DNA of 64,000 bases. Source: Catenuloplanes atrovinosus (lineage in GTDB: Bacteria; Actinomycetota; Actinomycetes; Mycobacteriales; Micromonosporaceae). Below are positions 1-64,000 of this stretch, piece by piece. A model generated the notes under the pieces. It was not told the DNA's origin, searched no databases, and saw only the letters and a list, made by a program, of their open reading frames with translations. Position numbers and translations under genes: made by a program. Within the stretch, counting starts at the first letter, position 1. Every line of letters begins with the position of its first letter. Where the stretch lies: positions 1,943,001 through 2,007,000 of the forward strand of contig NZ_JAVDYB010000001.1 of the NCBI RefSeq assembly GCF_031458235.1. The letters run 5' to 3'.

Positions 1-1085
1 GTGACGGACTTGCCGAGGGACTCCATGGTGAGCTGCTGGAGGTAGGCGGCGAAGCGGTGCAGGTACTGCGAGTACGGCAGCACCGCGTGCGTCTGGACGC
101 CGAAGAAGTTGTTGTACCAGACGTTGAGCAGGCCCAGGATCGCCGGGATGTTCCGCTCCAGCGGCGCGGTCCGGAAGTGCTCGTCCACCGCGTGGTAGCC
201 GGCCAGCATCTCGCGGAACCGGTCCGGCCCGATCGCGATCATGACGGAGAGGCCGACCGCGGACGGCAGCGAGTACCGGCCGCCCACCCAGTCCCAGAAG
301 CCGAACATGTTCGCCGGGTCGATGCCGAAGTCGACGACCCGCTTCTCGTTCGTGCTGACCGCCACGAAGTGCTTCGCCACCGCGCTGTCGTCCACGCCCA
401 GCTTGCCGAGCAGCCAGGTGCGGGCCTCGCGCGCGTTGGTCAGCGTCTCCTGCGTGCCGAACGTCTTCGACACCACCACGAACAGCGTGGTCGCCGGGTC
501 CAGGTCCTGCGTCTTCACCGCGAGGTCGGTCGGGTCGATGTTGGACACGAACCGGGCCGTGATGTTCTTGTCGCGGTAGTCGCCGAGCGCCTCGTAGGCC
601 ATCACCGGGCCGAGGTCGGAGCCGCCGATGCCGATGTTGACGATCGTGGTGATCTTCTCACCGGTGGCGCCGCGCCACTCGCCGCCGCGCACCCGGTCCG
701 CGAACGTGGCCATCTTGTCCAGCGTGGCGTGCACGTCCGCGACCACGTCCTGGCCGTCCACGGTCAGCGTCGCGTCGCGCGGCAGGCGCAGCGCGGTGTG
801 CAGGACCGCGCGGTCCTCCGAGGTGTTGATGTGGTCGCCGCGGAACATCGCCGCGATCTTGCCCTCCAGGTCCTGCTGCCGCGCCAGCGCGCGGAGCAGC
901 TCCAGCGTCTCGTCCGTGACGAGGTGCTTGCTGTAGTCGACGTAGAGGTCCGCCGCCTGGCCGGTCAGCCGCTGCCCGCGACCGGGGTCGCCGGCGAAGA
1001 GGTCGCGCAGATGCGTCCGGCGGAGCTTCTCCGCGTGCGCCTGCAGCGCCTGCCACTGCGACGTGCCCGTGACCGTTTCACTCAT
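1..1085 (-). CDS. pgi: Glucose-6-phosphate isomerase, N-terminal part
   Basis: Phosphoglucose isomerase interconverts glucose 6-phosphate and fructose 6-phosphate in glycolysis and gluconeogenesis. The minus strand reads from an ATG at 1085 ([14 protein letters not shown]) without a stop to the window edge, about 361 codons. Diagnostic stretches include [51 protein letters not shown] and [18 protein letters not shown], all characteristic of the PGI family. The C-terminal third lies outside the window. The gene starts divergently from the regulator at 1301, with about 215 bases between them. An AGGTCGAG element about ten bases before the ATG may be the ribosome binding site. Family assignment is certain; only the missing 3' end limits it. 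Confidence 0.97.
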
Positions 1086-1300
1086 GAGCTCGACCTACCC
1101 GTGTAGCCGTTGTCCTGTCGATTCATCCTTACGTACTCCGGCCCCGGACGGTTGACAACGTGCCGAGCCTTACCCGGCACCGAGCGCATTTCGAGATGCG
1201 CTTGCGAATCTGAAAGTTTCATAACCGTGGACGGGAGTAAGTGCACCGTCGCGCGGGCACATGGAGGGCGCCGAGCCGGGTGGTATGGAGGTGAGCCGCG

Positions 1301-2143
1301 ATGGTGGGCAGCGTTCGAGCGCATGTGGAGAGTGGCGCACTCGTCGTGTCGCTGGGTGAGCGGACCGGGCTGCTCTCCGCGGAACGGCTGAGGCGGACGC
1401 TGGTGCGCTGCACCGCGCACCACCCGCCGTACCTGGTGGTCGACTGCGCGCGGGCCGGGCGGTCCAAGCGGCTGGCGTCGCTGCTGTCCGCGATCGTGAT
1501 GTTCTGCAACGCGCGGCGGCCCGGGATAACGATGGTGGTGACCGCGCCGAACGCGGCGGTGCGGCGGGTGCTGCGCGGGCGCGTCCGGACGTTCCGGACG
1601 CTGGCCACCGCGCTGGCCTCGCTCCCGTCCCGTCCCGCGCACCCGGCCCGCGAGCACGTGCGGCTGGAGCCGGTGCCGGCGAGCGCGGCGGTGGCCCGCG
1701 CGCTGGTCCGGTCGTTCGGCGAGCGCCGGTCGCTCGGCGGCGAGGTCGTCGAGGCCGGCGAGTTGATCGTGTCCGAGCTGGTGTCCAACGCGGTGCAGCA
1801 CGCCGGGACCGCGCTCGACGTGCGGGTCAGCCACTACCGCGGCCACCTGCGGATCGCGGTGGCGGACCGGTCGGCGGACCTGCCCCGGTTCGGCGGCGCC
1901 GGTGACGACGGCTCCGGGCTGTCGGTACGCGGGCGCGGGCTGGACCTGGTGGCGCGCTCGGCGGCCCGCTGCGGCGTGCTGCTCGCCCCGGACGGCAAGG
2001 TCGTGTGGGCGTACGTGCCGGTGCCGCGGCGGCGCTGGGCACGTGCCTCGGTCGCGGCGCTCGGCCGGGTGGCCTCGTGGCGGCCGGTGGTACGCCGCCG
2101 CCCCACGCCCCGGCGCCCGGTGATCCGGCTGCGCCCCGCCTGA
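1301..2143 (+). CDS. STAS-like/HATPase anti-sigma type regulator
   Basis: The 280-residue product has two parts. Residues about 1-105 resemble a STAS-type fold (alternating hydrophobic strands, VVDCARAG, a region like those that follow the DSxG loop) but lack a DSSG motif. Residues about 110-245 are an RsbW-like GHKL ATPase: N-box ELIVSELVSNAVQHAG, G1-like VADRSAD and G2-like GRGLDLVARSA. Such ATPases bind an anti-sigma antagonist or sigma factor in partner switching. The arginine-rich tail (after VWAYVPVPRRR) is disordered and basic. The start is supported by a GGAGGTGAG ribosome binding site ten bases upstream. It lies alone between pgi and the STM4015 cassette. The ATPase part is clear; the STAS reading is inference. 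Confidence 0.8.
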   Translation: MVGSVRAHVESGALVVSLGERTGLLSAERLRRTLVRCTAHHPPYLVVDCARAGRSKRLASLLSAIVMFCNARRPGITMVVTAPNAAVRRVLRGRVRTFRTLATALASLPSRPAHPAREHVRLEPVPASAAVARALVRSFGERRSLGGEVVEAGELIVSELVSNAVQHAGTALDVRVSHYRGHLRIAVADRSADLPRFGGAGDDGSGLSVRGRGLDLVARSAARCGVLLAPDGKVVWAYVPVPRRRWARASVAALGRVASWRPVVRRRPTPRRPVIRLRPA

Positions 2144-2175
2144 GCCGACCGCCGGAAAGTGTCGGCCGGCGCTGC

Positions 2176-2181
2176 TACGGT
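2176..2181 (+). promoter_or_regulatory. -10 box, probable leaderless start of the STM cassette
   Basis: TACGGT lies eight bases before the ATG at 2190, and no ribosome binding site is present between them. With the usual 6-7 base distance from -10 to the first transcribed base, transcription would begin at or next to the start codon. Confidence 0.45.
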
Positions 2182-2189
2182 CCTGCGCT

Positions 2190-3128
2190 ATGACCATCAA
2201 CTCGCACGTGACCGTGTTCGCCGGGCTGCCGGTGGTCCCGTCGGACAGTGACGTGAGGCCGGACGATCCGGCGGCGGTGGCCTGGCGCGTCGAGATCGAT
2301 GACTACGATCTCTCGCCCAAGGACTTCGAGGCCGCGATGGAGACCATGCTGGAGCGGGCCGGCGAGGGTGGACCGGTCGCGCTGGTGATCGGCCAGTGGG
2401 GCGGTGCGTACGAGGCGCCGCCGCCGATCGACCTGTTCGTGCGGCTGGCACCGCGCATGCCGCGGCTGCGGTCGTTCTTCCTCGGCGACCTCACGTTCGA
2501 GGAGTGTGAGATCTCCTGGATCCAGCACCGGGACATCGCGCCGCTGCTCGCGGCCTATCCGGCGCTGGAGCGGCTGGTCGTGCGCGGCACCGAGGGCCTG
2601 GAGATCGGGCGGGCGGCGGCGCACCCGTCGCTGCGCGACCTGGAGATCCAGTCCGGTGGCCTCCCGGCCGCGCTGCTGCGCTCCGTGTTCGCGCTGGAGC
2701 TGCCCGCGCTGGAGCGGCTGAACCTGTGGCTCGGCGTCGACTCGTACGGCGGGGACGTCGTGCTGGAGGATCTGGCGCCGCTGCTCGGCGCCGCCGACGA
2801 GGCCGCGACCCGCTGGCCCCGGCTCACCGCGCTCGGACTGCGCAACAGCGAGATCCAGGACGAGATCGCGGCCGCGGTCGCGCAGGCGCCGATCCTGCCC
2901 CGGCTGCGCGTGCTCGACCTGTCGCTCGGCACGTTCGGCGACGAGGGCGCGGAGTCGCTGCTCGCCGGTCCGCTCGACCACCTGCGGGAACTGGACCTGC
3001 ACCACCACTTCATGAGCCCGCAGGTCGCGCAGCGGCTGGTCGACGCGCTGCCGTCGGTGCGCGTCGACGTCACCGACCGGCAGGAGGCGCGCGGCGACTG
3101 GGGGCGCTTCGTCGAGGTGTCGGAGTGA
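2190..3128 (+). CDS. STM4015 family leucine-rich-repeat-like protein
   Basis: A 312-residue protein recognisable as the STM4015 family, named after a Salmonella locus and of unknown function. After an N-terminal part typical of the family (residues about 1-75, with YDLSPKDFEAAMETMLERA) come irregular leucine-rich units: LPRLRVLDLSLGTFGDEGAESLL, LRELDLHHHFMSPQ and ALERLNLWLGVDSYGG are segments of an LRR-type solenoid. No signal peptide or membrane segment is seen, so it should be cytoplasmic. It is the first gene of a five-gene run in which every later gene overlaps its predecessor, starting with GTGA at 3125-3128. An LRR solenoid in an enzyme cassette suggests a scaffold, a substrate-binding partner or the modified protein itself; that is inference. 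Confidence 0.85.
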   Translation: MTINSHVTVFAGLPVVPSDSDVRPDDPAAVAWRVEIDDYDLSPKDFEAAMETMLERAGEGGPVALVIGQWGGAYEAPPPIDLFVRLAPRMPRLRSFFLGDLTFEECEISWIQHRDIAPLLAAYPALERLVVRGTEGLEIGRAAAHPSLRDLEIQSGGLPAALLRSVFALELPALERLNLWLGVDSYGGDVVLEDLAPLLGAADEAATRWPRLTALGLRNSEIQDEIAAAVAQAPILPRLRVLDLSLGTFGDEGAESLLAGPLDHLRELDLHHHFMSPQVAQRLVDALPSVRVDVTDRQEARGDWGRFVEVSE

Positions 3129-4171
3129 CGGCGACGGCCGTGGTCGGCAACCCGGCCAACCGGCGGGTGACGATGTTCGCCGCGGCGGTGCGCGGCGCGG
3201 GCCTGCCGCCGCCGCGCGTCTATCCGTGGCGCGACGTGCTCACCGGCGGGCCGGTCCCGGGCGTGGGCGAGGCGGTGCGCGTCGACTCGCCCGGCGAGGA
3301 CGCGGAGGTCGGCCGGCTGCTGCGCGGCGCGACCGCCCCGGCGGAGCACGGCGAGATCACCGGCACGGCCGCGGCGCACGCGGGGCTGGGCGCGGCCCTG
3401 CGGCGGGTCGAGTCCGGCGGCGGCACGATGCTGGCCGCGCCGGAGGACGTGCTCACCATGGGTGACAAGCCGCGCTGTCACGCCGTGCTGTCCGCGCACG
3501 GCGTGCCGGTGCCGCCCGCGCTCCCGCCGGTGACCGGCTACGAGGCGCTCCGGGCGGCGATGCGCGCGGCCGGCTGGGCGCGCGTGTTCGTGAAGCCGTC
3601 CCACGGCTCGTCCGCCTCCGGCGTGCTCGCGCTCACCGCCGCGGGTGGTCGCGTCTCGGCGTTGACCAGCGTCGAGCGCGGCCCGGACGGGCGGCTGTTC
3701 AACAACCTGACCATCCGGCGGTACGAGCGGGAGGCCGACGTCGCGGCGATCGTGGACCGGCTGGCCGGCGACGGGCTGCACGTGGAGCGCTGGTTCCCGA
3801 AGGCGGGGGTGGACGGGCGCACGATCGACCTGCGCGTGGTGGTGATCGCGGGCGAGCCGCGGCACGTGGTGGTCCGGTCGAGCCGGTCGCCGCTGACGAA
3901 CCTGCACCTCGGCAACGCGCGCGGCGACGTGGCGGCGGCCCGTGAGCGGGCCGGGGCGGCGGGGTGGGGCGCGGCCATGGAGACGTGTGCCCGGGTGGGT
4001 GCGGTGTTCCCCCGTACCCTGATGGCCGGGGTCGATCTGATGTTCGACGCGCGCTGGCGGCGGCACGCGGTGGCCGAGGTCAACGCGTTCGGCGACCTGC
4101 TGCCCGGGGTGCTGCACCGGGGCGAGGACACCTACACCGCGCAGGTCCGGGCGGCGCTGTGCGCGGTCTGA
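3125..4171 (+). CDS. STM4014 family ATP-grasp-like protein
   Basis: This 348-residue protein matches the STM4014 family and has an ATP-grasp arrangement. A pre-ATP-grasp region is followed by GDKPRCHAVLSAHGVPVP (residue about 113 on), the nucleotide-binding FVKPSHGSSASGVLAL (about 155), IDLRVVVIAGEPRHVVVR, and the metal-binding end LMFDARWRRHAVAEVNAFGDLLPG (about 306-329; the E-x-N pair is typical). ATP-grasp enzymes join a carboxylate to an amine, thiol or hydroxyl through an acyl-phosphate. The GTG at 3125 overlaps the stop of the preceding gene (GTGA), so translation is likely coupled. Its substrate is unknown. In the cassette it would supply ligation chemistry next to two radical SAM enzymes. 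Confidence 0.88.
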   Translation: MTATAVVGNPANRRVTMFAAAVRGAGLPPPRVYPWRDVLTGGPVPGVGEAVRVDSPGEDAEVGRLLRGATAPAEHGEITGTAAAHAGLGAALRRVESGGGTMLAAPEDVLTMGDKPRCHAVLSAHGVPVPPALPPVTGYEALRAAMRAAGWARVFVKPSHGSSASGVLALTAAGGRVSALTSVERGPDGRLFNNLTIRRYEREADVAAIVDRLAGDGLHVERWFPKAGVDGRTIDLRVVVIAGEPRHVVVRSSRSPLTNLHLGNARGDVAAARERAGAAGWGAAMETCARVGAVFPRTLMAGVDLMFDARWRRHAVAEVNAFGDLLPGVLHRGEDTYTAQVRAALCAV

Positions 4172-4944
4172 TCCCGAGTCACGACCTGCTGTTCGTCACG
4201 CTGGACACGCTGCGCTACGACGTGGCCGCGCGGCAGTTTGCCGAGGGGCGCACGCCGACGCTGGCCGCGCTGCTGCCCGGCGGCTGGGAGCGGCGGCACA
4301 CGCCGGCCAGTTTCACGTACGCGGCGCACCATGCGTTCTTCGCCGGGTTCCTGCCGACGCCGGTCGCGCCCGGGCGGCATCCGCGGCCGTTCGCGGCCCG
4401 GTTCGCCGGCAGCGAGACGACCGGGCCGGACACCTGGGTGTTCGACGCCGCGGACCTGCCGGGCGCGCTCGCCGGCGCCGGCTACCACACGGTCTGCCTG
4501 GGCGGCGTCGGCTTCTTCAACCCGGGGGCGCCGCTCGGCCGGGTGCTGCCCGGGCTGTTCGCGGAGGCGCACTGGGAGCCCGCGTTCGGCGTGACCGCGC
4601 CGGACTGCGTGGACGCGCAGGCGGACCGGCTCGCGCAGATCATCGCCCGGCTGCCGGTGGAGCGGCCGCTCTTCACGTTTCTCAACGTTGCGGCGCTGCA
4701 CCAGCCGAACCGGCACTACCTGCCCGGCGCGGCGGACGACACGGTGGACAGCCACGCGGCCGCGCTGGAGTACGCCGATCGCGCGCTGAAACGCGTGTTC
4801 ACACTGGCCGGCGGGCGCGGGCGGCCCTGCCGGGTGATCATCTGCTCCGACCACGGCACGCTCTACGGCGAGGACGGGCACGTCGGGCACCGGGTCGCGC
4901 ACGAGGCCGTGTGGACCGTGCCGTACGGGGAGTTCACGCTGTGA
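4159..4944 (+). CDS. STM4013/SEN3800 family hydrolase (alkaline-phosphatase fold)
   Basis: A 261-residue member of the STM4013/SEN3800 family, a compact relative of sulfatases and phosphodiesterases in the alkaline phosphatase superfamily. Metal-binding signatures are visible: LFVTLDTLRYDVA (first Asp, residue about 16), then FLNVAALHQPN and the C-terminal IICSDHGTLYGEDGHVGHR (Asp-His about 231, His-x2-His later). The usual sulfatase Cys/Ser-x-Pro-x-Arg is not evident; the nucleophile may be a Thr/Ser in FTYAAHHAFFAG. There is no signal peptide, so a cytosolic phospho- or sulfo-ester hydrolase acting on a pathway intermediate is likely. The GTG start lies 13 bases inside the preceding gene; its own stop overlaps the next start (GTGA). 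Confidence 0.88.
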   Translation: MRGLIPSHDLLFVTLDTLRYDVAARQFAEGRTPTLAALLPGGWERRHTPASFTYAAHHAFFAGFLPTPVAPGRHPRPFAARFAGSETTGPDTWVFDAADLPGALAGAGYHTVCLGGVGFFNPGAPLGRVLPGLFAEAHWEPAFGVTAPDCVDAQADRLAQIIARLPVERPLFTFLNVAALHQPNRHYLPGAADDTVDSHAAALEYADRALKRVFTLAGGRGRPCRVIICSDHGTLYGEDGHVGHRVAHEAVWTVPYGEFTL

Positions 4945-6230
4945 CCGAGTCGCCGTACCAGGGATATCTCTACGCGTACCCGCACAAGACCGCCTATCGC
5001 CGGCTCGACCCGCGGCCCGCGCTCGCGGACGTGTGGGCGGGCGAGCGGCGGGACGCGCTGTTCGGCTACGTGCACGTGCCGTTCTGCGAGATGCGCTGCG
5101 GCTTCTGCAACCTGTTCACCCGGTCGAACCCGGCGGCCGGCCAGGTCACCGCGTACCTCGGCCGGCTGCGCGCGCAGACCCGCGCGGTCCGCGACGCGCT
5201 CGGGCCCGGCGTGCGGTTCGCCCGGACCGCGATCGGCGGCGGCACGCCCACCTACCTGACCGCGCCGGAGCTGACCGAGCTGTTCGAGATCGTCGGCTTC
5301 GGCGGCGGCGTGCCGCTGTCGGTGGAGACCTCGCCCGCGACCGCCACGCCGGACCGGCTGGCCGTGCTGGCCGCGCACGGCACCACCCGGGTCAGCATCG
5401 GCGTGCAGAGCTTCCTGGACGCGGAGGCGCGCGCGGCCGGGCGTCCGCAGCGGCGGGCCGAGGTGGAGGCCGCGCTGGCGGCGATCCGGGCGGCCGGCAT
5501 CCCGGTGCTCAACATCGACCTGATCTACGGCATCGACGGGCAGACGCCGGAGAGCTGGCGGCACAGCCTGGACGCGGCACTGGCCTGGCGGCCGGAGGAA
5601 CTGTACCTCTATCCGCTGTACGTGCGGCCGCTGACCGGGCTCGGGCGGCGCGCCCGCACCCGGGCGGACTGGGACGCGCAGCGGCTGGCGCTCTACCGGC
5701 AGGCGGTGGCGGTGCTGACCGGCGCGGGCTACGCCCAGCTGTCCATGCGGCAGTTCCGGCGCGCGGACGTGCCGGCCGACGACGGGCCGGACTACTGCTG
5801 CCAGGACGACGGCATGGTCGGGCTCGGCTGCGGCGCCCGGTCGTACACCACGTCGCTGCACTACTCGTTCGACTACGCGGTCACGGTCGGCGAGGTCCGC
5901 GCGGTGCTGGACGACTACCTGTCCCGGCCGGACGACGACTTCCGGTACGCGGAGTTCGGCTACCGGCTGGACGCGGCCGAGCAGCGGCGGCGCTGGCTGC
6001 TGAAGTCGCTGCTGCGCGCGGAGGGAGTGGCCGCGGCCGACTACCGGGCCCGGTTCGGCACCTCGCACCCGGACGACTTCCCGGAGCTCGCCGCGCTGGC
6101 CGGCCGCGGGTGGCTGGAGCCGGGACTCAACCGGCTCACCGCGGACGGGCTCGCCTGGTCGGACGCGATCGGGCCGCGGCTGGTGTCGGCGCCGGTGCGG
6201 GCCGCGATGGACGGGTACGCGCTGCGATGA
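4941..6230 (+). CDS. STM4012 family radical SAM protein (HemN-like)
   Basis: A 429-residue radical SAM enzyme of the STM4012 family, related to coproporphyrinogen dehydrogenase-like HemN proteins. The [4Fe-4S] cluster motif CEMRCGFC (CX3CX2C, Cys49/53/56) follows GYVHVPF, as in HemN. The SAM-binding GGGTPT and the VSIGVQSFLDAEAR and LNIDLIYGIDGQTPESW segments are also HemN-like. The C-terminal part (residues about 330-420) carries a HemN-type winged region (ADYRARFGTSHPDDF). A CCQDDGMVGLGCGARSY segment in the middle contains extra cysteines. True haem biosynthesis is unlikely in this context; the family's reaction is unknown. It starts on a GTG overlapping the previous stop and ends ATGA-coupled to the next gene. 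Confidence 0.92.
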   Translation: MTESPYQGYLYAYPHKTAYRRLDPRPALADVWAGERRDALFGYVHVPFCEMRCGFCNLFTRSNPAAGQVTAYLGRLRAQTRAVRDALGPGVRFARTAIGGGTPTYLTAPELTELFEIVGFGGGVPLSVETSPATATPDRLAVLAAHGTTRVSIGVQSFLDAEARAAGRPQRRAEVEAALAAIRAAGIPVLNIDLIYGIDGQTPESWRHSLDAALAWRPEELYLYPLYVRPLTGLGRRARTRADWDAQRLALYRQAVAVLTGAGYAQLSMRQFRRADVPADDGPDYCCQDDGMVGLGCGARSYTTSLHYSFDYAVTVGEVRAVLDDYLSRPDDDFRYAEFGYRLDAAEQRRRWLLKSLLRAEGVAAADYRARFGTSHPDDFPELAALAGRGWLEPGLNRLTADGLAWSDAIGPRLVSAPVRAAMDGYALR

Positions 6231-7087
6231 CCCCGCTGTACGTGCTCTACCGGGGGCCGCTGGCCAGCTGCAACTACGACTGCCCGTACTGCCCGTTCGC
6301 GAAGCGGGTGGACCCGCCGGCGACCCTGCGCGCGGACCGGGCGGCGCTGCTGCGCTTCGCGGACTGGGCCGAGGCGACCACGGACCGGCGGCTGTCCATC
6401 CTGTTCACGCCGTGGGGCGAGGGGCTGACCCGGCGCTGGTACCGGGAGACGATCACGCGGCTGTCGCACCTGCCGCACGTGGACCGGGTGGCGATCCAGA
6501 CCAACCTCGCGGCGCGGACCGGCTGGCTGGCCGCGGCGGACCGGTCCACCGCGGCGCTGTGGACCACGTACCACCCGGGGCAGGTGACCCGGGCGCGCTT
6601 CCTCGGGCGCTGCCGCGAACTGGACGCGCTGGGCGTGCGCTACTCGGTCGGGATCGTCGGGCTGCCCGAGCACCTGGCCGAGGCGCGGGAACTGCGCGCG
6701 CTGCTGCCGCCGCGCGTCTACCTGTGGGTGAACGCGGCGGACGGGCACGGCTACACCGCGGACGAGGAGGCGGCGTGGACCGCGCTCGACCCCCGGTTCG
6801 GCGACAGCGTGCGGCCGCACGTCTCGCGCGGGCTGCCCTGCCACGCGGGGGAGACCGCGATCTCCGTGCTCGGCGACGGTACGGTGCGGCGCTGCCACTT
6901 CGTGCCGTCGGTGATCGGGAATCTCTACGACGGTTCGTGGCGGGCCGCGCTCAAGCCCCGGGCCTGCCCGAACGCGGCCTGCGACTGCCACATCGGGTAC
7001 GTGCACCTCAAGCCGCTCGGCCTGCGCGAGGTCTACCGCGACGGGCTGATGGAACGCGTTGTCCACAGGCTCGAAGAATTTACGTAG
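6227..7087 (+). CDS. STM4011 family radical SAM protein with extra C-terminal cysteines
   Basis: This 286-residue protein is the last gene of the cassette. CNYDCPYC near the N terminus (Cys15/19/22) is the radical SAM cluster motif, and ILFTPWGEG is the SAM-binding region. The C-terminal third has a cysteine set (Cys205, 223, 247, 252 and 254; LPCHAGE, RRCHF, ACPNAACDCHIG) resembling a SPASM/Twitch-type auxiliary Fe-S domain, as in peptide- and protein-modifying enzymes. It starts at an ATGA overlap with the STM4012 gene. The reaction is unknown. Auxiliary cysteines plus a neighbouring ATP-grasp make a peptide or protein substrate plausible, but no small precursor gene is visible at either end of the cassette. 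Confidence 0.9.
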   Translation: MTPLYVLYRGPLASCNYDCPYCPFAKRVDPPATLRADRAALLRFADWAEATTDRRLSILFTPWGEGLTRRWYRETITRLSHLPHVDRVAIQTNLAARTGWLAAADRSTAALWTTYHPGQVTRARFLGRCRELDALGVRYSVGIVGLPEHLAEARELRALLPPRVYLWVNAADGHGYTADEEAAWTALDPRFGDSVRPHVSRGLPCHAGETAISVLGDGTVRRCHFVPSVIGNLYDGSWRAALKPRACPNAACDCHIGYVHLKPLGLREVYRDGLMERVVHRLEEFT

Positions 7088-7141
7088 GGGAGTATTCACA
7101 TGCGATAACGTGCCCCTGACTCGGTGCTCGGACGGGATCGC

Positions 7142-9046
7142 ATGGGGGATCGCATGGTGCGCAGGCTCGTGGTGATGTCGGTGACGGCGCTCGCCGTGGT
7201 GCTCGGAGCGGTCTCGCCCGGCCTCGCCGCCGGCCCCCGGCACATCCGCGGCACCGAGACCGTCCCGGTCTACGACTACGCGAGCGCCGTCCGGGAGACC
7301 GTGTGGGTGGAGTCGCCGCTCGACGGCGACGGCGCGCGCGACCGCATCGCGGCCGACATCGTCCGCCCGCGCGAGGCGACCACCCGGGTCCCCGTGATCA
7401 TGGAGGCCTCGCCCTACTACACCTGCTGCGGCCGGGGCAACGAGTCCGAGCTGAAGAAGTACGCGGCCGACGGCACGGTCGTGAGCATGCCGCTCTACTA
7501 CGACAACTACTTCGTCCCGCGGGGTTACGCGTTCGTCGGCGTCGACCTGTCCGGCACCGCGCGCTCCACCGGCTGCGAGGACGTCGGCGGCCCGGCCGAG
7601 GTCGCGTCCGCCAAGGCCGTGATCGACTGGCTGAACGGGCGCGGCACCGCGTTCACCGCGGACGGCCGCCGGGCCACCGCCTCCTGGACCACCGGCCGGG
7701 TCGGCATGATCGGCAAGTCCTGGGACGGTTCCGTCGCCAACGGCGTGGCCGCGACCGGCGTGCGCGGCCTGGAGACCATCGTCCCGATCGGCGCGATCTC
7801 CAGTTGGTACGACTACCAGCGCTACAACGGCATCCTGCGCACCCAGGAGTACGTGCGGTTCCTGCACTCCTACGTGAACGGCCGGCCCGCCGATGCCTGC
7901 GCGGACGAGTTGGCCGGGTGGCGCGCGGGCAGCGGCGAGACCACCGGCGACTTCACCGGCTACTGGGCCGCCCGGGACTACCGCCCCGACGCCCGCAACG
8001 TCCGGGCCAGCGTGTTCATCGCGCACGGCATCAACGACAAGAACGTCTCGACCCGCCAGTTCGGCCTGTGGTGGGACGCGCTCGCCCGGCACGGCGTGGA
8101 GCGCAAGCTGTGGCTGTTCCAGTCCGGCCACGAGGACCCGTTCGACGCGCGCCGCGCCGAGTGGGTGGACACGCTGCACCGCTGGTTCGACCACTACCTG
8201 CACGGCCTGCGCAACGGCATCGACCGCGAGCCACGCGCCACGCTCGAGACCGCGCCCGGCGTGTGGCAGGACGAGCGCGACTGGCCGGCCCGCGGCGTCC
8301 GCGACCGCACGCTGCCGCTCGGCGACGGCACGCTCGGCCTCGGCGCGGCCGGCCGCGGCGTCACCAAGACCTACACCGACGAGTCGCTGCGCGAGGACGC
8401 GCTGGTGGCCAACCCGTCCGCGGCCGTCCCCGGCCGGCTGGCGTTCCTCTCCGCGCCGCTGACCGCACCGCTGCGGATCTCCGGCGAGCCGTCCGTCACG
8501 CTGCGGATCAAGGTGGACCGGCCGACCGCGGCGCTGTCCGCACGCCTGGTCGACTACGGCACCGCGACCCGCGTCGACCACTTCCGCTCCGAGGGCCTGG
8601 TCAACCTGACCACCTCGTCCTGCTGGGGCGCCGCGTCCGCGACCGACGACGCCTGCTACCTGGACACCGCCGAGGTCACGGTCACCGGCGACCACGCGGT
8701 CCTGACCCGCGGCTGGGCCGACGCCGCCCACCACCGCTCGCTGCGCTTCAGCACCCCGCTGCTGCCCGACCGGTGGTACGACCTGACCATCCCGCTCAAC
8801 ACCTACGACGTGACGCTGCCCGCCGGGCACGTGCTCGGCCTGATCCTCGGCCAGTCCGACCCGCAGTTCACCGTCACGAACGACCAGAACGCCACGGTCT
8901 CGGTCGACGCGGGCCGCAGCAGCCTGACCCTCCCGGCCACCGGCGCCACCGTCATCGCCCCGGCCACCCCGCCCACCATCACCACCGGCCCCGGCGCGGC
9001 GGAGCGCCGCTCCGCGACCGACATCCCGATCGTTCCGCTGCGCTGA
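7142..9046 (+). CDS. Secreted CocE/NonD family alpha/beta hydrolase (X-Pro dipeptidyl-peptidase type)
   Basis: A roughly 634-residue exported hydrolase. An N-terminal signal peptide (VRRLVVMSVTALAVVLGA, cleavage after GLAAG) precedes a CocE/X-Pro dipeptidyl-peptidase S15 catalytic domain: VIMEASPYYTCCG, VDLSGTARSTG, the nucleophile elbow GMIGKSWDGSVANGVA, and a late His in FQSGHEDPF. The C-terminal part from about residue 430 (GRLAFLSAPLTAPLRISGEPSV) is the jelly-roll X-Pro C-terminal domain. Such enzymes cleave Xaa-Pro dipeptides, esters or amides. The start could be GTG 7124, ATG 7142 or ATG 7154; 7142 has GACGGGA upstream, while 7154 follows GGGGGA. A 9-bp hairpin follows the stop at 9082. 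It is not obviously part of the preceding cassette. Confidence 0.9.
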   Translation: MGDRMVRRLVVMSVTALAVVLGAVSPGLAAGPRHIRGTETVPVYDYASAVRETVWVESPLDGDGARDRIAADIVRPREATTRVPVIMEASPYYTCCGRGNESELKKYAADGTVVSMPLYYDNYFVPRGYAFVGVDLSGTARSTGCEDVGGPAEVASAKAVIDWLNGRGTAFTADGRRATASWTTGRVGMIGKSWDGSVANGVAATGVRGLETIVPIGAISSWYDYQRYNGILRTQEYVRFLHSYVNGRPADACADELAGWRAGSGETTGDFTGYWAARDYRPDARNVRASVFIAHGINDKNVSTRQFGLWWDALARHGVERKLWLFQSGHEDPFDARRAEWVDTLHRWFDHYLHGLRNGIDREPRATLETAPGVWQDERDWPARGVRDRTLPLGDGTLGLGAAGRGVTKTYTDESLREDALVANPSAAVPGRLAFLSAPLTAPLRISGEPSVTLRIKVDRPTAALSARLVDYGTATRVDHFRSEGLVNLTTSSCWGAASATDDACYLDTAEVTVTGDHAVLTRGWADAAHHRSLRFSTPLLPDRWYDLTIPLNTYDVTLPAGHVLGLILGQSDPQFTVTNDQNATVSVDAGRSSLTLPATGATVIAPATPPTITTGPGAAERRSATDIPIVPLR

Positions 9047-9424
9047 TCGGTAACGTCTCCACATTCGACACCGAACGACGAGGGCGGCGAGTTGATCGCC
9101 GCCCAGCACCCGCTCGTCCGGGTGACGCCGAGGAGCGTTCATGCGATGTTCCGGGCGATCCGGCACCACCGGGCTTTGGGCTGGCTGGTATGTCTGCCGG
9201 TTCCTGCCGACGAGGTGTCCTCGGGCCGGGTCCGCGCCGGGTTCGGTGTTCGGCCGAATCTAGCTTCACGCTGGGTTCGACTCCGCGTACGGCCGCGTCG
9301 GCTGCGTGCCGCCCGCTCGCGATGCTGCTCGCCCAGAAGCGCCCCACCGCGAACGCCGCCGTGCCCGCGCCGGCCGGCCGCGCGACCAGCTTTCGCGTCC
9401 GCCGGGGGCGGGAGCCGGTGAGGG
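9047..9424. other. 378-base gap without a convincing gene
   Basis: After the terminator-like hairpin at 9082-9104 I see no supported gene. The short frames here lack a credible start signal and family features. The stretch GGTTCGACTCC near 9269 looks like a tRNA T-loop but the rest of a tRNA is absent. Confidence 0.6.
9082..9104 (+). terminator. Hairpin terminator after the CocE-type gene
   Basis: GGGCGGCGA and TCGCCGCCC form a perfect 9-bp stem around a 5-base loop, 36 bases past the stop codon. There is no U-tract, as is common in high-GC actinobacteria. Confidence 0.6.
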
Positions 9425-10552
9425 TCAGGGGAAGGTGACGGAGTGGGCCTCGGTGGGGTCGGGGGATTCCCATTTGGTGATCAGGCGGTCGATGACCGTG
9501 GCGGGGACCGGGGACGGGCGGGCCGCGTTCTGGCGGTGGATCACCGAGCGAGGCGCTTCCAGGGCGACGATCGAGATGCGGGCGTGGTAGGCGGCGCCCA
9601 GGGAGATGCAGAGATCGCGGTGCTGGCGGGTGATGTTGGTGGCGTTCCAGACGAAGTCGCGGCGGGCGCGCAGGTGGACGCGTGCCTCGGCGTGGGCGGC
9701 CGCGGCCACGGGGCGCTGGTTGTCGGTGGGGGAGATGCCGAGTCGGGTGCGGATCGCGTCGAGGCTGACGATGGGGCGGTCGCCGGCGTGGCGGGACAGC
9801 CAGGTGTCCTTGCCGACGCCGGGCAGGCCGGACAGCACGGTCATCGTCAGGCGGGTGTCGTCGAAGGCGGCGTAGCGCGGGTCGCGGCCGGGGGTGCGGA
9901 AGTAGGTGAAGCGGGCGTGGTCCGAGGCGAACGGCCACGGCGAGTCGAGCACACCCAGGTCGGCGCAGTATTCGCGGAACAGCGCGATGTTCTCCAGCAC
10001 CCGGTCCAGGTCGGCGCAGACGCGGCCGGTGATGTCGGCGGTGGCGAGCATGGCCAGGTCGCGGTTGCGCGTCACCAGGCTCGCGCGCAGCACGATCTGC
10101 TCCAGGTCGGGTCGTTCCAGCGCCCAGAACGGCACCTGGTGGTGCCGGACCAGCGCGGCCACGTGTTCCCGCCAGGCGCGCGGTGCGCCGAGGTCCCACA
10201 GGATGCGGCGGGCGGCCAGGTCGCCGCGCCGGGAGTGGCCGTGGGCGGTGATCCGGCCGTCGGGGTCGGTGCGGGTGCAGTCCGGCTTGGCCACGTCGTG
10301 CAGCAGGACGGCGGCGAACAGCCGCACCCGCTCGTCCTCGGGGAGCGCACGCCACTGTGGTTGCGCGGCGAGCGCGGACGCGGCCATGAACGTGTGCGTG
10401 GCCACGTCGCCCTCGCCGTGGTGCAGCGGGTCCTGGGGTACGCCGTCCAGCCGCCGGATCCAGTCGAACTCCGCCACGATCCGCGGCCACGGCACCGTCC
10501 ATGATGGAGCGGCCGGGCACAGCGCGGCGAACACCGTCCAGTCAGACCGCAT
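9425..10552 (-). CDS. HD domain-polynucleotide kinase (HD-Pnk-like end-healing enzyme)
   Basis: A 375-residue bifunctional protein. The N-terminal half is an HD phosphohydrolase: His53, LLHDVAKPD (His85-Asp86), HGH at 104-106 and HH at 137-138. The C-terminal half is a P-loop kinase: VLSGLPGVGKDTWLSR (Walker A at 242-250), SLDAIRTRLG and FVWNATNITRQHR, the latter typical of polynucleotide kinase-like proteins. The order (HD phosphoesterase then 5'-OH kinase) matches the described HD-Pnk enzymes, which remove 2',3'-phosphates and phosphorylate 5'-OH ends of broken RNA. Its ATG at 10552 overlaps the end of the RNA ligase gene by 11 bases, so the two are translationally coupled. Alternative reading: a generic HD/AAA protein, but the ligase neighbour favours repair. 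Confidence 0.82.
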   Translation of the reverse strand: MRSDWTVFAALCPAAPSWTVPWPRIVAEFDWIRRLDGVPQDPLHHGEGDVATHTFMAASALAAQPQWRALPEDERVRLFAAVLLHDVAKPDCTRTDPDGRITAHGHSRRGDLAARRILWDLGAPRAWREHVAALVRHHQVPFWALERPDLEQIVLRASLVTRNRDLAMLATADITGRVCADLDRVLENIALFREYCADLGVLDSPWPFASDHARFTYFRTPGRDPRYAAFDDTRLTMTVLSGLPGVGKDTWLSRHAGDRPIVSLDAIRTRLGISPTDNQRPVAAAAHAEARVHLRARRDFVWNATNITRQHRDLCISLGAAYHARISIVALEAPRSVIHRQNAARPSPVPATVIDRLITKWESPDPTEAHSVTFP

Positions 10553-11309
10553 ACATCACCGCCGGGTCCGCGAGCCGGTTCGCCATGAGCGGCCGGTCGG
10601 CCCAGTGCGTCCCGGAGTCGAGCACGGCCTGGGTGAACCCGGCGCGCACCCATTTGTAGCGGGCGACCACCCGGCCGCCCTCCTCATCTTTGATGTAGAG
10701 CCCCTCCATGTCGTCGCCGGCGTCCGCGAGACCGGCGTCGACACCGGCGTCCGCGGCGGCGGCGCGGAGGGCGTCGCGCCATCCGGGCGTACGGACCGTG
10801 GACGGCCCGGCCAGTGAGGTGAGCGCGGACAGCGACGGGAACGTGCCGGACCGCAGCACCGGCACGCTCACCACCGGCGTGCCGGCCAGCATCGCGCGCC
10901 GGGACGGCGTGTCCAGGAAGGCGCCGGTCTCCCGGTCCAGGATGTCGAACTCGCAGAAGTAGTGCGGCAGCGCGTCGTAGAAGACCGTGTGCGTGGCGTA
11001 CATCCACTCGCCGTACATCACGAACCGGTCGCGCAGCACCGGCCGCAGGATCGGTGCCACCGTCGACGCCCAGGACTTCAGCGGCGCGAACTGCCGCTCC
11101 CGCGGCCCACCGGTGAGATAGTGGCCGCGGGACTGGAGCCGCAGCGCGCCGTCCGCGGTGAAGCTGATCGCCGCGTTCGCGCCGTCGAGCTTCTCCTCGA
11201 CGACCAGCCACCGGCCGCGCAGCGCGGCGAACGGCGTCTGCGACAGGTCCTCGTCGCCCGGCTGGAGGCGGGAGCCGGCCAGGTGCGGGGTCCGCGGATA
11301 CTTGACCAT
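10542..11309 (-). CDS. RNA ligase family protein
   Basis: A nucleotidyltransferase of the ATP-dependent RNA ligase superfamily, about 255 residues from the ATG at 11309. Motif I is EKLDGANAAI with Lys40 as the expected AMP-accepting lysine. FVMYGEWMYATHTVFY corresponds to motif III, EGLYIKDEEG to motif IV, and ARYKWVRAGF to motif V. It would seal the ends prepared by the kinase/HD protein encoded immediately downstream in the same operon. The opening MVKYPRTPHLAGSRLQPGDEDL is what I expect of this family, so I chose this ATG. The frame stays open upstream to 11513, but that stretch overlaps the promoter region of the divergent gene. A leaderless GTG at 11312 is also possible. Confidence 0.85.
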   Translation of the reverse strand: MVKYPRTPHLAGSRLQPGDEDLSQTPFAALRGRWLVVEEKLDGANAAISFTADGALRLQSRGHYLTGGPRERQFAPLKSWASTVAPILRPVLRDRFVMYGEWMYATHTVFYDALPHYFCEFDILDRETGAFLDTPSRRAMLAGTPVVSVPVLRSGTFPSLSALTSLAGPSTVRTPGWRDALRAAAADAGVDAGLADAGDDMEGLYIKDEEGGRVVARYKWVRAGFTQAVLDSGTHWADRPLMANRLADPAVMYAV

Positions 11310-11463
11310 CACGACCGTGTTTGTACAGGCCGGACGGTCGGCCCGCGACGGATTTAGCGGCCGAAGTGGGATTCCCAATGCACAGATCCTGCGTAAAAGT
11401 GGTACGAAAGTCCGATACCTGACTGTCGGATCATCCAGGTCCCAGTAGAACTCAGGGGTGCCG

Positions 11464-12288
11464 ATGTACGTCTGGGTGGCCGGAGTGCTGGCCGTCGCCG
11501 CGGGTGCCTTCATGGTCGTGTCGCTGCTGACGCTGCACGCGGTGCGGCGGGAGCGCGCGCTGCTCGCCGCCGCGCGGGCGGTGGCGGCGACCTCCGAGGC
11601 GCCGGAGGGCTCCGCCTACGCGGGCGCCGGCCTGCTGGCGGACGAGAACGTGGCGGCCGGTGCCATGCTCGGGACGATCCTCGAGGCCGACGTGGCCGCG
11701 CTCAACGCCCGCCTCAGTGCGGCGCGCACCGGCGTGGCCGATCTCGGCGCCAAGGCCGAGCTGGACCGCGTCGCGGACAAGCTGCGCGAGGCGACCACGG
11801 AGGCACACCTGTGGCGTACCGTGCCGGACGGCCGCGAGCACCTGCGGGCCGCGACCGGCGCGCTGGCGTCCGCGGGCCGGCACCTGGCGCGCGCCACCGC
11901 GCGGGCCGTCGGCCGGCCGGAGCCCGCGGACGCGCCGCCGTGCCTGGCCGATCCGGCGCACGGGCCCGCCGCCGCGGAGGTGACCTGGGCGCCGGACGGC
12001 GGCGTGCCGCGGCGCATCCCGGTGTGCGAGGCAGACTACGCCCGGATCTCCGCGGGACGCTCCGCCGCCGTCCGCTCGATCATCGGGCCCGGTGGCCAGC
12101 AGCCCTACTACGACACCCCCGCGTACGGTGACTGGCTGCTCGGCTACTTCACCGGCTACGACCCCTACCTGGTCGCCCGGCTGCTGGACGGCACGGTCCT
12201 CGGCCGCCAGCTCCCCGGCCGCATCACCGGGCGCGCGCGGTCCGCCGGCGGCTCCAGCGGCGAGTTCGGCACCGTCCACTTCGCCTGA
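11464..12288 (+). CDS. Single-pass membrane protein of unknown function
   Basis: The 274-residue product starts with one hydrophobic segment (VWVAGVLAVAAGAFMVVSLL) and then a soluble, alanine-rich helical region (about 45-160) that may form a coiled coil. The C-terminal part has CLADPAHGPAAAEVTWAP...RRIPVCEADYARI, a Cys-x5-His / Cys arrangement that may bind a metal or form a disulphide, followed by aromatic YYDTPAYGDWLLGYFTGYDPY. I recognise this as an actinobacterial hypothetical but know no function. ATG 11464 is preferred over GTG 11458 because CAGGGG sits six bases upstream of it. It diverges from the RNA ligase operon and may share its regulatory region. Confidence 0.75.
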   Translation: MYVWVAGVLAVAAGAFMVVSLLTLHAVRRERALLAAARAVAATSEAPEGSAYAGAGLLADENVAAGAMLGTILEADVAALNARLSAARTGVADLGAKAELDRVADKLREATTEAHLWRTVPDGREHLRAATGALASAGRHLARATARAVGRPEPADAPPCLADPAHGPAAAEVTWAPDGGVPRRIPVCEADYARISAGRSAAVRSIIGPGGQQPYYDTPAYGDWLLGYFTGYDPYLVARLLDGTVLGRQLPGRITGRARSAGGSSGEFGTVHFA

Positions 12289-12438
12289 CCGGTCGAGTGC
12301 CTCCGAACGGCTCCGGTAAAGGCGGCGTGACCTGCGGGTTCGTACCATAGTGAATCCCGGTTCGGCGAATTGCGGTTCGCTGTAGGGCGTCTCATCCTGG
12401 GGTGAGAAGTCCGGCGGTGAGGCGAAGGAGCGGGGCCC

Positions 12439-13119
12439 GTGGGAGTGCGGCAGATCAAGGCGGCGGAGACCGAGGCGGCGTTGAAGTCGGCCGCGCGGCA
12501 GCTCTTCGCGGAGCAGGGATACCTCAACACGAAGATCACCGACATCACGACCACGGCCGGGCGGGCCACCGGGTCGTTCTACGACCACTTCGCCAGCAAG
12601 GAGGAGCTGCTCCAGGCGCTGGTCGCGGACATGAACGCGCACGCGGACGCCACCATCGCGGAGGAGGCGCACCCGGAGGAGCACGACCTGACCGACCGCG
12701 CCCAGCTGCGCGCGCACATCGGCACCGCGTGGATCGTGCTGCGCGACCACCTGCCCGTGGCGGTGGCGCTGATGCAGTCCGCGATGACCGACAATCTCGC
12801 GGCCGGGCGCGGCTGGCGCTCGCTGCTGGAGGACACCGACCTGCTGCGCGCGCACCTCGAGGCGCTGGCCGAGAAGGGCCACCCGCTGCCGGGCTCGCCG
12901 GAGCTGGTCGCGGCCGCGATGGGCGCGATGCTGTCGATGTTCGGGTACGCGCTGCTGACGGCCGGCGAGTTCGCCCCCCGGGTGAGCGAGGAGGAGATCG
13001 TCGACATGCTCACCGGCCTGCTGCTCTACGGCCTCACCGGCCCGCGGCCGGAGACCGGCGACGAGGGCGACGACGCACCGGCGGAGGCGGAGCTGAAGGA
13101 GCCGGTCGCCATCGGCTGA
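12439..13119 (+). CDS. TetR/AcrR family transcriptional regulator
   Basis: A 226-residue regulator. Residues about 8-55 are the TetR N-terminal helix-turn-helix: LKSAARQLFAEQGYLNTKITDI followed by TTAGRATGSFYDHFASKEELL. The rest is a helical ligand-binding and dimerisation domain that gives no ligand clue. The GTG start has an AAGGAG ribosome binding site nine bases upstream. Its targets are not obvious: neighbours are an unknown membrane protein upstream and a convergent FKBP gene downstream. Confidence 0.92.
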   Translation: MGVRQIKAAETEAALKSAARQLFAEQGYLNTKITDITTTAGRATGSFYDHFASKEELLQALVADMNAHADATIAEEAHPEEHDLTDRAQLRAHIGTAWIVLRDHLPVAVALMQSAMTDNLAAGRGWRSLLEDTDLLRAHLEALAEKGHPLPGSPELVAAAMGAMLSMFGYALLTAGEFAPRVSEEEIVDMLTGLLLYGLTGPRPETGDEGDDAPAEAELKEPVAIG

Positions 13120-13190
13120 GTTCCGGACGTTCCCGCCCGATCGGCGGTCGGCGCGCTGAGGCCGGGCCGCCCGATGGACGGGGCCGCGAC

Positions 13191-13216
13191 GGGCCGGCTG
13201 AGTGATCAGCCGGCCC
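13191..13216. terminator. Bidirectional hairpin between TetR and FKBP genes
   Basis: GGGCCGGCTGA and TCAGCCGGCCC form a perfect 11-bp stem with the loop GTGA, midway between two convergent genes (ends at 13119 and 13234). Confidence 0.65.
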
Positions 13217-13233
13217 ACCCGGCGTGGAACGTC

Positions 13234-13605
13234 CTACTTCACGTCGACGAGGTCCACGACGAAGATCAGCGTCTCGTTCGGGGCGATCAGGCCGCCGCCC
13301 GCGCCCTGCGCGCCGTAGCCCAGGTGCGGCGGGATGACCAGCCGGCGCCGGCCGCCGACCCGCATGCCCACGACGCCCTGGTCCCAGCCGCCGATGACGC
13401 GCCCGGCGCCGACCGGGAACGAGAACGTGTCGCCACGGTTCCACGACGCGTCGAACTCGGCGCCGGTGGAGTGCGCGATGCCGACGTAGTGCACGACGGC
13501 GTGCCGGCCGGGCGTGACCTCTTCGCCGTCGCCGACGGTGATGTCCTCGACGATCAGCTCCGCCGGGGGCGGTCCGTCGTGCGGGGCGACCTGCGGCTTG
13601 CTCAT
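13234..13605 (-). CDS. FKBP-type peptidyl-prolyl cis-trans isomerase
   Basis: A 123-residue single-domain FKBP that catalyses prolyl bond isomerisation during folding. The FKBP core is complete: HAVVHYVGIAHSTGAEFDASW, FSFPVGAGRVIGGWDQGVVGMRVGGRRRLVIPPHLGYGAQG and NETLIFVVDLVDVK. There is no signal peptide, so it is cytosolic. A GGAG ribosome binding site lies about seven bases upstream of the ATG. It is followed by a convergent terminator shared with the TetR gene. Confidence 0.96.
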   Translation of the reverse strand: MSKPQVAPHDGPPPAELIVEDITVGDGEEVTPGRHAVVHYVGIAHSTGAEFDASWNRGDTFSFPVGAGRVIGGWDQGVVGMRVGGRRRLVIPPHLGYGAQGAGGGLIAPNETLIFVVDLVDVK

Positions 13606-13646
13606 GGAACGGCTCCGTTCGCGGTGCGAATGCTTACCGGCCCAAC

Positions 13647-14510
13647 CTAGCCGGACCTCGCGGGCGACAGCACCTCGGCGTACAGCGATGCCATCAACTC
13701 GGGAATCTCATCACCCGGACGGTAGGCGAATCGGATACGGACGGTGTCGCCCGCGGTCACGCGCATCGGCGCGGGCAGCGGCACGACCAGGTAGTTCATC
13801 AGCCACTCCACCGGCGCCGGCTCCTCGGTGAGCAGATTTTTCGTGATCATCCGCACCGCGTTGAGCTCGCCGTCCCGCTGCACCACGAAGCGGGCGTCCG
13901 CGGCGCACTCGGCGGGCAGCGCGCCGGCGCCGTAGAAGAAGCTCTGGAAGATCGAGGGTGGGGCCAGCGGCGTGGTGCGCGGCTGCGCGGCGGACGGATC
14001 CTGGAACAGCGGCGCCGCCACCGTGTACCCGTAGAACGTGAAGTCCTGCGCCACCGGCTGGACGGCCTGGATGGTGGCGCACGGCAGGAAGGCCGGCGGC
14101 GGGCCCGCGTAGGAGGACAGGAACGCGCCGATCACCTCCACCTGGCGCTCCCGGAGCAGCCCCACGTGCAGCATCTCGCAGATGACCACGTCGACCACCG
14201 GCGGCGGCGTGAACGACCGCGCGTCCGCGTGCACCACCACGACGTCGTCCCCGTGCGCCGCCAGCGACCGGGAGGCCGCCTGGTAGACGCTCGGCTCGCG
14301 CTCCACCGCGATCACCGAGGCGGCGCCGGCCACGGCCGCGAAGTGGGCCAGCACGCCGGTCCCGGCGCCCAGCTCCAGCACGCGCGAGCCCGGCCGCACC
14401 ACGCGCCCGATCGCGGCCTGGAACGCGCCCATCCGCCGGTCGTCCAGCAGCATCTGCGCGTGGTACTGCAGCGGGATGACGTCCGCCGGGCTTCCCTTGT
14501 GGTGCACCAT
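13647..14510 (-). CDS. PRMT-like class I SAM-dependent methyltransferase
   Basis: A 287-residue Rossmann-fold methyltransferase with the layout of protein arginine methyltransferases. Motif I is VLELGAGTGVLAHFAA (about 44-59), post-I is VIAVEREPSVY, then DVVICEMLHVGLL, which sits where PRMTs have the double-E SEWMG loop (here one Glu, CEML). A beta-barrel-like C-terminal half follows (FQSFFYGAGALPAECAADARF, MRVTAGDTVRIRFAYR). The substrate could be a protein or a small molecule; the imperfect double-E loop argues for caution. Its ATG is preceded at exactly six bases by TAACTT, whose TAA is the stop codon of the App1 gene, so it can be transcribed on its own as a leaderless message. Confidence 0.75.
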   Translation of the reverse strand: MVHHKGSPADVIPLQYHAQMLLDDRRMGAFQAAIGRVVRPGSRVLELGAGTGVLAHFAAVAGAASVIAVEREPSVYQAASRSLAAHGDDVVVVHADARSFTPPPVVDVVICEMLHVGLLRERQVEVIGAFLSSYAGPPPAFLPCATIQAVQPVAQDFTFYGYTVAAPLFQDPSAAQPRTTPLAPPSIFQSFFYGAGALPAECAADARFVVQRDGELNAVRMITKNLLTEEPAPVEWLMNYLVVPLPAPMRVTAGDTVRIRFAYRPGDEIPELMASLYAEVLSPARSG

Positions 14511-14516
14511 GCAAGG

Positions 14517-14522
14517 AAGTTA
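14517..14522 (-). promoter_or_regulatory. -10 box overlapping the App1 stop codon
   Basis: Minus-strand TAACTT lies six bases before the methyltransferase ATG at 14510. Its first three bases are the TAA stop of the upstream App1 gene (14520-14522). No ribosome binding site is present. Confidence 0.45.
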
Positions 14523-15614
14523 CAGCAGCTCAGCCTCGGTGAGCAGCTGCGACAGCCCGGCACCGTCCGGCGCGCCGAGCCACTTGCGGCCGAACCGGGC
14601 CGACACCACCGAGGTGTCCGACTCCGGCAGCGACGGCAGCGTGCCGGCCAGCACCGCCTGCGCGGGGGAGAGGCGCCGGATCGCGACCGCGGCCACGTTG
14701 TCCGGGTGCTTCGACGCGAACTCCGCGTAGATCTCCTGGTCGTGCTGCCCGTCGTCGCCGATCAGCAGCCAGCGGACGCGCGGGAACTCCTGGGACAGCC
14801 GCTCCAGCGTCAGCCGCTTGTGCTCCGGCCCGCTGCGGAACCAGCGGTCCTTCGTCGGCCCCCAGTCCGTGAGCAGCAGCGGCCCGACCGGGTAGAGGTG
14901 GCGCCGGAGGAACCGGTTCAGCGCGGGCGCCACGTTCCACGCGCCGGTGGACAGGTAGAAGACCGGCGCGCCCGGGTGCGCGGTGCGCAGCCGCTCGTAG
15001 AGCACGGCCATCCCGGGCACGGCGGAGCGCGCGTGCTCGTCCAGGACGAACGTGTTCCACGCGGCCAGCAGCGGACGCGGCAGTGCGGTGACCATGACGG
15101 TGTCGTCGATGTCGGACACGATGCCGAAGGTGACCGCCGGGTCGATGATCTGCACCGGCGCCTCGACCGGCTCGCCGTCGCCGCTCTGCACCGTCACGGT
15201 CTGCCAGCCGGGCTCCAGCTTGGCCGGGACGACCGCGTCCACGAACCCGCCGCGGTCGCCGATCGCCTCGTGCCGTTCGCCGCCGGCCGTGATGATCACC
15301 GGCGCGTTCATCTGGCTCACCGTGGCGAAGCTGCGCCAGCCGCGCAGCTTCTTCGGCCGGTCCGCCGAGCCGCGCCGCGCCAGCCAGCCGGTCTTGGGCA
15401 CGGGGCGGCTGAGCAGCACGCGTGCCATCACGCGCACCCACTCCGTCGTACCGTAACCCGCGTACGTGATGATGCTCGGTTCCCACCCGCGCTTCACCAG
15501 CCGCCGCTCGACGACCTCGTGCACCGCGTCCTCGAGCCGGGCGGCGCGATGCAGGCGGGGTCCGGTCTCTCCCACGGGGATAAGCGCCACCGTCACACCT
15601 TGCCACATGTGCAT
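14520..15614 (-). CDS. App1 family (DUF2183) phosphatidate phosphatase-like protein
   Basis: A HAD-like phosphatase of the App1 family, about 364 residues from the ATG at 15614. FGIVSDIDDTVMVTALPRP contains the catalytic DxDDT (about 168-172). Next come AVPGMAVLYERL, VFYLSTGAWNVAPALNRFL and RWLLIGDDGQHDQEIYAEFA, the family's later motifs. Yeast App1 is a phosphatidate phosphatase; the bacterial substrate is unknown. No signal peptide is visible. The frame stays open to an ATG at 15656, but a TATCCT -10-like box just upstream would place the transcription start inside that extension, so I prefer 15614. It lies nine bases upstream of the methyltransferase gene, in the same direction. Confidence 0.85.
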   Translation of the reverse strand: MHMWQGVTVALIPVGETGPRLHRAARLEDAVHEVVERRLVKRGWEPSIITYAGYGTTEWVRVMARVLLSRPVPKTGWLARRGSADRPKKLRGWRSFATVSQMNAPVIITAGGERHEAIGDRGGFVDAVVPAKLEPGWQTVTVQSGDGEPVEAPVQIIDPAVTFGIVSDIDDTVMVTALPRPLLAAWNTFVLDEHARSAVPGMAVLYERLRTAHPGAPVFYLSTGAWNVAPALNRFLRRHLYPVGPLLLTDWGPTKDRWFRSGPEHKRLTLERLSQEFPRVRWLLIGDDGQHDQEIYAEFASKHPDNVAAVAIRRLSPAQAVLAGTLPSLPESDTSVVSARFGRKWLGAPDGAGLSQLLTEAELL

Positions 15615-15741
15615 CAGTCCGGCCACGGATGGTCGGATCTTGCACCTGCCGTTCATTGAGGATAAAACCCCAAGATCAAAATCCTTCCCGGGTACGTAAG
15701 CGCGGGCGGGACGGTACGCAGAGGAGTCCGCGCCCCGGCTC

Positions 15742-16623
15742 TCAGGTCCGGGTGATCACCACGTCGCCGCCGAGCCGGCCGTGCGCGGGATCGCGCGTCA
15801 CCGCGCCGGCGTCCAGCAGCCCGTGCAGCGCCCGCACCGTGTCCGCCGGACGGTAGACGGTCTCCGTCATGGTGACGTGCTTCAGCGCGGTCACCGTGGA
15901 CGGCCCGGCCCGGTCCAGGTACGCCAGCAGCTCGCGGCGCAGCGGCGCGGGGTTCGGCGTGAGCGAGATGTCCAGCAGCCGCCCGTCCGGGTCGTGCGGG
16001 TCGCGCAGCCGCACGCCCGCGTACTCGTCCACCGCCCACAGCTCGGTCTTGAACGCCTCCAGGCTCTTCGCCGAGCCGGTGCCCAGGCAGGCCAGCAGCG
16101 CCCGCCCGTCCGCGTCCACCAGCTCCACGGCCGCGCCCAGCGCGAAGCCGGCCGCGCGCACGCGGTCGCGTACCCCCGCGGGGTCCTCGGTGATCAGCAG
16201 GACCTCGGCGGGCCGGCCGGCCCGGACCGCGCGCAGCGCCGCCTCGTCCGCGATGCCGTCCAGCGCGACCAGCAGCGGCGCGCCCGCGGCCCGGGCGGCC
16301 CGGAGCGCGACCGGCAGCAGCGCGGGACCGTCCCCGGCGAGCGGGTGGACGGTCAGCGCGGCCGGCGTGCCCAGCTCCCGCTGCAGCTCCGCGAGCCGGT
16401 CCCGGTCCGCGTCCGGCCCCGCGACGATCATGGTGAGTTCCCGCCCGCGCAGCCGGTCCGCGAACTCGGCGAACACGCGCAGCGCCGCCTCGGCCGCGGC
16501 CACCCCGGCCGGCGCGCGCGAGACCAGCGCGAACGTGGCGCGCCGCCCGCCGTGCAGCGCGCCCGGCGCCCAGGTGCCGAGATAGCGGACGAGCAGTTCG
16601 CGGGTCACGTCGGTGAGGGACAC
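15742..16623 (-). CDS. Unknown protein coupled to a diguanylate cyclase
   Basis: A 293-residue protein starting at GTG 16623 with AGGGGG immediately before it, five bases after the stop of the GGDEF gene. I do not recognise the family with certainty. Residues about 1-190 look like an alternating alpha/beta domain (LTMIVAGPDADRDRLAEL, APLLVALDGIADEAALRAV, AEVLLITEDPAGVRDR). A conserved-looking block follows (SLEAFKTELWAVDEYAGV). The C-terminal 70 residues (RRELLAYLDRAGPSTVTAL, ADTVRALHGLLDAGAVTRD) read as a winged helix. A nucleic-acid or partner-binding role is possible. The tight spacing suggests co-expression with the diguanylate cyclase. Confidence 0.7.
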   Translation of the reverse strand: MSLTDVTRELLVRYLGTWAPGALHGGRRATFALVSRAPAGVAAAEAALRVFAEFADRLRGRELTMIVAGPDADRDRLAELQRELGTPAALTVHPLAGDGPALLPVALRAARAAGAPLLVALDGIADEAALRAVRAGRPAEVLLITEDPAGVRDRVRAAGFALGAAVELVDADGRALLACLGTGSAKSLEAFKTELWAVDEYAGVRLRDPHDPDGRLLDISLTPNPAPLRRELLAYLDRAGPSTVTALKHVTMTETVYRPADTVRALHGLLDAGAVTRDPAHGRLGGDVVITRT

Positions 16624-16628
16624 GCCCC

Positions 16629-18062
16629 CTATTGAAGCGGATGGGCCCCGGGACGGTCCGGGACCGCGCGGACCACCCGGCCGCGTCCGCCGTTCTTCGC
16701 CGCGTAGAGCGCGACGTCCGCGCGGTGCAGCAGGTGGTCGGGCAGTTCCTCGCCGTCCCACAGCGCCAGGCCGGCGGAGAACGTCTGGAGCTCCGGCGTG
16801 GCGATCCGCAGCCGGTCCAGCAGCCGGGCCGCCTCGTCCTCGGTGCGCCCCGGCATCAGCAGCACGAACTCCTCGCCGCCGTACCGGGCCAGGGTGTCGC
16901 CGTCGCGCAGCAGCAGGCTCCAGGCCATCGCGGCGCCGGCCAACAGGTCGTCGCCGGCCTGGTGCCCGCGCGTGTCGTTGTAGTGCTTGAAGTGGTCCAT
17001 GTCCAGGATCGCCACCGGGAACGGCGCGTGCACCGCACGGGTCGTGGCCATGTCCCGGACCAGCTGGGCGGCGAGCGTGCGCCGGTTGGGCAGCCCGGTG
17101 AGCGTGTCCGTGCGGGCCAGTTCGTCGAGCCGGCGCGCCTGCGTGGCGAGCTGCCGGGCCTGCTCCTCCAGCCGCCGGACCATGCCCGCCATCCGCGTCA
17201 CCACCAGGATGAACAGCACGGCGGAGGTGATCGCGACCGCCCAGGTGCTCGGCTCGACGCCGGCCAGCAGCTGCACGATCAGCACGCCGGGGGCGAGCAG
17301 TGCCGCGCCGGAGAGCGTGAACAGCCGGCGGCGGGTGAGCGTCTGCGCGCGCGGCGACGGGTCGCCGATCGCCCCGGCGGACGGCACCAGCGCGCCCACG
17401 CCCCAGATCAGGTACGAGCCGAGGAACGCCATCGTGCCGAGCGTGGAGTCCTCCGCGAAGGTGAACGTCACGTCCGCCACCAGCAGCGTCACCACGGACA
17501 CGGTGACCAGCCGGAAGGAGGTGTTGCGGGAGCCGGTGACCAGCAGCAGCCGCACCACGCCGGCCAGCAGCAGGATGTCGCCGAGCGGATAGCCGAGCGC
17601 GATCAGCGTGCCGAGCGTGGAGTCACCCTCGGCCAGCGCCGGCGCGATCAGCAGCACCCAGTAGGGCAGCGCCAGCCCGGCCACCAGCATCGTGCTGTCC
17701 AGTTGGGCGAGGTGGTCGTCCGCGGAGCGGTGCCGCCGGGCCAGCAGCAGCAACGCGACCGTGAGCAGCGGGTACTGGGCCAGGTAGAACGCGTCCGCGG
17801 CGGACGGGAACGGGTCGATGTGCGCGATGTCCGCGTAGTACGTCCAGAGCAGGTCACCGGCGACCGCGCAGCCCTGCCCGGCGGCGAACAGCGCCCACGG
17901 CCAGGAGCGCCAGTGGCGCGCCGCGACCGCGCAGGCGGCCACGCTGAGCGCGCCGATGCCGGCGTAGAGCGCACTGCGCTCCAGCCCGGCGGGCAACAGC
18001 AGCCACACGCCGAGCAGGACGGGACCGCCGATCAGCAGGAACCGGCGGAACAGGGTGATCAC
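16629..18062 (-). CDS. Membrane-anchored diguanylate cyclase (GGDEF)
   Basis: A 477-residue protein that should make cyclic di-GMP from two GTP. The first about 300 residues contain roughly nine to ten hydrophobic helices (FLLIGGPVLLGVWLLLPAG to VLFILVVTRMAGM) forming a MASE-like sensory membrane domain. A short coiled coil (RRLEEQARQLATQARRLDEL) connects to the GGDEF domain: DTLTGLPNRRTLAAQL, FPVAILDMDHFKHYNDTRGHQAGD and LARYGGEEFVLLMPG, with the signature GGEEF near residue 394, so it should be catalytically competent. The GTG start has GGTGGAGC upstream. The downstream unknown gene is five bases away. No EAL domain is present. Confidence 0.93.
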   Translation of the reverse strand: MITLFRRFLLIGGPVLLGVWLLLPAGLERSALYAGIGALSVAACAVAARHWRSWPWALFAAGQGCAVAGDLLWTYYADIAHIDPFPSAADAFYLAQYPLLTVALLLLARRHRSADDHLAQLDSTMLVAGLALPYWVLLIAPALAEGDSTLGTLIALGYPLGDILLLAGVVRLLLVTGSRNTSFRLVTVSVVTLLVADVTFTFAEDSTLGTMAFLGSYLIWGVGALVPSAGAIGDPSPRAQTLTRRRLFTLSGAALLAPGVLIVQLLAGVEPSTWAVAITSAVLFILVVTRMAGMVRRLEEQARQLATQARRLDELARTDTLTGLPNRRTLAAQLVRDMATTRAVHAPFPVAILDMDHFKHYNDTRGHQAGDDLLAGAAMAWSLLLRDGDTLARYGGEEFVLLMPGRTEDEAARLLDRLRIATPELQTFSAGLALWDGEELPDHLLHRADVALYAAKNGGRGRVVRAVPDRPGAHPLQ

Positions 18063-18125
18063 GCTCCACCATCGGCCCCGATCCCGCGACCGTGAGTGCC
18101 TGTGAGCGTTCCCTCACGCAGAGTC

Positions 18126-20372
18126 TTAGGTGCCGGACCTGACCAGCCCGGCGCCCTCCTCCTCGACCTCGTCGGACTCGGCCAGCCCGGCCCGCTCCTG
18201 CAACCGGCGCAGCGGGCCCGGCGCCCACCAGGCCGCGTCGCCCATCAGGCGGATCACGGCCGGGACCAGCAGCATGCGGACCACGGTCGCGTCCAGCACC
18301 AGCGCCAGGATCATGCCGACGCCGATGAACCGCATCATCGCCAGCGACGACAGCGCGAACGCGCCGGTGACCACGACCAGCAGGATCGCGGCCGCGCTGA
18401 TCACCCGGCCGGTGCGCACGATGCCGGTGACCACCGCGTCGGCCGTGGACGCGCCCCGGGTGCGCGCCTCCACCATCCGGGAGAGCAGGAAGACCTCGTA
18501 GTCGGTGGAGAGCCCGAAGACGACCGCGGCCATCAGCACCACGATGCCGACCTCCAGCGGCGCCGGCGTGACGCCGAGCAGGCCCGCGCCGTGGCCCTCC
18601 TGGAACACGAAGACCAGCACGCCGAACGTGGCGGTGAGGCTGAGCGCGCTCATCACCACGGCCTTGACCGGCAGCAGCACCGAGCCGAACGCCAGGAACA
18701 TCAGCACCAGGGTGGCGCCGGCCAGCAGCAGCACCATCCACGGCAGCTGCGCGTAGGTGGCGTCCAGGCTGTCCACGTTCCGCGCGGTGAAGCCGCCGAC
18801 CAGCAGCTCCGTGCCGGACGGCGGGGTGAGCGCGCGGATCGACTCCACCGCGCCGGTGGAGGTCTGGTCCAGCGCGTCCGTGGACTCCAGCGCCGCGGTG
18901 ATCTCGGTGACGCCGTTGCGCGAGCCGCTGATCGTGGCCTCGCCGATGCCGGGCACGTTCGCCACCTCGGCGGCGAACGGCTGGGCGGCGGCCGCGTCCG
19001 CGCCGCGCAGCACGACCTGCACGCCGGTGCCGCTCATCGCGGGGAACTCCGCCTTCAGCTCCGCCAGCGCCTCGCGGGCCGGGTCGCCGGCGGGCAGCAC
19101 GCGCTCGTCGATCTCGCCGAACTCCACGCCCCGGATCGGCGCGGCCAGCAGGATCAGCACCGCCAGGATCGGCAGCGCGACCAGCACCGGGCGCTTCATC
19201 ACGAACCGGGCCAGGCGCTCCCAGCCCGTACTGATCACGGGCTCGTCGCCCTTGATCTGCTTCTTGCGGCGCGGCAGCGCGAGCTTGTCCACGCGCGGGC
19301 CGAGCAGGCCGAGCATCGCCGGCAGCAGCGTGAGCGAGGTGAACGCGGCCAGCGCCACCGCGGACATGCCGCCGTACGCCAGGGACTTGAGGAAGCTCTG
19401 CGGGAACAGCATCAGGCCGGCCAGCGCGATGATCAGCAGCGTGGCGGAGAACGCGACGGTACGGCCGGCCGTGGCCACCGTGTTGCGCACCGCGGCCGCG
19501 GTGGCCCGTCCCGCGGCCAGCTCCTCGCGGAATCGGCCCACCATGAACAGCCCGTAGTCGATCGCCATGCCCAGGCCGAGCAGGCTGGCCACGTTGACCG
19601 CGAACGAGTTGACCTCGGTGGTCAGCGCGATCACGTGCAGCACGCCGAGCGCGCCGAGCACGGCCAGGCCGCCGACCAGCACCGGCAGCGCGGCGGCGAC
19701 CAGCGAACCGAAGATCAGCACGAGCAGCACCAGCACGACCGGCAGCGACACGCCCTCGGCCAGCGTCAGGTCCTGCTTCGAGCGCTCGGACGTGGAGTCC
19801 TGCAGCGCCGCGGCGCCGCCCACCTTCGTCGCGACGCCGTCGACCGTGAAATCGTCCTTGATCTCGCGGAAGTTCTCCAGCTTCTCCGTCTCGTTCGCGC
19901 CGGCCAGCGTGATCAGCGCGATCGCGCGCCGCTTGTCCGGCGTGGCGAACTGGGCGGCCTGCGCGGCGGCCTGGGCGGCCTGTGCCGCCGCCTGCGGGTC
20001 GGCCGGCTGTGCCCGCGGCTGCTGCGCGGCCTGTGCCGCCGCGGCGAGCTGCCAGTACGAGCTGGCGGACTCGACCCGGTCCGAGGGGAGCGCCTCCAGG
20101 TCCGCGGTGACGGCCCGGGCCACGGCCGGGTCGTCGACCGTGCCGGCGTCCGGGGTGTAGATGACGATGACGTCGCCGCCCTGCGCGCCGAGCGCCTCCT
20201 CGGCGACCTCGGCGGCCCGGGCCGACTCGCTGCCCGGATCGATGTAGCCGCCCTCGGAGAGCTGCCCGAAGACGCCGAGACCCCACACGCCGGAGGCGAT
20301 CGAGGCGGCCACGACCACGATCACCGTGGTCCAGCGCAGGCGGTGCATGAGTGAACCCCATGACGCGAACAC
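18126..20372 (-). CDS. MMPL family RND-type transporter
   Basis: A 748-residue exporter with two MMPL repeats, each one transmembrane helix, an extracytoplasmic loop and five helices. Recognisable segments are LGMAIDYGLFMVGRFREEL in the first half and VFGLSTDYEVFLLSRMVEA in the second, the latter carrying the proton-relay Asp-Tyr pair. Such pumps export lipids, drugs or siderophores; the substrate here is unknown. The first loop has a low-complexity AAQAAQAAAQAAQ run (about residues 125-140). The GTG start at 20372 has a GGAGGG ribosome binding site nine bases upstream, better than the ATG at 20348. A 10-bp palindrome at 20420 in the promoter region could be an operator. Confidence 0.92.
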   Translation of the reverse strand: MFASWGSLMHRLRWTTVIVVVAASIASGVWGLGVFGQLSEGGYIDPGSESARAAEVAEEALGAQGGDVIVIYTPDAGTVDDPAVARAVTADLEALPSDRVESASSYWQLAAAAQAAQQPRAQPADPQAAAQAAQAAAQAAQFATPDKRRAIALITLAGANETEKLENFREIKDDFTVDGVATKVGGAAALQDSTSERSKQDLTLAEGVSLPVVLVLLVLIFGSLVAAALPVLVGGLAVLGALGVLHVIALTTEVNSFAVNVASLLGLGMAIDYGLFMVGRFREELAAGRATAAAVRNTVATAGRTVAFSATLLIIALAGLMLFPQSFLKSLAYGGMSAVALAAFTSLTLLPAMLGLLGPRVDKLALPRRKKQIKGDEPVISTGWERLARFVMKRPVLVALPILAVLILLAAPIRGVEFGEIDERVLPAGDPAREALAELKAEFPAMSGTGVQVVLRGADAAAAQPFAAEVANVPGIGEATISGSRNGVTEITAALESTDALDQTSTGAVESIRALTPPSGTELLVGGFTARNVDSLDATYAQLPWMVLLLAGATLVLMFLAFGSVLLPVKAVVMSALSLTATFGVLVFVFQEGHGAGLLGVTPAPLEVGIVVLMAAVVFGLSTDYEVFLLSRMVEARTRGASTADAVVTGIVRTGRVISAAAILLVVVTGAFALSSLAMMRFIGVGMILALVLDATVVRMLLVPAVIRLMGDAAWWAPGPLRRLQERAGLAESDEVEEEGAGLVRSGT

Positions 20373-20419
20373 GAGTGCGTACCCTCCGGTGTCTCGACGT
20401 GTGAGCCGCTACAAAAAGT

Positions 20420-20429
20420 AAACATGTTT
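20420..20429. promoter_or_regulatory. Palindrome AAACATGTTT, possible operator
   Basis: A perfect 10-bp A/T-rich palindrome 48 bases upstream of the MMPL start and about 150 bases upstream of the divergent kinase. It stands out in a very GC-rich background. MMPL genes are often repressed by TetR proteins, so a TetR-type operator is a plausible but unproven reading. Confidence 0.35.
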
Positions 20430-20578
20430 CACGCTTGGCCGTGTGGGCCGGGGTGTCGCTTACCCGCTTTTCGGGGAATCGACCCGCACCGCGCCCACCC
20501 GCGCGTTAGCGTAGCTTCGTCCTCTTTTTCACATTATTTCGTGACGTCGGTGGATGTTTGGTGAGAGGTGGTGGGCCC

Positions 20579-22633
20579 GTGGTGTCCCGGCCTCGACCGG
20601 CGCCGATTCCCGATCCGGAGGTGGCGGCGCTGGCCGACCTGCCCATGCTGTCCGACCTCACCGTGCGGGCCGACGGGATCGCGGAGGCCATCGGGCTTCG
20701 CCGGGTGCTGGAGACCACCACCGAGGCGTTCGTCTCGATGGACGCGAACGGCCGGATCCGTGCCTGGAACCCGGCCGCGGAACGCCTGCTCGGCTGGCAC
20801 GCGGCCGAGGTCATCGGCCGGAACCTGGCCGAGACGATCATCCCGGAGCCGCTGCGCGACGCGCACGCCGGCGGCATGCGGCGGTACATGGCCACCGGCG
20901 AGGCGCGGGTGGCCGGCGAACGGCTGGCGCTGCCCGCGCTGCACCGCGACGGGCACGTGGTCACGGTCGAGGTGGTGATCTGGCCGAACCAGGTCGAGGG
21001 CGACTGGTGGTTCCACGCGTTCCTGCACGACATCAGCGACCGGGTCGCGGCCGAGGAACGGCTGCGCCGCGAGCGGATGTTCCTCGCCACCGTGCTGGAC
21101 AGTCTCTCCGACGGCGTGGTCGCCTGCGACGCGGACGCGGTGATCACCACGGTCAACCCGGCGGCGCGGCAGATGCGCGGCAACCCGGCGCCGAGCGTGT
21201 CCATGCGCGAGGTCTTCGCCCGGCTGGACGCGCGGCACCCGGACGGCCGGCCGATGGCGTACGAGGAACTGCCGCTGATCCGCGCGCTGCGCGGCGAGGT
21301 GGTGGTCGACGCGGAGGTGGTGCTGGCCGACCGCCGGGTGGTCTGCACCGGCCGCCAGCTGCGCGACGCGACCGGCGAGGTCTCCGGCGCGGTGGTGGCG
21401 GCCCGCGACGTCACGGTCGAGCGCGCCGCCGAGGCGCACAACGCGCTGCTGGCCGCGCGGCTGCGGCAGACGATCGCGGTGCAGCGCGAGGTGATCGAGG
21501 CGGCCGCGGACCGCGACGAGACGCTGCGGCTGGTCGCGGACCGGGCGCTGGAGATGTTCCCGGGCGCGGAGGGCGCCGCGGTCGCGCTGCTCGACGGCGG
21601 CGAACTGGTCTACACCGCGGTCTCCGGGTCCATGTCCAGGCTGGCCGGCCTGCGGCTGCCGGTGGACTCCTCGCTGAGCGGGCACGCGGTCCGCGAGGCG
21701 GCCACCATGCGCTGCGACGACCCGGAGGCGGACCCGCGCGTGGACCGCGAGGCCTGCCGCCGCGGCGGCGTCGGGTCCATCCTGATCGCGCCGCTGCTCT
21801 CCGAGGACCACGTGACCGGCGTGCTGCTGGTGACCGGCGGCCGGACCGGCGCGTTCGACGACAGCGACGCCCAGCACCTGGAACTGCTCGGGCACAGCCT
21901 CAGCGGCGGGCTCCGGCACGCGGACGACTACGCGGAGATCAACCGGCTGCTCGGCGAGCGCACCGCGGCGCTGGCCGAGGTGGAGGCCGCGAACCAGCTC
22001 AAGCTCGACCTGATCGGCATGCTCGGCCACGAGATCGCGACGCCGCTGATGTCGATCCTGGCCACCGTGGAGATGACCACCGACGAGCCGGACATGCCGG
22101 ACGCGCTGTCGCTGATCGGCCGGCAGGCGACCCGGCTGGACACGCTGGTCCGCGAGGTGCTCACCCAGGTGGCGCTGGACGCCGGCCGGCTGCACGCGGA
22201 CCGCGAGCCGGTGCCGCTCGCCGCCGCGATCACGGCCGCCGTCGACCTGGCCGCGGCCGGCCCGGTGCCGGTCCACGGCGACGTGTCGGTGGACGTGCTG
22301 GTCAACCGCGGTCACCTCCAGCAGATGCTGGTCAACTACCTGACGAACGCGGCCAAGTACGGCGGTGGCGCGGTCGCGGTGGAGGTCACCCGTACGGCTG
22401 AAAACGCGGTGCGGATCGGCGTGCGCGACGCGGGCGACGGCGTGCCGGAGGGCTTCCGCGACCAGCTCTTCTCGCAGTTCAGCCGCGCGCGCCGGACCGC
22501 GGCCAGCAAGCCCGGCACCGGCCTCGGCCTGTACATCGTCCGAGGTCTCGCGCGTGCGAACGGCGGTGATGCCGGTTATCTCCCGGCCGTACCGCATGGG
22601 TCGATCTTCTATCTCGACCTGGAAACGGCGTGA
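20579..22633 (+). CDS. PAS-PAS-GAF sensor histidine kinase
   Basis: A cytosolic sensor kinase of about 684 residues. PAS1 (TTTEAFVSMDANGRIRAWNP, about 45-150) and PAS2 (LDSLSDGVVACDADAVITTV, about 165-280) are followed by a GAF domain (LRLVADRALEMFPGAEGAAVAL, about 310-455). Then come an H-box LIGMLGHEIATPLMSIL (His484) and a GHKL ATPase with N-box QMLVNYLTNAAKYGGG, G1 VRDAGDGVPEG and G2 GTGLGLYIVRGLARANGG. No membrane segment is present. It is an orphan: no response regulator is adjacent. The H-box has ATPL where many kinases have RTPL. The start is chosen at GTG 20579 because GAGAGGTGG lies eight bases upstream; the next GTG (20582) is also possible. Confidence 0.93.
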   Translation: MVSRPRPAPIPDPEVAALADLPMLSDLTVRADGIAEAIGLRRVLETTTEAFVSMDANGRIRAWNPAAERLLGWHAAEVIGRNLAETIIPEPLRDAHAGGMRRYMATGEARVAGERLALPALHRDGHVVTVEVVIWPNQVEGDWWFHAFLHDISDRVAAEERLRRERMFLATVLDSLSDGVVACDADAVITTVNPAARQMRGNPAPSVSMREVFARLDARHPDGRPMAYEELPLIRALRGEVVVDAEVVLADRRVVCTGRQLRDATGEVSGAVVAARDVTVERAAEAHNALLAARLRQTIAVQREVIEAAADRDETLRLVADRALEMFPGAEGAAVALLDGGELVYTAVSGSMSRLAGLRLPVDSSLSGHAVREAATMRCDDPEADPRVDREACRRGGVGSILIAPLLSEDHVTGVLLVTGGRTGAFDDSDAQHLELLGHSLSGGLRHADDYAEINRLLGERTAALAEVEAANQLKLDLIGMLGHEIATPLMSILATVEMTTDEPDMPDALSLIGRQATRLDTLVREVLTQVALDAGRLHADREPVPLAAAITAAVDLAAAGPVPVHGDVSVDVLVNRGHLQQMLVNYLTNAAKYGGGAVAVEVTRTAENAVRIGVRDAGDGVPEGFRDQLFSQFSRARRTAASKPGTGLGLYIVRGLARANGGDAGYLPAVPHGSIFYLDLETA

Positions 22634-22690
22634 TGTCCCGATCGTCCCGGTCGTGGCGGGTTGGGCGTCGCGCTTTGCCACACTGACGCC

Positions 22691-23209
22691 GTGCGCATCC
22701 GTCCAGCGACCATCGCCGATGCCGCCGTGCTCGCCGACGTCCACGTGCGCACGTGGCAGGCCACCTACCGCGGCTTCGTCCCGGACGGCTACCTGCGATC
22801 GCTGGACCCGGTGCGGTGGCGCCCGTTCTGGCAGGACCGCCTGCGGCGCCCGGAGGAGGGGACGGCCACGCTGGCGCTGGTCCCGGACGCCGGTGACCGC
22901 CCGGTCGGCTTCGTCAGCTTCGGCCCGTCCCGCGACGACGCGGCGGACGTCGCGGCCGGGGAGATCTTCGCGATCTACGTGCTGCCGGAGCACTGGGGGA
23001 CCGGCGGCGGCCGCATGCTGATGGCCGCGGCCCTCACCGCGCTGGCGGACGCCGGGTTCGGCCGCGCCACGCTCTGGGTGCTGGACGGCAACGCCCGCGC
23101 GCGCCGCTTCTACGAGGCCGGCGGCTGGCGCCCGGACGGCCTCACCAAACGCGACGAGTCCCGCGGCTTCCCGCTGGACGAGGTGCGATACGTCCTCGAT
23201 CTCCGGTAA
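22691..23209 (+). CDS. GNAT family N-acetyltransferase
   Basis: A 172-residue acetyl-CoA-dependent acyltransferase of the GNAT fold. It shows VRIRPATIADAAVLADVHVRTWQATYRGF, typical of RimI-like members, then EIFAIYVLPEHWGTGGGRMLM (acetyl-CoA-binding motif A, with GTGGGR in place of the common GxGxG) and ATLWVLDGNARARRFYEAGGW. The acceptor is unknown. GTG 22691 is chosen because the family begins at the first beta strand. The bases CACACT sit exactly six bases upstream, so this may be another leaderless start. It lies 57 bases after the sensor kinase, in the same direction. Confidence 0.88.
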   Translation: MRIRPATIADAAVLADVHVRTWQATYRGFVPDGYLRSLDPVRWRPFWQDRLRRPEEGTATLALVPDAGDRPVGFVSFGPSRDDAADVAAGEIFAIYVLPEHWGTGGGRMLMAAALTALADAGFGRATLWVLDGNARARRFYEAGGWRPDGLTKRDESRGFPLDEVRYVLDLR

Positions 23210-23240
23210 CCGGAACGGGCGCGGGAACCGTCTTCCCGGC

Positions 23241-24557
23241 ATGGCGTCAATTCCCCGCGCGGCCCCGGCCGTGCTTCTCGTGGCGGGCATGCTCGCGGTC
23301 GCGCCGGCCGCTCAGGCGCACGGTGGCGACCCCGGCGCGCCCGGTCCGCACCGCGTCTCCACACTGGACTACACGCTCGGTGACCGGGCGTTCCAGGTCG
23401 ACGGCTTCCACGCGGACGGGCCGGACGGCCGGCTCGCGGACATCGAGCTGACCGGCACCGTGCACTACCCGGCCGGCGGGCGGGGGCCGTACCCGATGGT
23501 GGTGCTGTCCCACGGCTACTGGGCCACCTGCGCGGACCGGGAGGCGGCCGACACCCAGGCGCGGCTGGAGGCCGAGCGGCCGGACGACTTCTACGACGAC
23601 CCGCGCTGGCTGGACGCGGTCACCCGGCTGTGGCAGTGGCCGTGCGCGCCCGGCGTGGCGCCGCTGCCCAGCTACCGCGGCTACGACTACCTGGCGTACA
23701 AGCTGGCGAGTCACGGCATGGTGGTCGTCTCGATCAGCGCCAACGGGATCAACGCGGGCCAGATCGGCACGGAGGCCGACAACGCCCGGTCGATGCTGAT
23801 CAACAAGCATCTGTCGCTCTGGACCGAGCTGGTCGGTACCGGAGGCGGCCCGCTCGCCGGGCGGTTCACCGACCCGCGCACCCACCGGGTGATGAAGCCC
23901 GACTTCACCGGCCGCGTCGATTTCACCCGGGTCGGCACGCTCGGTCACTCCCGCGGCGGACGCGGCGTCGCCTGGCACGCGGCCGACGTGCACCGCGACG
24001 CGCTCCCGGCCGGCGTGCGCATCGCCGGCGTGCTCTCGCTCGCCGCCGCCGGCGCGGGCGCCGCCACCAACCCGGACTCGCCGGAGGCCCCGCTCTACCG
24101 GGTCACCTCCGCGCCGCTCGCGGTCTGGATCGGCGGCTGCGACTCCGACCAGGGCCTCGACTACGTCGAGCTGGCCCGCGGGCACACCCGCCACCCGATC
24201 TACCGGTGGGACGTGGACGGGGCCAACCACAACTTCCTCAACACCCAGTGGTCACCGGCCAGCGGCCAGGTCGGCGCGGTCGACGACGGCCAGGGACCCG
24301 GCCCGGGCCTGTGCGGCACGCCGACGCTGGGCGACTGGGACCCGGACAGCGGCACCCCGCCGCCGCCGGTCGAGTGGATCGACATCGTGCACAAGCTGAC
24401 CGAGGAGGAGGAACGGCGCGTGCACACCGGCTACGCCACCGCGTTCTTCCGCTCGGCGCTGCTCGGTGACCACCGGTTCGTGAACGTCATCAGCGGGGAA
24501 AGCCACCCGTACGCCGAGATCACCACTGTGGACGCGGTGCGGTTCGACCCGAACTGA
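23241..24557 (+). CDS. Secreted alpha/beta hydrolase
   Basis: A 438-residue exported hydrolase. A Sec signal peptide (AAPAVLLVAGMLAVAPAAQA, cleavage before HGGDPG) precedes an alpha/beta hydrolase fold: MVVLSHGYWATC (oxyanion region), SHGMVVVSISANGINAG, the nucleophile elbow VGTLGHSRGGRG, PLAVWIGGCDSDQGLDY (acid) and DGANHNFLNTQW (His). It resembles chlorophyllase/dienelactone hydrolase-like secreted proteins of actinomycetes. Six cysteines in the mature part suggest disulphides. The substrate is unknown. It converges on aroA with a perfect 11-bp hairpin between them. Confidence 0.88.
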   Translation: MASIPRAAPAVLLVAGMLAVAPAAQAHGGDPGAPGPHRVSTLDYTLGDRAFQVDGFHADGPDGRLADIELTGTVHYPAGGRGPYPMVVLSHGYWATCADREAADTQARLEAERPDDFYDDPRWLDAVTRLWQWPCAPGVAPLPSYRGYDYLAYKLASHGMVVVSISANGINAGQIGTEADNARSMLINKHLSLWTELVGTGGGPLAGRFTDPRTHRVMKPDFTGRVDFTRVGTLGHSRGGRGVAWHAADVHRDALPAGVRIAGVLSLAAAGAGAATNPDSPEAPLYRVTSAPLAVWIGGCDSDQGLDYVELARGHTRHPIYRWDVDGANHNFLNTQWSPASGQVGAVDDGQGPGPGLCGTPTLGDWDPDSGTPPPPVEWIDIVHKLTEEEERRVHTGYATAFFRSALLGDHRFVNVISGESHPYAEITTVDAVRFDPN

Positions 24558-24565
24558 GCCGCGTG

Positions 24566-24597
24566 GCCGGTGCCCGTACCCCCCGGCGGGCACCGGC
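24566..24597. terminator. Bidirectional hairpin between hydrolase and aroA
   Basis: GCCGGTGCCCG and CGGGCACCGGC form a perfect 11-bp stem around a 10-base loop, in the 42-base gap between convergent stops. Confidence 0.7.
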
Positions 24598-24599
24598 TC

Positions 24600-25835
24600 C
24601 TACATGTCCCAGGCCGCGCGGAGCGCGCCGAAGACGTCGTGGAACTCCGGGAACGTCTTCTTCACGCAGCCCGGGTCGTCCAGCGTGATGTGCGGGACGC
24701 GCAGCGACGTGACGGAGAAGCTCATCGCGATCCGGTGGTCCCGGCGGGTGCCGATCTCCGCCGGCGCCGGCACACCGGGCTGGATCTCGATCCAGTCCTC
24801 GCCGGTCTCCACCCGGACGCCCAGGCGGCGCAGGTTGTCCGCGCACGCGTCGAGCCGGTCGCACTCCTTGACCCGGGTGTTGTACACGTCCTCGATCCGC
24901 ACCGGCCCGTCCGCGAACGGCGCGATCGCGGCCAGCGTCGGCATGGTGTCGGAGATGTCGCGCATGTTCGTGGTGATGCCGGTCAGCCGCCCGGTGCCGC
25001 GGACCGTGGTGGCGTCCGCCCCAATCGTCACCTCCGCGCCCATCCGGCCCAGCACCTCGACGAAGCCCAGGTCGCCCTGGAGCGCGCCGGCGCCCAGCCC
25101 GGGCACGGTCACCTCGTTGCCGGTGATCGCGGCGGCGGCGAAGAAGTAGCTGGCGGTCGACGCGTCCGGCTCGATCGGGTACGTCGCCGCCCGGTAACCG
25201 CCCGGCGGCACCCGCAGCGTGTTGCCGTCCCGGGCCACGGTCACGCCGAACCGGCGCATCATCGCCAGCGTGATCTCCACGTACGGCGCGCTGACCAGCC
25301 CGGTGACCGTGATGTTCAGCCCCTCGCGGGTGAGCGGCCCGGTGAGCAGCATCGCGGTGAGGAACTGCGACGACAGGCTCGCGTCCAGCTCCAGATCGCC
25401 GCCCTTGATGCCGTCCGCGACCACGGTCAGCGGCAGGTGGCCCTCCCGCTCGGTGTGCCGCACGTCGACGCCGAGCGCGCGCAGCGCCGCGGTCAGCGGG
25501 GCGACCGGGCGGCGGCGCATCTGCTCGGACGCGTCGAACCGGAACGTACCGTGCCCGGCCGCGACCAGGCCGGGCAGGAACCGGGCGGCGGTGGCGGCGT
25601 CGCGGCAGAAGACGTCGGCCTCGCCGGCGGCCGGTCCGGCGGGCCGGCCGGTGATGGTCCAGTCCTCGCCGCCGCGCCGTACCTCGTACCCGAGCGCGAC
25701 CAGCCCGTCCGCGAACGCCTCCGTGTCGTCGGAGAGCAGCGGACGGCCGAGCACCGTGGTGCCCTCGGCCGCGGCCGCCAGGAACAGCGCCCGCGCGGTG
25801 ATCGACTTCGACCCCGGAATCGCCACCACAGACAC
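24600..25835 (-). CDS. aroA: 3-phosphoshikimate 1-carboxyvinyltransferase (EPSP synthase)
   Basis: EPSP synthase joins PEP to shikimate 3-phosphate in the shikimate pathway to chorismate. The 411-residue protein begins with VSVVAIPGSKSITARALFLAA (the GSKS substrate-binding signature). It contains LLSDDTEAFADGLVALG, LDASLSSQFLTAMLL and DASTASYFFAAAAITG, plus the C-terminal TRRDHRIAMSFSV motif with the conserved Arg-Asp-His-Arg. The GTG at 25835 has AGGGGG about eight bases upstream; the much longer open frame further upstream is arginine/alanine junk. It stands alone rather than with other aro genes, convergent with the secreted hydrolase. It is a little shorter than most EPSP synthases, with no essential motif missing. 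Confidence 0.95.
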   Translation of the reverse strand: MSVVAIPGSKSITARALFLAAAAEGTTVLGRPLLSDDTEAFADGLVALGYEVRRGGEDWTITGRPAGPAAGEADVFCRDAATAARFLPGLVAAGHGTFRFDASEQMRRRPVAPLTAALRALGVDVRHTEREGHLPLTVVADGIKGGDLELDASLSSQFLTAMLLTGPLTREGLNITVTGLVSAPYVEITLAMMRRFGVTVARDGNTLRVPPGGYRAATYPIEPDASTASYFFAAAAITGNEVTVPGLGAGALQGDLGFVEVLGRMGAEVTIGADATTVRGTGRLTGITTNMRDISDTMPTLAAIAPFADGPVRIEDVYNTRVKECDRLDACADNLRRLGVRVETGEDWIEIQPGVPAPAEIGTRRDHRIAMSFSVTSLRVPHITLDDPGCVKKTFPEFHDVFGALRAAWDM

Positions 25836-25939
25836 CCGAATAACCCCCTGCGCTCGCCCGGATCCGCTGTCACAGATCGTATCGGGCGCCCGGGTCCACG
25901 CCGACGGACTCGCTGCCCGTCCCGCACGTCGGGAGCCGT

Positions 25940-25971
25940 GCGGGGTACGGCCCGGCCGGGCCGCACCCCGC
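25940..25971 (-). terminator. Hairpin after tex
   Basis: GCGGGGT-CGGCCCG pairs with CGGGCCG-ACCCCGC, with one internal mismatch, ending seven bases past the tex stop codon on the minus strand. Confidence 0.55.
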
Positions 25972-25977
25972 CGCCGA

Positions 25978-28629
25978 TCAGCGCCGCTTGGAGTCGCGCG
26001 AGTCGCCGCCGGAGGACAGGCCCTTGTCCAGCCCGGCCCGGCGCAGCGCGTCCGCCATCGCGGAGTTGCCGAAGTCCGGACGGCCGCCGCCCTGGCCGCC
26101 GCCGGACCGGTTGTCCCGTCCGCCGCCGCCCCGGCGCTCCTGACCACCGCGACCACCCTGCGCACGATCGCCGCCACGCTGGCCGCGATCGCCACCCCTG
26201 GGCCCGCCGCGCTCGCCGCCGCCACTGCGCTCGCCGCCGCCACTGCGCTCGCCGCCGCCGCTACGGGGGCCGCCGCCCTGGCCGCGCGCACCGCCGCGTT
26301 CGCCCCGGGGCCGGTCGCCGCGCGGCGCGCCGCCGCCCTCGGCGTCGTCCTCCAGGCGCAGCGTCAGCGAGATGCGCTTGCGCGGGATGTCCACGTCGAG
26401 CACCTTGACCGTGACGATGTCGCCCGGCTTGACCACCTCGCGCGGGTCCTTGACGAACGTCTTGGACAGCGCGGACACGTGCACCAGGCCGTCCTGGTGC
26501 ACGCCGATGTCGACGAACGCGCCGAACGCGGCCACGTTCGTGACCACGCCCTCCAGCTTCATGCCGGGCCGCAGGTCGGCGAGCGTCTCCACGCCGTCCG
26601 CGAACGCCGCGGTCTTGAACGCCGGTCGCGGGTCCCGGCCCGGCTTCTCCAGCTCCGCGATGATGTCGGTGACCGTGGGCAGACCGAACTGCTCGTCCAC
26701 GAACTGCGCGGGGGAGAGGCGGCGCAGCGCGCTGCCGTTGCCGATCAGCGACTTCAGGTCGCCGCCGGTCGCGTCCACGATCCGGCGAACCACCGGGTAC
26801 GCCTCCGGGTGCACGCCGGACGCGTCGAGCGGGTCGTCACCGGCCGGGATGCGCAGGAAGCCCGCGCACTGCTCGAACGCCTTCGGCCCGAGGCGCGGCA
26901 CCTGCTTGAGCGCGGCCCGGGACCGGAACGGACCGTTCGCGTCGCGGTGCAGCACGATGTTCTCCGCGAGGCCGGCGCCGATGCCGGAGACCCGGGTGAG
27001 CAGCGGGGCGGACGCGGTGTTCACGTCCACGCCGACGCCGTTCACACAGTCCTCCACCACCGCGTCGAGCGAGCGGGACAGCTTCACCTCGGACAGGTCG
27101 TGCTGGTACTGCCCGACGCCGATGGAGCGCGGGTCGATCTTCACCAGCTCGGCGAGCGGGTCCTGGAGGCGGCGGGCGATGGAGACCGCGCCGCGCAGCG
27201 ACACGTCCAGCCCGGGCAGTTCCTCGGACGCGTACGCCGAGGCGGAGTAGACGGACGCGCCCGCCTCGGACACCACGATCTTCGTGAGCCCGAGCTGCGG
27301 GAACGCCTTGATCAGGTCACCGGCGAGCTTGTCCGTCTCCCGGGACGCGGTGCCGTTGCCGATCGCGATCAGGTCGACGTGGTGCTTCGTGGCCAGCGCG
27401 GCCAGCGTGGCGATCGACTCGTCCCACTTGCGGCGCGGCTCGTGCGGGTAGATCGTGGCGGTGTCGACGACCTTGCCGGTGCCGTCCACCACCGCGACCT
27501 TCACGCCGGTGCGCAGACCCGGGTCGAGGCCCATGGTCACCCGGTTGCCGGCCGGCGCCGCGAGCAGCAGGTCGCGCAGGTTGGCCGCGAAGACGCGGAC
27601 CGCCTCCTCCTCGGCCGCCTGCCACAGCCGCGACCGCAGGTTGATCTCCAGGTGCACCATGATCCGGGTGCGCCAGGCCCACCGGACCGTGTCCCGCAGC
27701 CAGCGGTCGGCCGGCCGCCCCTGGTCGGCGATGCCGAACCGCGCGGCGATCGCCGCCTCGTACGTGGTGGGGCCCTCGGCCTCCTCCGCGTCCGGGCGCA
27801 GCGACAGCTCCAGCACCTCCTCCTTCTCGCCGCGGAACATGGCGAGGATGCGGTGCGACGGGAGCTTGGTCAGCGGCTCGGAGAAGTCGAAGTAGTCCTT
27901 GAACTTGGCGCCGGCCTCCTCCTTGCCCTCCCGCACCTTGGCGCTCAGCACACCGCGGCTCCAGACCTGCTCGCGCAGCGTGCCGATCAGGTCCGCGTCC
28001 TCGGAGAAGCGCTCGACCAGGATCGCGCGCGCCCCGTCCAGCGCCGCCTGCGCCGTGGCCACGCCCTTCGCCTCGTCCACGTAACCGGCGGCCTCGGTGG
28101 CCGGGTCGGTCAGCGGGTCGCCGATCAGCCGGTCGGCGAGCGGCTCCAGGCCGGCCTCGCGGGCGATCTGCGCCTTGGTCCGGCGCTTCGGCTTGAACGG
28201 CAGGTAGATGTCCTCCAGCCGCGCCTTGGAGTCGGCGGCCAGGATCTGCGCCTGCAACTCCTCGGTGAGCTTGCCCTGCCCGTGGATCGACTCCAGGATC
28301 GCGGCGCGCCGCTCCTCCAGGTCGCGCAGGTAACGCAGCCGCTCCTCCAGCGTGCGCAGCTGCGCGTCGTCGAGCGTGCCGGTCACCTCCTTGCGGTACC
28401 GCGCGATGAACGGCACGGTCGCGCCGCCGTCCAGCAGCTCGACCGCGGCCGCCACCTGCCGCTCGCGCACGCCGAGCTCCTCGGCGATGCGCTGGTTGAT
28501 GGCGCCGGCGCTCGCCGCCACGAACGCCGCGGTGGTCGCGGTCGGCGTCACCGCCACCGGCTCGGCCGCCGCGATCACCTCGGGCTGCGCCTCGGCCGGG
28601 GGCAGTGCTGGGTCCACAGACGTAGTCAC
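25978..28629 (-). CDS. tex: Tex-family S1 RNA-binding protein with RGG-rich tail
   Basis: An 883-residue Tex/YhgF protein, a nucleic-acid-binding factor linked to transcription. It has the N-terminal Tex region ([28 protein letters not shown]), the YqgF-like domain ([20 protein letters not shown]), helix-hairpin-helix repeats ([19 protein letters not shown]) and an S1 domain ([31 protein letters not shown], about 683-755). The extra C-terminal 120 residues (about 763-883) are Gly/Arg-rich, with RSGGGE repeated three times, and end in a short helix ([16 protein letters not shown]). The GTG start has AAGGTGG about ten bases upstream. The last stretch resembles RNA-binding RGG boxes. Confidence 0.95.
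26220..26270. repeat. 18-bp tandem repeat inside the tex tail
   Basis: The unit GCGCTCGCCGCCGCCACT recurs about three times head to tail and encodes the repeated Arg-Ser-Gly-Gly-Gly-Glu of the C-terminal tail. Slippage could change the copy number without breaking the frame. Confidence 0.7.
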
Positions 28630-28743
28630 GCTTGATCCACCTTCTGATGTCATCTCGGCCGCCATTCTGCCCGCACCCACCGACACTTGTCGCGGCACCC
28701 CGGTGCGCCCGGCGGGTCGCAAGAAGGTCATAAAGCGCATTTT

Positions 28744-28815
28744 CCCGCTTCCGGCGTGGGCGCTTTCCGCATGCTCCCGCGGGCCACGGTCGTCGCTGGC
28801 GCTCCTCCCTGCCGG
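28744..28815 (+). repeat. Dispersed intergenic repeat, copy A
   Basis: A 72-base block starting CCCGCTTCCGGCGTGG and containing GCATGCTCCCGCGGGC and GGTCGTCGCTGGCGCTCC. Related copies lie at 46889, 47188 (opposite strand) and 55802. This copy sits in the divergent gap between tex and dgt. Confidence 0.7.
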
Positions 28816-28871
28816 TGGCGTCGCCGGTCGCGCGCGAACCCCCGTTCGCCAGCGGATGATCATCAGGCTGT

Positions 28872-28877
28872 TAGCGT
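28872..28877 (+). promoter_or_regulatory. -10 box of a leaderless dgt transcript
   Basis: TAGCGT lies exactly six bases before the ATG at 28884; no ribosome binding site separates them. Confidence 0.5.
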
Positions 28878-28883
28878 GGCGGG

Positions 28884-30404
28884 ATGGCTGAGTCGGAGGA
28901 TCCGCGAGCGCAGCGGCTGTCCGGTACCGGGCGGGCGGGCGGTGATCTCGCCGGTTCGCCGTTCCGGGCGGACCGGGACCGGATCGTGTCGTCGACGTTC
29001 TTCGCCCGGCTCGGCGGCGTCACCCAGGTGATCAGTCCCGGCGGGTCGGGGCTGCTGGTGCACAACCGGCTGACGCACAGCCTCAAGGTGGCGCAGGTCG
29101 GGCGCGCGATCGCGGAGCGGCTGCTGGCCCGCGCCGAGCACCGCGACCTGCTGGAGAAGCTCGGCGGCTGCGACCCGGACGTGGTGGAGGCGGCGTCGCT
29201 GGCGCACGACCTCGGGCACCCGCCGTTCGGGCACCTCGGCGAGCGCGTGCTGGACCGGCTGGCGCGGGAGAAGCTCGGGCTCGCGGACGGGTTCGAGGGC
29301 AACGCGCAGTCGTACCGGATCGTGACCAGCACCGAGATCCGCGGCGAGGCGCGCGGCGAGACGATCATCGGGCTGGACCTGACCGCGGCCGTGCGCGCCG
29401 CGATGCTCAAGTACCCGTGGACGCGCCGCGGCTACCCGGCACCGCACCCGTCCACGCTGAGCCCGGCGCCGCGCGGCGCCACCGTGCCGGCCGGTGACCC
29501 GGACGGCGGGTCGCTGAAGTTCGGCGCGTACGGCACGGAGGTCCGCGACCTGCGGCACGCCCGCGCGCCGTTTGAGGGCCGGATCCCGGACTGGCAGCAG
29601 ACCGCGGAGGCGTCCATCATGGACACCGCGGACGACATCGCCTACGCGATCCACGACGTCGAGGACTTCTACCGCGTCGGCGTGCTGCGCCAGGGCGAGG
29701 TCGCGGCGGAACTCTCCGCCTGGCAGCGGCACGCGGGCGAACTGGCCATCGAGTCGGACGCGGCGCTGGAGCTCACCGCGCGCCGCCCCGGCCGGTCGAT
29801 CGAACGGCTGCGGCGCACGCTGCACCGCAAGGACTCCTGGGTCAGCGACGACGAGGCGTTCGCCACCGCGGTCGCGCACGTGCGGCGCGAACTGGTCGAC
29901 GGACTGCTCTCCGCGCCGTTCGACGGCTCGGTCGAGGCCGAGCACGCGGTGTCCCGGTTCTCCGACACCTGGACGCGCGGCCTGGTCGACGCGATCACCG
30001 TGACCGCGACGCCGTCCATGCGCTCCGGGCACGTGCTGCTCTCCCCGGTGCAGTGGCACGAGGTGCAGGTGCTCAAGTTCGTCCACCACCGCTTCGTGCT
30101 GGAGCGCCCCGACCTGGCACTGCACCAGCGCGGCCAGGCCCGGCTGCTCGGCACGCTGGTGGAGGCGCTGCTCGCCTGGCTGGACGACCCGGACGAGACC
30201 ACCCGCCTGCCGCGCCGCCTGCACGACCTGGTCGAGCTGGCCGAGGCCGAGCTGGACCCGGCCACGCCGCACCGCGCGGCCCGGGCCCGCGGGCGGGCGA
30301 TCGTCGACTTCGTGGCCTCGCTGACCGACAACCAGGCGGTGGCGATGCTCGACGCGCTCTCCGGACGCTCCGGCCAGCTCTGGACCGACGCGTTCGTGCT
30401 CTGA
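28884..30404 (+). CDS. dgt: Deoxyguanosinetriphosphate triphosphohydrolase-like protein
   Basis: A 506-residue HD-superfamily dNTPase that hydrolyses dGTP (or other dNTPs) to the nucleoside and triphosphate. Metal-binding residues are visible in [18 protein letters not shown] (His about 67), [17 protein letters not shown] (His-Asp about 107-108) and [17 protein letters not shown] (Asp). [12 protein letters not shown] is also typical of dGTPases. No signal or membrane segment is present. The transcript is probably leaderless (TAGCGT six bases upstream). It diverges from tex, with one copy of the dispersed repeat in the gap. Confidence 0.93.
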
Positions 30405-30460
30405 CCGGCGCGGCCGCTTCACGCCCGGATATCGGGGTGTCGCGGTGGTGATCATTTCGG

Positions 30461-30466
30461 TAGCGT
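30461..30466 (+). promoter_or_regulatory. -10 box, leaderless start of the proline-rich gene
   Basis: TAGCGT is six bases before the GTG at 30473; the same hexamer and spacing as at dgt. Confidence 0.5.
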
Positions 30467-30472
30467 GCGCGC

Positions 30473-31987
30473 GTGCAGTCACCCACCCCCGATCCCGCCT
30501 CGCGTCCCTCCCCGGCCGCGGGCGACCCCGCCGAGCCACCGGCCGCCGCGCCCACCCCGGCCCCCGAGCACCGGCCCTCCTACCCACCCGCGGTCCTCCC
30601 GGTCCCGGCCACCACCCCGGCGCCCCCGGCCTGGCCCGACGCCGACACGGCGCCCACGCCGCGCACCGCCGAGCCAGCCATCCCGGCGCAGCCGACTGCC
30701 GCGGCGCAGCCGGTGAGTGGCGAGCAGCGTCTCAGCGCGGCTGAACCGGCCGGTGCCCCACACCCGGCCGCTCCCGTGCCGCCGAGCGCTTCCGTGTCGC
30801 CCAGCGCTTCCGTGCCGCCCAGCGCTTCCGCGCCGCTTGCCGGGGCCGCGCCGCCGGCCACGGCCCAGCCCGGTGCTGCCGCGCAGTTCGGTGCTGCCGC
30901 GCAACCCGGTACCCCGGCGCAACCCGATGTTCCCGCCCAGCCCGGTGCTCCGGCTCAGCCCGGCGGCGCGGCTCAGCCCGGCGTCTCCGCTGCGCCGGGT
31001 GCTCCGGCTCAGCCCGGTGCCCCTGTCCAGCCCGGCGTCGCGGGTGGGCCGGGGGATCCGGGGTGTGGGCCGCTGGTCGAGGCGCAGTTGCAGCAGCAGC
31101 GTCCGGTGTTTCCGCCGTCGCCGGCGGAGGTGCGCGGACCCCGGCCGGCCACCGTGACGGTCGCGGTGATCATGCAGTATGTGGTCGTCGCGCTGCTGGT
31201 GGCGATGGCGGGCCTCGTCATCTGGGAGGGTGTCTCCTACGGACTGCTGATCGACGAGGCCGCCAGCACGCCCGGTGCCTCGCAGATCGACGCGGACATG
31301 GAGCGCGTGGCGAACTGGACCGCGAACGGCGTCGCCACCTCGCTGCTGGTCCTGCTGGCCGGCTGGCTGCTGACGAACACGCTGCTCACCGCGCGGGGCA
31401 GCAACGTGGCCCGGATCCTCGCCGTGGCCGGCCTCGGCGTGCCGCTCGGCCTGCTCGCGCTCGCGTTCTGCGGGGGCGGCGCGCTCGGCGCGTTCACCGT
31501 GCTCGGCGCCGCCACGTCGGACCCGTTCGCCGGCACCCCGTACGAGGAGGACCCCTTCCCGGTGGAGCCGCCGTCGTCGGGCGGTTACTACCACGAGGAC
31601 GCGTTCTACGCCCGGCTGACCGACCTGCTCGCCCAGCGGAACCTGATCGTGTTCGACGCGGGTATGCCGCTGTTCGGCGCCATCGCGATCTTCCTGGCGA
31701 TCACCGTGATGGTGCTGCTCCTGGTGCCGTCCACGAACCGCTGGTTCAACCCCGGCGGCGCGCCCCGGTCCGGCCCGCGCCCGCTCCCGCAGCCGTGGCC
31801 GCCGGTCCCGGTCCACCCGTACGCGCCGCAGCCGTTCGTGAACCAGAACCAGCCGTTCCCGGCACCGCCGTACGCCACGCAGCAGTTCCCGGTCCCGCAC
31901 TTCCCGGTGCAGCCGCCGGTGCCGCCGTACCCGGTGCAGCCGCCGCCGTACTACGCGCCACCGCCTGGCGGCAACCCGCCCCGGTGA
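30473..31987 (+). CDS. Proline/alanine-rich membrane protein
   Basis: A 504-residue protein with three parts. Residues 1-225 are low-complexity Pro/Ala/Ser with degenerate AQPGAPAQPG and SASVPP repeats. Residues about 230-420 hold four hydrophobic helices (VAVIMQYVVVALLVAMAGLVI, LLVLLAGWLLTNTLL, ILAVAGLGVPLGLLALAFCGGG, LFGAIAIFLAITVMVLLLV). The C-terminal tail is Pro/Tyr/Phe-rich (PPYATQQFPVPHFPVQPP). This is the layout of many actinobacterial membrane proteins with disordered proline-rich termini; I assign no function. A short soluble acidic loop between helices 3 and 4 contains YEEDPF. The GTG start has no ribosome binding site and a -10 box six bases upstream. Confidence 0.78.
   Translation: MQSPTPDPASRPSPAAGDPAEPPAAAPTPAPEHRPSYPPAVLPVPATTPAPPAWPDADTAPTPRTAEPAIPAQPTAAAQPVSGEQRLSAAEPAGAPHPAAPVPPSASVSPSASVPPSASAPLAGAAPPATAQPGAAAQFGAAAQPGTPAQPDVPAQPGAPAQPGGAAQPGVSAAPGAPAQPGAPVQPGVAGGPGDPGCGPLVEAQLQQQRPVFPPSPAEVRGPRPATVTVAVIMQYVVVALLVAMAGLVIWEGVSYGLLIDEAASTPGASQIDADMERVANWTANGVATSLLVLLAGWLLTNTLLTARGSNVARILAVAGLGVPLGLLALAFCGGGALGAFTVLGAATSDPFAGTPYEEDPFPVEPPSSGGYYHEDAFYARLTDLLAQRNLIVFDAGMPLFGAIAIFLAITVMVLLLVPSTNRWFNPGGAPRSGPRPLPQPWPPVPVHPYAPQPFVNQNQPFPAPPYATQQFPVPHFPVQPPVPPYPVQPPPYYAPPPGGNPPR
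30776..30838 (+). repeat. 18-bp tandem repeats encoding Ser-Ala-Ser-Val-Pro-Pro
   Basis: The unit AGCGCTTCCGTGCCGCCC recurs about three times in frame within the proline-rich gene. Confidence 0.6.
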
Positions 31988-31993
31988 CACCCG

Positions 31994-32025
31994 CGGGGGT
32001 ACGGACGATCCCGTCCGTACCCCCG
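31994..32025. terminator. Bidirectional hairpin GGGGGTACGGAC type
   Basis: CGGGGGTACGGAC pairs perfectly (13 bp) with GTCCGTACCCCCG around a 6-base loop, between convergent genes ending at 31987 and 32035. A near-identical stem recurs at 40439. Confidence 0.7.
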
Positions 32026-32034
32026 AACGGCTTC

Positions 32035-32508
32035 TCAGGCCGACAGCTCGCGCAGCAGCGCGTCCAGCGCCACGTAGGACCGCTGCGCCCCGTCCGCCAT
32101 GCCGGACGAGACCATGCCGTCCAGGTCGTCCTTCGTGGTGAAGCGGGACGTGGTGGTGAGCGTGGTCCGGCCGTTCTCCTCCGTCAGGACCAGCGAGTCC
32201 GTGGCCACGTGCCCGGGCATCCCCTCGAACTCGAAGGTCTGCACCAGCCGCGACGGCGCCTCGATCTCCAGGAACTCGCCGCGGAACGCGTACGCGTTGC
32301 CGTCCGCCGCGTGCTCCACGTACCGGTACTTCCCGCCGACCCGGAAGTCGATCTCGACGTCCAGCGGGTTGCCGCGTCCCCACCACCGGCGCAGGTGCTC
32401 GGCCCGGGTGTGGCAGGCCCAGACCAGCTCGCGCGGCGCGTCGACGACGCGGGTCATCACGAGCTCGGTGTCGGACATCCGGTCCACGGTCAGTTGCTCG
32501 GTCATCAT
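32035..32508 (-). CDS. SRPBCC family protein (AHSA1-like)
   Basis: A 157-residue START/Bet v1-like fold protein of the AHSA1 group: MTRVVDAPRELVWACHTRAEHLRRWWG, VGGKYRYVEH and GMADGAQRSYVALDALLREL. These proteins bind small hydrophobic ligands or act as accessory factors. It is the second gene of an ArsR-SRPBCC operon: its ATG overlaps the ArsR stop (ATGA at 32505-32508), so translation is coupled. ArsR-SRPBCC pairing is very common in actinobacteria, with the pair autoregulated. An ATG three bases further in (32505) could be the start instead. Confidence 0.9.
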   Translation of the reverse strand: MMTEQLTVDRMSDTELVMTRVVDAPRELVWACHTRAEHLRRWWGRGNPLDVEIDFRVGGKYRYVEHAADGNAYAFRGEFLEIEAPSRLVQTFEFEGMPGHVATDSLVLTEENGRTTLTTTSRFTTKDDLDGMVSSGMADGAQRSYVALDALLRELSA

Positions 32509-32852
32509 TCCGTCTCCCTCTCCGGTGCTGACTGGTCTCGCAGGTCTCGCAGGTAGGTGTCGAGGGTCGCGTAGCGCTCGTCCCAGAACCGCCGGTACTG
32601 CTCGACGAACGTCGCGACCTCGCGCAGCGGCTCCGGGTCGAGTCGGCAGGGCCGCCACTGGGCGTCGCGGCCGCGCACTATCAACCCCGCGCGCTCCAGC
32701 ACCTTGAGGTGCTTGGAGATCGCCTGGAGGCTGACCGGGAACGGCTTGGCAAGCTCGTTCACGGTCGCCTCGCCCTCGCTGAGCCGGGCCAGGATCGCCC
32801 GCCGGGTCGGATCGGCCAGCGCCGCGAACACCTCGCTCAGTCTGTCTGCCAT
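32505..32852 (-). CDS. ArsR family transcriptional regulator
   Basis: A 115-residue winged-helix repressor: LSEVFAALADPTRRAILARLSEGEATVNELAKPFPVSLQAISKHLKVLERAGLIVRGRDAQ covers the DNA-binding domain. The cysteines of metal-sensing ArsR/SmtB proteins are absent, so it belongs to the non-metal group usually paired with SRPBCC proteins. ATG 32852 is preferred over TTG 32861 because AGGTGG sits nine bases upstream of it. A nested set of inverted repeats at 32854-32893 covers the start and promoter and is the likely autoregulatory operator. Confidence 0.93.
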   Translation of the reverse strand: MADRLSEVFAALADPTRRAILARLSEGEATVNELAKPFPVSLQAISKHLKVLERAGLIVRGRDAQWRPCRLDPEPLREVATFVEQYRRFWDERYATLDTYLRDLRDQSAPERETE

Positions 32853-32853
32853 C

Positions 32854-32893
32854 GTCTTCAACCACCTGGTTAATTAACTTATAAGTTGAAGAC
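32854..32893. promoter_or_regulatory. Nested palindromic operator of the ArsR-SRPBCC operon
   Basis: GTCTTCAAC at 32854-32862 and GTTGAAGAC at 32885-32893 are a perfect 9-bp inverted repeat. Inside are two perfect palindromes, GTTAATTAAC (32869-32878) and AACTTATAAGTT (32876-32887). This A/T-rich island overlaps the ribosome binding site and promoter of the ArsR gene, which suits an autorepressor site. Confidence 0.6.
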
Positions 32894-32977
32894 TAGCCTA
32901 CGCGGCGCCGTTGTCAACCGCCCGGTTGAGTAAGAATTCGGTGGCGCCCGGTGCACGGGGAACCCGATCATGCGCGG

Positions 32978-33787
32978 ATGGAGCTGCATCAACGCGCTGT
33001 CGCGCACGTCGCCGCGCGCGCCACCGGTTCGCCCCTGCCCGACGGCGTCGCCGTCACGCTGCACTTCCACCCCGACCGGCTCACCGTGACCGGCGAGCCG
33101 ATCCTCGACGCGATGCGGCGGGACAACCGGTACCGGTCGCAGTTCGAGACGCGGACCAGCAACGGGGGCCTGACCGCGCACCCGGGCGGCGACCGGTGGC
33201 GGTGGGAGAGCGGCCTGTTCGGCGCGGTCTACGACGACGCCGGGCCGTGGCACCGCCCGGTCTACGGCTCGCTCAACCTCCGGGGCCTGCCGACCGGCGG
33301 CTCGCCCCGGTTCGGGTCGGCGCACTTCCGGCTGGCGCCGCACGCGCTCGACCGCACCACGTTCTGCTTCCCGGACAGCGCGGCCGGGCCGCACACGTTC
33401 GGCGTGCGCGGCAGCATGCCGGAGGTGTCCACGGCCGGGCTCGACCCGCTCGACGACTACGTGGAGGCGCACGTGCACGGCCCGGTGCTGCTGGACCGCG
33501 ACGTGGAGGCGCTGGTGCTCGATCCGAGCTACGCGGGGACCGCGGTGGAGGCGGCGGCGCGCGCGCTGCCCTGCCCGGTGGAGTGGCACCCGGGCTTCCG
33601 GGTGAGCGCGGGCGAGCTGCGCCGGCATCCCGGCTACCGCCCGGACCCGGGCCGCGAGTTCGCGGAGCGCCTGGCCGGCGACGGTCTGCTGGTGCCCCGG
33701 TCGCTCGGCGACGCGGCGCGCGAGCCCGGCCATGATCCGCAGGTGCTGAAGTGGGCCTGGCACTACCTCGCGCGATTCGGCCGGTAA
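32978..33787 (+). CDS. DUF3626 domain-containing protein
   Basis: A roughly 269-residue protein recognisable as DUF3626: VTLHFHPDRLTVTGEPILDAM, FETRTSNGGLTAHPGGDRWRWES, AVYDDAGPWHRPVYGSLNL and the His-rich ending DDYVEAHVHGPVLLDRDVEALVLDPSYAG. Repeated His/Asp and Glu-x-His-x-His motifs suggest a metal-dependent activity, and distant similarity to ADP-ribosyltransferase-like folds has been suggested for this family, but I cannot confirm it. GTG 32951 is an alternative start; ATG 32978 fits the family's usual length. It starts about 85 bases from the ArsR operator, in the opposite direction. Confidence 0.78.
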   Translation: MELHQRAVAHVAARATGSPLPDGVAVTLHFHPDRLTVTGEPILDAMRRDNRYRSQFETRTSNGGLTAHPGGDRWRWESGLFGAVYDDAGPWHRPVYGSLNLRGLPTGGSPRFGSAHFRLAPHALDRTTFCFPDSAAGPHTFGVRGSMPEVSTAGLDPLDDYVEAHVHGPVLLDRDVEALVLDPSYAGTAVEAAARALPCPVEWHPGFRVSAGELRRHPGYRPDPGREFAERLAGDGLLVPRSLGDAAREPGHDPQVLKWAWHYLARFGR

Positions 33788-33838
33788 CGCCCAGCTCTCC
33801 TATCGTTTCCGTGGGGATTCGCGCTCGTTGAACGCGGC

Positions 33839-35005
33839 ATGACAGTCGCGATCATCGGGGCCGGCGCGAGCGGCATCCTCACCGCCGCCGCGCTCCACCG
33901 CCGATGTCCGGGCCGGCCCCTGATCATGATCGACGAGCACGTGCCCGGCGGCCCGGCGTACCGCGCGCCCGAGCCGTGGCACCTGCTCAACTCGCGCGCG
34001 GCCGCGATGGGACCGGACTTCGCCGCGCCCGACCCGGAGGAGTTCCGGCCCCGGCGGGCGTACGGCGACCACCTGCGCGCGATCCTGGCCGGCACGCCGG
34101 TGGAGCTGCGCACCGACCGCGCCGTCCGGATCGGCCCCGGCCCGGTCGTGCACCTGGCGCGCGGCCGGCCGGTGCGCGCCACCGACGTGGTGCTGGCCCT
34201 CGGGCCGCCCCGGCCGGCCGTGCCCGCGTTCGTGGCCGGGCACCCGGAGCTGGTGCCGGACCCGTGGGCGCCCGGCGCGCTGGACGCGATCGACCCGGAC
34301 CGGCCGGTCGTCATCGCCGGCACCGGGCTGACCGCGGTCGACGTGGCGCTCACGCTGCTGCGCCGGAACCGCGCCGCGCCGGTCGTCATGGTCTCCCGCC
34401 GCGGCCTGCTGCCCCGGGTCCACGAGGCGGTACGGCCGGAGCCCGCGCCGGTCGGCGAGCTGGTCGCGCGCGCCCGGTCGCCGCGGTCACTCGTCCGGGG
34501 GATTCGGGAGCTGGCGGCCCGGCACCCGGGCGGCTGGCAGGCGGTGGTGGACGCGGTGCGGCCGCACGCGAACGCGCTGTGGGCCGCGGCGAGCGACGCG
34601 GACCGGGAACGCTTCCTGCGGCACTGCGCCCGGCACTGGGACGTGCACCGGCACCGGATGCCCCCGGCGGTCGCGGCGGACCTCGCCCGGTTCCGGGACA
34701 GCGGTGCGCTGCTCGTCCGTACCGTGGCGGGTTTTGATCGTGGGAACGCGCAGGTGGTGAGCGCGGCCGGGCCCGGGCGGCTGCCGGAGGCCGCGGACCC
34801 GCTGATCGGCGCGCTGATCGCGGACGGGCTGGCGCGCGCCGGGCCGTACGGGCTGGGACTGGACGTGGCGGCGCCGCTGTGGGTGGTGGGGCCGCTGCGG
34901 CGCGGGCGGCTCTGGGAGACCACCGCGATCCCGGAGATCCGCGACCAGGCCGAGGAGGTCGCGCTGCGGCTCGATCAGGCGTACGTATCGGGCGTCGCCG
35001 CCTGA
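33839..35005 (+). CDS. FAD/NAD(P)-binding flavoprotein
   Basis: A 388-residue flavoprotein. The N-terminal dinucleotide-binding motif VAIIGAGASGILTAAAL binds FAD. PGGPAYRAPEPWHLLNSRAAAMGPDF is typical of the NAD_binding_9 type family (HcnB/YdhS-like). A second nucleotide-binding stretch, PVVIAGTGLTAVDVALTLLRR, should bind NAD(P)H. VSRRGLLPRVHEA follows. Members are monooxygenase-like or act with siderophore and metal metabolism; the substrate is unknown. It sits 32 bases upstream of an acyl-CoA dehydrogenase-like gene, which has its own promoter-like box. No clear ribosome binding site precedes the ATG. Confidence 0.82.
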   Translation: MTVAIIGAGASGILTAAALHRRCPGRPLIMIDEHVPGGPAYRAPEPWHLLNSRAAAMGPDFAAPDPEEFRPRRAYGDHLRAILAGTPVELRTDRAVRIGPGPVVHLARGRPVRATDVVLALGPPRPAVPAFVAGHPELVPDPWAPGALDAIDPDRPVVIAGTGLTAVDVALTLLRRNRAAPVVMVSRRGLLPRVHEAVRPEPAPVGELVARARSPRSLVRGIRELAARHPGGWQAVVDAVRPHANALWAAASDADRERFLRHCARHWDVHRHRMPPAVAADLARFRDSGALLVRTVAGFDRGNAQVVSAAGPGRLPEAADPLIGALIADGLARAGPYGLGLDVAAPLWVVGPLRRGRLWETTAIPEIRDQAEEVALRLDQAYVSGVAA

Positions 35006-35025
35006 TCCTGGCATAACGGAACCGC

Positions 35026-35031
35026 TACGTT
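35026..35031 (+). promoter_or_regulatory. -10 box, leaderless start
   Basis: TACGTT lies six bases before the ATG at 35038, with no ribosome binding site between. Confidence 0.5.
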
Positions 35032-35037
35032 AGCGGT

Positions 35038-36051
35038 ATGACTGATGCGGCGACCATGCGCTCCCGGGCGGAACAGCTTGCCGAGGAGATGTTCCTGCCG
35101 GCGGCGGCCGAGGTGGACCGGGCCGGGCGGGTGCCGCAGTCGCACCTGGACCTGCTGCGGCGGTTCGGTTTCTACGGCGTGGCGGCCCCGGCCGAGCTCG
35201 GCGGCCTCGGCATGGAGGACATGGCCACGGCCGCCTACCTGCTGGAGACGCTGGCGAGCGGCTGCCTGACCACCACACTGGTCTGGATGCAGCACCACGG
35301 CGTGGTGCTCGGCGCCGCCGCGAGCCGCACGCCCGGCCTGCGCGACACGTGGCTGCGGCGGCTGGCCGACGGCGACGTGCGCGGCGGCGTCGCACTCGCC
35401 GGCCTGCGCCCCGGCGGCGAGGGCATGCGGGTGCGGCGGGCCGACGACGGCGGGTACGTGCTGGACGGCGAGGTGCCGTGGGTCAGCGGCTGGGACATGA
35501 TCGACGTGGTGCAGGCCGGCGCGCGCGACGACGCCGGCAACGCCTGCTTCCTGCTGGTCGACGCGGTGCCGTCGGCCACGCTGAGCGGCACCGTGCAGGA
35601 CCTGTCCGCGCTGCGCGCCAGCCGGACCGCGGTGCTGCGCTTCACCGGCCACGCCGTGCCCGCGGACCGGCTGATGCACACGCTGCCGTACGACTCGTGG
35701 GCGCGCACCGAGGCCAGCGGCTCCGCGCTCAACGGCTTCCTCGCGCTGGGCGTGGTGCGCCGCTGCTGTGCGCTGCTCGGCCCGTCGTCACTCGACGCGG
35801 AACTGGAGGCGGCCCGCGCCGCGCTGCTCGCCGCCGACCCGGAGAAGACGCCGGCCGCCCGCGCCACCGCGTCCGAGCTGGCCGTGCGCGCCGCCACCAC
35901 GCTGATCGTGCACCGCGGGTCCCGGGGTGGGCTGCGCGGCGACCACCCGGAGCGGTTGCTGCGCGAGGCCGGGATGCTGCTGGTCTACGGCACGCGCCCG
36001 CTGATCCGCGACGAACTGCTGTCCCGCCTGGCTCGCGGTCTCACCCCGTGA
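35038..36051 (+). CDS. Short acyl-CoA dehydrogenase-like protein
   Basis: A 337-residue protein of the acyl-CoA dehydrogenase fold. The N-terminal helical domain (LDLLRRFGFYGVAAPAELGGLGMED) and the middle beta domain (GGVALAGLRPGGEGM, YVLDGEVPWVSGWDMIDVVQAGA, LMHTLPYDSW) are present. The C-terminal helical domain is short and lacks an obvious catalytic Glu, ending HRGSRGGLRGDHPERLLREAG. Typical members are 380 residues or more. It may be a flavin-dependent enzyme with altered chemistry or a degenerate copy. The start is probably leaderless. Its last 11 bases overlap the end of the convergent spermidine-synthase-like gene. Confidence 0.8.
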   Translation: MTDAATMRSRAEQLAEEMFLPAAAEVDRAGRVPQSHLDLLRRFGFYGVAAPAELGGLGMEDMATAAYLLETLASGCLTTTLVWMQHHGVVLGAAASRTPGLRDTWLRRLADGDVRGGVALAGLRPGGEGMRVRRADDGGYVLDGEVPWVSGWDMIDVVQAGARDDAGNACFLLVDAVPSATLSGTVQDLSALRASRTAVLRFTGHAVPADRLMHTLPYDSWARTEASGSALNGFLALGVVRRCCALLGPSSLDAELEAARAALLAADPEKTPAARATASELAVRAATTLIVHRGSRGGLRGDHPERLLREAGMLLVYGTRPLIRDELLSRLARGLTP

Positions 36052-36865
36052 CGATCGGGTCGTCCAGCGGTGCGGCGCCGCCGGTGAACCCGGCCAGGGC
36101 GTCGCCGCCGATCACCCGGCCCGGCTCCGGGTCGCGCTCCGCCAGCGCGGCCAGCCGGTCCACCGGGATTCGCCGCTCGGACATCCCGGCGACCAGCACC
36201 GTGTTCCCGTACTTCCGGCCGCGCAGCATGCCCGCCTCGCCGATCACGCACACGTCCGGCAGCACCGCGGCCAGCGTCGCCGCCAGCACCCGCGTCCGGG
36301 CCAGCGGCGGCACGTCCACCACGTTCACCGCGAGCAGCCCGTCCGGCCGCAGCACCCGGCTCGCCTCGCGCACGAACCCGGTGCCGGCGATGCTGCGCGG
36401 CATGCGGGCCGCCTGGTACACATCCGCGACGACCAGGTCGAACTCGTCGTCCGGCAGGCTCTCCAGCGTTTCCCGCGCGTCGCCGAGCAGCACCGTCACG
36501 CCGGCGTCCTCGGGCAGCGGCAGCCGCTCCCAGATCAGCGCCATCAGCAGCTCGTCCCGGTCGACCACGGTCTGCACCGACCCGGGCCGGGTGGCCGCGA
36601 CGAACCGCGGCAGGCTCAGCGCGCCGCCGCCCAGGTGCAGCACGCGCAGCGGTGCGCCCGGCTCCGCCGCCGTGTCCACCACGGTCACCAGCCGCCGCAT
36701 GTAGTCGAACTTCATCCGCGTCGGATCGCCGACGTCGACGTACGACTGAGGGACGCCGTCCACCGTCAGCGTCCACGCGCCCGGCGCCGTCGCGTCCGGA
36801 ACCAGCTCCGCGAGGCCGAACCCGGTCGGCATCGCCACCCCCGCGGCGGGATCAGGCAGATTCAC
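36041..36865 (-). CDS. Spermidine synthase-like aminopropyltransferase
   Basis: A 274-residue Rossmann-fold protein of the spermidine synthase superfamily. It has SYVDVGDPTRMKFDYMRRLVTVVD (the family's N-terminal hairpin), VLHLGGGALSLPRFVA (motif I), QTVVDRDELLMAL, VLLGDARETLESLPDDEFDLVVADVYQAARMP and LAVNVVDVPPLARTRVLAATLA. The usual catalytic DxxDP pocket is replaced by VADVYQ, so polyamine synthesis is not certain; many actinobacterial paralogues have unknown substrates. The GTG start is leaderless-like (TAGGTT six bases upstream). No speD or other polyamine gene is close by. Confidence 0.85.
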   Translation of the reverse strand: MNLPDPAAGVAMPTGFGLAELVPDATAPGAWTLTVDGVPQSYVDVGDPTRMKFDYMRRLVTVVDTAAEPGAPLRVLHLGGGALSLPRFVAATRPGSVQTVVDRDELLMALIWERLPLPEDAGVTVLLGDARETLESLPDDEFDLVVADVYQAARMPRSIAGTGFVREASRVLRPDGLLAVNVVDVPPLARTRVLAATLAAVLPDVCVIGEAGMLRGRKYGNTVLVAGMSERRIPVDRLAALAERDPEPGRVIGGDALAGFTGGAAPLDDPIVTG

Positions 36866-36871
36866 GCCCCA

Positions 36872-36877
36872 AACCTA
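36872..36877 (-). promoter_or_regulatory. -10 box, leaderless start
   Basis: Minus-strand TAGGTT lies six bases before the GTG at 36865. Confidence 0.5.
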
Positions 36878-36887
36878 CGCCCACGCG

Positions 36888-36915
36888 AAGGGGCCGGCGA
36901 ACCCGCCGGCCCCTT
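36888..36915 (-). terminator. Hairpin after the 65-residue gene
   Basis: AAGGGGCCGGCG and CGCCGGCCCCTT form a perfect 12-bp stem with a 4-base loop, 11 bases past the stop of the small gene and just upstream of the next promoter. Confidence 0.7.
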
Positions 36916-36926
36916 GCTCCATGCCG

Positions 36927-37124
36927 TCACTCGGAGGGCTGCGGCGCCTCGCAGTTCACCTTCGGGTTGAGGCCCACGTAGTTGAGCGGCCCCGCCACGA
37001 TCGTCACCGCGGTCGTCGAGACCTCCGCACAGTTGTCCGCGTCATTGGCGAAGTACCCCCGCTGCCCCGCCGCGAGGACACCGATGATCAGCCAGATGAT
37101 GATGACGACCGCTCCGATACGCAC
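36927..37124 (-). CDS. Small membrane protein, 65 residues
   Basis: A 65-residue peptide with one N-terminal hydrophobic segment (IGAVVIIIWLIIGVLAAGQ) and a short extracytoplasmic tail with two cysteines (DNCAEVST, KVNCEAPQ) around TIVAGPLNYVGLNPK. The tail motif VAGPLNYVGLNPK looks conserved among actinobacterial hypotheticals I recall. The gene is real rather than a chance frame: the GTG has a strong AGGAGG ribosome binding site six bases upstream, and a clean terminator follows. The two cysteines may form a disulphide outside the cell. Function unknown. Confidence 0.8.
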   Translation of the reverse strand: MRIGAVVIIIWLIIGVLAAGQRGYFANDADNCAEVSTTAVTIVAGPLNYVGLNPKVNCEAPQPSE

Positions 37125-37339
37125 GCCAGCCTCCTATGTAGAAAACGGGGCGTTCTCGCCCCCGCCATGTCCGTGGTGTGATATGGAGGTCTCTACCCAA
37201 CCGTGCTCCGCGCTACACGAACCTTCCTCGGGCTCGGACGGGCGATCTTCCGGCCCGGGCCCGGTGCGGCCGGCGCGCCCCGCCGGTGGACCGGACACCT
37301 CGCGCACCGCGCCGCGCGTCCGCAGAATTGAACCAGCCT

Positions 37340-37355
37340 CCTAGGATGACCTAGG
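37340..37355. promoter_or_regulatory. Paired CCTAGG sites
   Basis: Two copies of the self-complementary CCTAGG are separated by four bases (ATGA). CTAG is rare in this kind of genome, so the pair may be a dimeric protein-binding site. Its target gene is unclear. Confidence 0.25.
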
Positions 37356-37359
37356 GGTG

Positions 37360-37374
37360 GTGCCGGACCGGCAC
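37360..37374 (-). terminator. Short hairpin after the HPt gene
   Basis: GTGCCG and CGGCAC form a perfect 6-bp stem around a 3-base loop, 26 bases past the HPt stop. Confidence 0.4.
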
Positions 37375-37399
37375 GGGGCGCCCCGGCGCCGCGCTCGGC

Positions 37400-37789
37400 T
37401 CACGCCGGTGGTGCGGTGGAGAGGCGGTGGGCGGCGGCGGTGAGCAGGGGGCGCACGGCATCGGATTCGGTGCGGAGGGCGGTGATGGAGCCGGCGGCGG
37501 GGCGGTGGCCGGCGCGGAGTTCGTCCTCGAGCGCGCCCGCCAGAACCGCCAGGCCGTCCGCGCCGATGTTGGAGGCCGAGCCGCGCAGGGCGTGTGCGGC
37601 GACGCGGGCCGGGGCGAGGTCGTCCGCGGCCAGCGTGGTCTCGAGGTGGTCGAGCATGGCGGGTACCTTGCGGAGGAAGTTGCCGAGCAGGCGGATCATC
37701 AGCTCACGCTCGGCGGGGGAGGGGTCCGGGCCGGCGATGTCCAGCAGCCGCTCCCGCACCGCGGTCTCGCGGGCCTCGACGTCGCTCAT
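37400..37789 (-). CDS. Histidine phosphotransfer (HPt) domain protein
   Basis: A 129-residue protein that consists essentially of one HPt domain: FLRKVPAMLDHLETTLAADDLAPARVAAHALRGSASNIGADGL contains the phospho-accepting histidine in AAHALRGSASNIGA. It would relay phosphate between a receiver and an output receiver. It is freestanding here, with no hybrid kinase next to it; the orphan PAS/GAF kinase at 20.6 kb lacks a receiver, so the partner lies elsewhere. ATG 37789 is chosen by domain length. The far longer open frame upstream is a shadow of other genes. Confidence 0.85.
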   Translation of the reverse strand: MSDVEARETAVRERLLDIAGPDPSPAERELMIRLLGNFLRKVPAMLDHLETTLAADDLAPARVAAHALRGSASNIGADGLAVLAGALEDELRAGHRPAAGSITALRTESDAVRPLLTAAAHRLSTAPPA

Positions 37790-37878
37790 CACGGTACGCG
37801 GCGGGCCGTCACGGTGTGGGCCATGGCAAGCGTCGCACCTCCTCGTCCGAGGCCCATCGGACGGCGAGGGGACCCGGA

Positions 37879-38388
37879 TTAGGAATCCCGGCTCATCGTC
37901 ACGCGCGGCCAGCGGTCCAGCCCGCGTGCGGCCTCGGCGGCCCGGATCGCGGCCAGGCCGGGCGTCAGCGCCCCCGGCGGTACGACGGTGAAGCCCAGCC
38001 GCGCGTAGTACGGCGCGTTCCACGGCACCTCCGCGAACGTGGTCAGCGTGGTGTGCCGGGCGCCCCAGGAGCGGCCCCACGCCGTACACGTGGAGATCAG
38101 CGCGGCACCGAGACGCCGGCCGGCCCAGGCCGGGTGCACGCTCACCTGCCCGACGTGCGCGGTGCCGTCGACGCGGTCGGCCAGCAGGTACGCGACCGGC
38201 GTGCGGCCGTCGACCGCCACCCAGGCGCGCCCGTCCTGCTGGTGAGCGGCGTATTCGGCCGGCGACGGCGGCGCATCGGCCGCGATGTCGTGCATGTCGA
38301 TGCGAGCGAAAGCGGCGCCCGCGGCGACCTCGATCGATGGCAGAAGCGGCAGGTCGGCTGCGGTGGCGAGGCGGATCACGGGCTCCAC
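37879..38388 (-). CDS. GNAT family N-acetyltransferase
   Basis: A 169-residue GNAT protein: VEPVIRLATAADLPLLPSIE opens the fold, HVGQVSVHPAWAGRRLGAAL is the acetyl-CoA-binding motif A, and TTFAEVPWNAPYYARLGF is motif B. The acceptor is unknown. GTG 38388 is preferred over ATG 38436 because TACCGT lies exactly seven bases upstream of it, matching the leaderless pattern in this window, and because the family starts at this point. It diverges from the secreted metalloprotease at 38484. Confidence 0.85.
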   Translation of the reverse strand: MEPVIRLATAADLPLLPSIEVAAGAAFARIDMHDIAADAPPSPAEYAAHQQDGRAWVAVDGRTPVAYLLADRVDGTAHVGQVSVHPAWAGRRLGAALISTCTAWGRSWGARHTTLTTFAEVPWNAPYYARLGFTVVPPGALTPGLAAIRAAEAARGLDRWPRVTMSRDS

Positions 38389-38395
38389 GGCGGGA

Positions 38396-38401
38396 ACGGT
38401 A
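38396..38401 (-). promoter_or_regulatory. -10 box, leaderless start
   Basis: Minus-strand TACCGT lies seven bases before the GTG at 38388. Confidence 0.4.
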
Positions 38402-38483
38402 GCGCCGGAACGGGACAGCGGGAATCGAATAACCATGCCTACGCTGACTCCCGGTCCAGTGTCCCGCGTCTATGGGAGGCGTA

Positions 38484-40430
38484 GTGAACGCACGCACAAC
38501 CCTGCGCAAGACCGCACCGCCACTGCTCGTCCTCGCCCTGGCCGTCACCGTGGCGGCTCCCGCACCGGCCCAGGCCGAACCACCGGCGCCGGGCAAGAAC
38601 CTGACCGCGACCGGTGCGAACCCGTACCTGTCGATCGGCGGGAAGACCCCGCTGGGTGCGCGCGGCGCGTCCGGCCTGACGTTCGGCCTGGACGGCAGGG
38701 TGACCAGCACCGAGGTCGCCGCCTGGCAGCGCGTGATGGCCACCGGCACGACCGCGGCCGGCGCCCGGCCGGGTGGCGGCGGGGCGTACTCGGAGCGCGA
38801 GCCGGCCACGGTTCGCGGCCGCAACGACACGCGGCCGGAGTTCATCCGGGGCGTCGGCTCCGGGCGGCACGAGTCCGGCTCGTTCACGATCGGTGGCACG
38901 CTCGCGTCCGAGGTCCCGCCGCGGGTGCCGCTGGCGCCGCCGGCCGAGGACGACGGCGCGATCCCGCTGGCCACGGACACCGGCATCGCGGCGCAGCAGC
39001 GCGCGGTCACCACCAGCGGCACGATCGGCGACGGCCCGCACGGCGCGGCCGGCACCGGCACCGGCGACTTCGACTTCTACCGGCTGACCGGCCGGGCGGG
39101 CGAGGTCGTGACCGCGGACGTGGACACGCCGGGCGGGGTGCTGGACAGCGTGGCGATCCTCTACGCGGCGGACGGCACGCTGCTCGGCGGCAACGACGAC
39201 CAGGCACCGCCGGAGGACCTCAGCAGCCTGTTCTCGATCGAGCTGCCCGCGGACGGCACGTACTACGTGGCGATCGGCGGCTGGAGCCCGCAGCTGCTCC
39301 CGGCCGATCCGAACGATCCGGCGAGCGGTCCGGGCGCGGAGTCCGAGGGGCCGTACGAGCTGCTGCTGCAGGTGGCCGTCGAGGACCGGGACTCGTACGC
39401 GGTGGACCTGGACAAGGGCGACGTGCTCGGGCTGAACGTGACCGGCGGCGCGAACACGCTGTCCATCTACGACCCGAGCGGCACGCTGGTGTTCGGCTCG
39501 CCGGGCGACCTGTCCTACATCATGCCGGCCGAGTCGGCGCTGCCGAAGGGCGGCAACGCGACCGCGGACCACATCGCCGCGGTCTCCGGCCGGCACCGGA
39601 TCGTGGTCGGGCGGGGTGCCGGCGCCTACACGGCCAACGCGCTGATCACCCGGCCGCCGGCGGAGACGCGGCCGCGGGGCACGACGCAGACGCTGCTGCT
39701 GGACACGGACGGCGCCACGATCGACCCGGACATCTTCAACGTCGGCGTGACGCCGGGCGAGCGGCCGGTGACCGGGCTCTCCGCGTTCCTGCCGAACTGG
39801 GGGCTGACCGAGGCGGATCTGCCGCGGCTGCTGGACGTGATGACGCGGACCGTGGAGACCCAGCTCAACCTGGCCCGCCGGGACGCGCGCGTGGACCAGC
39901 TGGCCGTGCGCGTGGTGACCAGCGAGGACGGTCCGGAGACCTGGGGCGCCCCGGACACCAGCCGGGTGATCATGGGCGGCACCATCGAGGAGCTGGGCAT
40001 CCCCACGGTGGGCATCGCGCAGTCGATCGACCCGGGCAACTTCGACCGGGAGGAGACCGCGATCGTGCTGCTGGACCTGCTCAGCGGCCCGGCCGGTGAC
40101 CCGGTCTCGCTGAACACGTACCTCACGCCGGCCAGCGACCGGGTCGCGTTCGTCGGCCGGGTGCTGGGCAACCTGGTCAGCCACGAGGCCGGTCACTACC
40201 TGGGCAACTGGCACCTCGCCAGCACCGACGACCAGCTGAACATCATGGACGAGGGCGGCGCCGACCCGTCGTTCTTCTTCGGTGTCGGCCCGGACCGGGT
40301 GGGCGGCACGGCGGACGACGTGTTCGCCCGCTTCGGCCCCGGCCCGTTCAGCGAGTTCGAGGGCATCCTCGGCACCGAGGACACCGCGGTCCGGACGGCC
40401 TGGGCACTGGTCAAACCCAAGGGCCGATGA
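38484..40430 (+). CDS. Secreted metzincin-like zinc metalloprotease with PPC domain
   Basis: A 648-residue exported protein. A Sec signal (KTAPPLLVLALAVTVAAPAPAQA) is followed by a region with no known domain. A bacterial pre-peptidase C-terminal-like domain comes next (DFDFYRLTGRAGEVVTADVD, LPADGTYYVAIGGW, about residues 190-300). The catalytic part is near the C terminus: HEAGHYLGNWH at 567-577 fits HExxHxxGxxH, and LNIMDEGG 13 residues later supplies the Met-turn of metzincins. The active site is thus complete. Substrate unknown. GTG 38484 follows GGGAGG by only four bases; ATG 38472 is the alternative. Confidence 0.85.
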   Translation: MNARTTLRKTAPPLLVLALAVTVAAPAPAQAEPPAPGKNLTATGANPYLSIGGKTPLGARGASGLTFGLDGRVTSTEVAAWQRVMATGTTAAGARPGGGGAYSEREPATVRGRNDTRPEFIRGVGSGRHESGSFTIGGTLASEVPPRVPLAPPAEDDGAIPLATDTGIAAQQRAVTTSGTIGDGPHGAAGTGTGDFDFYRLTGRAGEVVTADVDTPGGVLDSVAILYAADGTLLGGNDDQAPPEDLSSLFSIELPADGTYYVAIGGWSPQLLPADPNDPASGPGAESEGPYELLLQVAVEDRDSYAVDLDKGDVLGLNVTGGANTLSIYDPSGTLVFGSPGDLSYIMPAESALPKGGNATADHIAAVSGRHRIVVGRGAGAYTANALITRPPAETRPRGTTQTLLLDTDGATIDPDIFNVGVTPGERPVTGLSAFLPNWGLTEADLPRLLDVMTRTVETQLNLARRDARVDQLAVRVVTSEDGPETWGAPDTSRVIMGGTIEELGIPTVGIAQSIDPGNFDREETAIVLLDLLSGPAGDPVSLNTYLTPASDRVAFVGRVLGNLVSHEAGHYLGNWHLASTDDQLNIMDEGGADPSFFFGVGPDRVGGTADDVFARFGPGPFSEFEGILGTEDTAVRTAWALVKPKGR

Positions 40431-40438
40431 GCATCCCC

Positions 40439-40464
40439 GGGGTACGGACCCGCGTCCGTACCCC
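40439..40464. terminator. Bidirectional hairpin GGGGTACGGAC type
   Basis: GGGGTACGGAC pairs perfectly (11 bp) with GTCCGTACCCC around a 4-base loop, between convergent genes ending at 40430 and 40473. It matches the stem at 31994. Confidence 0.7.
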
Positions 40465-40472
40465 CGGGCACC

Positions 40473-40796
40473 TCAGGCGGCCGGCCAGGAGAACTCGGCG
40501 ACGCGGGAGGCCGCGACCGTGACCGTGCCGGCCTGCTCGGCCTCGCCGCGCCACACCGCGTAGCGGCCGGCCGGCAGGCTCGGGTAGACCGCGCAGTAGA
40601 GCCGCCCGTGGTTGATCAGGCGCTCGCGCACGGCCACGTGCGTGCGGGTCGCCGGGATCATGTCCAGCGGGCTGATCTCGATCTCCAGGCCCTGCTGCTC
40701 GGGGCCGGTGTAGATGACGAGCGCGCCGGTGTCCCGGCCGATGTCCAGCATGACGCTGCCGGTCTCGGACGTGCCGTAGTGATGGTGCGTGTGCAT
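40473..40796 (-). CDS. Small protein with His-rich start, downstream of DUF4331
   Basis: A 107-residue protein beginning MHTHHHYGTSETGSVMLDIG, a cluster of four histidines that may bind metal. It continues as a beta-rich domain (ALVIYTGPEQQGLEIEISPL, LPAGRYAVWRGEAEQAGTVTV). The pattern of strands and the PAGRYAVW motif resemble a small immunoglobulin-like or PEGA-type fold. A strong GAGGAG ribosome binding site lies seven bases upstream. It is the third gene of the operon with the Tat mini-protein and DUF4331, 35 bases after the latter. Function unknown; co-expression is likely. Confidence 0.8.
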   Translation of the reverse strand: MHTHHHYGTSETGSVMLDIGRDTGALVIYTGPEQQGLEIEISPLDMIPATRTHVAVRERLINHGRLYCAVYPSLPAGRYAVWRGEAEQAGTVTVAASRVAEFSWPAA

Positions 40797-40831
40797 CGCG
40801 GTGCTCCTCGACGGTACGGACGGGGGAACGG

Positions 40832-42220
40832 TCAGGACGGGTTGTTGAACCCGTCGTAGGGCAGGCCCAGGTAGGGGAAGTGGCCGAGGAAACCGGCGGT
40901 GACGTCGGCCGCGGTGATGCCCTGCTCCAGCAGCCCGGTGGCCTCGTCCGGCGTGAAGTTCTCGTCGATCAGCGGGAAGGTGGCGCCCGCGACCGCGCGC
41001 AGCGCGATGCCGACCACGTCGTCCTCCGGCCGGCGCCCGTTCGGCCAGCCCGCCGCGTCGCCCGCGACCAGCCCGAACGCGTTCGGCTCGGACGCCGGCG
41101 GGATGGCGGTGTTGAGCCGGAGCATGTCGGCCTGGGTCTCGCCGGTGAAGTTCTGGAAGCCGTCGATGATTCCCTCGGGGATGCCGGTGAGCAGGATCGC
41201 CAGCAGGTCGGCGCGCTCGGTCTTGTCCGCGACCAGCTTCTCCAGGTTGGGGAACACGTCCGGGTAGAGGACCGGCAGCAGCGTGGCCAGCTCGGGCCGG
41301 GCCACGAACTCGGCGAACCGCTTGTCCTCCTTCGGCGGGAGAGCGTTGAACTGGTCCTTCTGCGCCATCGGCACGATGACCTCGTTGAACAACGGGTTGC
41401 CGAGCCGGGAGACCTGCACGGTCGGGCCGAGGTCGAGGTCGTCGCCGTTCTTGCCGTGCAGCACCCGGACCTGGCGGCGGCTGGCGGTGGTCCACACGCC
41501 GATGGTGGCCTCCGCGTCGGTGTGCTTGTACGTCTTGCCGCCCTTGGTGACCGAGGTGATCGGCAGCTGGAGCGCGATGCTGTGCACGTTGGTCTTGTCG
41601 AGCGCGTTCACGCCGTCGCCGGCCGCGTCGAAGATGTTCTTGCCGGCCACGTGCAGGTTCTGGAACGGCCGCAGCGTGCCCAGGTCGAAGATGGCGCCCA
41701 GGTCGACGAAGAAGCCGTCCGCGCGCTGCCCGGCGAAGACCCGCGCGCCGCCGGCGAGCTTGTAGACCGCGTCCTTGGCCAGCTTCGCGTAGTCCGGCGT
41801 GGACGACGGGCCGATGTTGCACGGCGGGCACGGGATGTTCTCGCCCAGCACGGTGGCCTTGCCGTGCATGTCGACGCAGGTGACCGTGTAGAACTGCTGC
41901 CGGTTCCAGTCGGGGTCGTCCAGCGATTCGATCGGTCCCGTGTTGTAGAGGAACGTCTTGTCGTTGTTGATGACCGTCTTGAACCTGAATTGGTAGACGA
42001 GGTCGGCCTGCGCGTCGCCGTTGTTGTCGATGTGGATCTCGTAGAGCACGTCGTCGCCGAACTCGAAGAAGTTCGGGCCGCCGGACGGCACCTGAAGCGG
42101 CAGATAGTTCGCGATGATCGTCACGGTGTCCGGTTTGTCCGGGCTGACGAACGCGTAAAGGTCGGTGCTGTCGGCGACCGGGTCTTTCGAGATCTCGGGG
42201 GCCTCGCGGTGCGAAGACAT
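40832..42220 (-). CDS. DUF4331 domain-containing protein
   Basis: A 462-residue protein filled by DUF4331: MSSHREAPEISKDPVADSTDLYAF, IANYLPLQVPSGGPNFFEFGDDVLYEIHIDNNGD, GQRADGFFVDLGAIFDLG and GKTYKHTDAEATIGVWTTASR are hallmarks. Unlike many DUF4331 proteins it has no visible signal peptide, yet it follows a small Tat-signal protein. The family has been noted in secreted, calcium- or haem-related contexts, but its biochemical role is unresolved. A AAGAGGT ribosome binding site precedes the ATG. It is the middle gene of a three-gene operon. Confidence 0.9.
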   Translation of the reverse strand: MSSHREAPEISKDPVADSTDLYAFVSPDKPDTVTIIANYLPLQVPSGGPNFFEFGDDVLYEIHIDNNGDAQADLVYQFRFKTVINNDKTFLYNTGPIESLDDPDWNRQQFYTVTCVDMHGKATVLGENIPCPPCNIGPSSTPDYAKLAKDAVYKLAGGARVFAGQRADGFFVDLGAIFDLGTLRPFQNLHVAGKNIFDAAGDGVNALDKTNVHSIALQLPITSVTKGGKTYKHTDAEATIGVWTTASRRQVRVLHGKNGDDLDLGPTVQVSRLGNPLFNEVIVPMAQKDQFNALPPKEDKRFAEFVARPELATLLPVLYPDVFPNLEKLVADKTERADLLAILLTGIPEGIIDGFQNFTGETQADMLRLNTAIPPASEPNAFGLVAGDAAGWPNGRRPEDDVVGIALRAVAGATFPLIDENFTPDEATGLLEQGITAADVTAGFLGHFPYLGLPYDGFNNPS

Positions 42221-42262
42221 GCTGTTACCTCTTCAGGTCGGGAGAGGGGCGGGAAAGGGAGG

Positions 42263-42529
42263 TCACTTCTTTTTCTTGGCGGCCTTGACCAGGTCGGATG
42301 CGAGACCCTTGTCCTTGACCTCGATCACTTCCTCGCCGACGAAGACGGCAAGCCGGCCTTCCTTCGCATCGAGCACCTGGACGACGATCGCGTCCTCGGA
42401 CTCGGCGCCGTTGCCCTGTGCCGCGGCCAGTCCGACCACGCCGGCGGTACCGATTCCGACCGTCGCGGTGCCGGCGCCGATGAGCATCTTGCGGCGCGAC
42501 AGTGGGAGCCGCGGGCTGTTCCGAAACAT
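42263..42529 (-). CDS. Small Tat-signal protein of the DUF4331 operon
   Basis: An 88-residue protein with a twin-arginine signal: LPLSRRKMLIGAGTATVGIG, then a hydrophobic core (TAGVVGLAAA). The mature part is short and ends in AAKKKK. It includes AIVVQVLDAKEGRLAVFVGEEVIEVK, which looks like one small beta-barrel. ATG 42529 is used since AAGGA lies seven bases upstream; ATG 42535 is too close to the ribosome binding site. First gene of the DUF4331 operon (42 bases before it). It may carry the DUF4331 protein out by hitch-hiking on the Tat system; that is speculation. Confidence 0.78.
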   Translation of the reverse strand: MFRNSPRLPLSRRKMLIGAGTATVGIGTAGVVGLAAAQGNGAESEDAIVVQVLDAKEGRLAVFVGEEVIEVKDKGLASDLVKAAKKKK

Positions 42530-42832
42530 CGTCATTTCCTTCTCTCTGCCGCCGCCGCCCATCCAAGCGGCGGGAGAATCAGCGAGGCGCCCATGAGTAC
42601 GCGGTCGGGACGCGCAATGGTTCGACCGTTTTCGGCGTGATCCACATCCGTACAGCTCACGCACAGTGTGTGACCTATGTCACCTGCGACTGCGGGTGAA
42701 CGGACCCATCCGCGCCGCGCGCGGCTCCGGATCCCGCTGCGTGGAGGTCTCTGCCGGCGCCCGGAAACGGGCCGCCGGGCGAGAGGAACTCCGGTCTACC
42801 CGCCTCGGAGGCGGCATGGCAAGGTAACCGGG
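42530..42832. other. 303-base divergent gap with Crp-like site
   Basis: Between the Tat mini-protein (leftward) and the CPCC gene (rightward). It holds the operon promoter region and a Crp-like palindrome at 42669-42684; I see no gene here. Confidence 0.55.
42669..42684. promoter_or_regulatory. Crp-like binding site
   Basis: TGTGACCTATGTCACC fits TGTGA-N6-TCAC and the actinomycete form GTG-N6-GNCAC exactly; the inner GTGAC/GTCAC arms are a perfect inverted repeat. It could control the DUF4331 operon about 140 bases to the left, or the CPCC gene about 150 bases to the right. Confidence 0.5.
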
Positions 42833-43072
42833 GTGGAGCAGTTTGTAGTCAGCCGGTGTGCGTGTTGCGGATACCGAACCGGGGGCGGGACGTGCCCGGT
42901 GTGTTTCTGGACAGAGGACGGATCGAGCGACCGGGACGCCAAGGTCGCCAAGGGCGGTCCGAACGGTGAGCTCAGCCTCGACGAGGCACGACTCAACTTC
43001 GCGATCTACGGTGCCAGCCACCGGCGGTACCTGGACGTCGTGCGCAAGCCGCGTGAGGACGAGATGCCCTGA
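42833..43072 (+). CDS. CPCC family cysteine-rich protein
   Basis: A 79-residue protein of the CPCC (cysteine-rich) family: SRCACCGYRT and GTCPVCFWTEDG give two cysteine pairs forming a zinc ribbon, followed by LSLDEARLNFAIYGASHRRYLDVVRKP, the family's conserved C-terminal block. Known members are small cytosolic proteins of unknown function. The GTG has AAGG eight bases upstream. A 10-bp hairpin at 43082 follows the stop. Confidence 0.85.
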   Translation: MEQFVVSRCACCGYRTGGGTCPVCFWTEDGSSDRDAKVAKGGPNGELSLDEARLNFAIYGASHRRYLDVVRKPREDEMP

Positions 43073-43081
43073 CCACGCCCG

Positions 43082-43111
43082 ACTGTGGCCCTCTCACAAG
43101 GGGGCCACAGT
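43082..43111 (+). terminator. Hairpin after the CPCC gene
   Basis: ACTGTGGCCC and GGGCCACAGT form a perfect 10-bp stem with a 10-base loop, ten bases past the stop codon. Confidence 0.65.
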
Positions 43112-43186
43112 GGACGTGAGGCCGGGTTCACCGGCGCTTCTCACACCCGAAACCCGGCACGCACGGGTGCTGCCGACCATGAGGGG

Positions 43187-44020
43187 ATGGCCGAGCCTCC
43201 GGTTCCGCGCCCCCGCTTCCACGACCTCGTCACCGCCGACGGCACGCCGTACCACCGGATCGCCCGCATGCCGGAGGCCGGCCTCGTCACGTCCACGGTC
43301 GTGCAGACGTGCGTGCGGTACGCCGAGCCGGACCGGTGCCGGTTCTGCGCGATCGAGGAGCCGCTGCGCGAGCCGGACGGCACGCTGCCGGTGAAGCGCC
43401 CCGCACAGCTCGCCGAGGCGGTGCGCGCGGCCGTGCGGCTGGACGGCGCCGACCGGGTCTCGCTGACCACCGGCACCGGCGCCGGCCCCGACCGGGGCGC
43501 CCGCTACCTGGCCCGCTGCGTGCGGGCGATCCGCGCCGCGATCGGCCCGGCCGTGCCGATCCAGGTCACCTGCGAACCACCGGCCGACCTGGCCGCGCTC
43601 GGGCTGCTGCGCGAGGCCGGCACCACCGCGATCGGCATGAACGTCGAGACGCTCGACGACCGGCTGCGCCGTCGCTGGCTGCCCGGCAAGGCCCGCGTTC
43701 CGCTCGCCCAGTACGAGGCGGCCTGGGAGCACGGCGTGCGCGTGTTCGGCCGCGACCACGTCTCCACCTGCCTGCTGGTCGGGCTCGGCGAGCGGCCCGC
43801 GGACCTGATCGAGGGCGCGCGGCGGCTGGTCGCGCGCGGGGTGCACCCGTTCGTCGTACCGCTGCGGCCCATTCCCGGCACGCTCGCGCACCGGGACGGC
43901 CTGACGGAACCGCCACCCGCGCGAGTCGCGATGATCACCGAGGCCGTGGACGCGCTGCTGGCCGCGCACGGGCTGGCCGGCGGCGCCGGCATGCCGCGCC
44001 GCGCCGCCGCGGTCGGCTGA
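43187..44020 (+). CDS. Radical SAM protein, MSMEG_0568-like
   Basis: A 277-residue radical SAM protein with an unusual cluster motif: CVRYAEPDRCRFC, i.e. CX8CX2C instead of CX3CX2C. FHDLVTADGTPYHRIARMPEAGLVTSTVVQTC precedes it; GTTAIGMNVETLDDRLRRRW and GLGERPADLIEGARRLVARGVHPFVVPLRPI follow, resembling biotin-synthase-like folds. I recognise it as the MSMEG_0568 type, whose members usually sit in a nitrilase/GNAT/flavoprotein cluster; none of those genes is adjacent here, so it is an orphan copy. GAGGGG directly abuts the ATG, too close for a normal ribosome binding site. Reaction unknown. Confidence 0.78.
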   Translation: MAEPPVPRPRFHDLVTADGTPYHRIARMPEAGLVTSTVVQTCVRYAEPDRCRFCAIEEPLREPDGTLPVKRPAQLAEAVRAAVRLDGADRVSLTTGTGAGPDRGARYLARCVRAIRAAIGPAVPIQVTCEPPADLAALGLLREAGTTAIGMNVETLDDRLRRRWLPGKARVPLAQYEAAWEHGVRVFGRDHVSTCLLVGLGERPADLIEGARRLVARGVHPFVVPLRPIPGTLAHRDGLTEPPPARVAMITEAVDALLAAHGLAGGAGMPRRAAAVG

Positions 44021-44028
44021 CCCGGGCC

Positions 44029-44856
44029 TCAGGCGCCGCGCAGGTGCGCCAGAACCAGCGGGTCGATGCGGCCCGGCACCAGGCGCTCCTCCAGGTTCTC
44101 GATGCCGGCCCAGCTCGCCAGCGCGTCGTCGAGCGTGGTGGTGACCCGGTGGCCGCGCTCGTGCAGCAGCGCGGTGACCTCCGCGGCCAGCGCGCCGGTC
44201 AGGTCCAGCAGCGTGGCCGGGTCCGGCTTCTCGAACAGCATGGTGTGGATGGCCAGCAGCCGGGACAGCTCCGCCACCGGGTCCGGGTGGTCGTCGGCGC
44301 GCAGGTCCACCAGCACGTCGCCGGTCCCGCCGTAGCCGCCGCCCCTCTCCACCACGTACAGCCCCGCGCTCTGCCGCCCGCGCCGGTCCCCGCCGGCCAG
44401 GTCACCCGCGTGCAGCGCGCGCAGCAGCCGCTCGGCGAACCGGCCCGGCGCCGGATCGAGCCACGCGTCCCGGACCGCCTCCAGCACGTGCGGCCCGGCC
44501 AGGATGTTGCCCTGGATCGCGTAGCCGTCCCCGGTCAGGTGCCCGGCCCAGTCGTGACACGCCGCGCCGGTGAAGGCCGCACCGGCACCGGACGGCCCCA
44601 CCACGCCCACCTGCCGGTGGTCGCGCTCGCCGTCGCCGGACACCAGCGCGGACACCGTCTCCGCCGCGGACCGGCCGTCCCGCAGCAGCTCCAGGCCCCG
44701 CGGCCGGTACGACAGGTTCAGGTGCGCCTGGGTGGCCACCGCGCCCAGCGAGGCCTCCGCGGCCGGCACCAGCGCGCCCGCCGCCAGGAACTTGCTCGCC
44801 ACCGCCACACCGTGCAGTCGCCCGTCGGCCGACCGCCCCACGATCGAGAACGTCAC
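44029..44856 (-). CDS. DUF1028 domain-containing protein
   Basis: A 275-residue DUF1028 protein: MTFSIVGRSADGRLHGVAVASKFLA, AVATQAHLNLSYRPRGLELL, GDGYAIQGNILAGPHVLEAV and GDRRGRQSAGLYVVERGGG are the family's conserved blocks. DUF1028 is related in fold to the Ntn-hydrolases, so an amidohydrolase role has been suspected but not shown. The GTG start has TAGGTT exactly six bases upstream (leaderless). It converges on the radical SAM gene with only eight bases between the stops. Confidence 0.92.
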   Translation of the reverse strand: MTFSIVGRSADGRLHGVAVASKFLAAGALVPAAEASLGAVATQAHLNLSYRPRGLELLRDGRSAAETVSALVSGDGERDHRQVGVVGPSGAGAAFTGAACHDWAGHLTGDGYAIQGNILAGPHVLEAVRDAWLDPAPGRFAERLLRALHAGDLAGGDRRGRQSAGLYVVERGGGYGGTGDVLVDLRADDHPDPVAELSRLLAIHTMLFEKPDPATLLDLTGALAAEVTALLHERGHRVTTTLDDALASWAGIENLEERLVPGRIDPLVLAHLRGA

Positions 44857-44862
44857 CGCGCG

Positions 44863-44868
44863 AACCTA
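44863..44868 (-). promoter_or_regulatory. -10 box, leaderless start
   Basis: Minus-strand TAGGTT lies six bases before the GTG at 44856. Confidence 0.5.
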
Positions 44869-44942
44869 CCTCCGGTTTGTGCCCGACCGCGACGGGTACC
44901 TGATCTTCAGGCCACGCCGACCCCCGGAAGGGACCGTTCTCC

Positions 44943-45551
44943 ATGACGCTGCGCGCGATCGTCCTCGGCTGCTCGCTCAAGTCCTCCGACGACCCGTCCA
45001 GCTCCGAGCTGCTGGGCCGGGAGGTGCTCACCGCGCTCGCGGACCACGACGTCGAGGGCGAGGTGATCCGGGTCGCCGACCACCGCGTGAAGTTCGGCGT
45101 CACCACGGACGAGGGCGACGGCGACGAGTGGCCCGCCATCCGCGCGAAGATCATGGACGCGCAGATCCTGGTCATCGCCACCCCGATCTGGCTGGGCCAG
45201 CCGTCCAGCGTGTGCAAGATGGTGCTGGAACGGCTCGACGCCGAGCTGTCCGAGACCGACGACCAGGGCCGGATGCTCACGTTCGGCAAGGTCGCGGCGG
45301 TCGCGGTGGTCGGCAACGAGGACGGCGCGCACCACGTGGTCGCGGAGGTGCTGCAGGCGCTCAACGACGTCGGGTTCACGGCCGCGGCGGCCTCCTCCAC
45401 GTACTGGGTGGGCGAGGCGATGGGCGGCGTCGACTACAAGGACGCCGGGCCGAAGCCGGACTCCACCGGCTCCGCCACGAAGACGCTGGCCGCGAACACC
45501 GCGCACCTGGCCCAGCTGCTGGCCGAGCGGCCGTACCCGCCGGTGGGCTGA
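44943..45551 (+). CDS. Flavodoxin family / NADPH-dependent FMN reductase-like protein
   Basis: A 202-residue flavodoxin-fold protein. AIVLGCSLKSSDDPSSSELLGREV matches the FMN-phosphate loop of NADPH-dependent FMN reductases, and ILVIATPIWLGQPSSVCKMVLERLD and VAAVAVVGNEDGAHHVVAEVLQALNDVGFT follow. Likely an FMN-dependent oxidoreductase of general redox use. GGAAGGGA gives a ribosome binding site about nine bases upstream of the ATG. It lies 24 bases before the MFS gene, which has its own -10 box. Confidence 0.9.
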   Translation: MTLRAIVLGCSLKSSDDPSSSELLGREVLTALADHDVEGEVIRVADHRVKFGVTTDEGDGDEWPAIRAKIMDAQILVIATPIWLGQPSSVCKMVLERLDAELSETDDQGRMLTFGKVAAVAVVGNEDGAHHVVAEVLQALNDVGFTAAAASSTYWVGEAMGGVDYKDAGPKPDSTGSATKTLAANTAHLAQLLAERPYPPVG

Positions 45552-45563
45552 GCGCGCGGGGCG

Positions 45564-45569
45564 TAGCCT
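45564..45569 (+). promoter_or_regulatory. -10 box, leaderless start of the MFS gene
   Basis: TAGCCT lies six bases before the GTG at 45576. Confidence 0.5.
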
Positions 45570-45575
45570 GGCCCG

Positions 45576-46814
45576 GTGTCGAGTGATCTTGAGGGGCCGC
45601 GGGGTCTGCGGCGGCTGCTTCTGCCGCTCGCCGTCATCTGCGTCTCGGCGGGCCTGTCCGGCGCCGTCTTCTCCCCGCTGCTGTCGCTGTTCCTGAGCAC
45701 CGAGGTCCGGGCCGGTCCCGCGCAGATCACCCTCTTCCTGGTCGCGTCGCCGCTGGCGTCCGTGGCCGTGTCCACGGTCGTCGGCCGGTTCTCCGACCGG
45801 TACCGGATCCGGCGCGCGCTGCTGGTCGCCACCGGCGTGGCCGGCGTCGCGGGCATGGTCGCCGCCGCGTACGTCCGCGACTTCTGGATGCTGCTCCTGC
45901 TCGCCGTCACGGTCTTCGCGTTCGCGCAGACCACGTTTCCGCAGTCGTTCGCGTACGCGCGGCAGGCGCTCGCCCGCGCCGACGCCGGCCGGTCCGCGCT
46001 CGCGATCAGCACGCTGCGCATGCTCTACTCCGCGGCCTGGGTCGCCGGCCCGCCGGTCGCCGCCGTCGTCCAGTCCGCCTACGGCTTCGAGTACGTCTAC
46101 CTGCTCGCCGCCGCCGCGTTCGCCGCCGCGCTGCTGGTCGCGCTCGCCTGGCTGGCCGAGCCGCCCCCGGTGCCGGACGACGGCCCGCACACGCCGCCCA
46201 CCGCCGCCCCCGCGCCCGAGGCGCTGCCACCCGACCCGGCCCGCCGGCCGGCCGCGCACGGCAACGCCCCCGGCTGGGTGCTGGCCGTGACGATCGCCGG
46301 TTTCACGCTGCTGCAAACGCCGCTCACGCTCGGCATCCAGGCGCTCCCGCTGTTCGTCACGCAGGATCTGCACGGTTCCGGCAGCGCCTCCGGCCTGATC
46401 CTCGGCCTGTGCGCGGCGCTGGAGATCCCGCTGATGCTCGGCTCCGGCGCGCTCGCCACCCGCCTCCCGCTGCGCGCCCTCATCCTCGGCGGTGCCGTGC
46501 TCGGCGCCGCCTACTACGCCCTGGCCGGGCTGGCCACGGACGTGTGGATGCTGCTGGCCGGCCAGATCCTCAACGCCGGCTACATCGCGGCCGTCACCGG
46601 CCTGGGCATCTCCTACGTGCAGAACATGCTGCCGCGCGAGCCGGGCCGGGCGACGACGCTGTACAGCAACACGTACACGATCGGCGCCATGCTGGCGGGC
46701 CCGCTGTTCGGCATCGCCCAGACGTTCGGCATCCGCTGGGCATACCCGATCTCCGCCACCCTCTGCGCCGCCGGCCTCGTCCTGCTCCTCATCACCCGCC
46801 GTGCCTGGCGGTAA
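45576..46814 (+). CDS. MFS sugar efflux transporter (SetA-like)
   Basis: A 412-residue major facilitator with twelve predicted helices. The N-terminal FSPLLSLFLSTEVRAGPAQITLFLVASPLASVAVSTVVGRFSDRYRIRRALL and the second-half GSASGLILGLCAALEIPLMLGSGALATRLPLR are typical of the sugar efflux (SetA/SotA) group. A long hydrophilic Pro/Ala loop (PPVPDDGPHTPPTAAPAPEA) joins the halves. It would export sugars or drug-like sugars by proton antiport. The start is leaderless-like. A long hairpin (47068) and a gene-poor repeat region follow. Confidence 0.9.
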   Translation: MSSDLEGPRGLRRLLLPLAVICVSAGLSGAVFSPLLSLFLSTEVRAGPAQITLFLVASPLASVAVSTVVGRFSDRYRIRRALLVATGVAGVAGMVAAAYVRDFWMLLLLAVTVFAFAQTTFPQSFAYARQALARADAGRSALAISTLRMLYSAAWVAGPPVAAVVQSAYGFEYVYLLAAAAFAAALLVALAWLAEPPPVPDDGPHTPPTAAPAPEALPPDPARRPAAHGNAPGWVLAVTIAGFTLLQTPLTLGIQALPLFVTQDLHGSGSASGLILGLCAALEIPLMLGSGALATRLPLRALILGGAVLGAAYYALAGLATDVWMLLAGQILNAGYIAAVTGLGISYVQNMLPREPGRATTLYSNTYTIGAMLAGPLFGIAQTFGIRWAYPISATLCAAGLVLLLITRRAWR

Positions 46815-46888
46815 CCCGTCCCACCGCTCCCGGCGTGGCTCCGATCCCGCACCTTCCCGCGGGCACGCGCCATGCCGGTTCCGATCTT

Positions 46889-46927
46889 CCCGCTTCCGGC
46901 GGGGCCGTTCCGCATGCTCCCGCGGGC
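46889..46927 (+). repeat. Dispersed intergenic repeat, copy B (partial)
   Basis: CCCGCTTCCGGCG, then TTCCGCATGCTCCCGCGGGC, matches the first half of copy A; the second half has diverged or been lost. Confidence 0.65.
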
Positions 46928-47067
46928 AAACCTCGCCGCGGGCTCCGACTCCGCCGGCGCTCCGCTCCGCCCGCGGCGACGGAGCCGGTCCCGGCGTGGC
47001 CCGGGAAACCCACGCGGCAGCCGTCGCCGCTCGCGTCGCGTTGCGCGGGTCTGCTGGCCGCCACGTC

Positions 47068-47116
47068 GTGAGGCTCAGGCACCGTATTCGGCGCGAATAA
47101 CGTGCCCGAGCCTCAC
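47068..47116. terminator. 49-base imperfect hairpin
   Basis: GTGAGGCTC pairs with GAGCCTCAC; after one mismatch GGCAC pairs with GTGCC, and GT-ATTCG pairs with CGAAT-AC across two single-base bulges, leaving a 3-base loop. It could end the MFS transcript or be the core of a mobile palindromic element; it lies 254 bases past the MFS stop, far for a terminator. Confidence 0.45.
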
Positions 47117-47187
47117 ATCGCCACAATGGACGATCAGCGGCCGGTGCCCTGCGCACGGCGGCGTTCCTTCCGGTCGCCGGCGGGACC

Positions 47188-47257
47188 GGGGGGCAGGAGC
47201 GCCGGCGACGACCGGTGCCCGCGGGAGCAAGCGGGCCGCGACCACGCCGGAAGCGGG
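47188..47257 (-). repeat. Dispersed intergenic repeat, copy C
   Basis: Read on the minus strand it begins CCCGCTTCCGGCGTGG and contains GCTCCCGCGGGCACCGGTCG followed by TCGCCGGCGCTCC, nearly identical to copies A and D. Confidence 0.7.
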
Positions 47258-47271
47258 AGAACAGGCTGCTG

Positions 47272-47586
47272 TCATGGGACCAGGTCGAAGAGGGAGTCGA
47301 TGCCGGACAGGGCCATCACGCGGCGGAGGCGGGGGCTGGGGCGGATGGACATCGTCACGCCGGTCTGGCCGGCGGTGCGCCAGGCGGTGATGAGGGTGGC
47401 CAGGCCGCGGGAGTCGCAGAAGGTGATGTCGGTGCCGTCGATGAGGAGGTGGCGGGGGGCGGTGGCCAGGGCGTCCAGGAGGGCGCGCTCCAGGGAGGGG
47501 GCGGTGGCGCCGTCGATCTCGCCGGCGACGTGGAGGGTGAGGTCGCCGGTGGGGTGGCCGCTGCGTCGCAGCATCAGGTCGGTCAT
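47272..47586 (-). CDS. STAS domain anti-sigma factor antagonist
   Basis: A 104-residue STAS protein: GDLTLHVAGEIDGATAPSLERALLDAL and HLLIDGTDITFCDSRGLATLITAW. The phosphorylation loop reads DSRG (Asp58-Ser59-Arg60-Gly61) rather than DSSG, so one of the two serines is replaced by Arg; whether the phospho-acceptor is kept needs an alignment. In partner switching such proteins bind an RsbW-type kinase unless phosphorylated. It lies three bases after the SpoIIE-type phosphatase gene, its likely partner. The tail ends GIDSLFDLVP as in many RsbV-like proteins. Confidence 0.9.
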   Translation of the reverse strand: MTDLMLRRSGHPTGDLTLHVAGEIDGATAPSLERALLDALATAPRHLLIDGTDITFCDSRGLATLITAWRTAGQTGVTMSIRPSPRLRRVMALSGIDSLFDLVP

Positions 47587-47589
47587 CGG

Positions 47590-48735
47590 TTAACCTCGGC
47601 CGTCTCCCGGGGTGGGCGGGGTCCAGTCCAGGCAGACCGCGACCGCGTCGTCGATCATTTCGCCGCCGATGAAGGCGCGGAGGTCGCCGATGACCGAGCG
47701 GACGGCGGCCAGCGGGGAGAGCGCGCCGCTGCGGGCCAGGAAGCGGTCCAGCAGGGTGTCGCCGTAGCGGGCGCCGCGCGCGGTGGCCTCCGCTATCCCG
47801 TCGCTGACCACGAACAGGCGGTCGCCGGGCTCCAGCGTGAACGTCTGGGTGGCGTACATGGTGCCGTCGAACATGCCGAGCGGGTCCTGCGCGTCCAGCG
47901 TGACCGGGGTGACCTCGCCGTCGCGCAGCCGCATCAGGCGCGGGGAGCCGGCGTCGACCGTGGTGACCACGCCGGTCGTCAGGTCCAGGTCCAGCATCAG
48001 CGCGTCGATGTGCTGGGTGCCCCGGTGGTACGAGTAGATGGCCTGGTCGGCGAGCATGGCCTGGTCCGCGATGTCCAGGCCGGCGCGGCGCGCGTTGCGC
48101 AGCGCGTTCATCGCCAGGCAGGTCAGCGTGGCCGCGGCCACGCCCTCGCCGTGCCCGTTGACCACCACGACCTGCAGCCGGTCCAGGTCGTCGGACCAGT
48201 CGAACGTGTCGCCGCGCACCGCGTACGCCGGCTCCAACTGCCCGGCCAGCGCGAACGCCGGGCCGGTGCGGCCGCGCCCGGGCAGCAGGCCCCACTGCAT
48301 CTCGGCGGCGAGCGTCAGCCGTTTGGTGCGCGCGGCCACCGCGTACCGGTCGGTGCCCTCGCGGGCCGCGGCGAGCGCGTGCCCGAGCAGGTCGGCGATC
48401 TCGGCCAGCTCGGCCCGGACCGCGGCGTCCGCGGGCGCCGGGAAGATCCGGGCCACGCCGAGCCGGTCGCCGCGGACCGCGACCGGCAGCCACAGCGACG
48501 GGCCGTCCTCGACCTCGGTCAGGTGGTCGAAGGCGCGCCAGGCCGGGGCGCCCGGATGAGTGATCGCCGGGCCGCCGTCCAGCGGCACCAGTTCGCTGAG
48601 CCGGTAGTCGACCTGGAACAGCTCCAGCGCGGCGCCCGCGTACTCCTTGGCCAGATATTCCGACAGGTGTTCCACGATCCGGTGGGCCGGCGCGCACATC
48701 AGCGTCCGCTGGGCGCCGATCAGGCGGTCGTGCAT
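47590..48735 (-). CDS. SpoIIE-type PP2C phosphatase with altered metal site
   Basis: A 381-residue regulator with an N-terminal GAF-like domain (residues about 10-125) and a C-terminal SpoIIE/PP2C domain (about 140-370). The first Asp (RGDTFDW, Asp176), SDGIAEATARG and MIDDAVAVCLDW are kept. The usual GDVMGHG is replaced by VVNGHGEG: position 191, where PP2C has a metal-binding Asp, is Val. Catalysis may be weak or use different metals. It would dephosphorylate a STAS protein, most simply the one encoded three bases downstream. It diverges from the MarR gene with 41 bases between. Confidence 0.88.
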   Translation of the reverse strand: MHDRLIGAQRTLMCAPAHRIVEHLSEYLAKEYAGAALELFQVDYRLSELVPLDGGPAITHPGAPAWRAFDHLTEVEDGPSLWLPVAVRGDRLGVARIFPAPADAAVRAELAEIADLLGHALAAAREGTDRYAVAARTKRLTLAAEMQWGLLPGRGRTGPAFALAGQLEPAYAVRGDTFDWSDDLDRLQVVVVNGHGEGVAAATLTCLAMNALRNARRAGLDIADQAMLADQAIYSYHRGTQHIDALMLDLDLTTGVVTTVDAGSPRLMRLRDGEVTPVTLDAQDPLGMFDGTMYATQTFTLEPGDRLFVVSDGIAEATARGARYGDTLLDRFLARSGALSPLAAVRSVIGDLRAFIGGEMIDDAVAVCLDWTPPTPGDGRG

Positions 48736-48776
48736 CGTGCCTCCCGAGCGCGAACGAGGATAGTCTTGCCTGCACC

Positions 48777-49199
48777 ATGGGAGCCGACCGTGTCCCGGAC
48801 GCCGCCGACATCGACGAGGCGGCGGACGGGCTGCTGGCCGCGTACGACGACGACACGCCCACGCCGCTGTCCGCGTCGCAGCTGCGCGCGCTGCTGACGC
48901 TGGAGGCGCTGCCCGGCGGCGTCAACCTGCGCGGCCTGGCCGGTCACCTCGGCGTGGTGCTCTCCTCCGCCAGCCGGCTCGCCGACCGGCTGGTCACCGC
49001 CGGCCTGCTGGAGCGCCGGCAGTCCGACGCGGACCGCCGCGAGGTGCTGGTGCGCCTCTCGCCGCCGGGCCGCCGGTTCCTCGCCGAGCTGCGCGCACGG
49101 CGACGGGAGCGGCTGGCCACCGTCCTGGCCCGGATGACGCCCGCGGATCGCGCGGCACTGCGCCGCGGCCTCGAGGCCTTCCGTGAGGCCGCCGGCTAG
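48777..49199 (+). CDS. MarR family transcriptional regulator
   Basis: A 140-residue winged-helix protein: LSASQLRALLTLEALPGGVNLRGLAGHLGVVLSSASRLADRLVTAGLLERRQSDADRREVLVRLSPPGRRFL covers the MarR DNA-binding core including the DxRxxxxxLT-like wing. It starts 41 bases from the divergent phosphatase gene, so it may regulate the phosphatase/STAS pair. A TAGTCT box is ten bases upstream of the ATG. Ligand unknown. Confidence 0.9.
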   Translation: MGADRVPDAADIDEAADGLLAAYDDDTPTPLSASQLRALLTLEALPGGVNLRGLAGHLGVVLSSASRLADRLVTAGLLERRQSDADRREVLVRLSPPGRRFLAELRARRRERLATVLARMTPADRAALRRGLEAFREAAG

Positions 49200-49363
49200 A
49201 GCGGCCGGGTGTTCGCGCACGAATCATCCCCTCCCGCGCAGAAAGATACTTGCTGGACGGCAACTATTCAACGCCCGGGTCCCCCGTCGCGGCGTGGCGT
49301 ATCGCGGGGGTGACGGCCTTCGGGTAAAAGGTGCATATCAGACGGGGTGACGGGGGTTCTCCA

Positions 49364-50674
49364 ATGGTGACAGTCAGCGGGCGGCGTCTGCTGCTCAAGG
49401 CGGCGGCGGGCGGGCTGGTGGGCGCCGCGCTGCCGGCCGGGACGGCGAGCGCGGCCGTGCCCTGGGTCCGGGCGGCACGGTTCCTGGACGCGATGACCGA
49501 CGCGTACGACATCGACGGGCCACGCCTCCCGCAGTCCTACTCCGACCAGGTGGGGCTGATGAGCACGGCGTTCACCTACGACGCGGCGCTCGCCGTCCAC
49601 GCGTACCTCGTCCTGGGCGACGTCAAACGGGCCGTCGCGATCGGCGACGCGCTGCTCCACGCGCGCACGCACGACCCGGAGTGGGGGACCGGGCCGCTGC
49701 GCCAGGCGTACGCGGTCGCGCCGTACCGCCGTGGCGACCGCGCCTGGCCGCACCGCCTCACCGGCCCGGGCGGCACGGTCGACGCGGGCGGGCCGTTCCG
49801 GTTCACCGCCGCGTTCACCGGCGACCAGGCGTGGGCCGGGCTCGCGCTGCTGGCGCTGCACCGGCACACCCGCGACCAGCGCTACCTGGACGCCGCGACC
49901 GCGCTGGCCGCCTGGGTACGCGACGAGGCCACCTCCACCGGCCGGCTCGGCGGGTACACGCTCGGCTGGAACCGGCAGGGCACGCGGATCGCCGCGCAGT
50001 CCACGGTGCACAACGCGTGCCTCTACACGCTCTTCTCCCGGCTCGGCTGGAAGGCGGAGCAGGACCGCGCCCGCCGGTTCGTCGAGCGGGCCTGGATCGC
50101 CGGCGACGAGGAGTGCTGCTTCGCCGCCGGCTCGACGGACGGCGACACCCGGGACGACGGCGCGCGCACGCTCGACGCGCAGACCCACCCGTGGCTGGCG
50201 CTGCGCGACGAGCGGTACCGGGGCGCGCTCGCCTTCGTCGGCCACCGGCTGCGCGTCACGGACACGCCCGCGGCGCCGAACAGCGAGCTCACCGGCGGGC
50301 AGCGCTACCGCGGCCTCACGGTCAGCACGCTCAGCCCCGCGGTGGACCCGGACCGCCCGATCGAGGAAGGGCTGCCCAAGCCCGATCCGCAGGCGGTCTG
50401 GTTCGAGGGCACCGCGCAGTACGCGGTGGCGCTGCGCGCGGCCGGCGAGCCCCGCGACGCGCTGCGCGAACGGGACCCGATCACGGACGCGCAGGCCGAA
50501 CTCGGCGCCGGGCAGACCGTCGGCGGCCGTCCGCTGCCGGAGCGGTGCGGCGTGGTGGCCGCGTCCAGCCCGCTGCACGTGGGCTTCGCCGACTCCGGCT
50601 ACTACCCGAGCCGGCAGATCGCGGCGACCGCCTGGTACCTGCTGTCGATCAAGGGAGTGAACCCGCTTTCCTGA
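49364..50674 (+). CDS. Tat-exported (alpha/alpha)6-barrel-like protein
   Basis: A 436-residue exported protein. The signal has a twin arginine (VSGRRLLLKAAAGGLVGAALP) and cleaves near TASAA. The mature part is helical with repeated aromatic/His motifs (DQAWAGLALLALHRHTRDQRYLDAATALAAW, TVHNACLYTLFSRLGWK, QAVWFEGTAQYAVALRAAG, GYYPSRQIAATAWYLL), the rhythm of an (alpha/alpha)6 toroid as in glycoside hydrolases. No family can be named, so a glycan-active role is inference. GGGGG lies eight bases upstream of ATG 49364. It is 51 bases upstream of the carboxypeptidase gene, and the two are likely co-transcribed. Confidence 0.78.
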   Translation: MVTVSGRRLLLKAAAGGLVGAALPAGTASAAVPWVRAARFLDAMTDAYDIDGPRLPQSYSDQVGLMSTAFTYDAALAVHAYLVLGDVKRAVAIGDALLHARTHDPEWGTGPLRQAYAVAPYRRGDRAWPHRLTGPGGTVDAGGPFRFTAAFTGDQAWAGLALLALHRHTRDQRYLDAATALAAWVRDEATSTGRLGGYTLGWNRQGTRIAAQSTVHNACLYTLFSRLGWKAEQDRARRFVERAWIAGDEECCFAAGSTDGDTRDDGARTLDAQTHPWLALRDERYRGALAFVGHRLRVTDTPAAPNSELTGGQRYRGLTVSTLSPAVDPDRPIEEGLPKPDPQAVWFEGTAQYAVALRAAGEPRDALRERDPITDAQAELGAGQTVGGRPLPERCGVVAASSPLHVGFADSGYYPSRQIAATAWYLLSIKGVNPLS

Positions 50675-50725
50675 GGCGGGTCCCGATCGTTGTCCCGATC
50701 GGCGACGACGACGGGGGACACCACG

Positions 50726-53700
50726 ATGAGGACAGCGGCAGCGGCGCTGGTGCTCGCGCTGATCGGCACGGCGGGGGCGGCGGTGCCGGCCCGTGCGGCC
50801 GGGCCGGCCGACGGCGGGCTGGAGGTCTACACCGGCGCGGCCACGCCCGCGCAGCGCGACCGGCTGCGCGCGGCGGGCGTGGAGCTCACCGGCGGCGCGG
50901 GCCCGGTCGAGGTGGTGCTCTCCGCCCGCCAGGCCGCGCGGCTCGCGGGCCAGGGCCTGCGGCTGACGCCGAGGACGGTACGCGGCGAGCGCGCGGCCGA
51001 CGCGCTGCGCGCGCAGGCCCGGTTCGGGTGGCGGGCGTACCGCCCGTACGGCGAGCCGGGCGGCATCCGGGACGAGCTGACCGCCATCGCGGCCCGGCAC
51101 CCCGCGCTGACCTCGGTGGCGACGATCGGCCGTACCGTGCGGGGCGAACCGATCCTGGCTGTCAAGGTGACCCGGGACGCGCGAAGCGTGCCGGACGGCG
51201 CCCGCCCGGCCGTGCTCTACGTGGGCGCCCAGCACGCCCGGGAGTGGATCACGCCGGAGATGGTGCGGCGGCTGCTGCACCACGTGCTGGCCGGCTACGG
51301 CACCGATCCGGAGATCACCCGGCTGCTGGACACCACGGAGCTGTGGTTCCTGCCGGTGGCCAACCCGGACGGCTACGACCACACGTTCACCGAGGGTAAC
51401 CGGCTGTGGCGCAAGAACCTGCGGGACAACGACGGCGACGGCCGGATCGGGCCGGGCGACGGCGTGGACCTGAATCGCAACTTCGGCCACCGGTGGGGCT
51501 ACGACGACGAGGGCTCCACCGGCGACCCGGCCGGGGAGACCTACCGGGGGACCGAGGCGGGCTCGGAGCCGGAGACGCGCGCGCTGGACGGGCTGTTCCG
51601 GCGGGTCGGCTTCGAGTTCTTCGTCAACTACCACTCGGCCGCGCGGCTGCTGCTCTACGGCATCGGCTGGCAGGTCGCCACGCCCTCGCCGGACGACGTG
51701 ATCCACCGGGCGATGGCCGGCGACGACGCGGCACCGGCGATCCCGGGCTACGACCCGGACCTGACCGCGGAGCTGTACACCACCAACGGCGACACCAACC
51801 TGCACGCGGCCGTCCGGTACGGCACGCTCGGCTTCACGCCGGAGATGTCCACCTGCCGGCACGCGGCCGACTCGGTGCCCGGCGACCGGTGGCGGGCCGA
51901 GGACTGCGCCGGCGACTTCACCTTCCCGGACGACGAGAACCTGATCAGGGCCGAGTTCGAGAGGAACGTGCCGTTCGCGCTCTCGGTCGCCCGGTCCGCG
52001 GCCGACCCGGACGACCCGGTCACCGTGACCGGCCGTACCACGCCCGACTTCGCCGCCGACCCGTTCGCCGTCTCGTACGGCACGTCCCAGCCGGTCGCGG
52101 TGGTCGCCCGGCGCGCGCTGAAGCACGTGCGGCTGCGATACCGGATCAACGGGGGTACGCCGGGCGGCGCGCCGGTCCGCCAGTGGCGCGGCGGCGAGCG
52201 CTACGGCACCGACGGCACCGCCTACTACGCGGAACTGCGCGGCACCGTGCCGGGCCAGCGGCCGGGCGACCGCGTCGAGGTGTGGTTCACCGGTGAGAAG
52301 GACGGGGTCACCGTCACCGGCGGCCGGTTCGCCTACACCGTCGCCGGCGACCTGGGCGGCGACGTGCTGGTGCTCGCGGCCGAGGACGTCACCGGCACCA
52401 CCCCGGACCAGCCCGGCGTGACCGCCGCGAAGTACGCCGCGATGCACGAGGCCGCGTTGCGCACCGCCGGGTACGACACCGACGTCTACGACCTGGACAC
52501 CCGCGGCCGGGTCGCGCCGCATCACCTCGGCGTGCTCTCGCACTACCGGGCCGTGGTCTGGGAGACCGGCGACGACGTGATCCCACGGGACCGGGGCCAG
52601 CCGAAGGGCACCACCACGCGCGCCGCGGCCGCCACCGAGGTCGCGGTCCGCGACTACCTCAACGAGGGCGGGAAACTGCTGCTCGGCGGCCAGCACGCGC
52701 TCTACGCCCAGTCGCTGAACGGCGGCGCGGTCTACCGGCCGGACGGGCCGGGGGAGTGCGCGGACGCGACCTCGACCGCCTGCCTGCGCCTGTCCGACGA
52801 CTTCGCGCAGTACTGGCTGGGCGCGTACCGGTACGTCGGCGGCGTCCAGCGGCATCCGATCACCGGCACGTCCGGCGCGTTCGCCGGCTGGACCGGCACG
52901 CTCGACGACACGCAGCGGCACACCGCCACGTTCCTGAGCACGTCGAGCTTCCTGCCGGCGGCGCGGCGGTTCGACGCGCGCGTCCCGGCCCGCTGGGAGC
53001 GGCCCGGCGCCGCGCCGTTCGACCCGGTCACCGGCGAACGGTACGCGTGGGCGGGGCGGAACAACGCCGCGTACAAGCGCCTCACCCGGCAGGTCACCGT
53101 GCCCGCCGGCGCCACCGCGTCGCTGCGCTTCGCCACCTCGTACGACATCGAGAAGAACTGGGACTTCCTGTTCGTGGAGGCGCGGCGGGCCGGCACCGAC
53201 GAGTGGACCACGCTGCCCGAGGCCGGCGGCCGGACCGGCACCGCGCCCGGTGAGAGCTGCGCGACCGACCTGCACCCGGCGCTCGGCCGCTACCTGACCA
53301 GGAAGGGCCGGTCCTGCACCGCCAACGACCGCTGGCACGCCGCGACCGGCTCGTCCGGCGGCTGGCAGCGGTGGTCGTTCGACCTGTCCCGGTACGCCGG
53401 GTCCGCGGCCGAGGTGTCGATCACGTACGTCACCGACGAGGGCACGCTCGGGCTCGGCGTGTTCGTCGACGACGCGGAGATCACGGCCGGCGGCGCGGTG
53501 ACCGCCACGTCGTTCGAGGACGGGCTCGGCGGCTGGTCCGCGGCCGGGCCGCCCGCGGGCTCGCCGGCCATGGCGTCCGGCTGGACCGGCTCGGCGCGGA
53601 TCTTCGAGGAGGGCGCGATCGTCACCACGCCGGACACGGTGTACCTCGGGTTCGGCCTGGAGGGGCTGGCGCCGGCCGCGCGCGAGGACCTGGTCCGGCG

Positions 53701-53767
53701 CGCGCTGCGACACCTGACCGGGGGCGGCCGCTGTCCGATTTCCGGCTGTTTACCGGGCGATCGGTAG
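50726..53767 (+). CDS. Secreted M14 zinc carboxypeptidase, about 1,013 residues
   Basis: A large exported metallocarboxypeptidase. The signal peptide (TAAAALVLALIGTAGAAVPARA) is followed by an activation-peptide-like segment and the M14 catalytic domain: VGAQHAREWITPEM supplies zinc ligands His170 and Glu173, NYHSAARL the third (His303), and GFTPEMS the catalytic Glu373. Arg in DLNRNFGHRWG binds substrate. From about residue 430 it carries beta-rich extensions, a domain with DIEKNWDFLFVEARRAG (immune inhibitor A-like), and an ending with FEDGLGGWSAAGPP. ATG 50726 has GGGGGA upstream. It probably releases C-terminal residues from extracellular peptides. Confidence 0.9.
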   Translation: MRTAAAALVLALIGTAGAAVPARAAGPADGGLEVYTGAATPAQRDRLRAAGVELTGGAGPVEVVLSARQAARLAGQGLRLTPRTVRGERAADALRAQARFGWRAYRPYGEPGGIRDELTAIAARHPALTSVATIGRTVRGEPILAVKVTRDARSVPDGARPAVLYVGAQHAREWITPEMVRRLLHHVLAGYGTDPEITRLLDTTELWFLPVANPDGYDHTFTEGNRLWRKNLRDNDGDGRIGPGDGVDLNRNFGHRWGYDDEGSTGDPAGETYRGTEAGSEPETRALDGLFRRVGFEFFVNYHSAARLLLYGIGWQVATPSPDDVIHRAMAGDDAAPAIPGYDPDLTAELYTTNGDTNLHAAVRYGTLGFTPEMSTCRHAADSVPGDRWRAEDCAGDFTFPDDENLIRAEFERNVPFALSVARSAADPDDPVTVTGRTTPDFAADPFAVSYGTSQPVAVVARRALKHVRLRYRINGGTPGGAPVRQWRGGERYGTDGTAYYAELRGTVPGQRPGDRVEVWFTGEKDGVTVTGGRFAYTVAGDLGGDVLVLAAEDVTGTTPDQPGVTAAKYAAMHEAALRTAGYDTDVYDLDTRGRVAPHHLGVLSHYRAVVWETGDDVIPRDRGQPKGTTTRAAAATEVAVRDYLNEGGKLLLGGQHALYAQSLNGGAVYRPDGPGECADATSTACLRLSDDFAQYWLGAYRYVGGVQRHPITGTSGAFAGWTGTLDDTQRHTATFLSTSSFLPAARRFDARVPARWERPGAAPFDPVTGERYAWAGRNNAAYKRLTRQVTVPAGATASLRFATSYDIEKNWDFLFVEARRAGTDEWTTLPEAGGRTGTAPGESCATDLHPALGRYLTRKGRSCTANDRWHAATGSSGGWQRWSFDLSRYAGSAAEVSITYVTDEGTLGLGVFVDDAEITAGGAVTATSFEDGLGGWSAAGPPAGSPAMASGWTGSARIFEEGAIVTTPDTVYLGFGLEGLAPAAREDLVRRALRHLTGGGRCPISGCLPGDR

Positions 53768-53829
53768 CCGGGTCGGGTGCAGTTGGTTGTCATTCAGTTA
53801 CCCGTCTACCACTCAGCGTGTTTACTGCC

Positions 53830-53835
53830 TAACGT
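53830..53835 (+). promoter_or_regulatory. -10 box, leaderless start
   Basis: TAACGT lies seven bases before the ATG at 53843, with no ribosome binding site. Confidence 0.45.
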
Positions 53836-53842
53836 TCACGGC

Positions 53843-54229
53843 ATGAACAACGAGATCCCCGCCGTGACCGCCCAGGGCCTCGACGCCGAGCTCCTGCTCA
53901 ACGCCGATCTGCTGTTCCTGGACGAGGTCATGGCCCGCGTGGGCGTCGACGGCATCACGGCCGCCTACGCCAACGCCGGCCTGCTGGCGGCGGTGGATCA
54001 GCACGCCGCCGCGGTGCGCGAGTCGCTCCGCGGCGCCGGGCGCCCGATCGACGCCGGCTCGCTGGCCGCGTACGGCCGGTCGATCACGGCCGCCGCGCGC
54101 CGGGCCGGCCGGTTCCTGCCGGAGCCGGGCGGCGCGCACGTGGCGCCGCTGGACTGGCTGACCGCCGAGTGGCACCTGCTCCGCCTGGTCGCGGTCTGCA
54201 TGCTCGCGGAGGACGCCGCGTTGCTCTAG
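53843..54229 (+). CDS. Small helical protein of unknown function
   Basis: A 128-residue all-helical protein: LLLNADLLFLDEVMARVGVDGITAAYANAGLLAAVDQHAAAVRESLRG and LAAYGRSITAAARRAGRFLPEPG, ending LDWLTAEWHLLRLVAVCMLAEDAALL. The AAVDQHAAAVR block and the acidic/Leu-rich end resemble the DUF6401-type proteins seen near actinomycete natural-product genes, but I hold that only as a possibility. No signal peptide. Leaderless start. A strong inverted repeat follows its stop at 54237. Confidence 0.7.
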   Translation: MNNEIPAVTAQGLDAELLLNADLLFLDEVMARVGVDGITAAYANAGLLAAVDQHAAAVRESLRGAGRPIDAGSLAAYGRSITAAARRAGRFLPEPGGAHVAPLDWLTAEWHLLRLVAVCMLAEDAALL

Positions 54230-54236
54230 AGATTCG

Positions 54237-54276
54237 CCCTTTTGTGAACGGCAAGGCTGCTTTGCCCACAAAAGGG
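54237..54276 (+). terminator. Hairpin between two genes, overlapping a promoter
   Basis: CCCTTTTGTG and CACAAAAGGG are a perfect 10-bp inverted repeat; inside, GGCAA pairs with TTGCC after a 3-base bulge. It starts seven bases after one stop and ends seven bases before the -10 box of the next gene, so it can act as terminator, operator or both. Confidence 0.5.
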
Positions 54277-54283
54277 ACGAAAC

Positions 54284-54289
54284 TACTCT
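54284..54289 (+). promoter_or_regulatory. -10 box of the LamG gene, leaderless start
   Basis: TACTCT lies six bases before the ATG at 54296. Confidence 0.5.
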
Positions 54290-54295
54290 GCCCCC

Positions 54296-55033
54296 ATGAA
54301 GGTTCCCACCATGCTGCTGGCGGCGGCCGCGATCGCGCTGCTGCCCGCCACCGCGGCCGTCGCCGCCCCGGCCGCGCCCGCGGCCGGCACCGCCACGGTC
54401 GTCGCGAAGTACACGTTCGACAGCGCCGCCGACACCGTCAGTGACGCCTCCGGCCGCGGGCTGCCGCTGCGCCTGCGCGCCGCGGACGGCGGCACCGTCA
54501 AATACGTCACCAAGGGCAGCGGACGCGCGCTCGCGTTCCCGGCCCGCTGCGCGGAGAACGCGGCCAAGTGCCCGCGCGTGCTGCTCGAGGGCGGCGACGA
54601 CCAGGACCTCGACCCCGGCACCAAGCCGTTCTCGTACGGCCTGACGCTGGCCGCCACCGCACAGGCCGTCGGCAGCGAGTCGAACCTGCTGCAGAAGGGC
54701 GTCGCGGACGCGCAGGGCCAGTGGAAGCTCCAGATCGGCGGCAAGAAGAAGCTGCCGTCCTGCGTGATCGCCGGGGCCGGCAAGGGCGCCAAGCGGTACA
54801 TGGCGAAGTCCTCGACCGGCGTGCTGGACAACAAGTGGCACACCGTGACCTGCCAGCGCACCGCCACCCAGCTCATCATCTGGGTGGACGGCCAGAACCG
54901 GGGCGCGGTCGCCGTCCCGTCCTCGGTCAGCATCAGCAACAACCTGCCGCTGCGGGTCGGCGCGCAGAACCTGAACGCCAAGCGCACCGCGTTCGGCGGC
55001 GCGATCGACGACGTCACCGTCTCGGTCGGCTGA
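54296..55033 (+). CDS. Secreted LamG-like jellyroll protein
   Basis: A 245-residue exported protein. A Sec signal (VPTMLLAAAAIALLPATAAVAAP) is followed by one concanavalin A-like (LamG) domain: VVAKYTFDSAADTVSDASGRG, SSTGVLDNKWHTVTCQRTATQLIIWVDGQNRG and LRVGAQNLNAKRTAFGGAIDDVTV. LamG modules bind carbohydrates or proteins; there is no catalytic domain. Two cysteines pair in RCAENAAKCP, and PSCVIAG and VTCQR give another likely pair. A leaderless start is indicated, controlled by the hairpin region upstream. It is followed by a 15-bp terminator shared with the convergent regulator. Confidence 0.88.
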   Translation: MKVPTMLLAAAAIALLPATAAVAAPAAPAAGTATVVAKYTFDSAADTVSDASGRGLPLRLRAADGGTVKYVTKGSGRALAFPARCAENAAKCPRVLLEGGDDQDLDPGTKPFSYGLTLAATAQAVGSESNLLQKGVADAQGQWKLQIGGKKKLPSCVIAGAGKGAKRYMAKSSTGVLDNKWHTVTCQRTATQLIIWVDGQNRGAVAVPSSVSISNNLPLRVGAQNLNAKRTAFGGAIDDVTVSVG

Positions 55034-55044
55034 GTTCCCCCGGA

Positions 55045-55081
55045 CGGCGGGCCCGGCTCTCACATCGAGCCGGGCCCGCCG
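55045..55081. terminator. Bidirectional 15-bp hairpin
   Basis: CGGCGGGCCCGGCTC and GAGCCGGGCCCGCCG pair perfectly over 15 bp around a 7-base loop, between convergent genes ending at 55033 and 55088. Confidence 0.75.
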
Positions 55082-55087
55082 GAACGC

Positions 55088-55729
55088 TCAGGCCCGGTGC
55101 TCGCCGAGCAGGCGGGTGGCCAGGACCGCGGCCTGGGTGCGCCGCTCCAGGCCCAGTTTGGCCAGCACGCTGGAGACGTAGTTCTTCACGGTCTTCTCCG
55201 CGAGGAACATCTTGCCGGCGATCTCCCGGTTGGTGAGGCCCTCCGCCACGTACTCCAGGATCCGGCGCTCCTGCTCGGTGAGCGAGCGCAACTCGTGCGG
55301 CTCCTCCACGCCGGTGCGGATGCGCTCCAGCACGCGCTGCGTGACGGCCGGGTCGAGCAGCGACTGGCCCTGCGCCACCCGCCGGACCGCGTCGACCAGG
55401 TCGTTGCCGCGGATCTGCTTCAGCACGTAGCCGGACGCGCCCGCCATGATCGCGGCGAACAGCGCCTCGTCGTCCTCGTACGACGTGAGGATCAGGCCCT
55501 TGATCGACGAGTCCACGGCGCGGACGTCCCGGCAGACGTCGATGCCGCTGCCGTCCGGCAGCCGGCCGTCCAGGATCATCACGTCCGGGCGCAGCGCCGG
55601 AATCCGCCGGGCCGCCTCCTGCGCGAGGCCGGACTCGCCGACGATCTCGATGTCGCCGGCGGCGCCGAGGAGGTCGGCGATGCCGCGGCGCACGACCTCG
55701 TGGTCGTCAAGCAGAAACACACGAATCAC
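55088..55729 (-). CDS. DevR/DosR-like NarL-family response regulator
   Basis: A 213-residue response regulator: receiver MIRVFLLDDHEVVRRGIADLLG with phospho-Asp in LDGRLPDG (Asp54), switch Thr82 and Lys104, and a LuxR/NarL helix-turn-helix (LTEQERRILEYVAEGLTNREIAGKMFLAEKTVKNYVSSVLAKLGLERRTQAAV). The length, the Asp54/Thr82/Lys104 positions and the EKTVKNYVS recognition helix match mycobacterial DosR, the hypoxia/NO-dormancy regulator. No kinase is adjacent. The GTG has a strong AAAGGAGGGG ribosome binding site. It converges on the LamG gene. Confidence 0.9.
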   Translation of the reverse strand: MIRVFLLDDHEVVRRGIADLLGAAGDIEIVGESGLAQEAARRIPALRPDVMILDGRLPDGSGIDVCRDVRAVDSSIKGLILTSYEDDEALFAAIMAGASGYVLKQIRGNDLVDAVRRVAQGQSLLDPAVTQRVLERIRTGVEEPHELRSLTEQERRILEYVAEGLTNREIAGKMFLAEKTVKNYVSSVLAKLGLERRTQAAVLATRLLGEHRA

Positions 55730-55801
55730 CCCTCCTTTCTACCGCCTCCGGGCCGCTGCCCACAGGGTCGAAGGTCCCTTCGGATCGAGGACCTCCACAT
55801 A

Positions 55802-55870
55802 CCCCGTCCCGGCGGGTCGGCTTCCGCACGCTCCCGCGGGCACCGGTCGTCGCTGGCGCTCCTCCCTGCG
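55802..55870 (+). repeat. Dispersed intergenic repeat, copy D
   Basis: CTTCCGCACGCTCCCGCGGG, then CACCGGTCGTCGCTGGCGCT and CCTCCCTGC, match copies A and C closely. It lies in the gap between the DevR-like gene and the chemoreceptor gene. Confidence 0.7.
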
Positions 55871-55895
55871 GCGTCCGAGGCCGCCGGGACAGAAC

Positions 55896-55924
55896 GTGGG
55901 CGGCCGGTGACACCGGCCGCCCAC
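55896..55924 (-). terminator. Hairpin after the chemoreceptor gene
   Basis: GTGGGCGGCCGGT and ACCGGCCGCCCAC form a 13-bp perfect stem with a 3-base loop, 15 bases past the stop on the minus strand. Confidence 0.7.
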
Positions 55925-55939
55925 GGAACGCGCGGAGGA

Positions 55940-57517
55940 TCAGTAGCGGAACCCGGCCACCGCGGTACGGAGCTCGCCGGAGATGCGGGCCAGGTCGCCG
56001 GCCGCGGTCTCGGTGGCCTGGGCGGCGTCCCGGGTCGCGGCCGTGACCTGCACGACGTCGCCGATCTGGCTGCTGATCTGCGAGGTGCCGCCGGCCGCGC
56101 GGTTCAGGTCGGACGTCATGCCGTTGGTGGTGGCGCTCTGCTCCTCCACCGCGGACGCGATCGTGTTCTGGTAGTCGTTGATCCGGCCGATGATGTGCCC
56201 GATCCCGGAGATCGACTCGACCGCGATCCGGGTGTCCGCCTGGATCGCCTCGATCCGGCGGCTGATCTCCTCGGTCGCCTTCGCGGTCTCCTGCGCCAGG
56301 TCCTTGACCTCACCGGCGACCACGGCGAAGCCCTTGCCCGCCTCGCCGGCGCGCGCGGCCTCGATGGTGGCGTTCAGCGCCAGCAGGTTCGTCTGGCCGG
56401 CGATCGCGGTGATCGCCTTGACCACGCTGTCGATCTCCGCGGAGGAGCTGTCCAGCTTCGTCATCAGCTCCTCGGCCTGCGCCGCGACCCGGACCGCGTC
56501 CGCCGCGACCTGCGCGGCCTCGGTGGCGCTGACCGCGATCTCCCGGATCGCCGCGCCCATCTCCTCGGCACCGCTGGCCACCGCGCTCACGCCCGCGGTC
56601 ACCTCGCCCGCGGCCTCGTCGATCGAGCCCACCCGGCCGGAGACCTCGTTCGTGTTGCTGGACAGCGTGCCACTGGCCCGCTGCAGGTCGGCGGAGCGCT
56701 CGGCCAGCCCGGTGCTGGCCTCCGCGAGCGTCCGCACGGCCGCGCGCATCTGCGCGTTCGCCTGGTGGACGGCCCGGGACATGCGGCCGATCTCGTCGCC
56801 GCTGGCGTCGGCCGGGCGCTCGGTCAGGTCACCGGCGGCCATCGCGGCCAGCGTCGACTCCAGCCCGGACAGGCGCCGGACCAGGCCGCGCGCCACCAGC
56901 AGCGAGAAGGCGGCGGCCAGCACCACGCCGGCGGCCAGCACGATCATGATCAGGGTACGGGCCTGGTCGGCCGCGTCGCGCGCGTCCTGCGCGGTCCGGG
57001 TGGCGTGCTGCTGGGACAGCTCCTTCAGCGCGGCCAGGTCCTCCATCGCGGTGACGATGGACGGGTTGAGCGTGCTGCTGCGGAACGCCTGCCACTCCTC
57101 GATCTTGCCGGCCTGCTTCAGCGCCGAGGACTGCTTGCGCAGGTCGAGGTAGACGGCCCAGTTGTCGGCGAACGTGGCCATCGCGGCGCGCTCGGCGTCC
57201 GTGACGGTCAGTCCCTCGTACTCCTCGAGCCGCACCGACACCTGGTCCAGCGTCGCGGCGGTCTCCTCCGCGTAGGCCGCGACCTTCGCCGGGTCGGTGC
57301 CGGTCAGGTTCGACAGACTGGCCCAGCGGGAGTGCCAGATCAGCTGCTCGATGTCCTGGACCACGCTCAGCGGCCGCAGCGCCTCGTCGTAGACGGCCTC
57401 GGCGCGGTCCGCGATCGCGGACATCCGCACCACGCTCAGCCCGCCGACCAACAGCGCCACGACCAGTGCGACCGCGGCCGTGGCCAGCAGACTGGTGCGC
57501 ATACTCAGGGACCGCAT
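55940..57517 (-). CDS. Methyl-accepting chemotaxis protein
   Basis: A 525-residue transducer. A transmembrane helix ([21 protein letters not shown]) precedes a periplasmic four-helix sensor (about 35-185, no PAS or Cache motif recognised). A second helix ([21 protein letters not shown]) and a HAMP domain ([25 protein letters not shown]) lead to the signalling domain with the hairpin tip [54 protein letters not shown]. No CheB/CheR-binding tail pentapeptide is seen. Such a protein implies a CheA/CheW pathway and probably flagella, as in motile-spore Micromonosporaceae. ATG 57517 is used; GTG 57526 is equally plausible. No other che genes are here. Confidence 0.93.
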
Positions 57518-57716
57518 CCGCGTCACCTTTACCTCATGCCGGTACTTTCCCCACCTTTCGGCGCTCAGCCCGCGAGGTTGAGGAAAAGGTGACCCGGACT
57601 CCCGGATTCGTGCCACCGGCCCGGTACACACTCGACCGTCCATGATCGACCTGCCTAGGCTTCCCCCGCCACGCCGCGCCGCTGATGGCGCGGCATCGAC
57701 GAGCAACGGGGGTTTC

Positions 57717-58853
57717 ATGTACGCGATCAGTCGTGCCGCCGGCCTGACCGGCGGCATCGCGGCGCTCGCCGCGGCCGGGTTCATCGTCACCGCGGTACCC
57801 GCCCACGCGGCGGCGGCCGGTTCCGTCGTCGCGGTCACCGACGGTGTGTTCACCGAGTTCGTCGCCGGTGCCGGGCAGGTCAACGACCTGCTGATCACCG
57901 GCGCCGGCTCCTCGCTCACGTTCACCGACGTACACCCGATCACGGCCGGCCCGGGCTGCACCGCGGTCGCCGGCACCACGGTCACCTGTGACGTCGGCAC
58001 GCCGGAGAACGTGTACGCGCTCCAGGTCCGGGTGCTGGACGGCCGGGACATCGTCCGCAACGAATCCTCGACCGCCGTGATGATCTACGGCGGCGCCGGC
58101 GACGACACGCTGATCGGGTCCGACTCCGCCGGCGACGAACTGCACGCCGAGGAGGGTGACGACACCGTCGACGGCCGGTCCGGCAACGACACGGTGAGCG
58201 GCGGCGAGGGCCGCGACACGGTCCGCGGCGGGGCGGGCGACGACGACGTCAACGGCACCTCGCCGTTCGGCCCGGCCGACGACGGCGACGACGTGCTCCA
58301 CGGCGGCGACGGTGACGACACGGTCGGCGGCGGCGCCGGGAGCGACCTGGTCGACGGCGGCGCGGGCGACGACGTGCTCTACGGCGACCAGGACGGCACC
58401 GGGGCCGGCGAGGACACGCTGCTCGGCGGCGACGGCGACGACGACCTGATCGGCGGCCTGCGCGCCGACGTGCTGGACGGCGGCGCCGGCCGGGACGCGG
58501 GCTACTACACCGAGCGGGAGACCGGCGTGGTCGCGTCGCTCAACGGCGTGCGCGGCGACGACGGCGAGCCCGGCGAGGGTGACTCGCTCCTGGCCGTGGA
58601 GAGCCTCTACGGCTCCACCGGCGACGACGTCCTCACCGGCGACGACGGCGACAACGTGCTCGAGGGCGGCGCCGGCACCGACGTGATCGACGGGCTGGGC
58701 GGCGACGACCGGCTGATCGGCGGCTGGGGCCTCCCGGCCGACACGGACCGGCTGGACGGCGGCGACCACCGCACCGACGCGGGTGACGTCTGCCAGCTGG
58801 ACGCCGCCGCGGCCGGTACCGCGGTCGCCTGCGAGACGGTCGAGCACGTCTGA
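57717..58853 (+). CDS. Secreted RTX-type calcium-binding repeat protein
   Basis: A 378-residue exported protein. The signal ([26 protein letters not shown]) is followed by about 110 residues with no motif I know, then RTX nonapeptide repeats of the GGxGxDxLx type ([95 protein letters not shown]). These bind calcium and fold into a parallel beta-roll outside the cell. There is no hydrolase or toxin domain, so it is a structural or adhesive protein. ATG 57717 has GGGGG close upstream. Confidence 0.9.
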
Positions 58854-58866
58854 CCGGCCGAGGTGC

Positions 58867-58892
58867 GAGGGCGGGGCCGCGGCCCCGCCCTC
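58867..58892. terminator. 26-base perfect palindrome
   Basis: GAGGGCGGGGCCG is followed directly by its complement; between convergent genes ending at 58853 and 58901. Confidence 0.65.
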
Positions 58893-58900
58893 CGTCGTGC

Positions 58901-59905
58901 TCAGCGCACGGTCAGCACCAGCTTGGCCCGCGCGTGCTCCTGCTCCAGATGGTTGACCGCCTCCGCCGCGGCGTCCAGCGGATACGTCCTCTCGATCACC
59001 GGCCGGACCGCGCCCGACTCGATCAGGTCGCGCAGCGCGTCCAGGTACGCCGCGCGCGGCCGGATCTGCAACGGCAGCAGCCGCTGCGGGCGGGCGGACC
59101 GGGCCAGCAGCCGCCCCTGCACCTGGATGGCCATCGGCCCGAGGAGACTGCCGCCCTCGAAGATCCCGCCGCCGGCCAGCAGCAGCGTGCCGGTCGGCGT
59201 GAGTGCGCGCCGGCAGTCCGCGAGCCGTCGCCGGCCGGTCAGGTCGAAGATCACGTCCCAGTGCCGGCCGAGCGCGGCGAAGTCGGTGGTGGTGTAGTCG
59301 ATGACCTCGTGCGCGCCGAGCGAGGAGACCAGGTCCACGTTCCGGGTGCGGCACACGCCGGTGACCTCCGCGCCGATCGCGGCCGCGATCTGCACCGCGA
59401 ACGTGCCGACGCCGCCGGACGCGCCGTTGATCAGCACGCGCTGGCCCGGCCGGACGCCGGCCAGGTCGCGCAGCCCGTACAGCGCGGTGCTGCCGGCCAG
59501 CGGCACGGCCGCGGCCTCGGCGAACGACAGGTTGACCGGCTTGGCCGCGAGGCTGGTGGACGGCGCCACCGCGAACTCCGCGAACCCGCCACCGACGTCG
59601 CCGAGATCGCCGAAGACCTCGTCACCGGGCGTGAACCGCTCGACGCCGGACCCGACCGCCTCCACCACGCCCGCGATGTCCCGGCCGCGGATCGGCCGCT
59701 TCGGCCCGCGCCGCCCGAAGACCTCCGGCGCGGCGAGCCTGGCGATCCACGGGTCGCCGCGCATGATGTGCCAGTCGGCGGCGTTGACGGCGGCGGCGTG
59801 GACGCGGACGAGGACGTCGCCGGGCCCGGCCGCGGGCGTCGCGACCTCCCCGACCTGGAGCACGGTGGGCGCGGCTCCGTACCGCTGCTGCACGATGGCC
59901 TTCAT
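58901..59905 (-). CDS. NAD(P)-dependent alcohol dehydrogenase / quinone oxidoreductase-like protein
   Basis: A 334-residue medium-chain dehydrogenase/reductase. VLQVGEVATPAAGPGDVLVRVHAAAVNAADW opens the GroES-like fold, RGRDIAGVVEAVGSGVERFTPGDEVFGDLG follows, and RVLINGASGGVGTFAVQIAAAIGAEVTGVC binds NAD(P)H. The structural zinc cysteines are absent, placing it with zeta-crystallin-like quinone reductases or enoyl reductases. The substrate is unknown. It diverges from the ABC operon with about 130 bases between. Confidence 0.92.
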   Translation of the reverse strand: MKAIVQQRYGAAPTVLQVGEVATPAAGPGDVLVRVHAAAVNAADWHIMRGDPWIARLAAPEVFGRRGPKRPIRGRDIAGVVEAVGSGVERFTPGDEVFGDLGDVGGGFAEFAVAPSTSLAAKPVNLSFAEAAAVPLAGSTALYGLRDLAGVRPGQRVLINGASGGVGTFAVQIAAAIGAEVTGVCRTRNVDLVSSLGAHEVIDYTTTDFAALGRHWDVIFDLTGRRRLADCRRALTPTGTLLLAGGGIFEGGSLLGPMAIQVQGRLLARSARPQRLLPLQIRPRAAYLDALRDLIESGAVRPVIERTYPLDAAAEAVNHLEQEHARAKLVLTVR

Positions 59906-59940
59906 GGATACCGACGGTAAGGATCACGCGGGTCCGAGAC

Positions 59941-60022
59941 CATCGGGGACAGCCCTGACCGCTCCCGGAGCCGCCCCACAGGGTTCTCACAGAGCCTCGG
60001 ACGAAAACGCCAGTCCCCGATG
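59941..60022. promoter_or_regulatory. Widely spaced perfect inverted repeat upstream of the ABC operon
   Basis: CATCGGGGAC (59941-59950) and GTCCCCGATG (60013-60022) are a perfect 10-bp inverted repeat across a 62-base spacer, ending 14 bases before the first ABC gene. It may be a two-site operator or a long-range RNA stem. Confidence 0.3.
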
Positions 60023-60036
60023 TCAGCGTGTCCGCC

Positions 60037-60933
60037 ATGAGCATGCGGATCGAGGCGAAGGGCCTCACCAAGCGTTACGGCGCGATTCACGCCGTCGACG
60101 GCCTGAGCTTCACTGTGGAGCCGGGCCGGGTCACCGGCTTCCTCGGGCCGAACGGGGCGGGCAAGACCACCACGATGCGGATGATGCTGGGGCTGGACGC
60201 GCCGTCGTCCGGCTCGGTGACGATCGGTGGAAAACCCTTCCGGGACCACCGGAGCCCGATGCGTACGGTGGGTGCGCTCCTGGACGCCCGCGCCGTGCAT
60301 CCGGGGCGCACGGTGTACCGTCACCTGCTCTGCCTCGCGGAGAGCAACCACCTGCCGGCCCGGCGCGTGCACGAGGTGCTGGAGATGGTGGGCCTGGCCG
60401 GCGTGAGCCGGCGGCGGGCCGGCGGCCTGTCGCTCGGCATGGGCCAGCGGCTCGGCGTGGCGGCGGCGCTGCTCGGTGACCCGCCGGTGCTGATGTTCGA
60501 CGAGCCGGTGAACGGGCTCGACCCGGAGGGCATCCGCTGGATCCGGGTCCTGATGCGCGGGTACGCCGCCCAGGGCCGCACCGTGCTGGTCTCCAGCCAC
60601 CTGATGAGCGAGATGGCGCTGACCGCCGACCACCTGATCGTGCTCGGCCGGGGCCGGCTGCTCGCGGACCGCCCGCTGGACGACGTGGTGTCCCCGGCCG
60701 CCGGCGTCCTGATCCGCACGGAGGCGTCCCGGCGGCTGATCCCGCTGCTCGGCGCGGAACGGGTCACGGTGGCGGCGGACGGCGCGCTGATCGTCACCGG
60801 GATGGACGGCACCGAGGCCGGCGCGATCGCGGCGGCGCACGGCATCGCGCTGTCCGAGCTGAGCCCGCACCGCGTCTCGCTGGAGGACGCGTTCATGGAC
60901 CTGACCGCCGGAAGTCTGGAGTTCACCGCATGA
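60037..60933 (+). CDS. ABC transporter ATP-binding protein
   Basis: A 298-residue ABC ATPase of the drug/bacteriocin-export type. Walker A FLGPNGAGKTTTMRMMLG, Q-loop region PSSGSVTIGGKPF, signature LSLGMGQRLGVAAALLGDP (SLGMGQ instead of LSGGQ, as in this subfamily), Walker B VLMFDEPVNGLDPEGI and the H-loop VSSHLMSEM are all present, so it should be active. A C-terminal regulatory stretch (GVLIRTEASRRLIPLLG) follows. The permease starts with an ATGA overlap. GTG 60028 and ATG 60043 are alternative starts. It drives the exporter whose expression is probably controlled by the response regulator and kinase encoded next. Confidence 0.93.
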   Translation: MSMRIEAKGLTKRYGAIHAVDGLSFTVEPGRVTGFLGPNGAGKTTTMRMMLGLDAPSSGSVTIGGKPFRDHRSPMRTVGALLDARAVHPGRTVYRHLLCLAESNHLPARRVHEVLEMVGLAGVSRRRAGGLSLGMGQRLGVAAALLGDPPVLMFDEPVNGLDPEGIRWIRVLMRGYAAQGRTVLVSSHLMSEMALTADHLIVLGRGRLLADRPLDDVVSPAAGVLIRTEASRRLIPLLGAERVTVAADGALIVTGMDGTEAGAIAAAHGIALSELSPHRVSLEDAFMDLTAGSLEFTA

Positions 60934-61682
60934 TCGGGCTGCTGCGCTCGGAATGGACCAAGCTCAGTAGCCTGCGCTCGACGCCCGGGACCGTGGTGCT
61001 CGCGCTGGCGCTGGCGATCGGGCTGGGGATGCTGGTCGCCAACCGGTTCGGCGCCAGGCACGTGGAGGCTCCGGCCGGGGAGTTCGACCCGGTCTTCACG
61101 AGCCTGTTCGGCCTGTTCAGCCTGGCGCCGCTGGCGATCGGCGCGCTGGGTGTGCTGACCGTGACGTCCGAGTACGCCAGCGGCATGATCCGTACCACCC
61201 TGTGCGCGGTGCCGTGGCGCGGCCGTCTGCTGGCCGCCAAGGCGACCGTGGCGGGCGGGTTCGCGCTGCTGGTGGGCCTGGTGATGGCGATCGGCACGTT
61301 CGCGGCCAGCCAGCCGCAGCTGACGATCGTCGGCGCGCCGCGGGCGGAGTTCGGCGACCCCGGCGTGTTCCGCGCGGTCATCGGCGCGGGGCTGTGGCTG
61401 GCCGGCGTGGCGCTGCTCGGCGTGGCGCTCGGCCTGTTGCTGCGCGCGACCGCGGGCGCGTTCGCGGTGCTGGTGGCCGTGTTGCTGGTGGCGCCGCTGC
61501 TGGCCGACGCGTTGCCGCCCTGGTTCGGTAAGTGGTGGCCGACGATCGCCGGGCAGCAGATCGTGTCCACCGTGCCACAGCCGGACACGCTCGGCCCGTG
61601 GGCCGGGCTCGCGCTGATGTACGCGACGATCGCCGCGCTGCTCGCGCTCTCCTACGCGGTGTTCCGCAGGCGGGATGCTTGA
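60930..61682 (+). CDS. ABC-2 type transporter permease
   Basis: A 250-residue membrane protein with about six helices. It begins MIGLLRSEWTKLSSLRSTPG, the hallmark of ABC-2 permeases of this group, then GTVVLALALAIGLGMLVANRF, LFSLAPLAIGALGVLTVTSEYASGMIRTTLCAVPWR, AKATVAGGFALLVGLVMAIG, GVALLGVALGLLLRATAGAFAVLVAVLLVAPLLA and LALMYATIAALLALSYAVF. It pairs with the ATPase just upstream; the ATGA overlap couples their translation. Substrate unknown. Export of an antimicrobial peptide is typical when such pairs travel with a two-component system. Confidence 0.92.
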   Translation: MIGLLRSEWTKLSSLRSTPGTVVLALALAIGLGMLVANRFGARHVEAPAGEFDPVFTSLFGLFSLAPLAIGALGVLTVTSEYASGMIRTTLCAVPWRGRLLAAKATVAGGFALLVGLVMAIGTFAASQPQLTIVGAPRAEFGDPGVFRAVIGAGLWLAGVALLGVALGLLLRATAGAFAVLVAVLLVAPLLADALPPWFGKWWPTIAGQQIVSTVPQPDTLGPWAGLALMYATIAALLALSYAVFRRRDA

Positions 61683-62364
61683 CGGCATGGAGAGCCTGCT
61701 GGTGGTCGACGACGAGCCGACCGTACGCGAGTTGCTGGCCGCCACGCTGCGGTTCGCCGGGTTCACGGTGTCGTCGGCGGCCACCGCGGCGGAGGCGCTG
61801 GACGCGGCCCGCCGCGAGCCGCCCGACCTGGTGCTGCTGGACGTGATGCTGCCGGACCTGGACGGATTCGAGGTGCTGCGGCGGCTGCGGGTCGGCGGCG
61901 CGCGCGTGCCGGTGCTGTTCCTCACCGCGCGGGACACGCCGGCCGACAAGGTGCGCGGGCTGACGCTGGGCGGCGACGACTACGTGACCAAGCCGTTCGA
62001 CCTGCAGGAACTGCTGGCCCGCATCCGCGCGGTGCTGCGGCGCAGCGGCGGGTCCGAGGCGGACACGCTCACCGCGGGCGACCTGACGCTGGACCCGTCC
62101 GGGATGGCCGTGTCGCTGCGCGGCGAACCGGTACGCCTGTCCCCGACCGAGTTCCGGCTGCTGCACCACCTGATGCGGCACGCCGGGCGGGTGCTGACCA
62201 AGGCGGAGATCCTGGCGGACGTGTGGCGGTACGACTTCGGCGGCGAGACCAGCATCGTCGACACGTACATCAGCTACCTGCGCCGGAAGGTCGACACCGG
62301 CGAGCCGAAGCTGATCCATACCGTGCACGGCGTCGGCTTCGTGCTGCGCAGGCCGCGGTCATGA
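61675..62364 (+). CDS. OmpR/PhoB-family response regulator
   Basis: A 229-residue regulator: receiver [24 protein letters not shown] with phospho-Asp in [17 protein letters not shown], the Thr/Lys switch in [17 protein letters not shown] and [17 protein letters not shown], and a winged-helix DNA-binding domain ([61 protein letters not shown]). It starts eight bases inside the permease gene (ATG 61675; ATG 61687 is an alternative) and overlaps the kinase start by ATGA. It most likely controls the ABC genes upstream in the same operon. Confidence 0.94.
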
Positions 62365-63668
62365 GCCTGCGCGCACGGCTGCTGGCGATCTGCCTGGTGC
62401 TGCTCACCGCCGGGCTGCTGATCTCGGACACGGTCGCGATCGGCTACCTGCGGCGGCACCTGGTCGAGCGGATCGACACGCAGCTGCGGCTGCTGGCCGA
62501 CGTCTCCCGCGTGGCGCCGGTGCCGGACGCCGGGCGCCAGGTGCTCACCGAGCGGCTCGACCTGGTCCCGGAGCTGTACCTGGGCCCGCCGGCCGGCGCG
62601 CCGTTCGAGGTCCGGGCGGCGGACGGGCCGTACGAGTCCGCGGGCTGGCGGGTGCTGCCGCCGGAGGACGGCGGCGCGGTGGTGGCGATCCGGCTGTCCG
62701 AGGTGGACGCGATCGTGCGCCGGATGTGGGCGGTCACCGGCGGCACGGCCGCGACGCTGGTGGCGGTGCTGGCCGTGGCCGGCTGGTTCGCGGTGCGGGC
62801 CGGGCTGCGGCCGCTGCGCCGGATCGAGGTCACGGCCGCGGCGATCGCGGGCGGCGACCTCACCCACCGGGTGCCGGTCCCGGCCCGGCCGCGCACCGAG
62901 GCGGGCCGGCTGGCCGCGTCGCTGAACGTGATGCTGGAGCAGCTCGCCGCCGCGTTCACGGCCCGGGAACGGTCGGCCGAGCGGATGCGCGCGTTCCTCG
63001 GCGACGTCAGCCACGAGCTGCGCACGCCGCTGTTCGCCATCCGCGGGTTCACCGAGCTGTACCGGATGGGTGGCCTGCCCTCGCGCGCGGACGTGGACCG
63101 GACCATGGCGCACATCGCCCGCGAGTCCGGGCGGCTGGCCGCGCTCGCCGAGGACCTGCTGCTGCTGGCCCGGCTGGAGGAGCCGGGCGTGCTGCACCTG
63201 TCCCCGATGGACCTGCGCACGGTGGCGGCGGACGCGTACCTGGACGTGCGCGCGCTGGACGTCACCCGCCCGGTCACGCTGACCGGCCCGGGCGGCGAGG
63301 GCCCGCCCGGCAGCGCACCGGTCGCCGGCGACGAGGCGCGGCTGCGGCAGGTGGTGACGAACCTGGTCGGCAACGCGATCGCGCACACGCCCGCGGGCAC
63401 GCCGGTGCGGATCGGCGTGGGCACCTGCGGCGACGAGGCGGTGGTGGAGGTCGCGGACGCGGGCCCGGGCCTGACACCCGAGCGCGCCGCCCGCGTCTTC
63501 GACCGCTTCTACCGGGTCACGCCCGGCGGCGCCGGCCTCGGCCTGTCCATCGTCCGCGAGCTGGTGACCGCGCACCGTGGCCGCGTCGACCTGATCACCG
63601 CCCCCGCCCACGGCGCCACCTTCCGCGTGCTCCTGCCCCGCCTCCCCACCCCCACCGCGCCGTCCTAG
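62361..63668 (+). CDS. Sensor histidine kinase of the ABC operon
   Basis: A 435-residue kinase: transmembrane helix [24 protein letters not shown], a short extracytoplasmic sensor (about 30-115), a second helix ([20 protein letters not shown]), HAMP ([25 protein letters not shown]), H-box [19 protein letters not shown] (His218) and a GHKL ATPase (N-box [14 protein letters not shown]1 [18 protein letters not shown]2 [19 protein letters not shown]). The domain set is complete. It is the last of four overlapping genes: ATPase, permease, regulator, kinase. Such operons usually sense and export a compound at the membrane. Confidence 0.94.
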
Positions 63669-64000
63669 GTGTGCTGTCCCGCGGTTCGATCCGATCACGT
63701 GAATCCGCCCGGGCTCGGCGCGGAGAGGGGTGCGGTGTCGTCGGAGCGGTGGCGAGGAATTCCAGGGGGCGGCGGATCAGCCGGCCTCCAGCGCCGACGT
63801 GCGGGCCGTAGCCGACCTCGTCCCCGAGCGCCTCGACCAGATTCGGAGCCAGCTCCGGCACCGGCGAGTATGCGCGGCCCGCGACCGTTTCCACCCCTCG
63901 GATCAAGATCCCTCGCCGGGGGGTACGGCGTCGCGTGCGCCTCCGTGGGTCGTGGTGACCAGCGGCGGCACCGGCTCCGATGCGGCGGCGGAGCGGCGGC
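63669..64000. other. 332-base right edge, gene content unresolved
   Basis: Two open frames compete. On the minus strand a TTG at 63906 opens a frame with VETVAGRAYSPVPELAPNLV that runs into the kinase gene and stops at 63595. On the plus strand a frame containing SADVRAVADLVPERLDQIRS runs off the window. Neither has a clear ribosome binding site or a family I recognise. Confidence 0.4.

Follow-up and report, generated by a model that had tools for sequence, protein, structure and literature searches.

In amino-group carrier proteins, the gamma-carboxylate of a C-terminal Glu is the loading site, and acidic residues dock the enzymes involved (PMC9303977). RimK, for its part, extends the C-terminus of ribosomal protein S6 (PMC10092738). 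Here we describe a five-gene cassette, STM4015-4011, found in 64,000 nucleotides of Catenuloplanes atrovinosus DNA (the window, that is, the whole stretch that was analysed), and compare it with such systems. Sequence and structure comparison indicates that its genes are co-inherited, that the leucine-rich repeat (LRR) protein STM4015 has a conserved C-terminal tail, that the ligase STM4014 falls in the LysX/ArgX/RimK group, and that these two are coupled. On balance, we judge it probable that the C-terminal tail of STM4015 is where the cassette assembles a chemical group, with ligation at Glu312.

The five genes occupy positions 2190-7087 of the forward strand. The open reading frames of the window bear out a sequence-only reading of this DNA, according to which each gene overlaps the next: by GTGA between STM4015 and STM4014 (3125-3128), by 13 bases between STM4014 and STM4013 (4159-4171), by GTGA between STM4013 and STM4012 (4941-4944) and by ATGA between STM4012 and STM4011 (6227-6230). 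Family membership was defined as a score above the curated NCBIfam cut-off of each model, and all five products, described earlier as an LRR protein, an ATP-grasp enzyme, an alkaline-phosphatase-fold hydrolase and two radical SAM enzymes, score above it. The set is beyond chance: the products, an LRR protein plus four enzymes that differ in fold, were each assigned to a family whose name comes from one of a series of consecutive Salmonella loci. That these are recognised families with no assigned reaction also holds: the five NCBIfam models carry names only, with no function assigned, and the openly licensed papers searched yielded no published function, only passing mentions of locus tags, which does not exclude earlier work. 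The host is an actinomycete, a congener of Catenuloplanes japonicus, with a genome of 8.9 Mb in a single contig. Searched with the family models, this genome has each of the five families only once above cut-off, and a sigma-70 promoter scan gave no match, as expected for such a genome.

Table. Positions in the window of the cassette genes and of the sites discussed in the text.
Feature	Position	Strand	Basis
STM4015-family LRR protein, 312 aa; proposed carrier/substrate	2190..3128	+	NF038076, 322.6 bits (cut-off 275)
STM4015 variable linker, residues 291-305, acidic family-wide	3060..3104	+	entropy, charge
STM4015 C-terminal tail RFVEVSE, residues 306-312; Glu312, proposed ligation site	3105..3125	+	conservation
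STM4014-family ATP-grasp ligase, 348 aa	3125..4171	+	NF038074, 421 bits (cut-off 175)
STM4014 residues 258-266, TNLHLGNAR, equivalent of LysX ITNTARGG	3896..3922	+	LysX register
STM4014 metal-binding region, D304 to N320	4034..4084	+	conservation
STM4013-family alkaline-phosphatase-superfamily hydrolase, 261 aa	4159..4944	+	NF038075, 379 bits (cut-off 250)
STM4013 Thr53, likely nucleophile	4315..4317	+	invariant; register of Thr in NPP SLTFPNH
STM4012-family HemN-like radical SAM enzyme, 429 aa	4941..6230	+	NF006067, 596 bits (cut-off 380)
STM4012 CxxxCxxC, C49-C53-C56	5085..5108	+	three Cys invariant
STM4011-family radical SAM enzyme, SPASM-like C-terminal cysteines, 286 aa	6227..7087	+	NF038073, 387 bits (cut-off 200)
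STM4011 CxxxCxxC, C15-C19-C22	6269..6292	+	invariant
STM4011 auxiliary-cluster cysteines C205, C223, C247, C252, C254	6839..6988	+	invariant

The cassette is inherited as a whole. Of 61 related genomes, 15 have STM4015, STM4014, STM4012 and STM4011 above cut-off, the same 15 for each family, and STM4013 passes in these and in one more, G035, where it stands alone. In an even, phylum-wide sample of 159 genomes, which was searched for four families with STM4012 left out, STM4015, STM4014, STM4013 and STM4011 exceed the cut-off in the same three genomes. The families are thus not found mostly apart, either among the 61 relatives or across the phylum sample. A further 80 loci were drawn from an STM4013 scan of species-level genomes, a sample in which near relatives are over-represented (73 Actinomycetota, 6 Myxococcota and 1 Planctomycetota); all five families were detected by HMM in 72 of them and by tblastn in one more. 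Presence was all-or-none in the 15 of 61 genomes, and the order 4015-4014-4013-4012-4011 is kept across the 80 loci, with the exception of Myxococcus/Corallococcus, in which 4014-4015 forms a separate unit on the opposite strand. More than 560 relatives of one cassette gene are present in species-level genomes, and relatives span at least seven phyla when plasmid matches are included, the plasmid records adding Salmonella, Paenibacillus, Deinococcus, Methylobacterium, Bacteroides and Calothrix. Lone genes are on record for STM4013 (G035 and L089) and for STM4012-like sequences (L048 and L154), and one locus (L115) has the four enzymes with no STM4015 nearby. Viral carriage was rejected, as no STM4012 relative was found in viral contigs.

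Some loci hold additional genes. A DUF6745 protein and a protein of about 100 aa without a Pfam family adjoin the cassette in 54 of the 80 loci, upstream or downstream and on either strand. We do not count this pair as core, since the DUF6745 gene is absent from this genome and the pair stands alone in Deinococcus ficus, Skermanella and the Microcystis phage LMM01; for the same reasons the small protein is unlikely to be a precursor. Both proteins, like STM4015, end in conserved C-termini. The Salmonella set also has a HAD phosphatase, encoded by a gene that overlaps STM4011 at its end; Bacteroides finegoldii carries this domain as a fusion to STM4011. The X-Pro peptidase gene at 7124-9046 was rejected as a sixth member, its adjacency to the cassette being kept only within the genus. 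Among the clusters checked, all-against-all blastp returned as further conserved neighbours only strand-shadow ORFs and the DUF6745 region, and the gene set itself contains no protease or transporter. The sequence-only reading had seen no small precursor gene beside the set and had asked for a sixth conserved gene. The statement is correct for this window and too narrow elsewhere, where two extra genes flank the cassette; conserved extra genes do exist (the DUF6745 pair and the HAD phosphatase), all of them missing from the cassette described here.

The main new finding concerns the very end of STM4015. In a non-redundant set of 110 sequences less than 80% identical, Glu312 is kept in 109 copies and is the sole charged residue among seven invariant positions; counting all copies, 155 of 159 have Glu at the C-terminal end. 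The intact cassette copies share, as their very last residues, the consensus [R]-[YF]-[VIT]-[AS]-V-[SAG]-E, which can also be summarised for the family as R-[YF]-x-A-V-x-E. Mean entropy in the 110 sequences is 2.34 bits for the linker (residues 291-304), 1.14 for the tail and 1.46 for the LRR part, while the C-terminal residue has 0.06 bits in STM4015 versus 3.0-3.5 in STM4014, STM4013 and STM4011 and 1.14 in STM4012. The linker is acidic in most copies, not all, with a mean excess of acidic over basic residues of +4.5 per 14 residues versus +1.3 for the whole protein. Among the 22,751 remaining ORFs of these loci, only 2 have such a tail. In STM4015, tails of this kind are found in Actinomycetota, Deinococcus, Myxococcota, Planctomycetota and Paenibacillus, and are also kept in Methylobacterium, Salmonella, Bacteroides and Calothrix, the more distant ones reading YMNAMYTE (Salmonella), WRYPSLTE (Paenibacillus), WYYPMITE (Bacteroides) and DRYCSVAE (Calothrix).

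Loci carry one to six STM4015 paralogues, and the tail is kept in both members of tandem pairs, whose sequences are only about 61% identical, as well as in copies at a distance of at least hundreds of kilobases from the cassette in S. cadmiisoli and Embleya. The copies not ending in Glu that we inspected are mostly broken or fragmentary frames; one that had looked like a tail-less orphan (L024) was dismissed as such a broken copy. A Catenulispora copy ends in GIGA, and C. japonicus has a full-length paralogue without the tail in a cassette-positive genome.

A solved homologue of STM4015 is 2RA8 (Q64V53, Bacteroides fragilis; E 9e-40), a WGR-LRR protein that superposes on the AF2 model of STM4015 with a Z of 32.6 and differs from it by an extra N-terminal WGR-like region; it is a structural-genomics entry without a function. 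Its crystal construct ends in SYPMITE followed by a tag. In the AF2 model, mean pLDDT is above 90 for the LRR body, 76 for residues 301-310 and 43 for the last two. Several polar and aromatic LRR residues are conserved (E107, S109, W110, R132, W180, Y186 and H272), a pattern that fits a common docking surface better than diversifying recognition.

STM4014 belongs with enzymes that act on a C-terminal residue. Its profile matches LysX first among PDB entries (E 2.5e-5) and RimK next, and its AF2 model (pLDDT 93.2) has the ArgX-LysW complex 3vpb as best Foldseek match (E 2.4e-14). The Z values are 25.2 for ArgX-LysW, 24.5 for LysX/ArgX with LysW-gamma-AAA, 24.3 for LysX and 23.6 for RimK, followed by 22.6 for glutathione synthetase and 21.3 for Ddl, the ATP-grasp fold being widely shared. 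Because Z differences below 1 count as ties, the model places STM4014 in the LysX/ArgX/RimK group of ATP-grasp enzymes, not with one particular enzyme. Its catalytic residues are conserved: T258, N259, L260 and L262 are invariant, as are D304 and N320, with E318 nearly so, and R237, R251 and N259 align with LysX residues around the amino-acid substrate. The suggestion that the LRR protein is a scaffold or a modified substrate thus gains from the invariant Glu tail and from a ligase whose nearest relatives act on the C-terminal Glu of proteins.

The two genes also travel together. Five loci, from four Actinoplanes and one Sinosporangium, lack STM4014 between 4015 and 4013 and keep the tail. Were the tail to serve STM4014, such genomes would be expected to encode the ligase somewhere. 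All five have STM4014 above cut-off elsewhere (in A. palleronii, the gene is split by contig ends), and each of these STM4014 genes adjoins a second STM4015 gene. Where a comparison can be made, this second pair is on a different contig from the cassette and so at another place in the assembly. The five loci had been considered a counter-example, which was dropped once the remaining genome showed STM4014 and STM4015 elsewhere. STM4015 and STM4014 therefore constitute a transferable pair.

The other three enzymes would supply the further chemistry. The STM4013 profile matches the nucleotide pyrophosphatase/phosphodiesterase (NPP) 7n1s (E 5.4e-7). Its site reads SFTYAAH, with Thr in the NPP-type register, and the formylglycine motif (C/S)-x-P-x-R of sulfatases is absent, for which reasons a sulfatase was rejected. 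STM4012 and STM4011 both have the CxxxCxxC motif of radical SAM enzymes. By profile, STM4012 resembles HemN (1olt, E 3.8e-54) and the methyltransferase NocN (9p2u, E 8e-33), the homology by which HemN-like class C radical SAM methyltransferases are recognised; methyl transfer is a putative activity. The C-terminal part of STM4011 matches the SPASM enzyme SkfB weakly (E 0.0021), with the Pfam SPASM model below cut-off. Because the enzymes all keep their catalytic residues, the pathway is likely to be active. The PADLOC anti-phage models gave one weak, generic radical SAM match and none for the other cassette proteins, so a defence system finds no support there.

In the mechanism that we propose, and with most confidence in its first step, STM4014 would activate the C-terminal Glu carboxylate of STM4015 as an acyl phosphate and couple it to an amine. 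The amine would belong to a small molecule, and the alignment of R237, R251 and N259 with substrate-site residues of LysX makes an amino acid the probable candidate. STM4012 and STM4011 may then act by radical chemistry, their target being either the tethered group or the nearby Tyr/Phe. As a last step, which we put forward with more caution, STM4013 might use Thr53 as nucleophile to hydrolyse or transfer a phosphoester; the presence of a HAD phosphatase in the Salmonella and Bacteroides sets suggests that an intermediate is phosphorylated. The shared docking body would be the LRR solenoid, in which polar and aromatic residues are conserved. We infer ligation at Glu312, an amino-acid-like amine, tethered radical chemistry and a phosphoester step. 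Because loci have one to six divergent paralogues and there are copies in trans, we lean towards a product that stays on the LRR protein rather than being released, and several paralogues fit STM4015 as an end product better than as a mere carrier. It is possible, though we hold this quite tentatively, that the cassette represents a new class of carrier-tethered biosynthesis, in which an LRR protein replaces LysW, the ATP-grasp enzyme loads its Glu, and the radical SAM pair builds a product or a permanent cofactor-like group common to the paralogues.

Some observations stand against ligation at the tail: it is unlike the EDWGE type of LysW, C. japonicus has its tail-less paralogue, and L115 lacks STM4015. 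The wide sharing of the ATP-grasp fold, the lone STM4013 and STM4012-like genes and the lack of a protease or transporter in the set count on the same side. Rather than marking a reaction site, a conserved C-terminus could also serve for docking, and the DUF6745 protein and its small neighbour have conserved C-termini too. Were the tail no more than a signal for docking or degradation, a free small molecule would be the product of the four enzymes, with STM4015 as scaffold or sensor. C-terminal short linear motifs do frequently bind partners, the LRR is a common binding fold and STM4013 exists without STM4015; however, a signal of this kind needs no invariant residue with a free carboxylate at the exact last position (109 of 110), nor a linked ligase from a group that acts on such C-terminal residues, and we find this account improbable. 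Slightly better chances, still low, go to the idea that STM4014 works as RimK does and extends the STM4015 C-terminus with amino acids, for example Glu, as a regulatory tail, while the radical SAM enzymes and the hydrolase use a separate small molecule, which leaves the joint inheritance of 4015-4014 with 4013-4012-4011 unexplained.

We consider just as unlikely a RiPP-like pathway in which the LRR part serves as a very large leader and the tail as a core that is cyclised internally by the ATP-grasp enzyme, as in graspetides, modified by the radical SAM enzymes and cut off as a peptide. Foldseek places the graspetide ligase PsnB high among the matches of STM4014 (E 1e-12), SPASM enzymes are common in ATP-grasp peptide loci (PMC8939145), and the tandem STM4015 copies resemble precursors. 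Against this, the tail offers a single conserved carboxylate, for which no Thr/Ser/Lys partner is conserved, the five proteins include no protease, transporter or RRE/PqqD domain, and ArgX/LysX rank above PsnB by Foldseek, with no PsnB chain in the top 50 by Z. Pup is also conjugated through a C-terminal Glu, and one could imagine STM4015 being attached in the same way to amines of other proteins. We give this very little credence, as the Pup ligase PafA is glutamine-synthetase-like, not an ATP-grasp enzyme, and the two radical SAM enzymes would be left unexplained.

Returning to ligation at the tail of STM4015, the question of what the cassette does is narrowed to a prediction about one residue, the last Glu, and the 2RA8 crystal structure already includes the tail. 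If the prediction is true, a new type of carrier would join the few pathways that act on a protein C-terminus, LRR proteins would be linked to radical SAM chemistry, and a gene set conserved in Salmonella and in many actinomycetes that make antibiotics would be explained. Taken as a whole, the sequence-only reading is partly supported: the five families do co-occur in a kept order, its guess of the LRR protein as scaffold or substrate is backed by the tail and the ligase, and it was too narrow about extra genes; any reaction, the ligated group and its fate are putative.

How does the cassette compare with the systems described so far? With RimK and ribosomal protein S6 it shares an ATP-grasp enzyme that would extend a protein C-terminus, but the cassette ligase comes with four further genes and has an LRR protein as partner. 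The graspetide ligase PsnB is a structural neighbour of STM4014, although a graspetide core has paired acid and Thr/Ser/Lys residues and the STM4015 tail lacks a conserved partner residue. In the pearlins, the PEARL-based pathways to 3-thiaglutamate, 3-thiahomoleucine and ammosamide, a product is built at the C-terminus of a ribosomal carrier, with radical SAM steps among others (PMC9303977), much as proposed for the cassette. The cassette carrier is much larger, and an ATP-grasp ligase takes the place of the PEARL: Pfam and NCBIfam models detect no peptide aminoacyl-tRNA ligase domain in the five proteins, and the cassette is therefore not a pearlin. The closest likeness is to the amino-group carrier systems (LysW with LysX/ArgX; Vzb22 of the vazabitide/DADH pathway), which also have a C-terminal Glu behind an acidic stretch, a carrier paired with a LysX/ArgX-type ATP-grasp enzyme, and further enzymes that act on the tethered group, for which the counterpart in the cassette is a proposed one. 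In contrast to them, the cassette has a carrier of about 300 aa built of LRRs (312 aa here) instead of a small acidic LysW-like protein, a RYVAVSE-like tail (RFVEVSE here) instead of the EDWGE type, two radical SAM enzymes and an alkaline-phosphatase-fold hydrolase as modifying enzymes, and often several carrier paralogues. By analogy, the cassette would work like an amino-group carrier system, yet we do not class it as one, because its carrier is not LysW-like and its isopeptide bond is putative.

The conserved C-terminal tail of STM4015, the leucine-rich-repeat protein of the cassette, has a single clear exception: a full-length paralogue in C. japonicus, encoded away from the cassette, from which the tail is absent. 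In 2RA8, the structure of the Bacteroides fragilis homologue, the structural alignment extends past the tail into the tag (residues to 357), and thus the tail may be ordered in the crystal.

Some cassettes are decayed or incomplete. The one on a Bacteroides finegoldii plasmid record has decayed through internal loss, retaining a WGR-STM4015, STM4014 and an STM4011-HAD fusion, with only remnants of STM4013 and STM4012. A metagenome actinomycete (L115) encodes STM4014-4013-4012-4011, and no STM4015 was found in the 9 kb upstream of these genes. Individual family members also occur alone (see table). No other cassette genes lie near either lone STM4013 gene, and the STM4012-like gene of L154, a second copy in a same-genus genome, scores 276 bits, below the cut-off. 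Separately, two Salmonella plasmid records (L040 and L046) carry a chromosome-like region containing sulfoquinovose genes, the cassette, typA, glnALG and hemN.

Coordinates of the features, counted within each locus or the window
Feature	Locus	Coordinates	Source
Tailless STM4015 paralogue	L036	8898-10661	C. japonicus
Decayed cassette	L141	7773-11790	B. finegoldii plasmid record
Lone STM4013	L089	10001-10786	Micromonosporaceae genome
Lone STM4013	L153	9119-9904	Micromonosporaceae genome
Solitary STM4012-like radical SAM	L048	7947-9329	Streptomyces SAT1 plasmid
Solitary STM4012-like radical SAM	L154	9062-10357	Second copy in same-genus genome
~100-aa protein and adjacent DUF6745-like genes	L146	4968-6499	Microcystis phage LMM01
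P-loop kinase and RNA ligase	Window	9428-11513 (minus strand)	C. atrovinosus

The DUF6745 and ~100-aa protein pair, which flanks the cassette elsewhere, is also found without it in Skermanella and in Deinococcus ficus, where a VWA protein accompanies the pair. Similarly, in cyanophages the ~100-aa 'GEVTGHAH...REYxP' protein (phrog_27831) adjoins a DUF6745-like gene.

Downstream of the cassette, the window encodes a P-loop kinase (AAA_33), whose N-terminal part appears HD-like by eye, and an adjoining RNA ligase (PF09414). These neighbours, kept together across the genus Catenuloplanes, form an RNA-repair-like pair.
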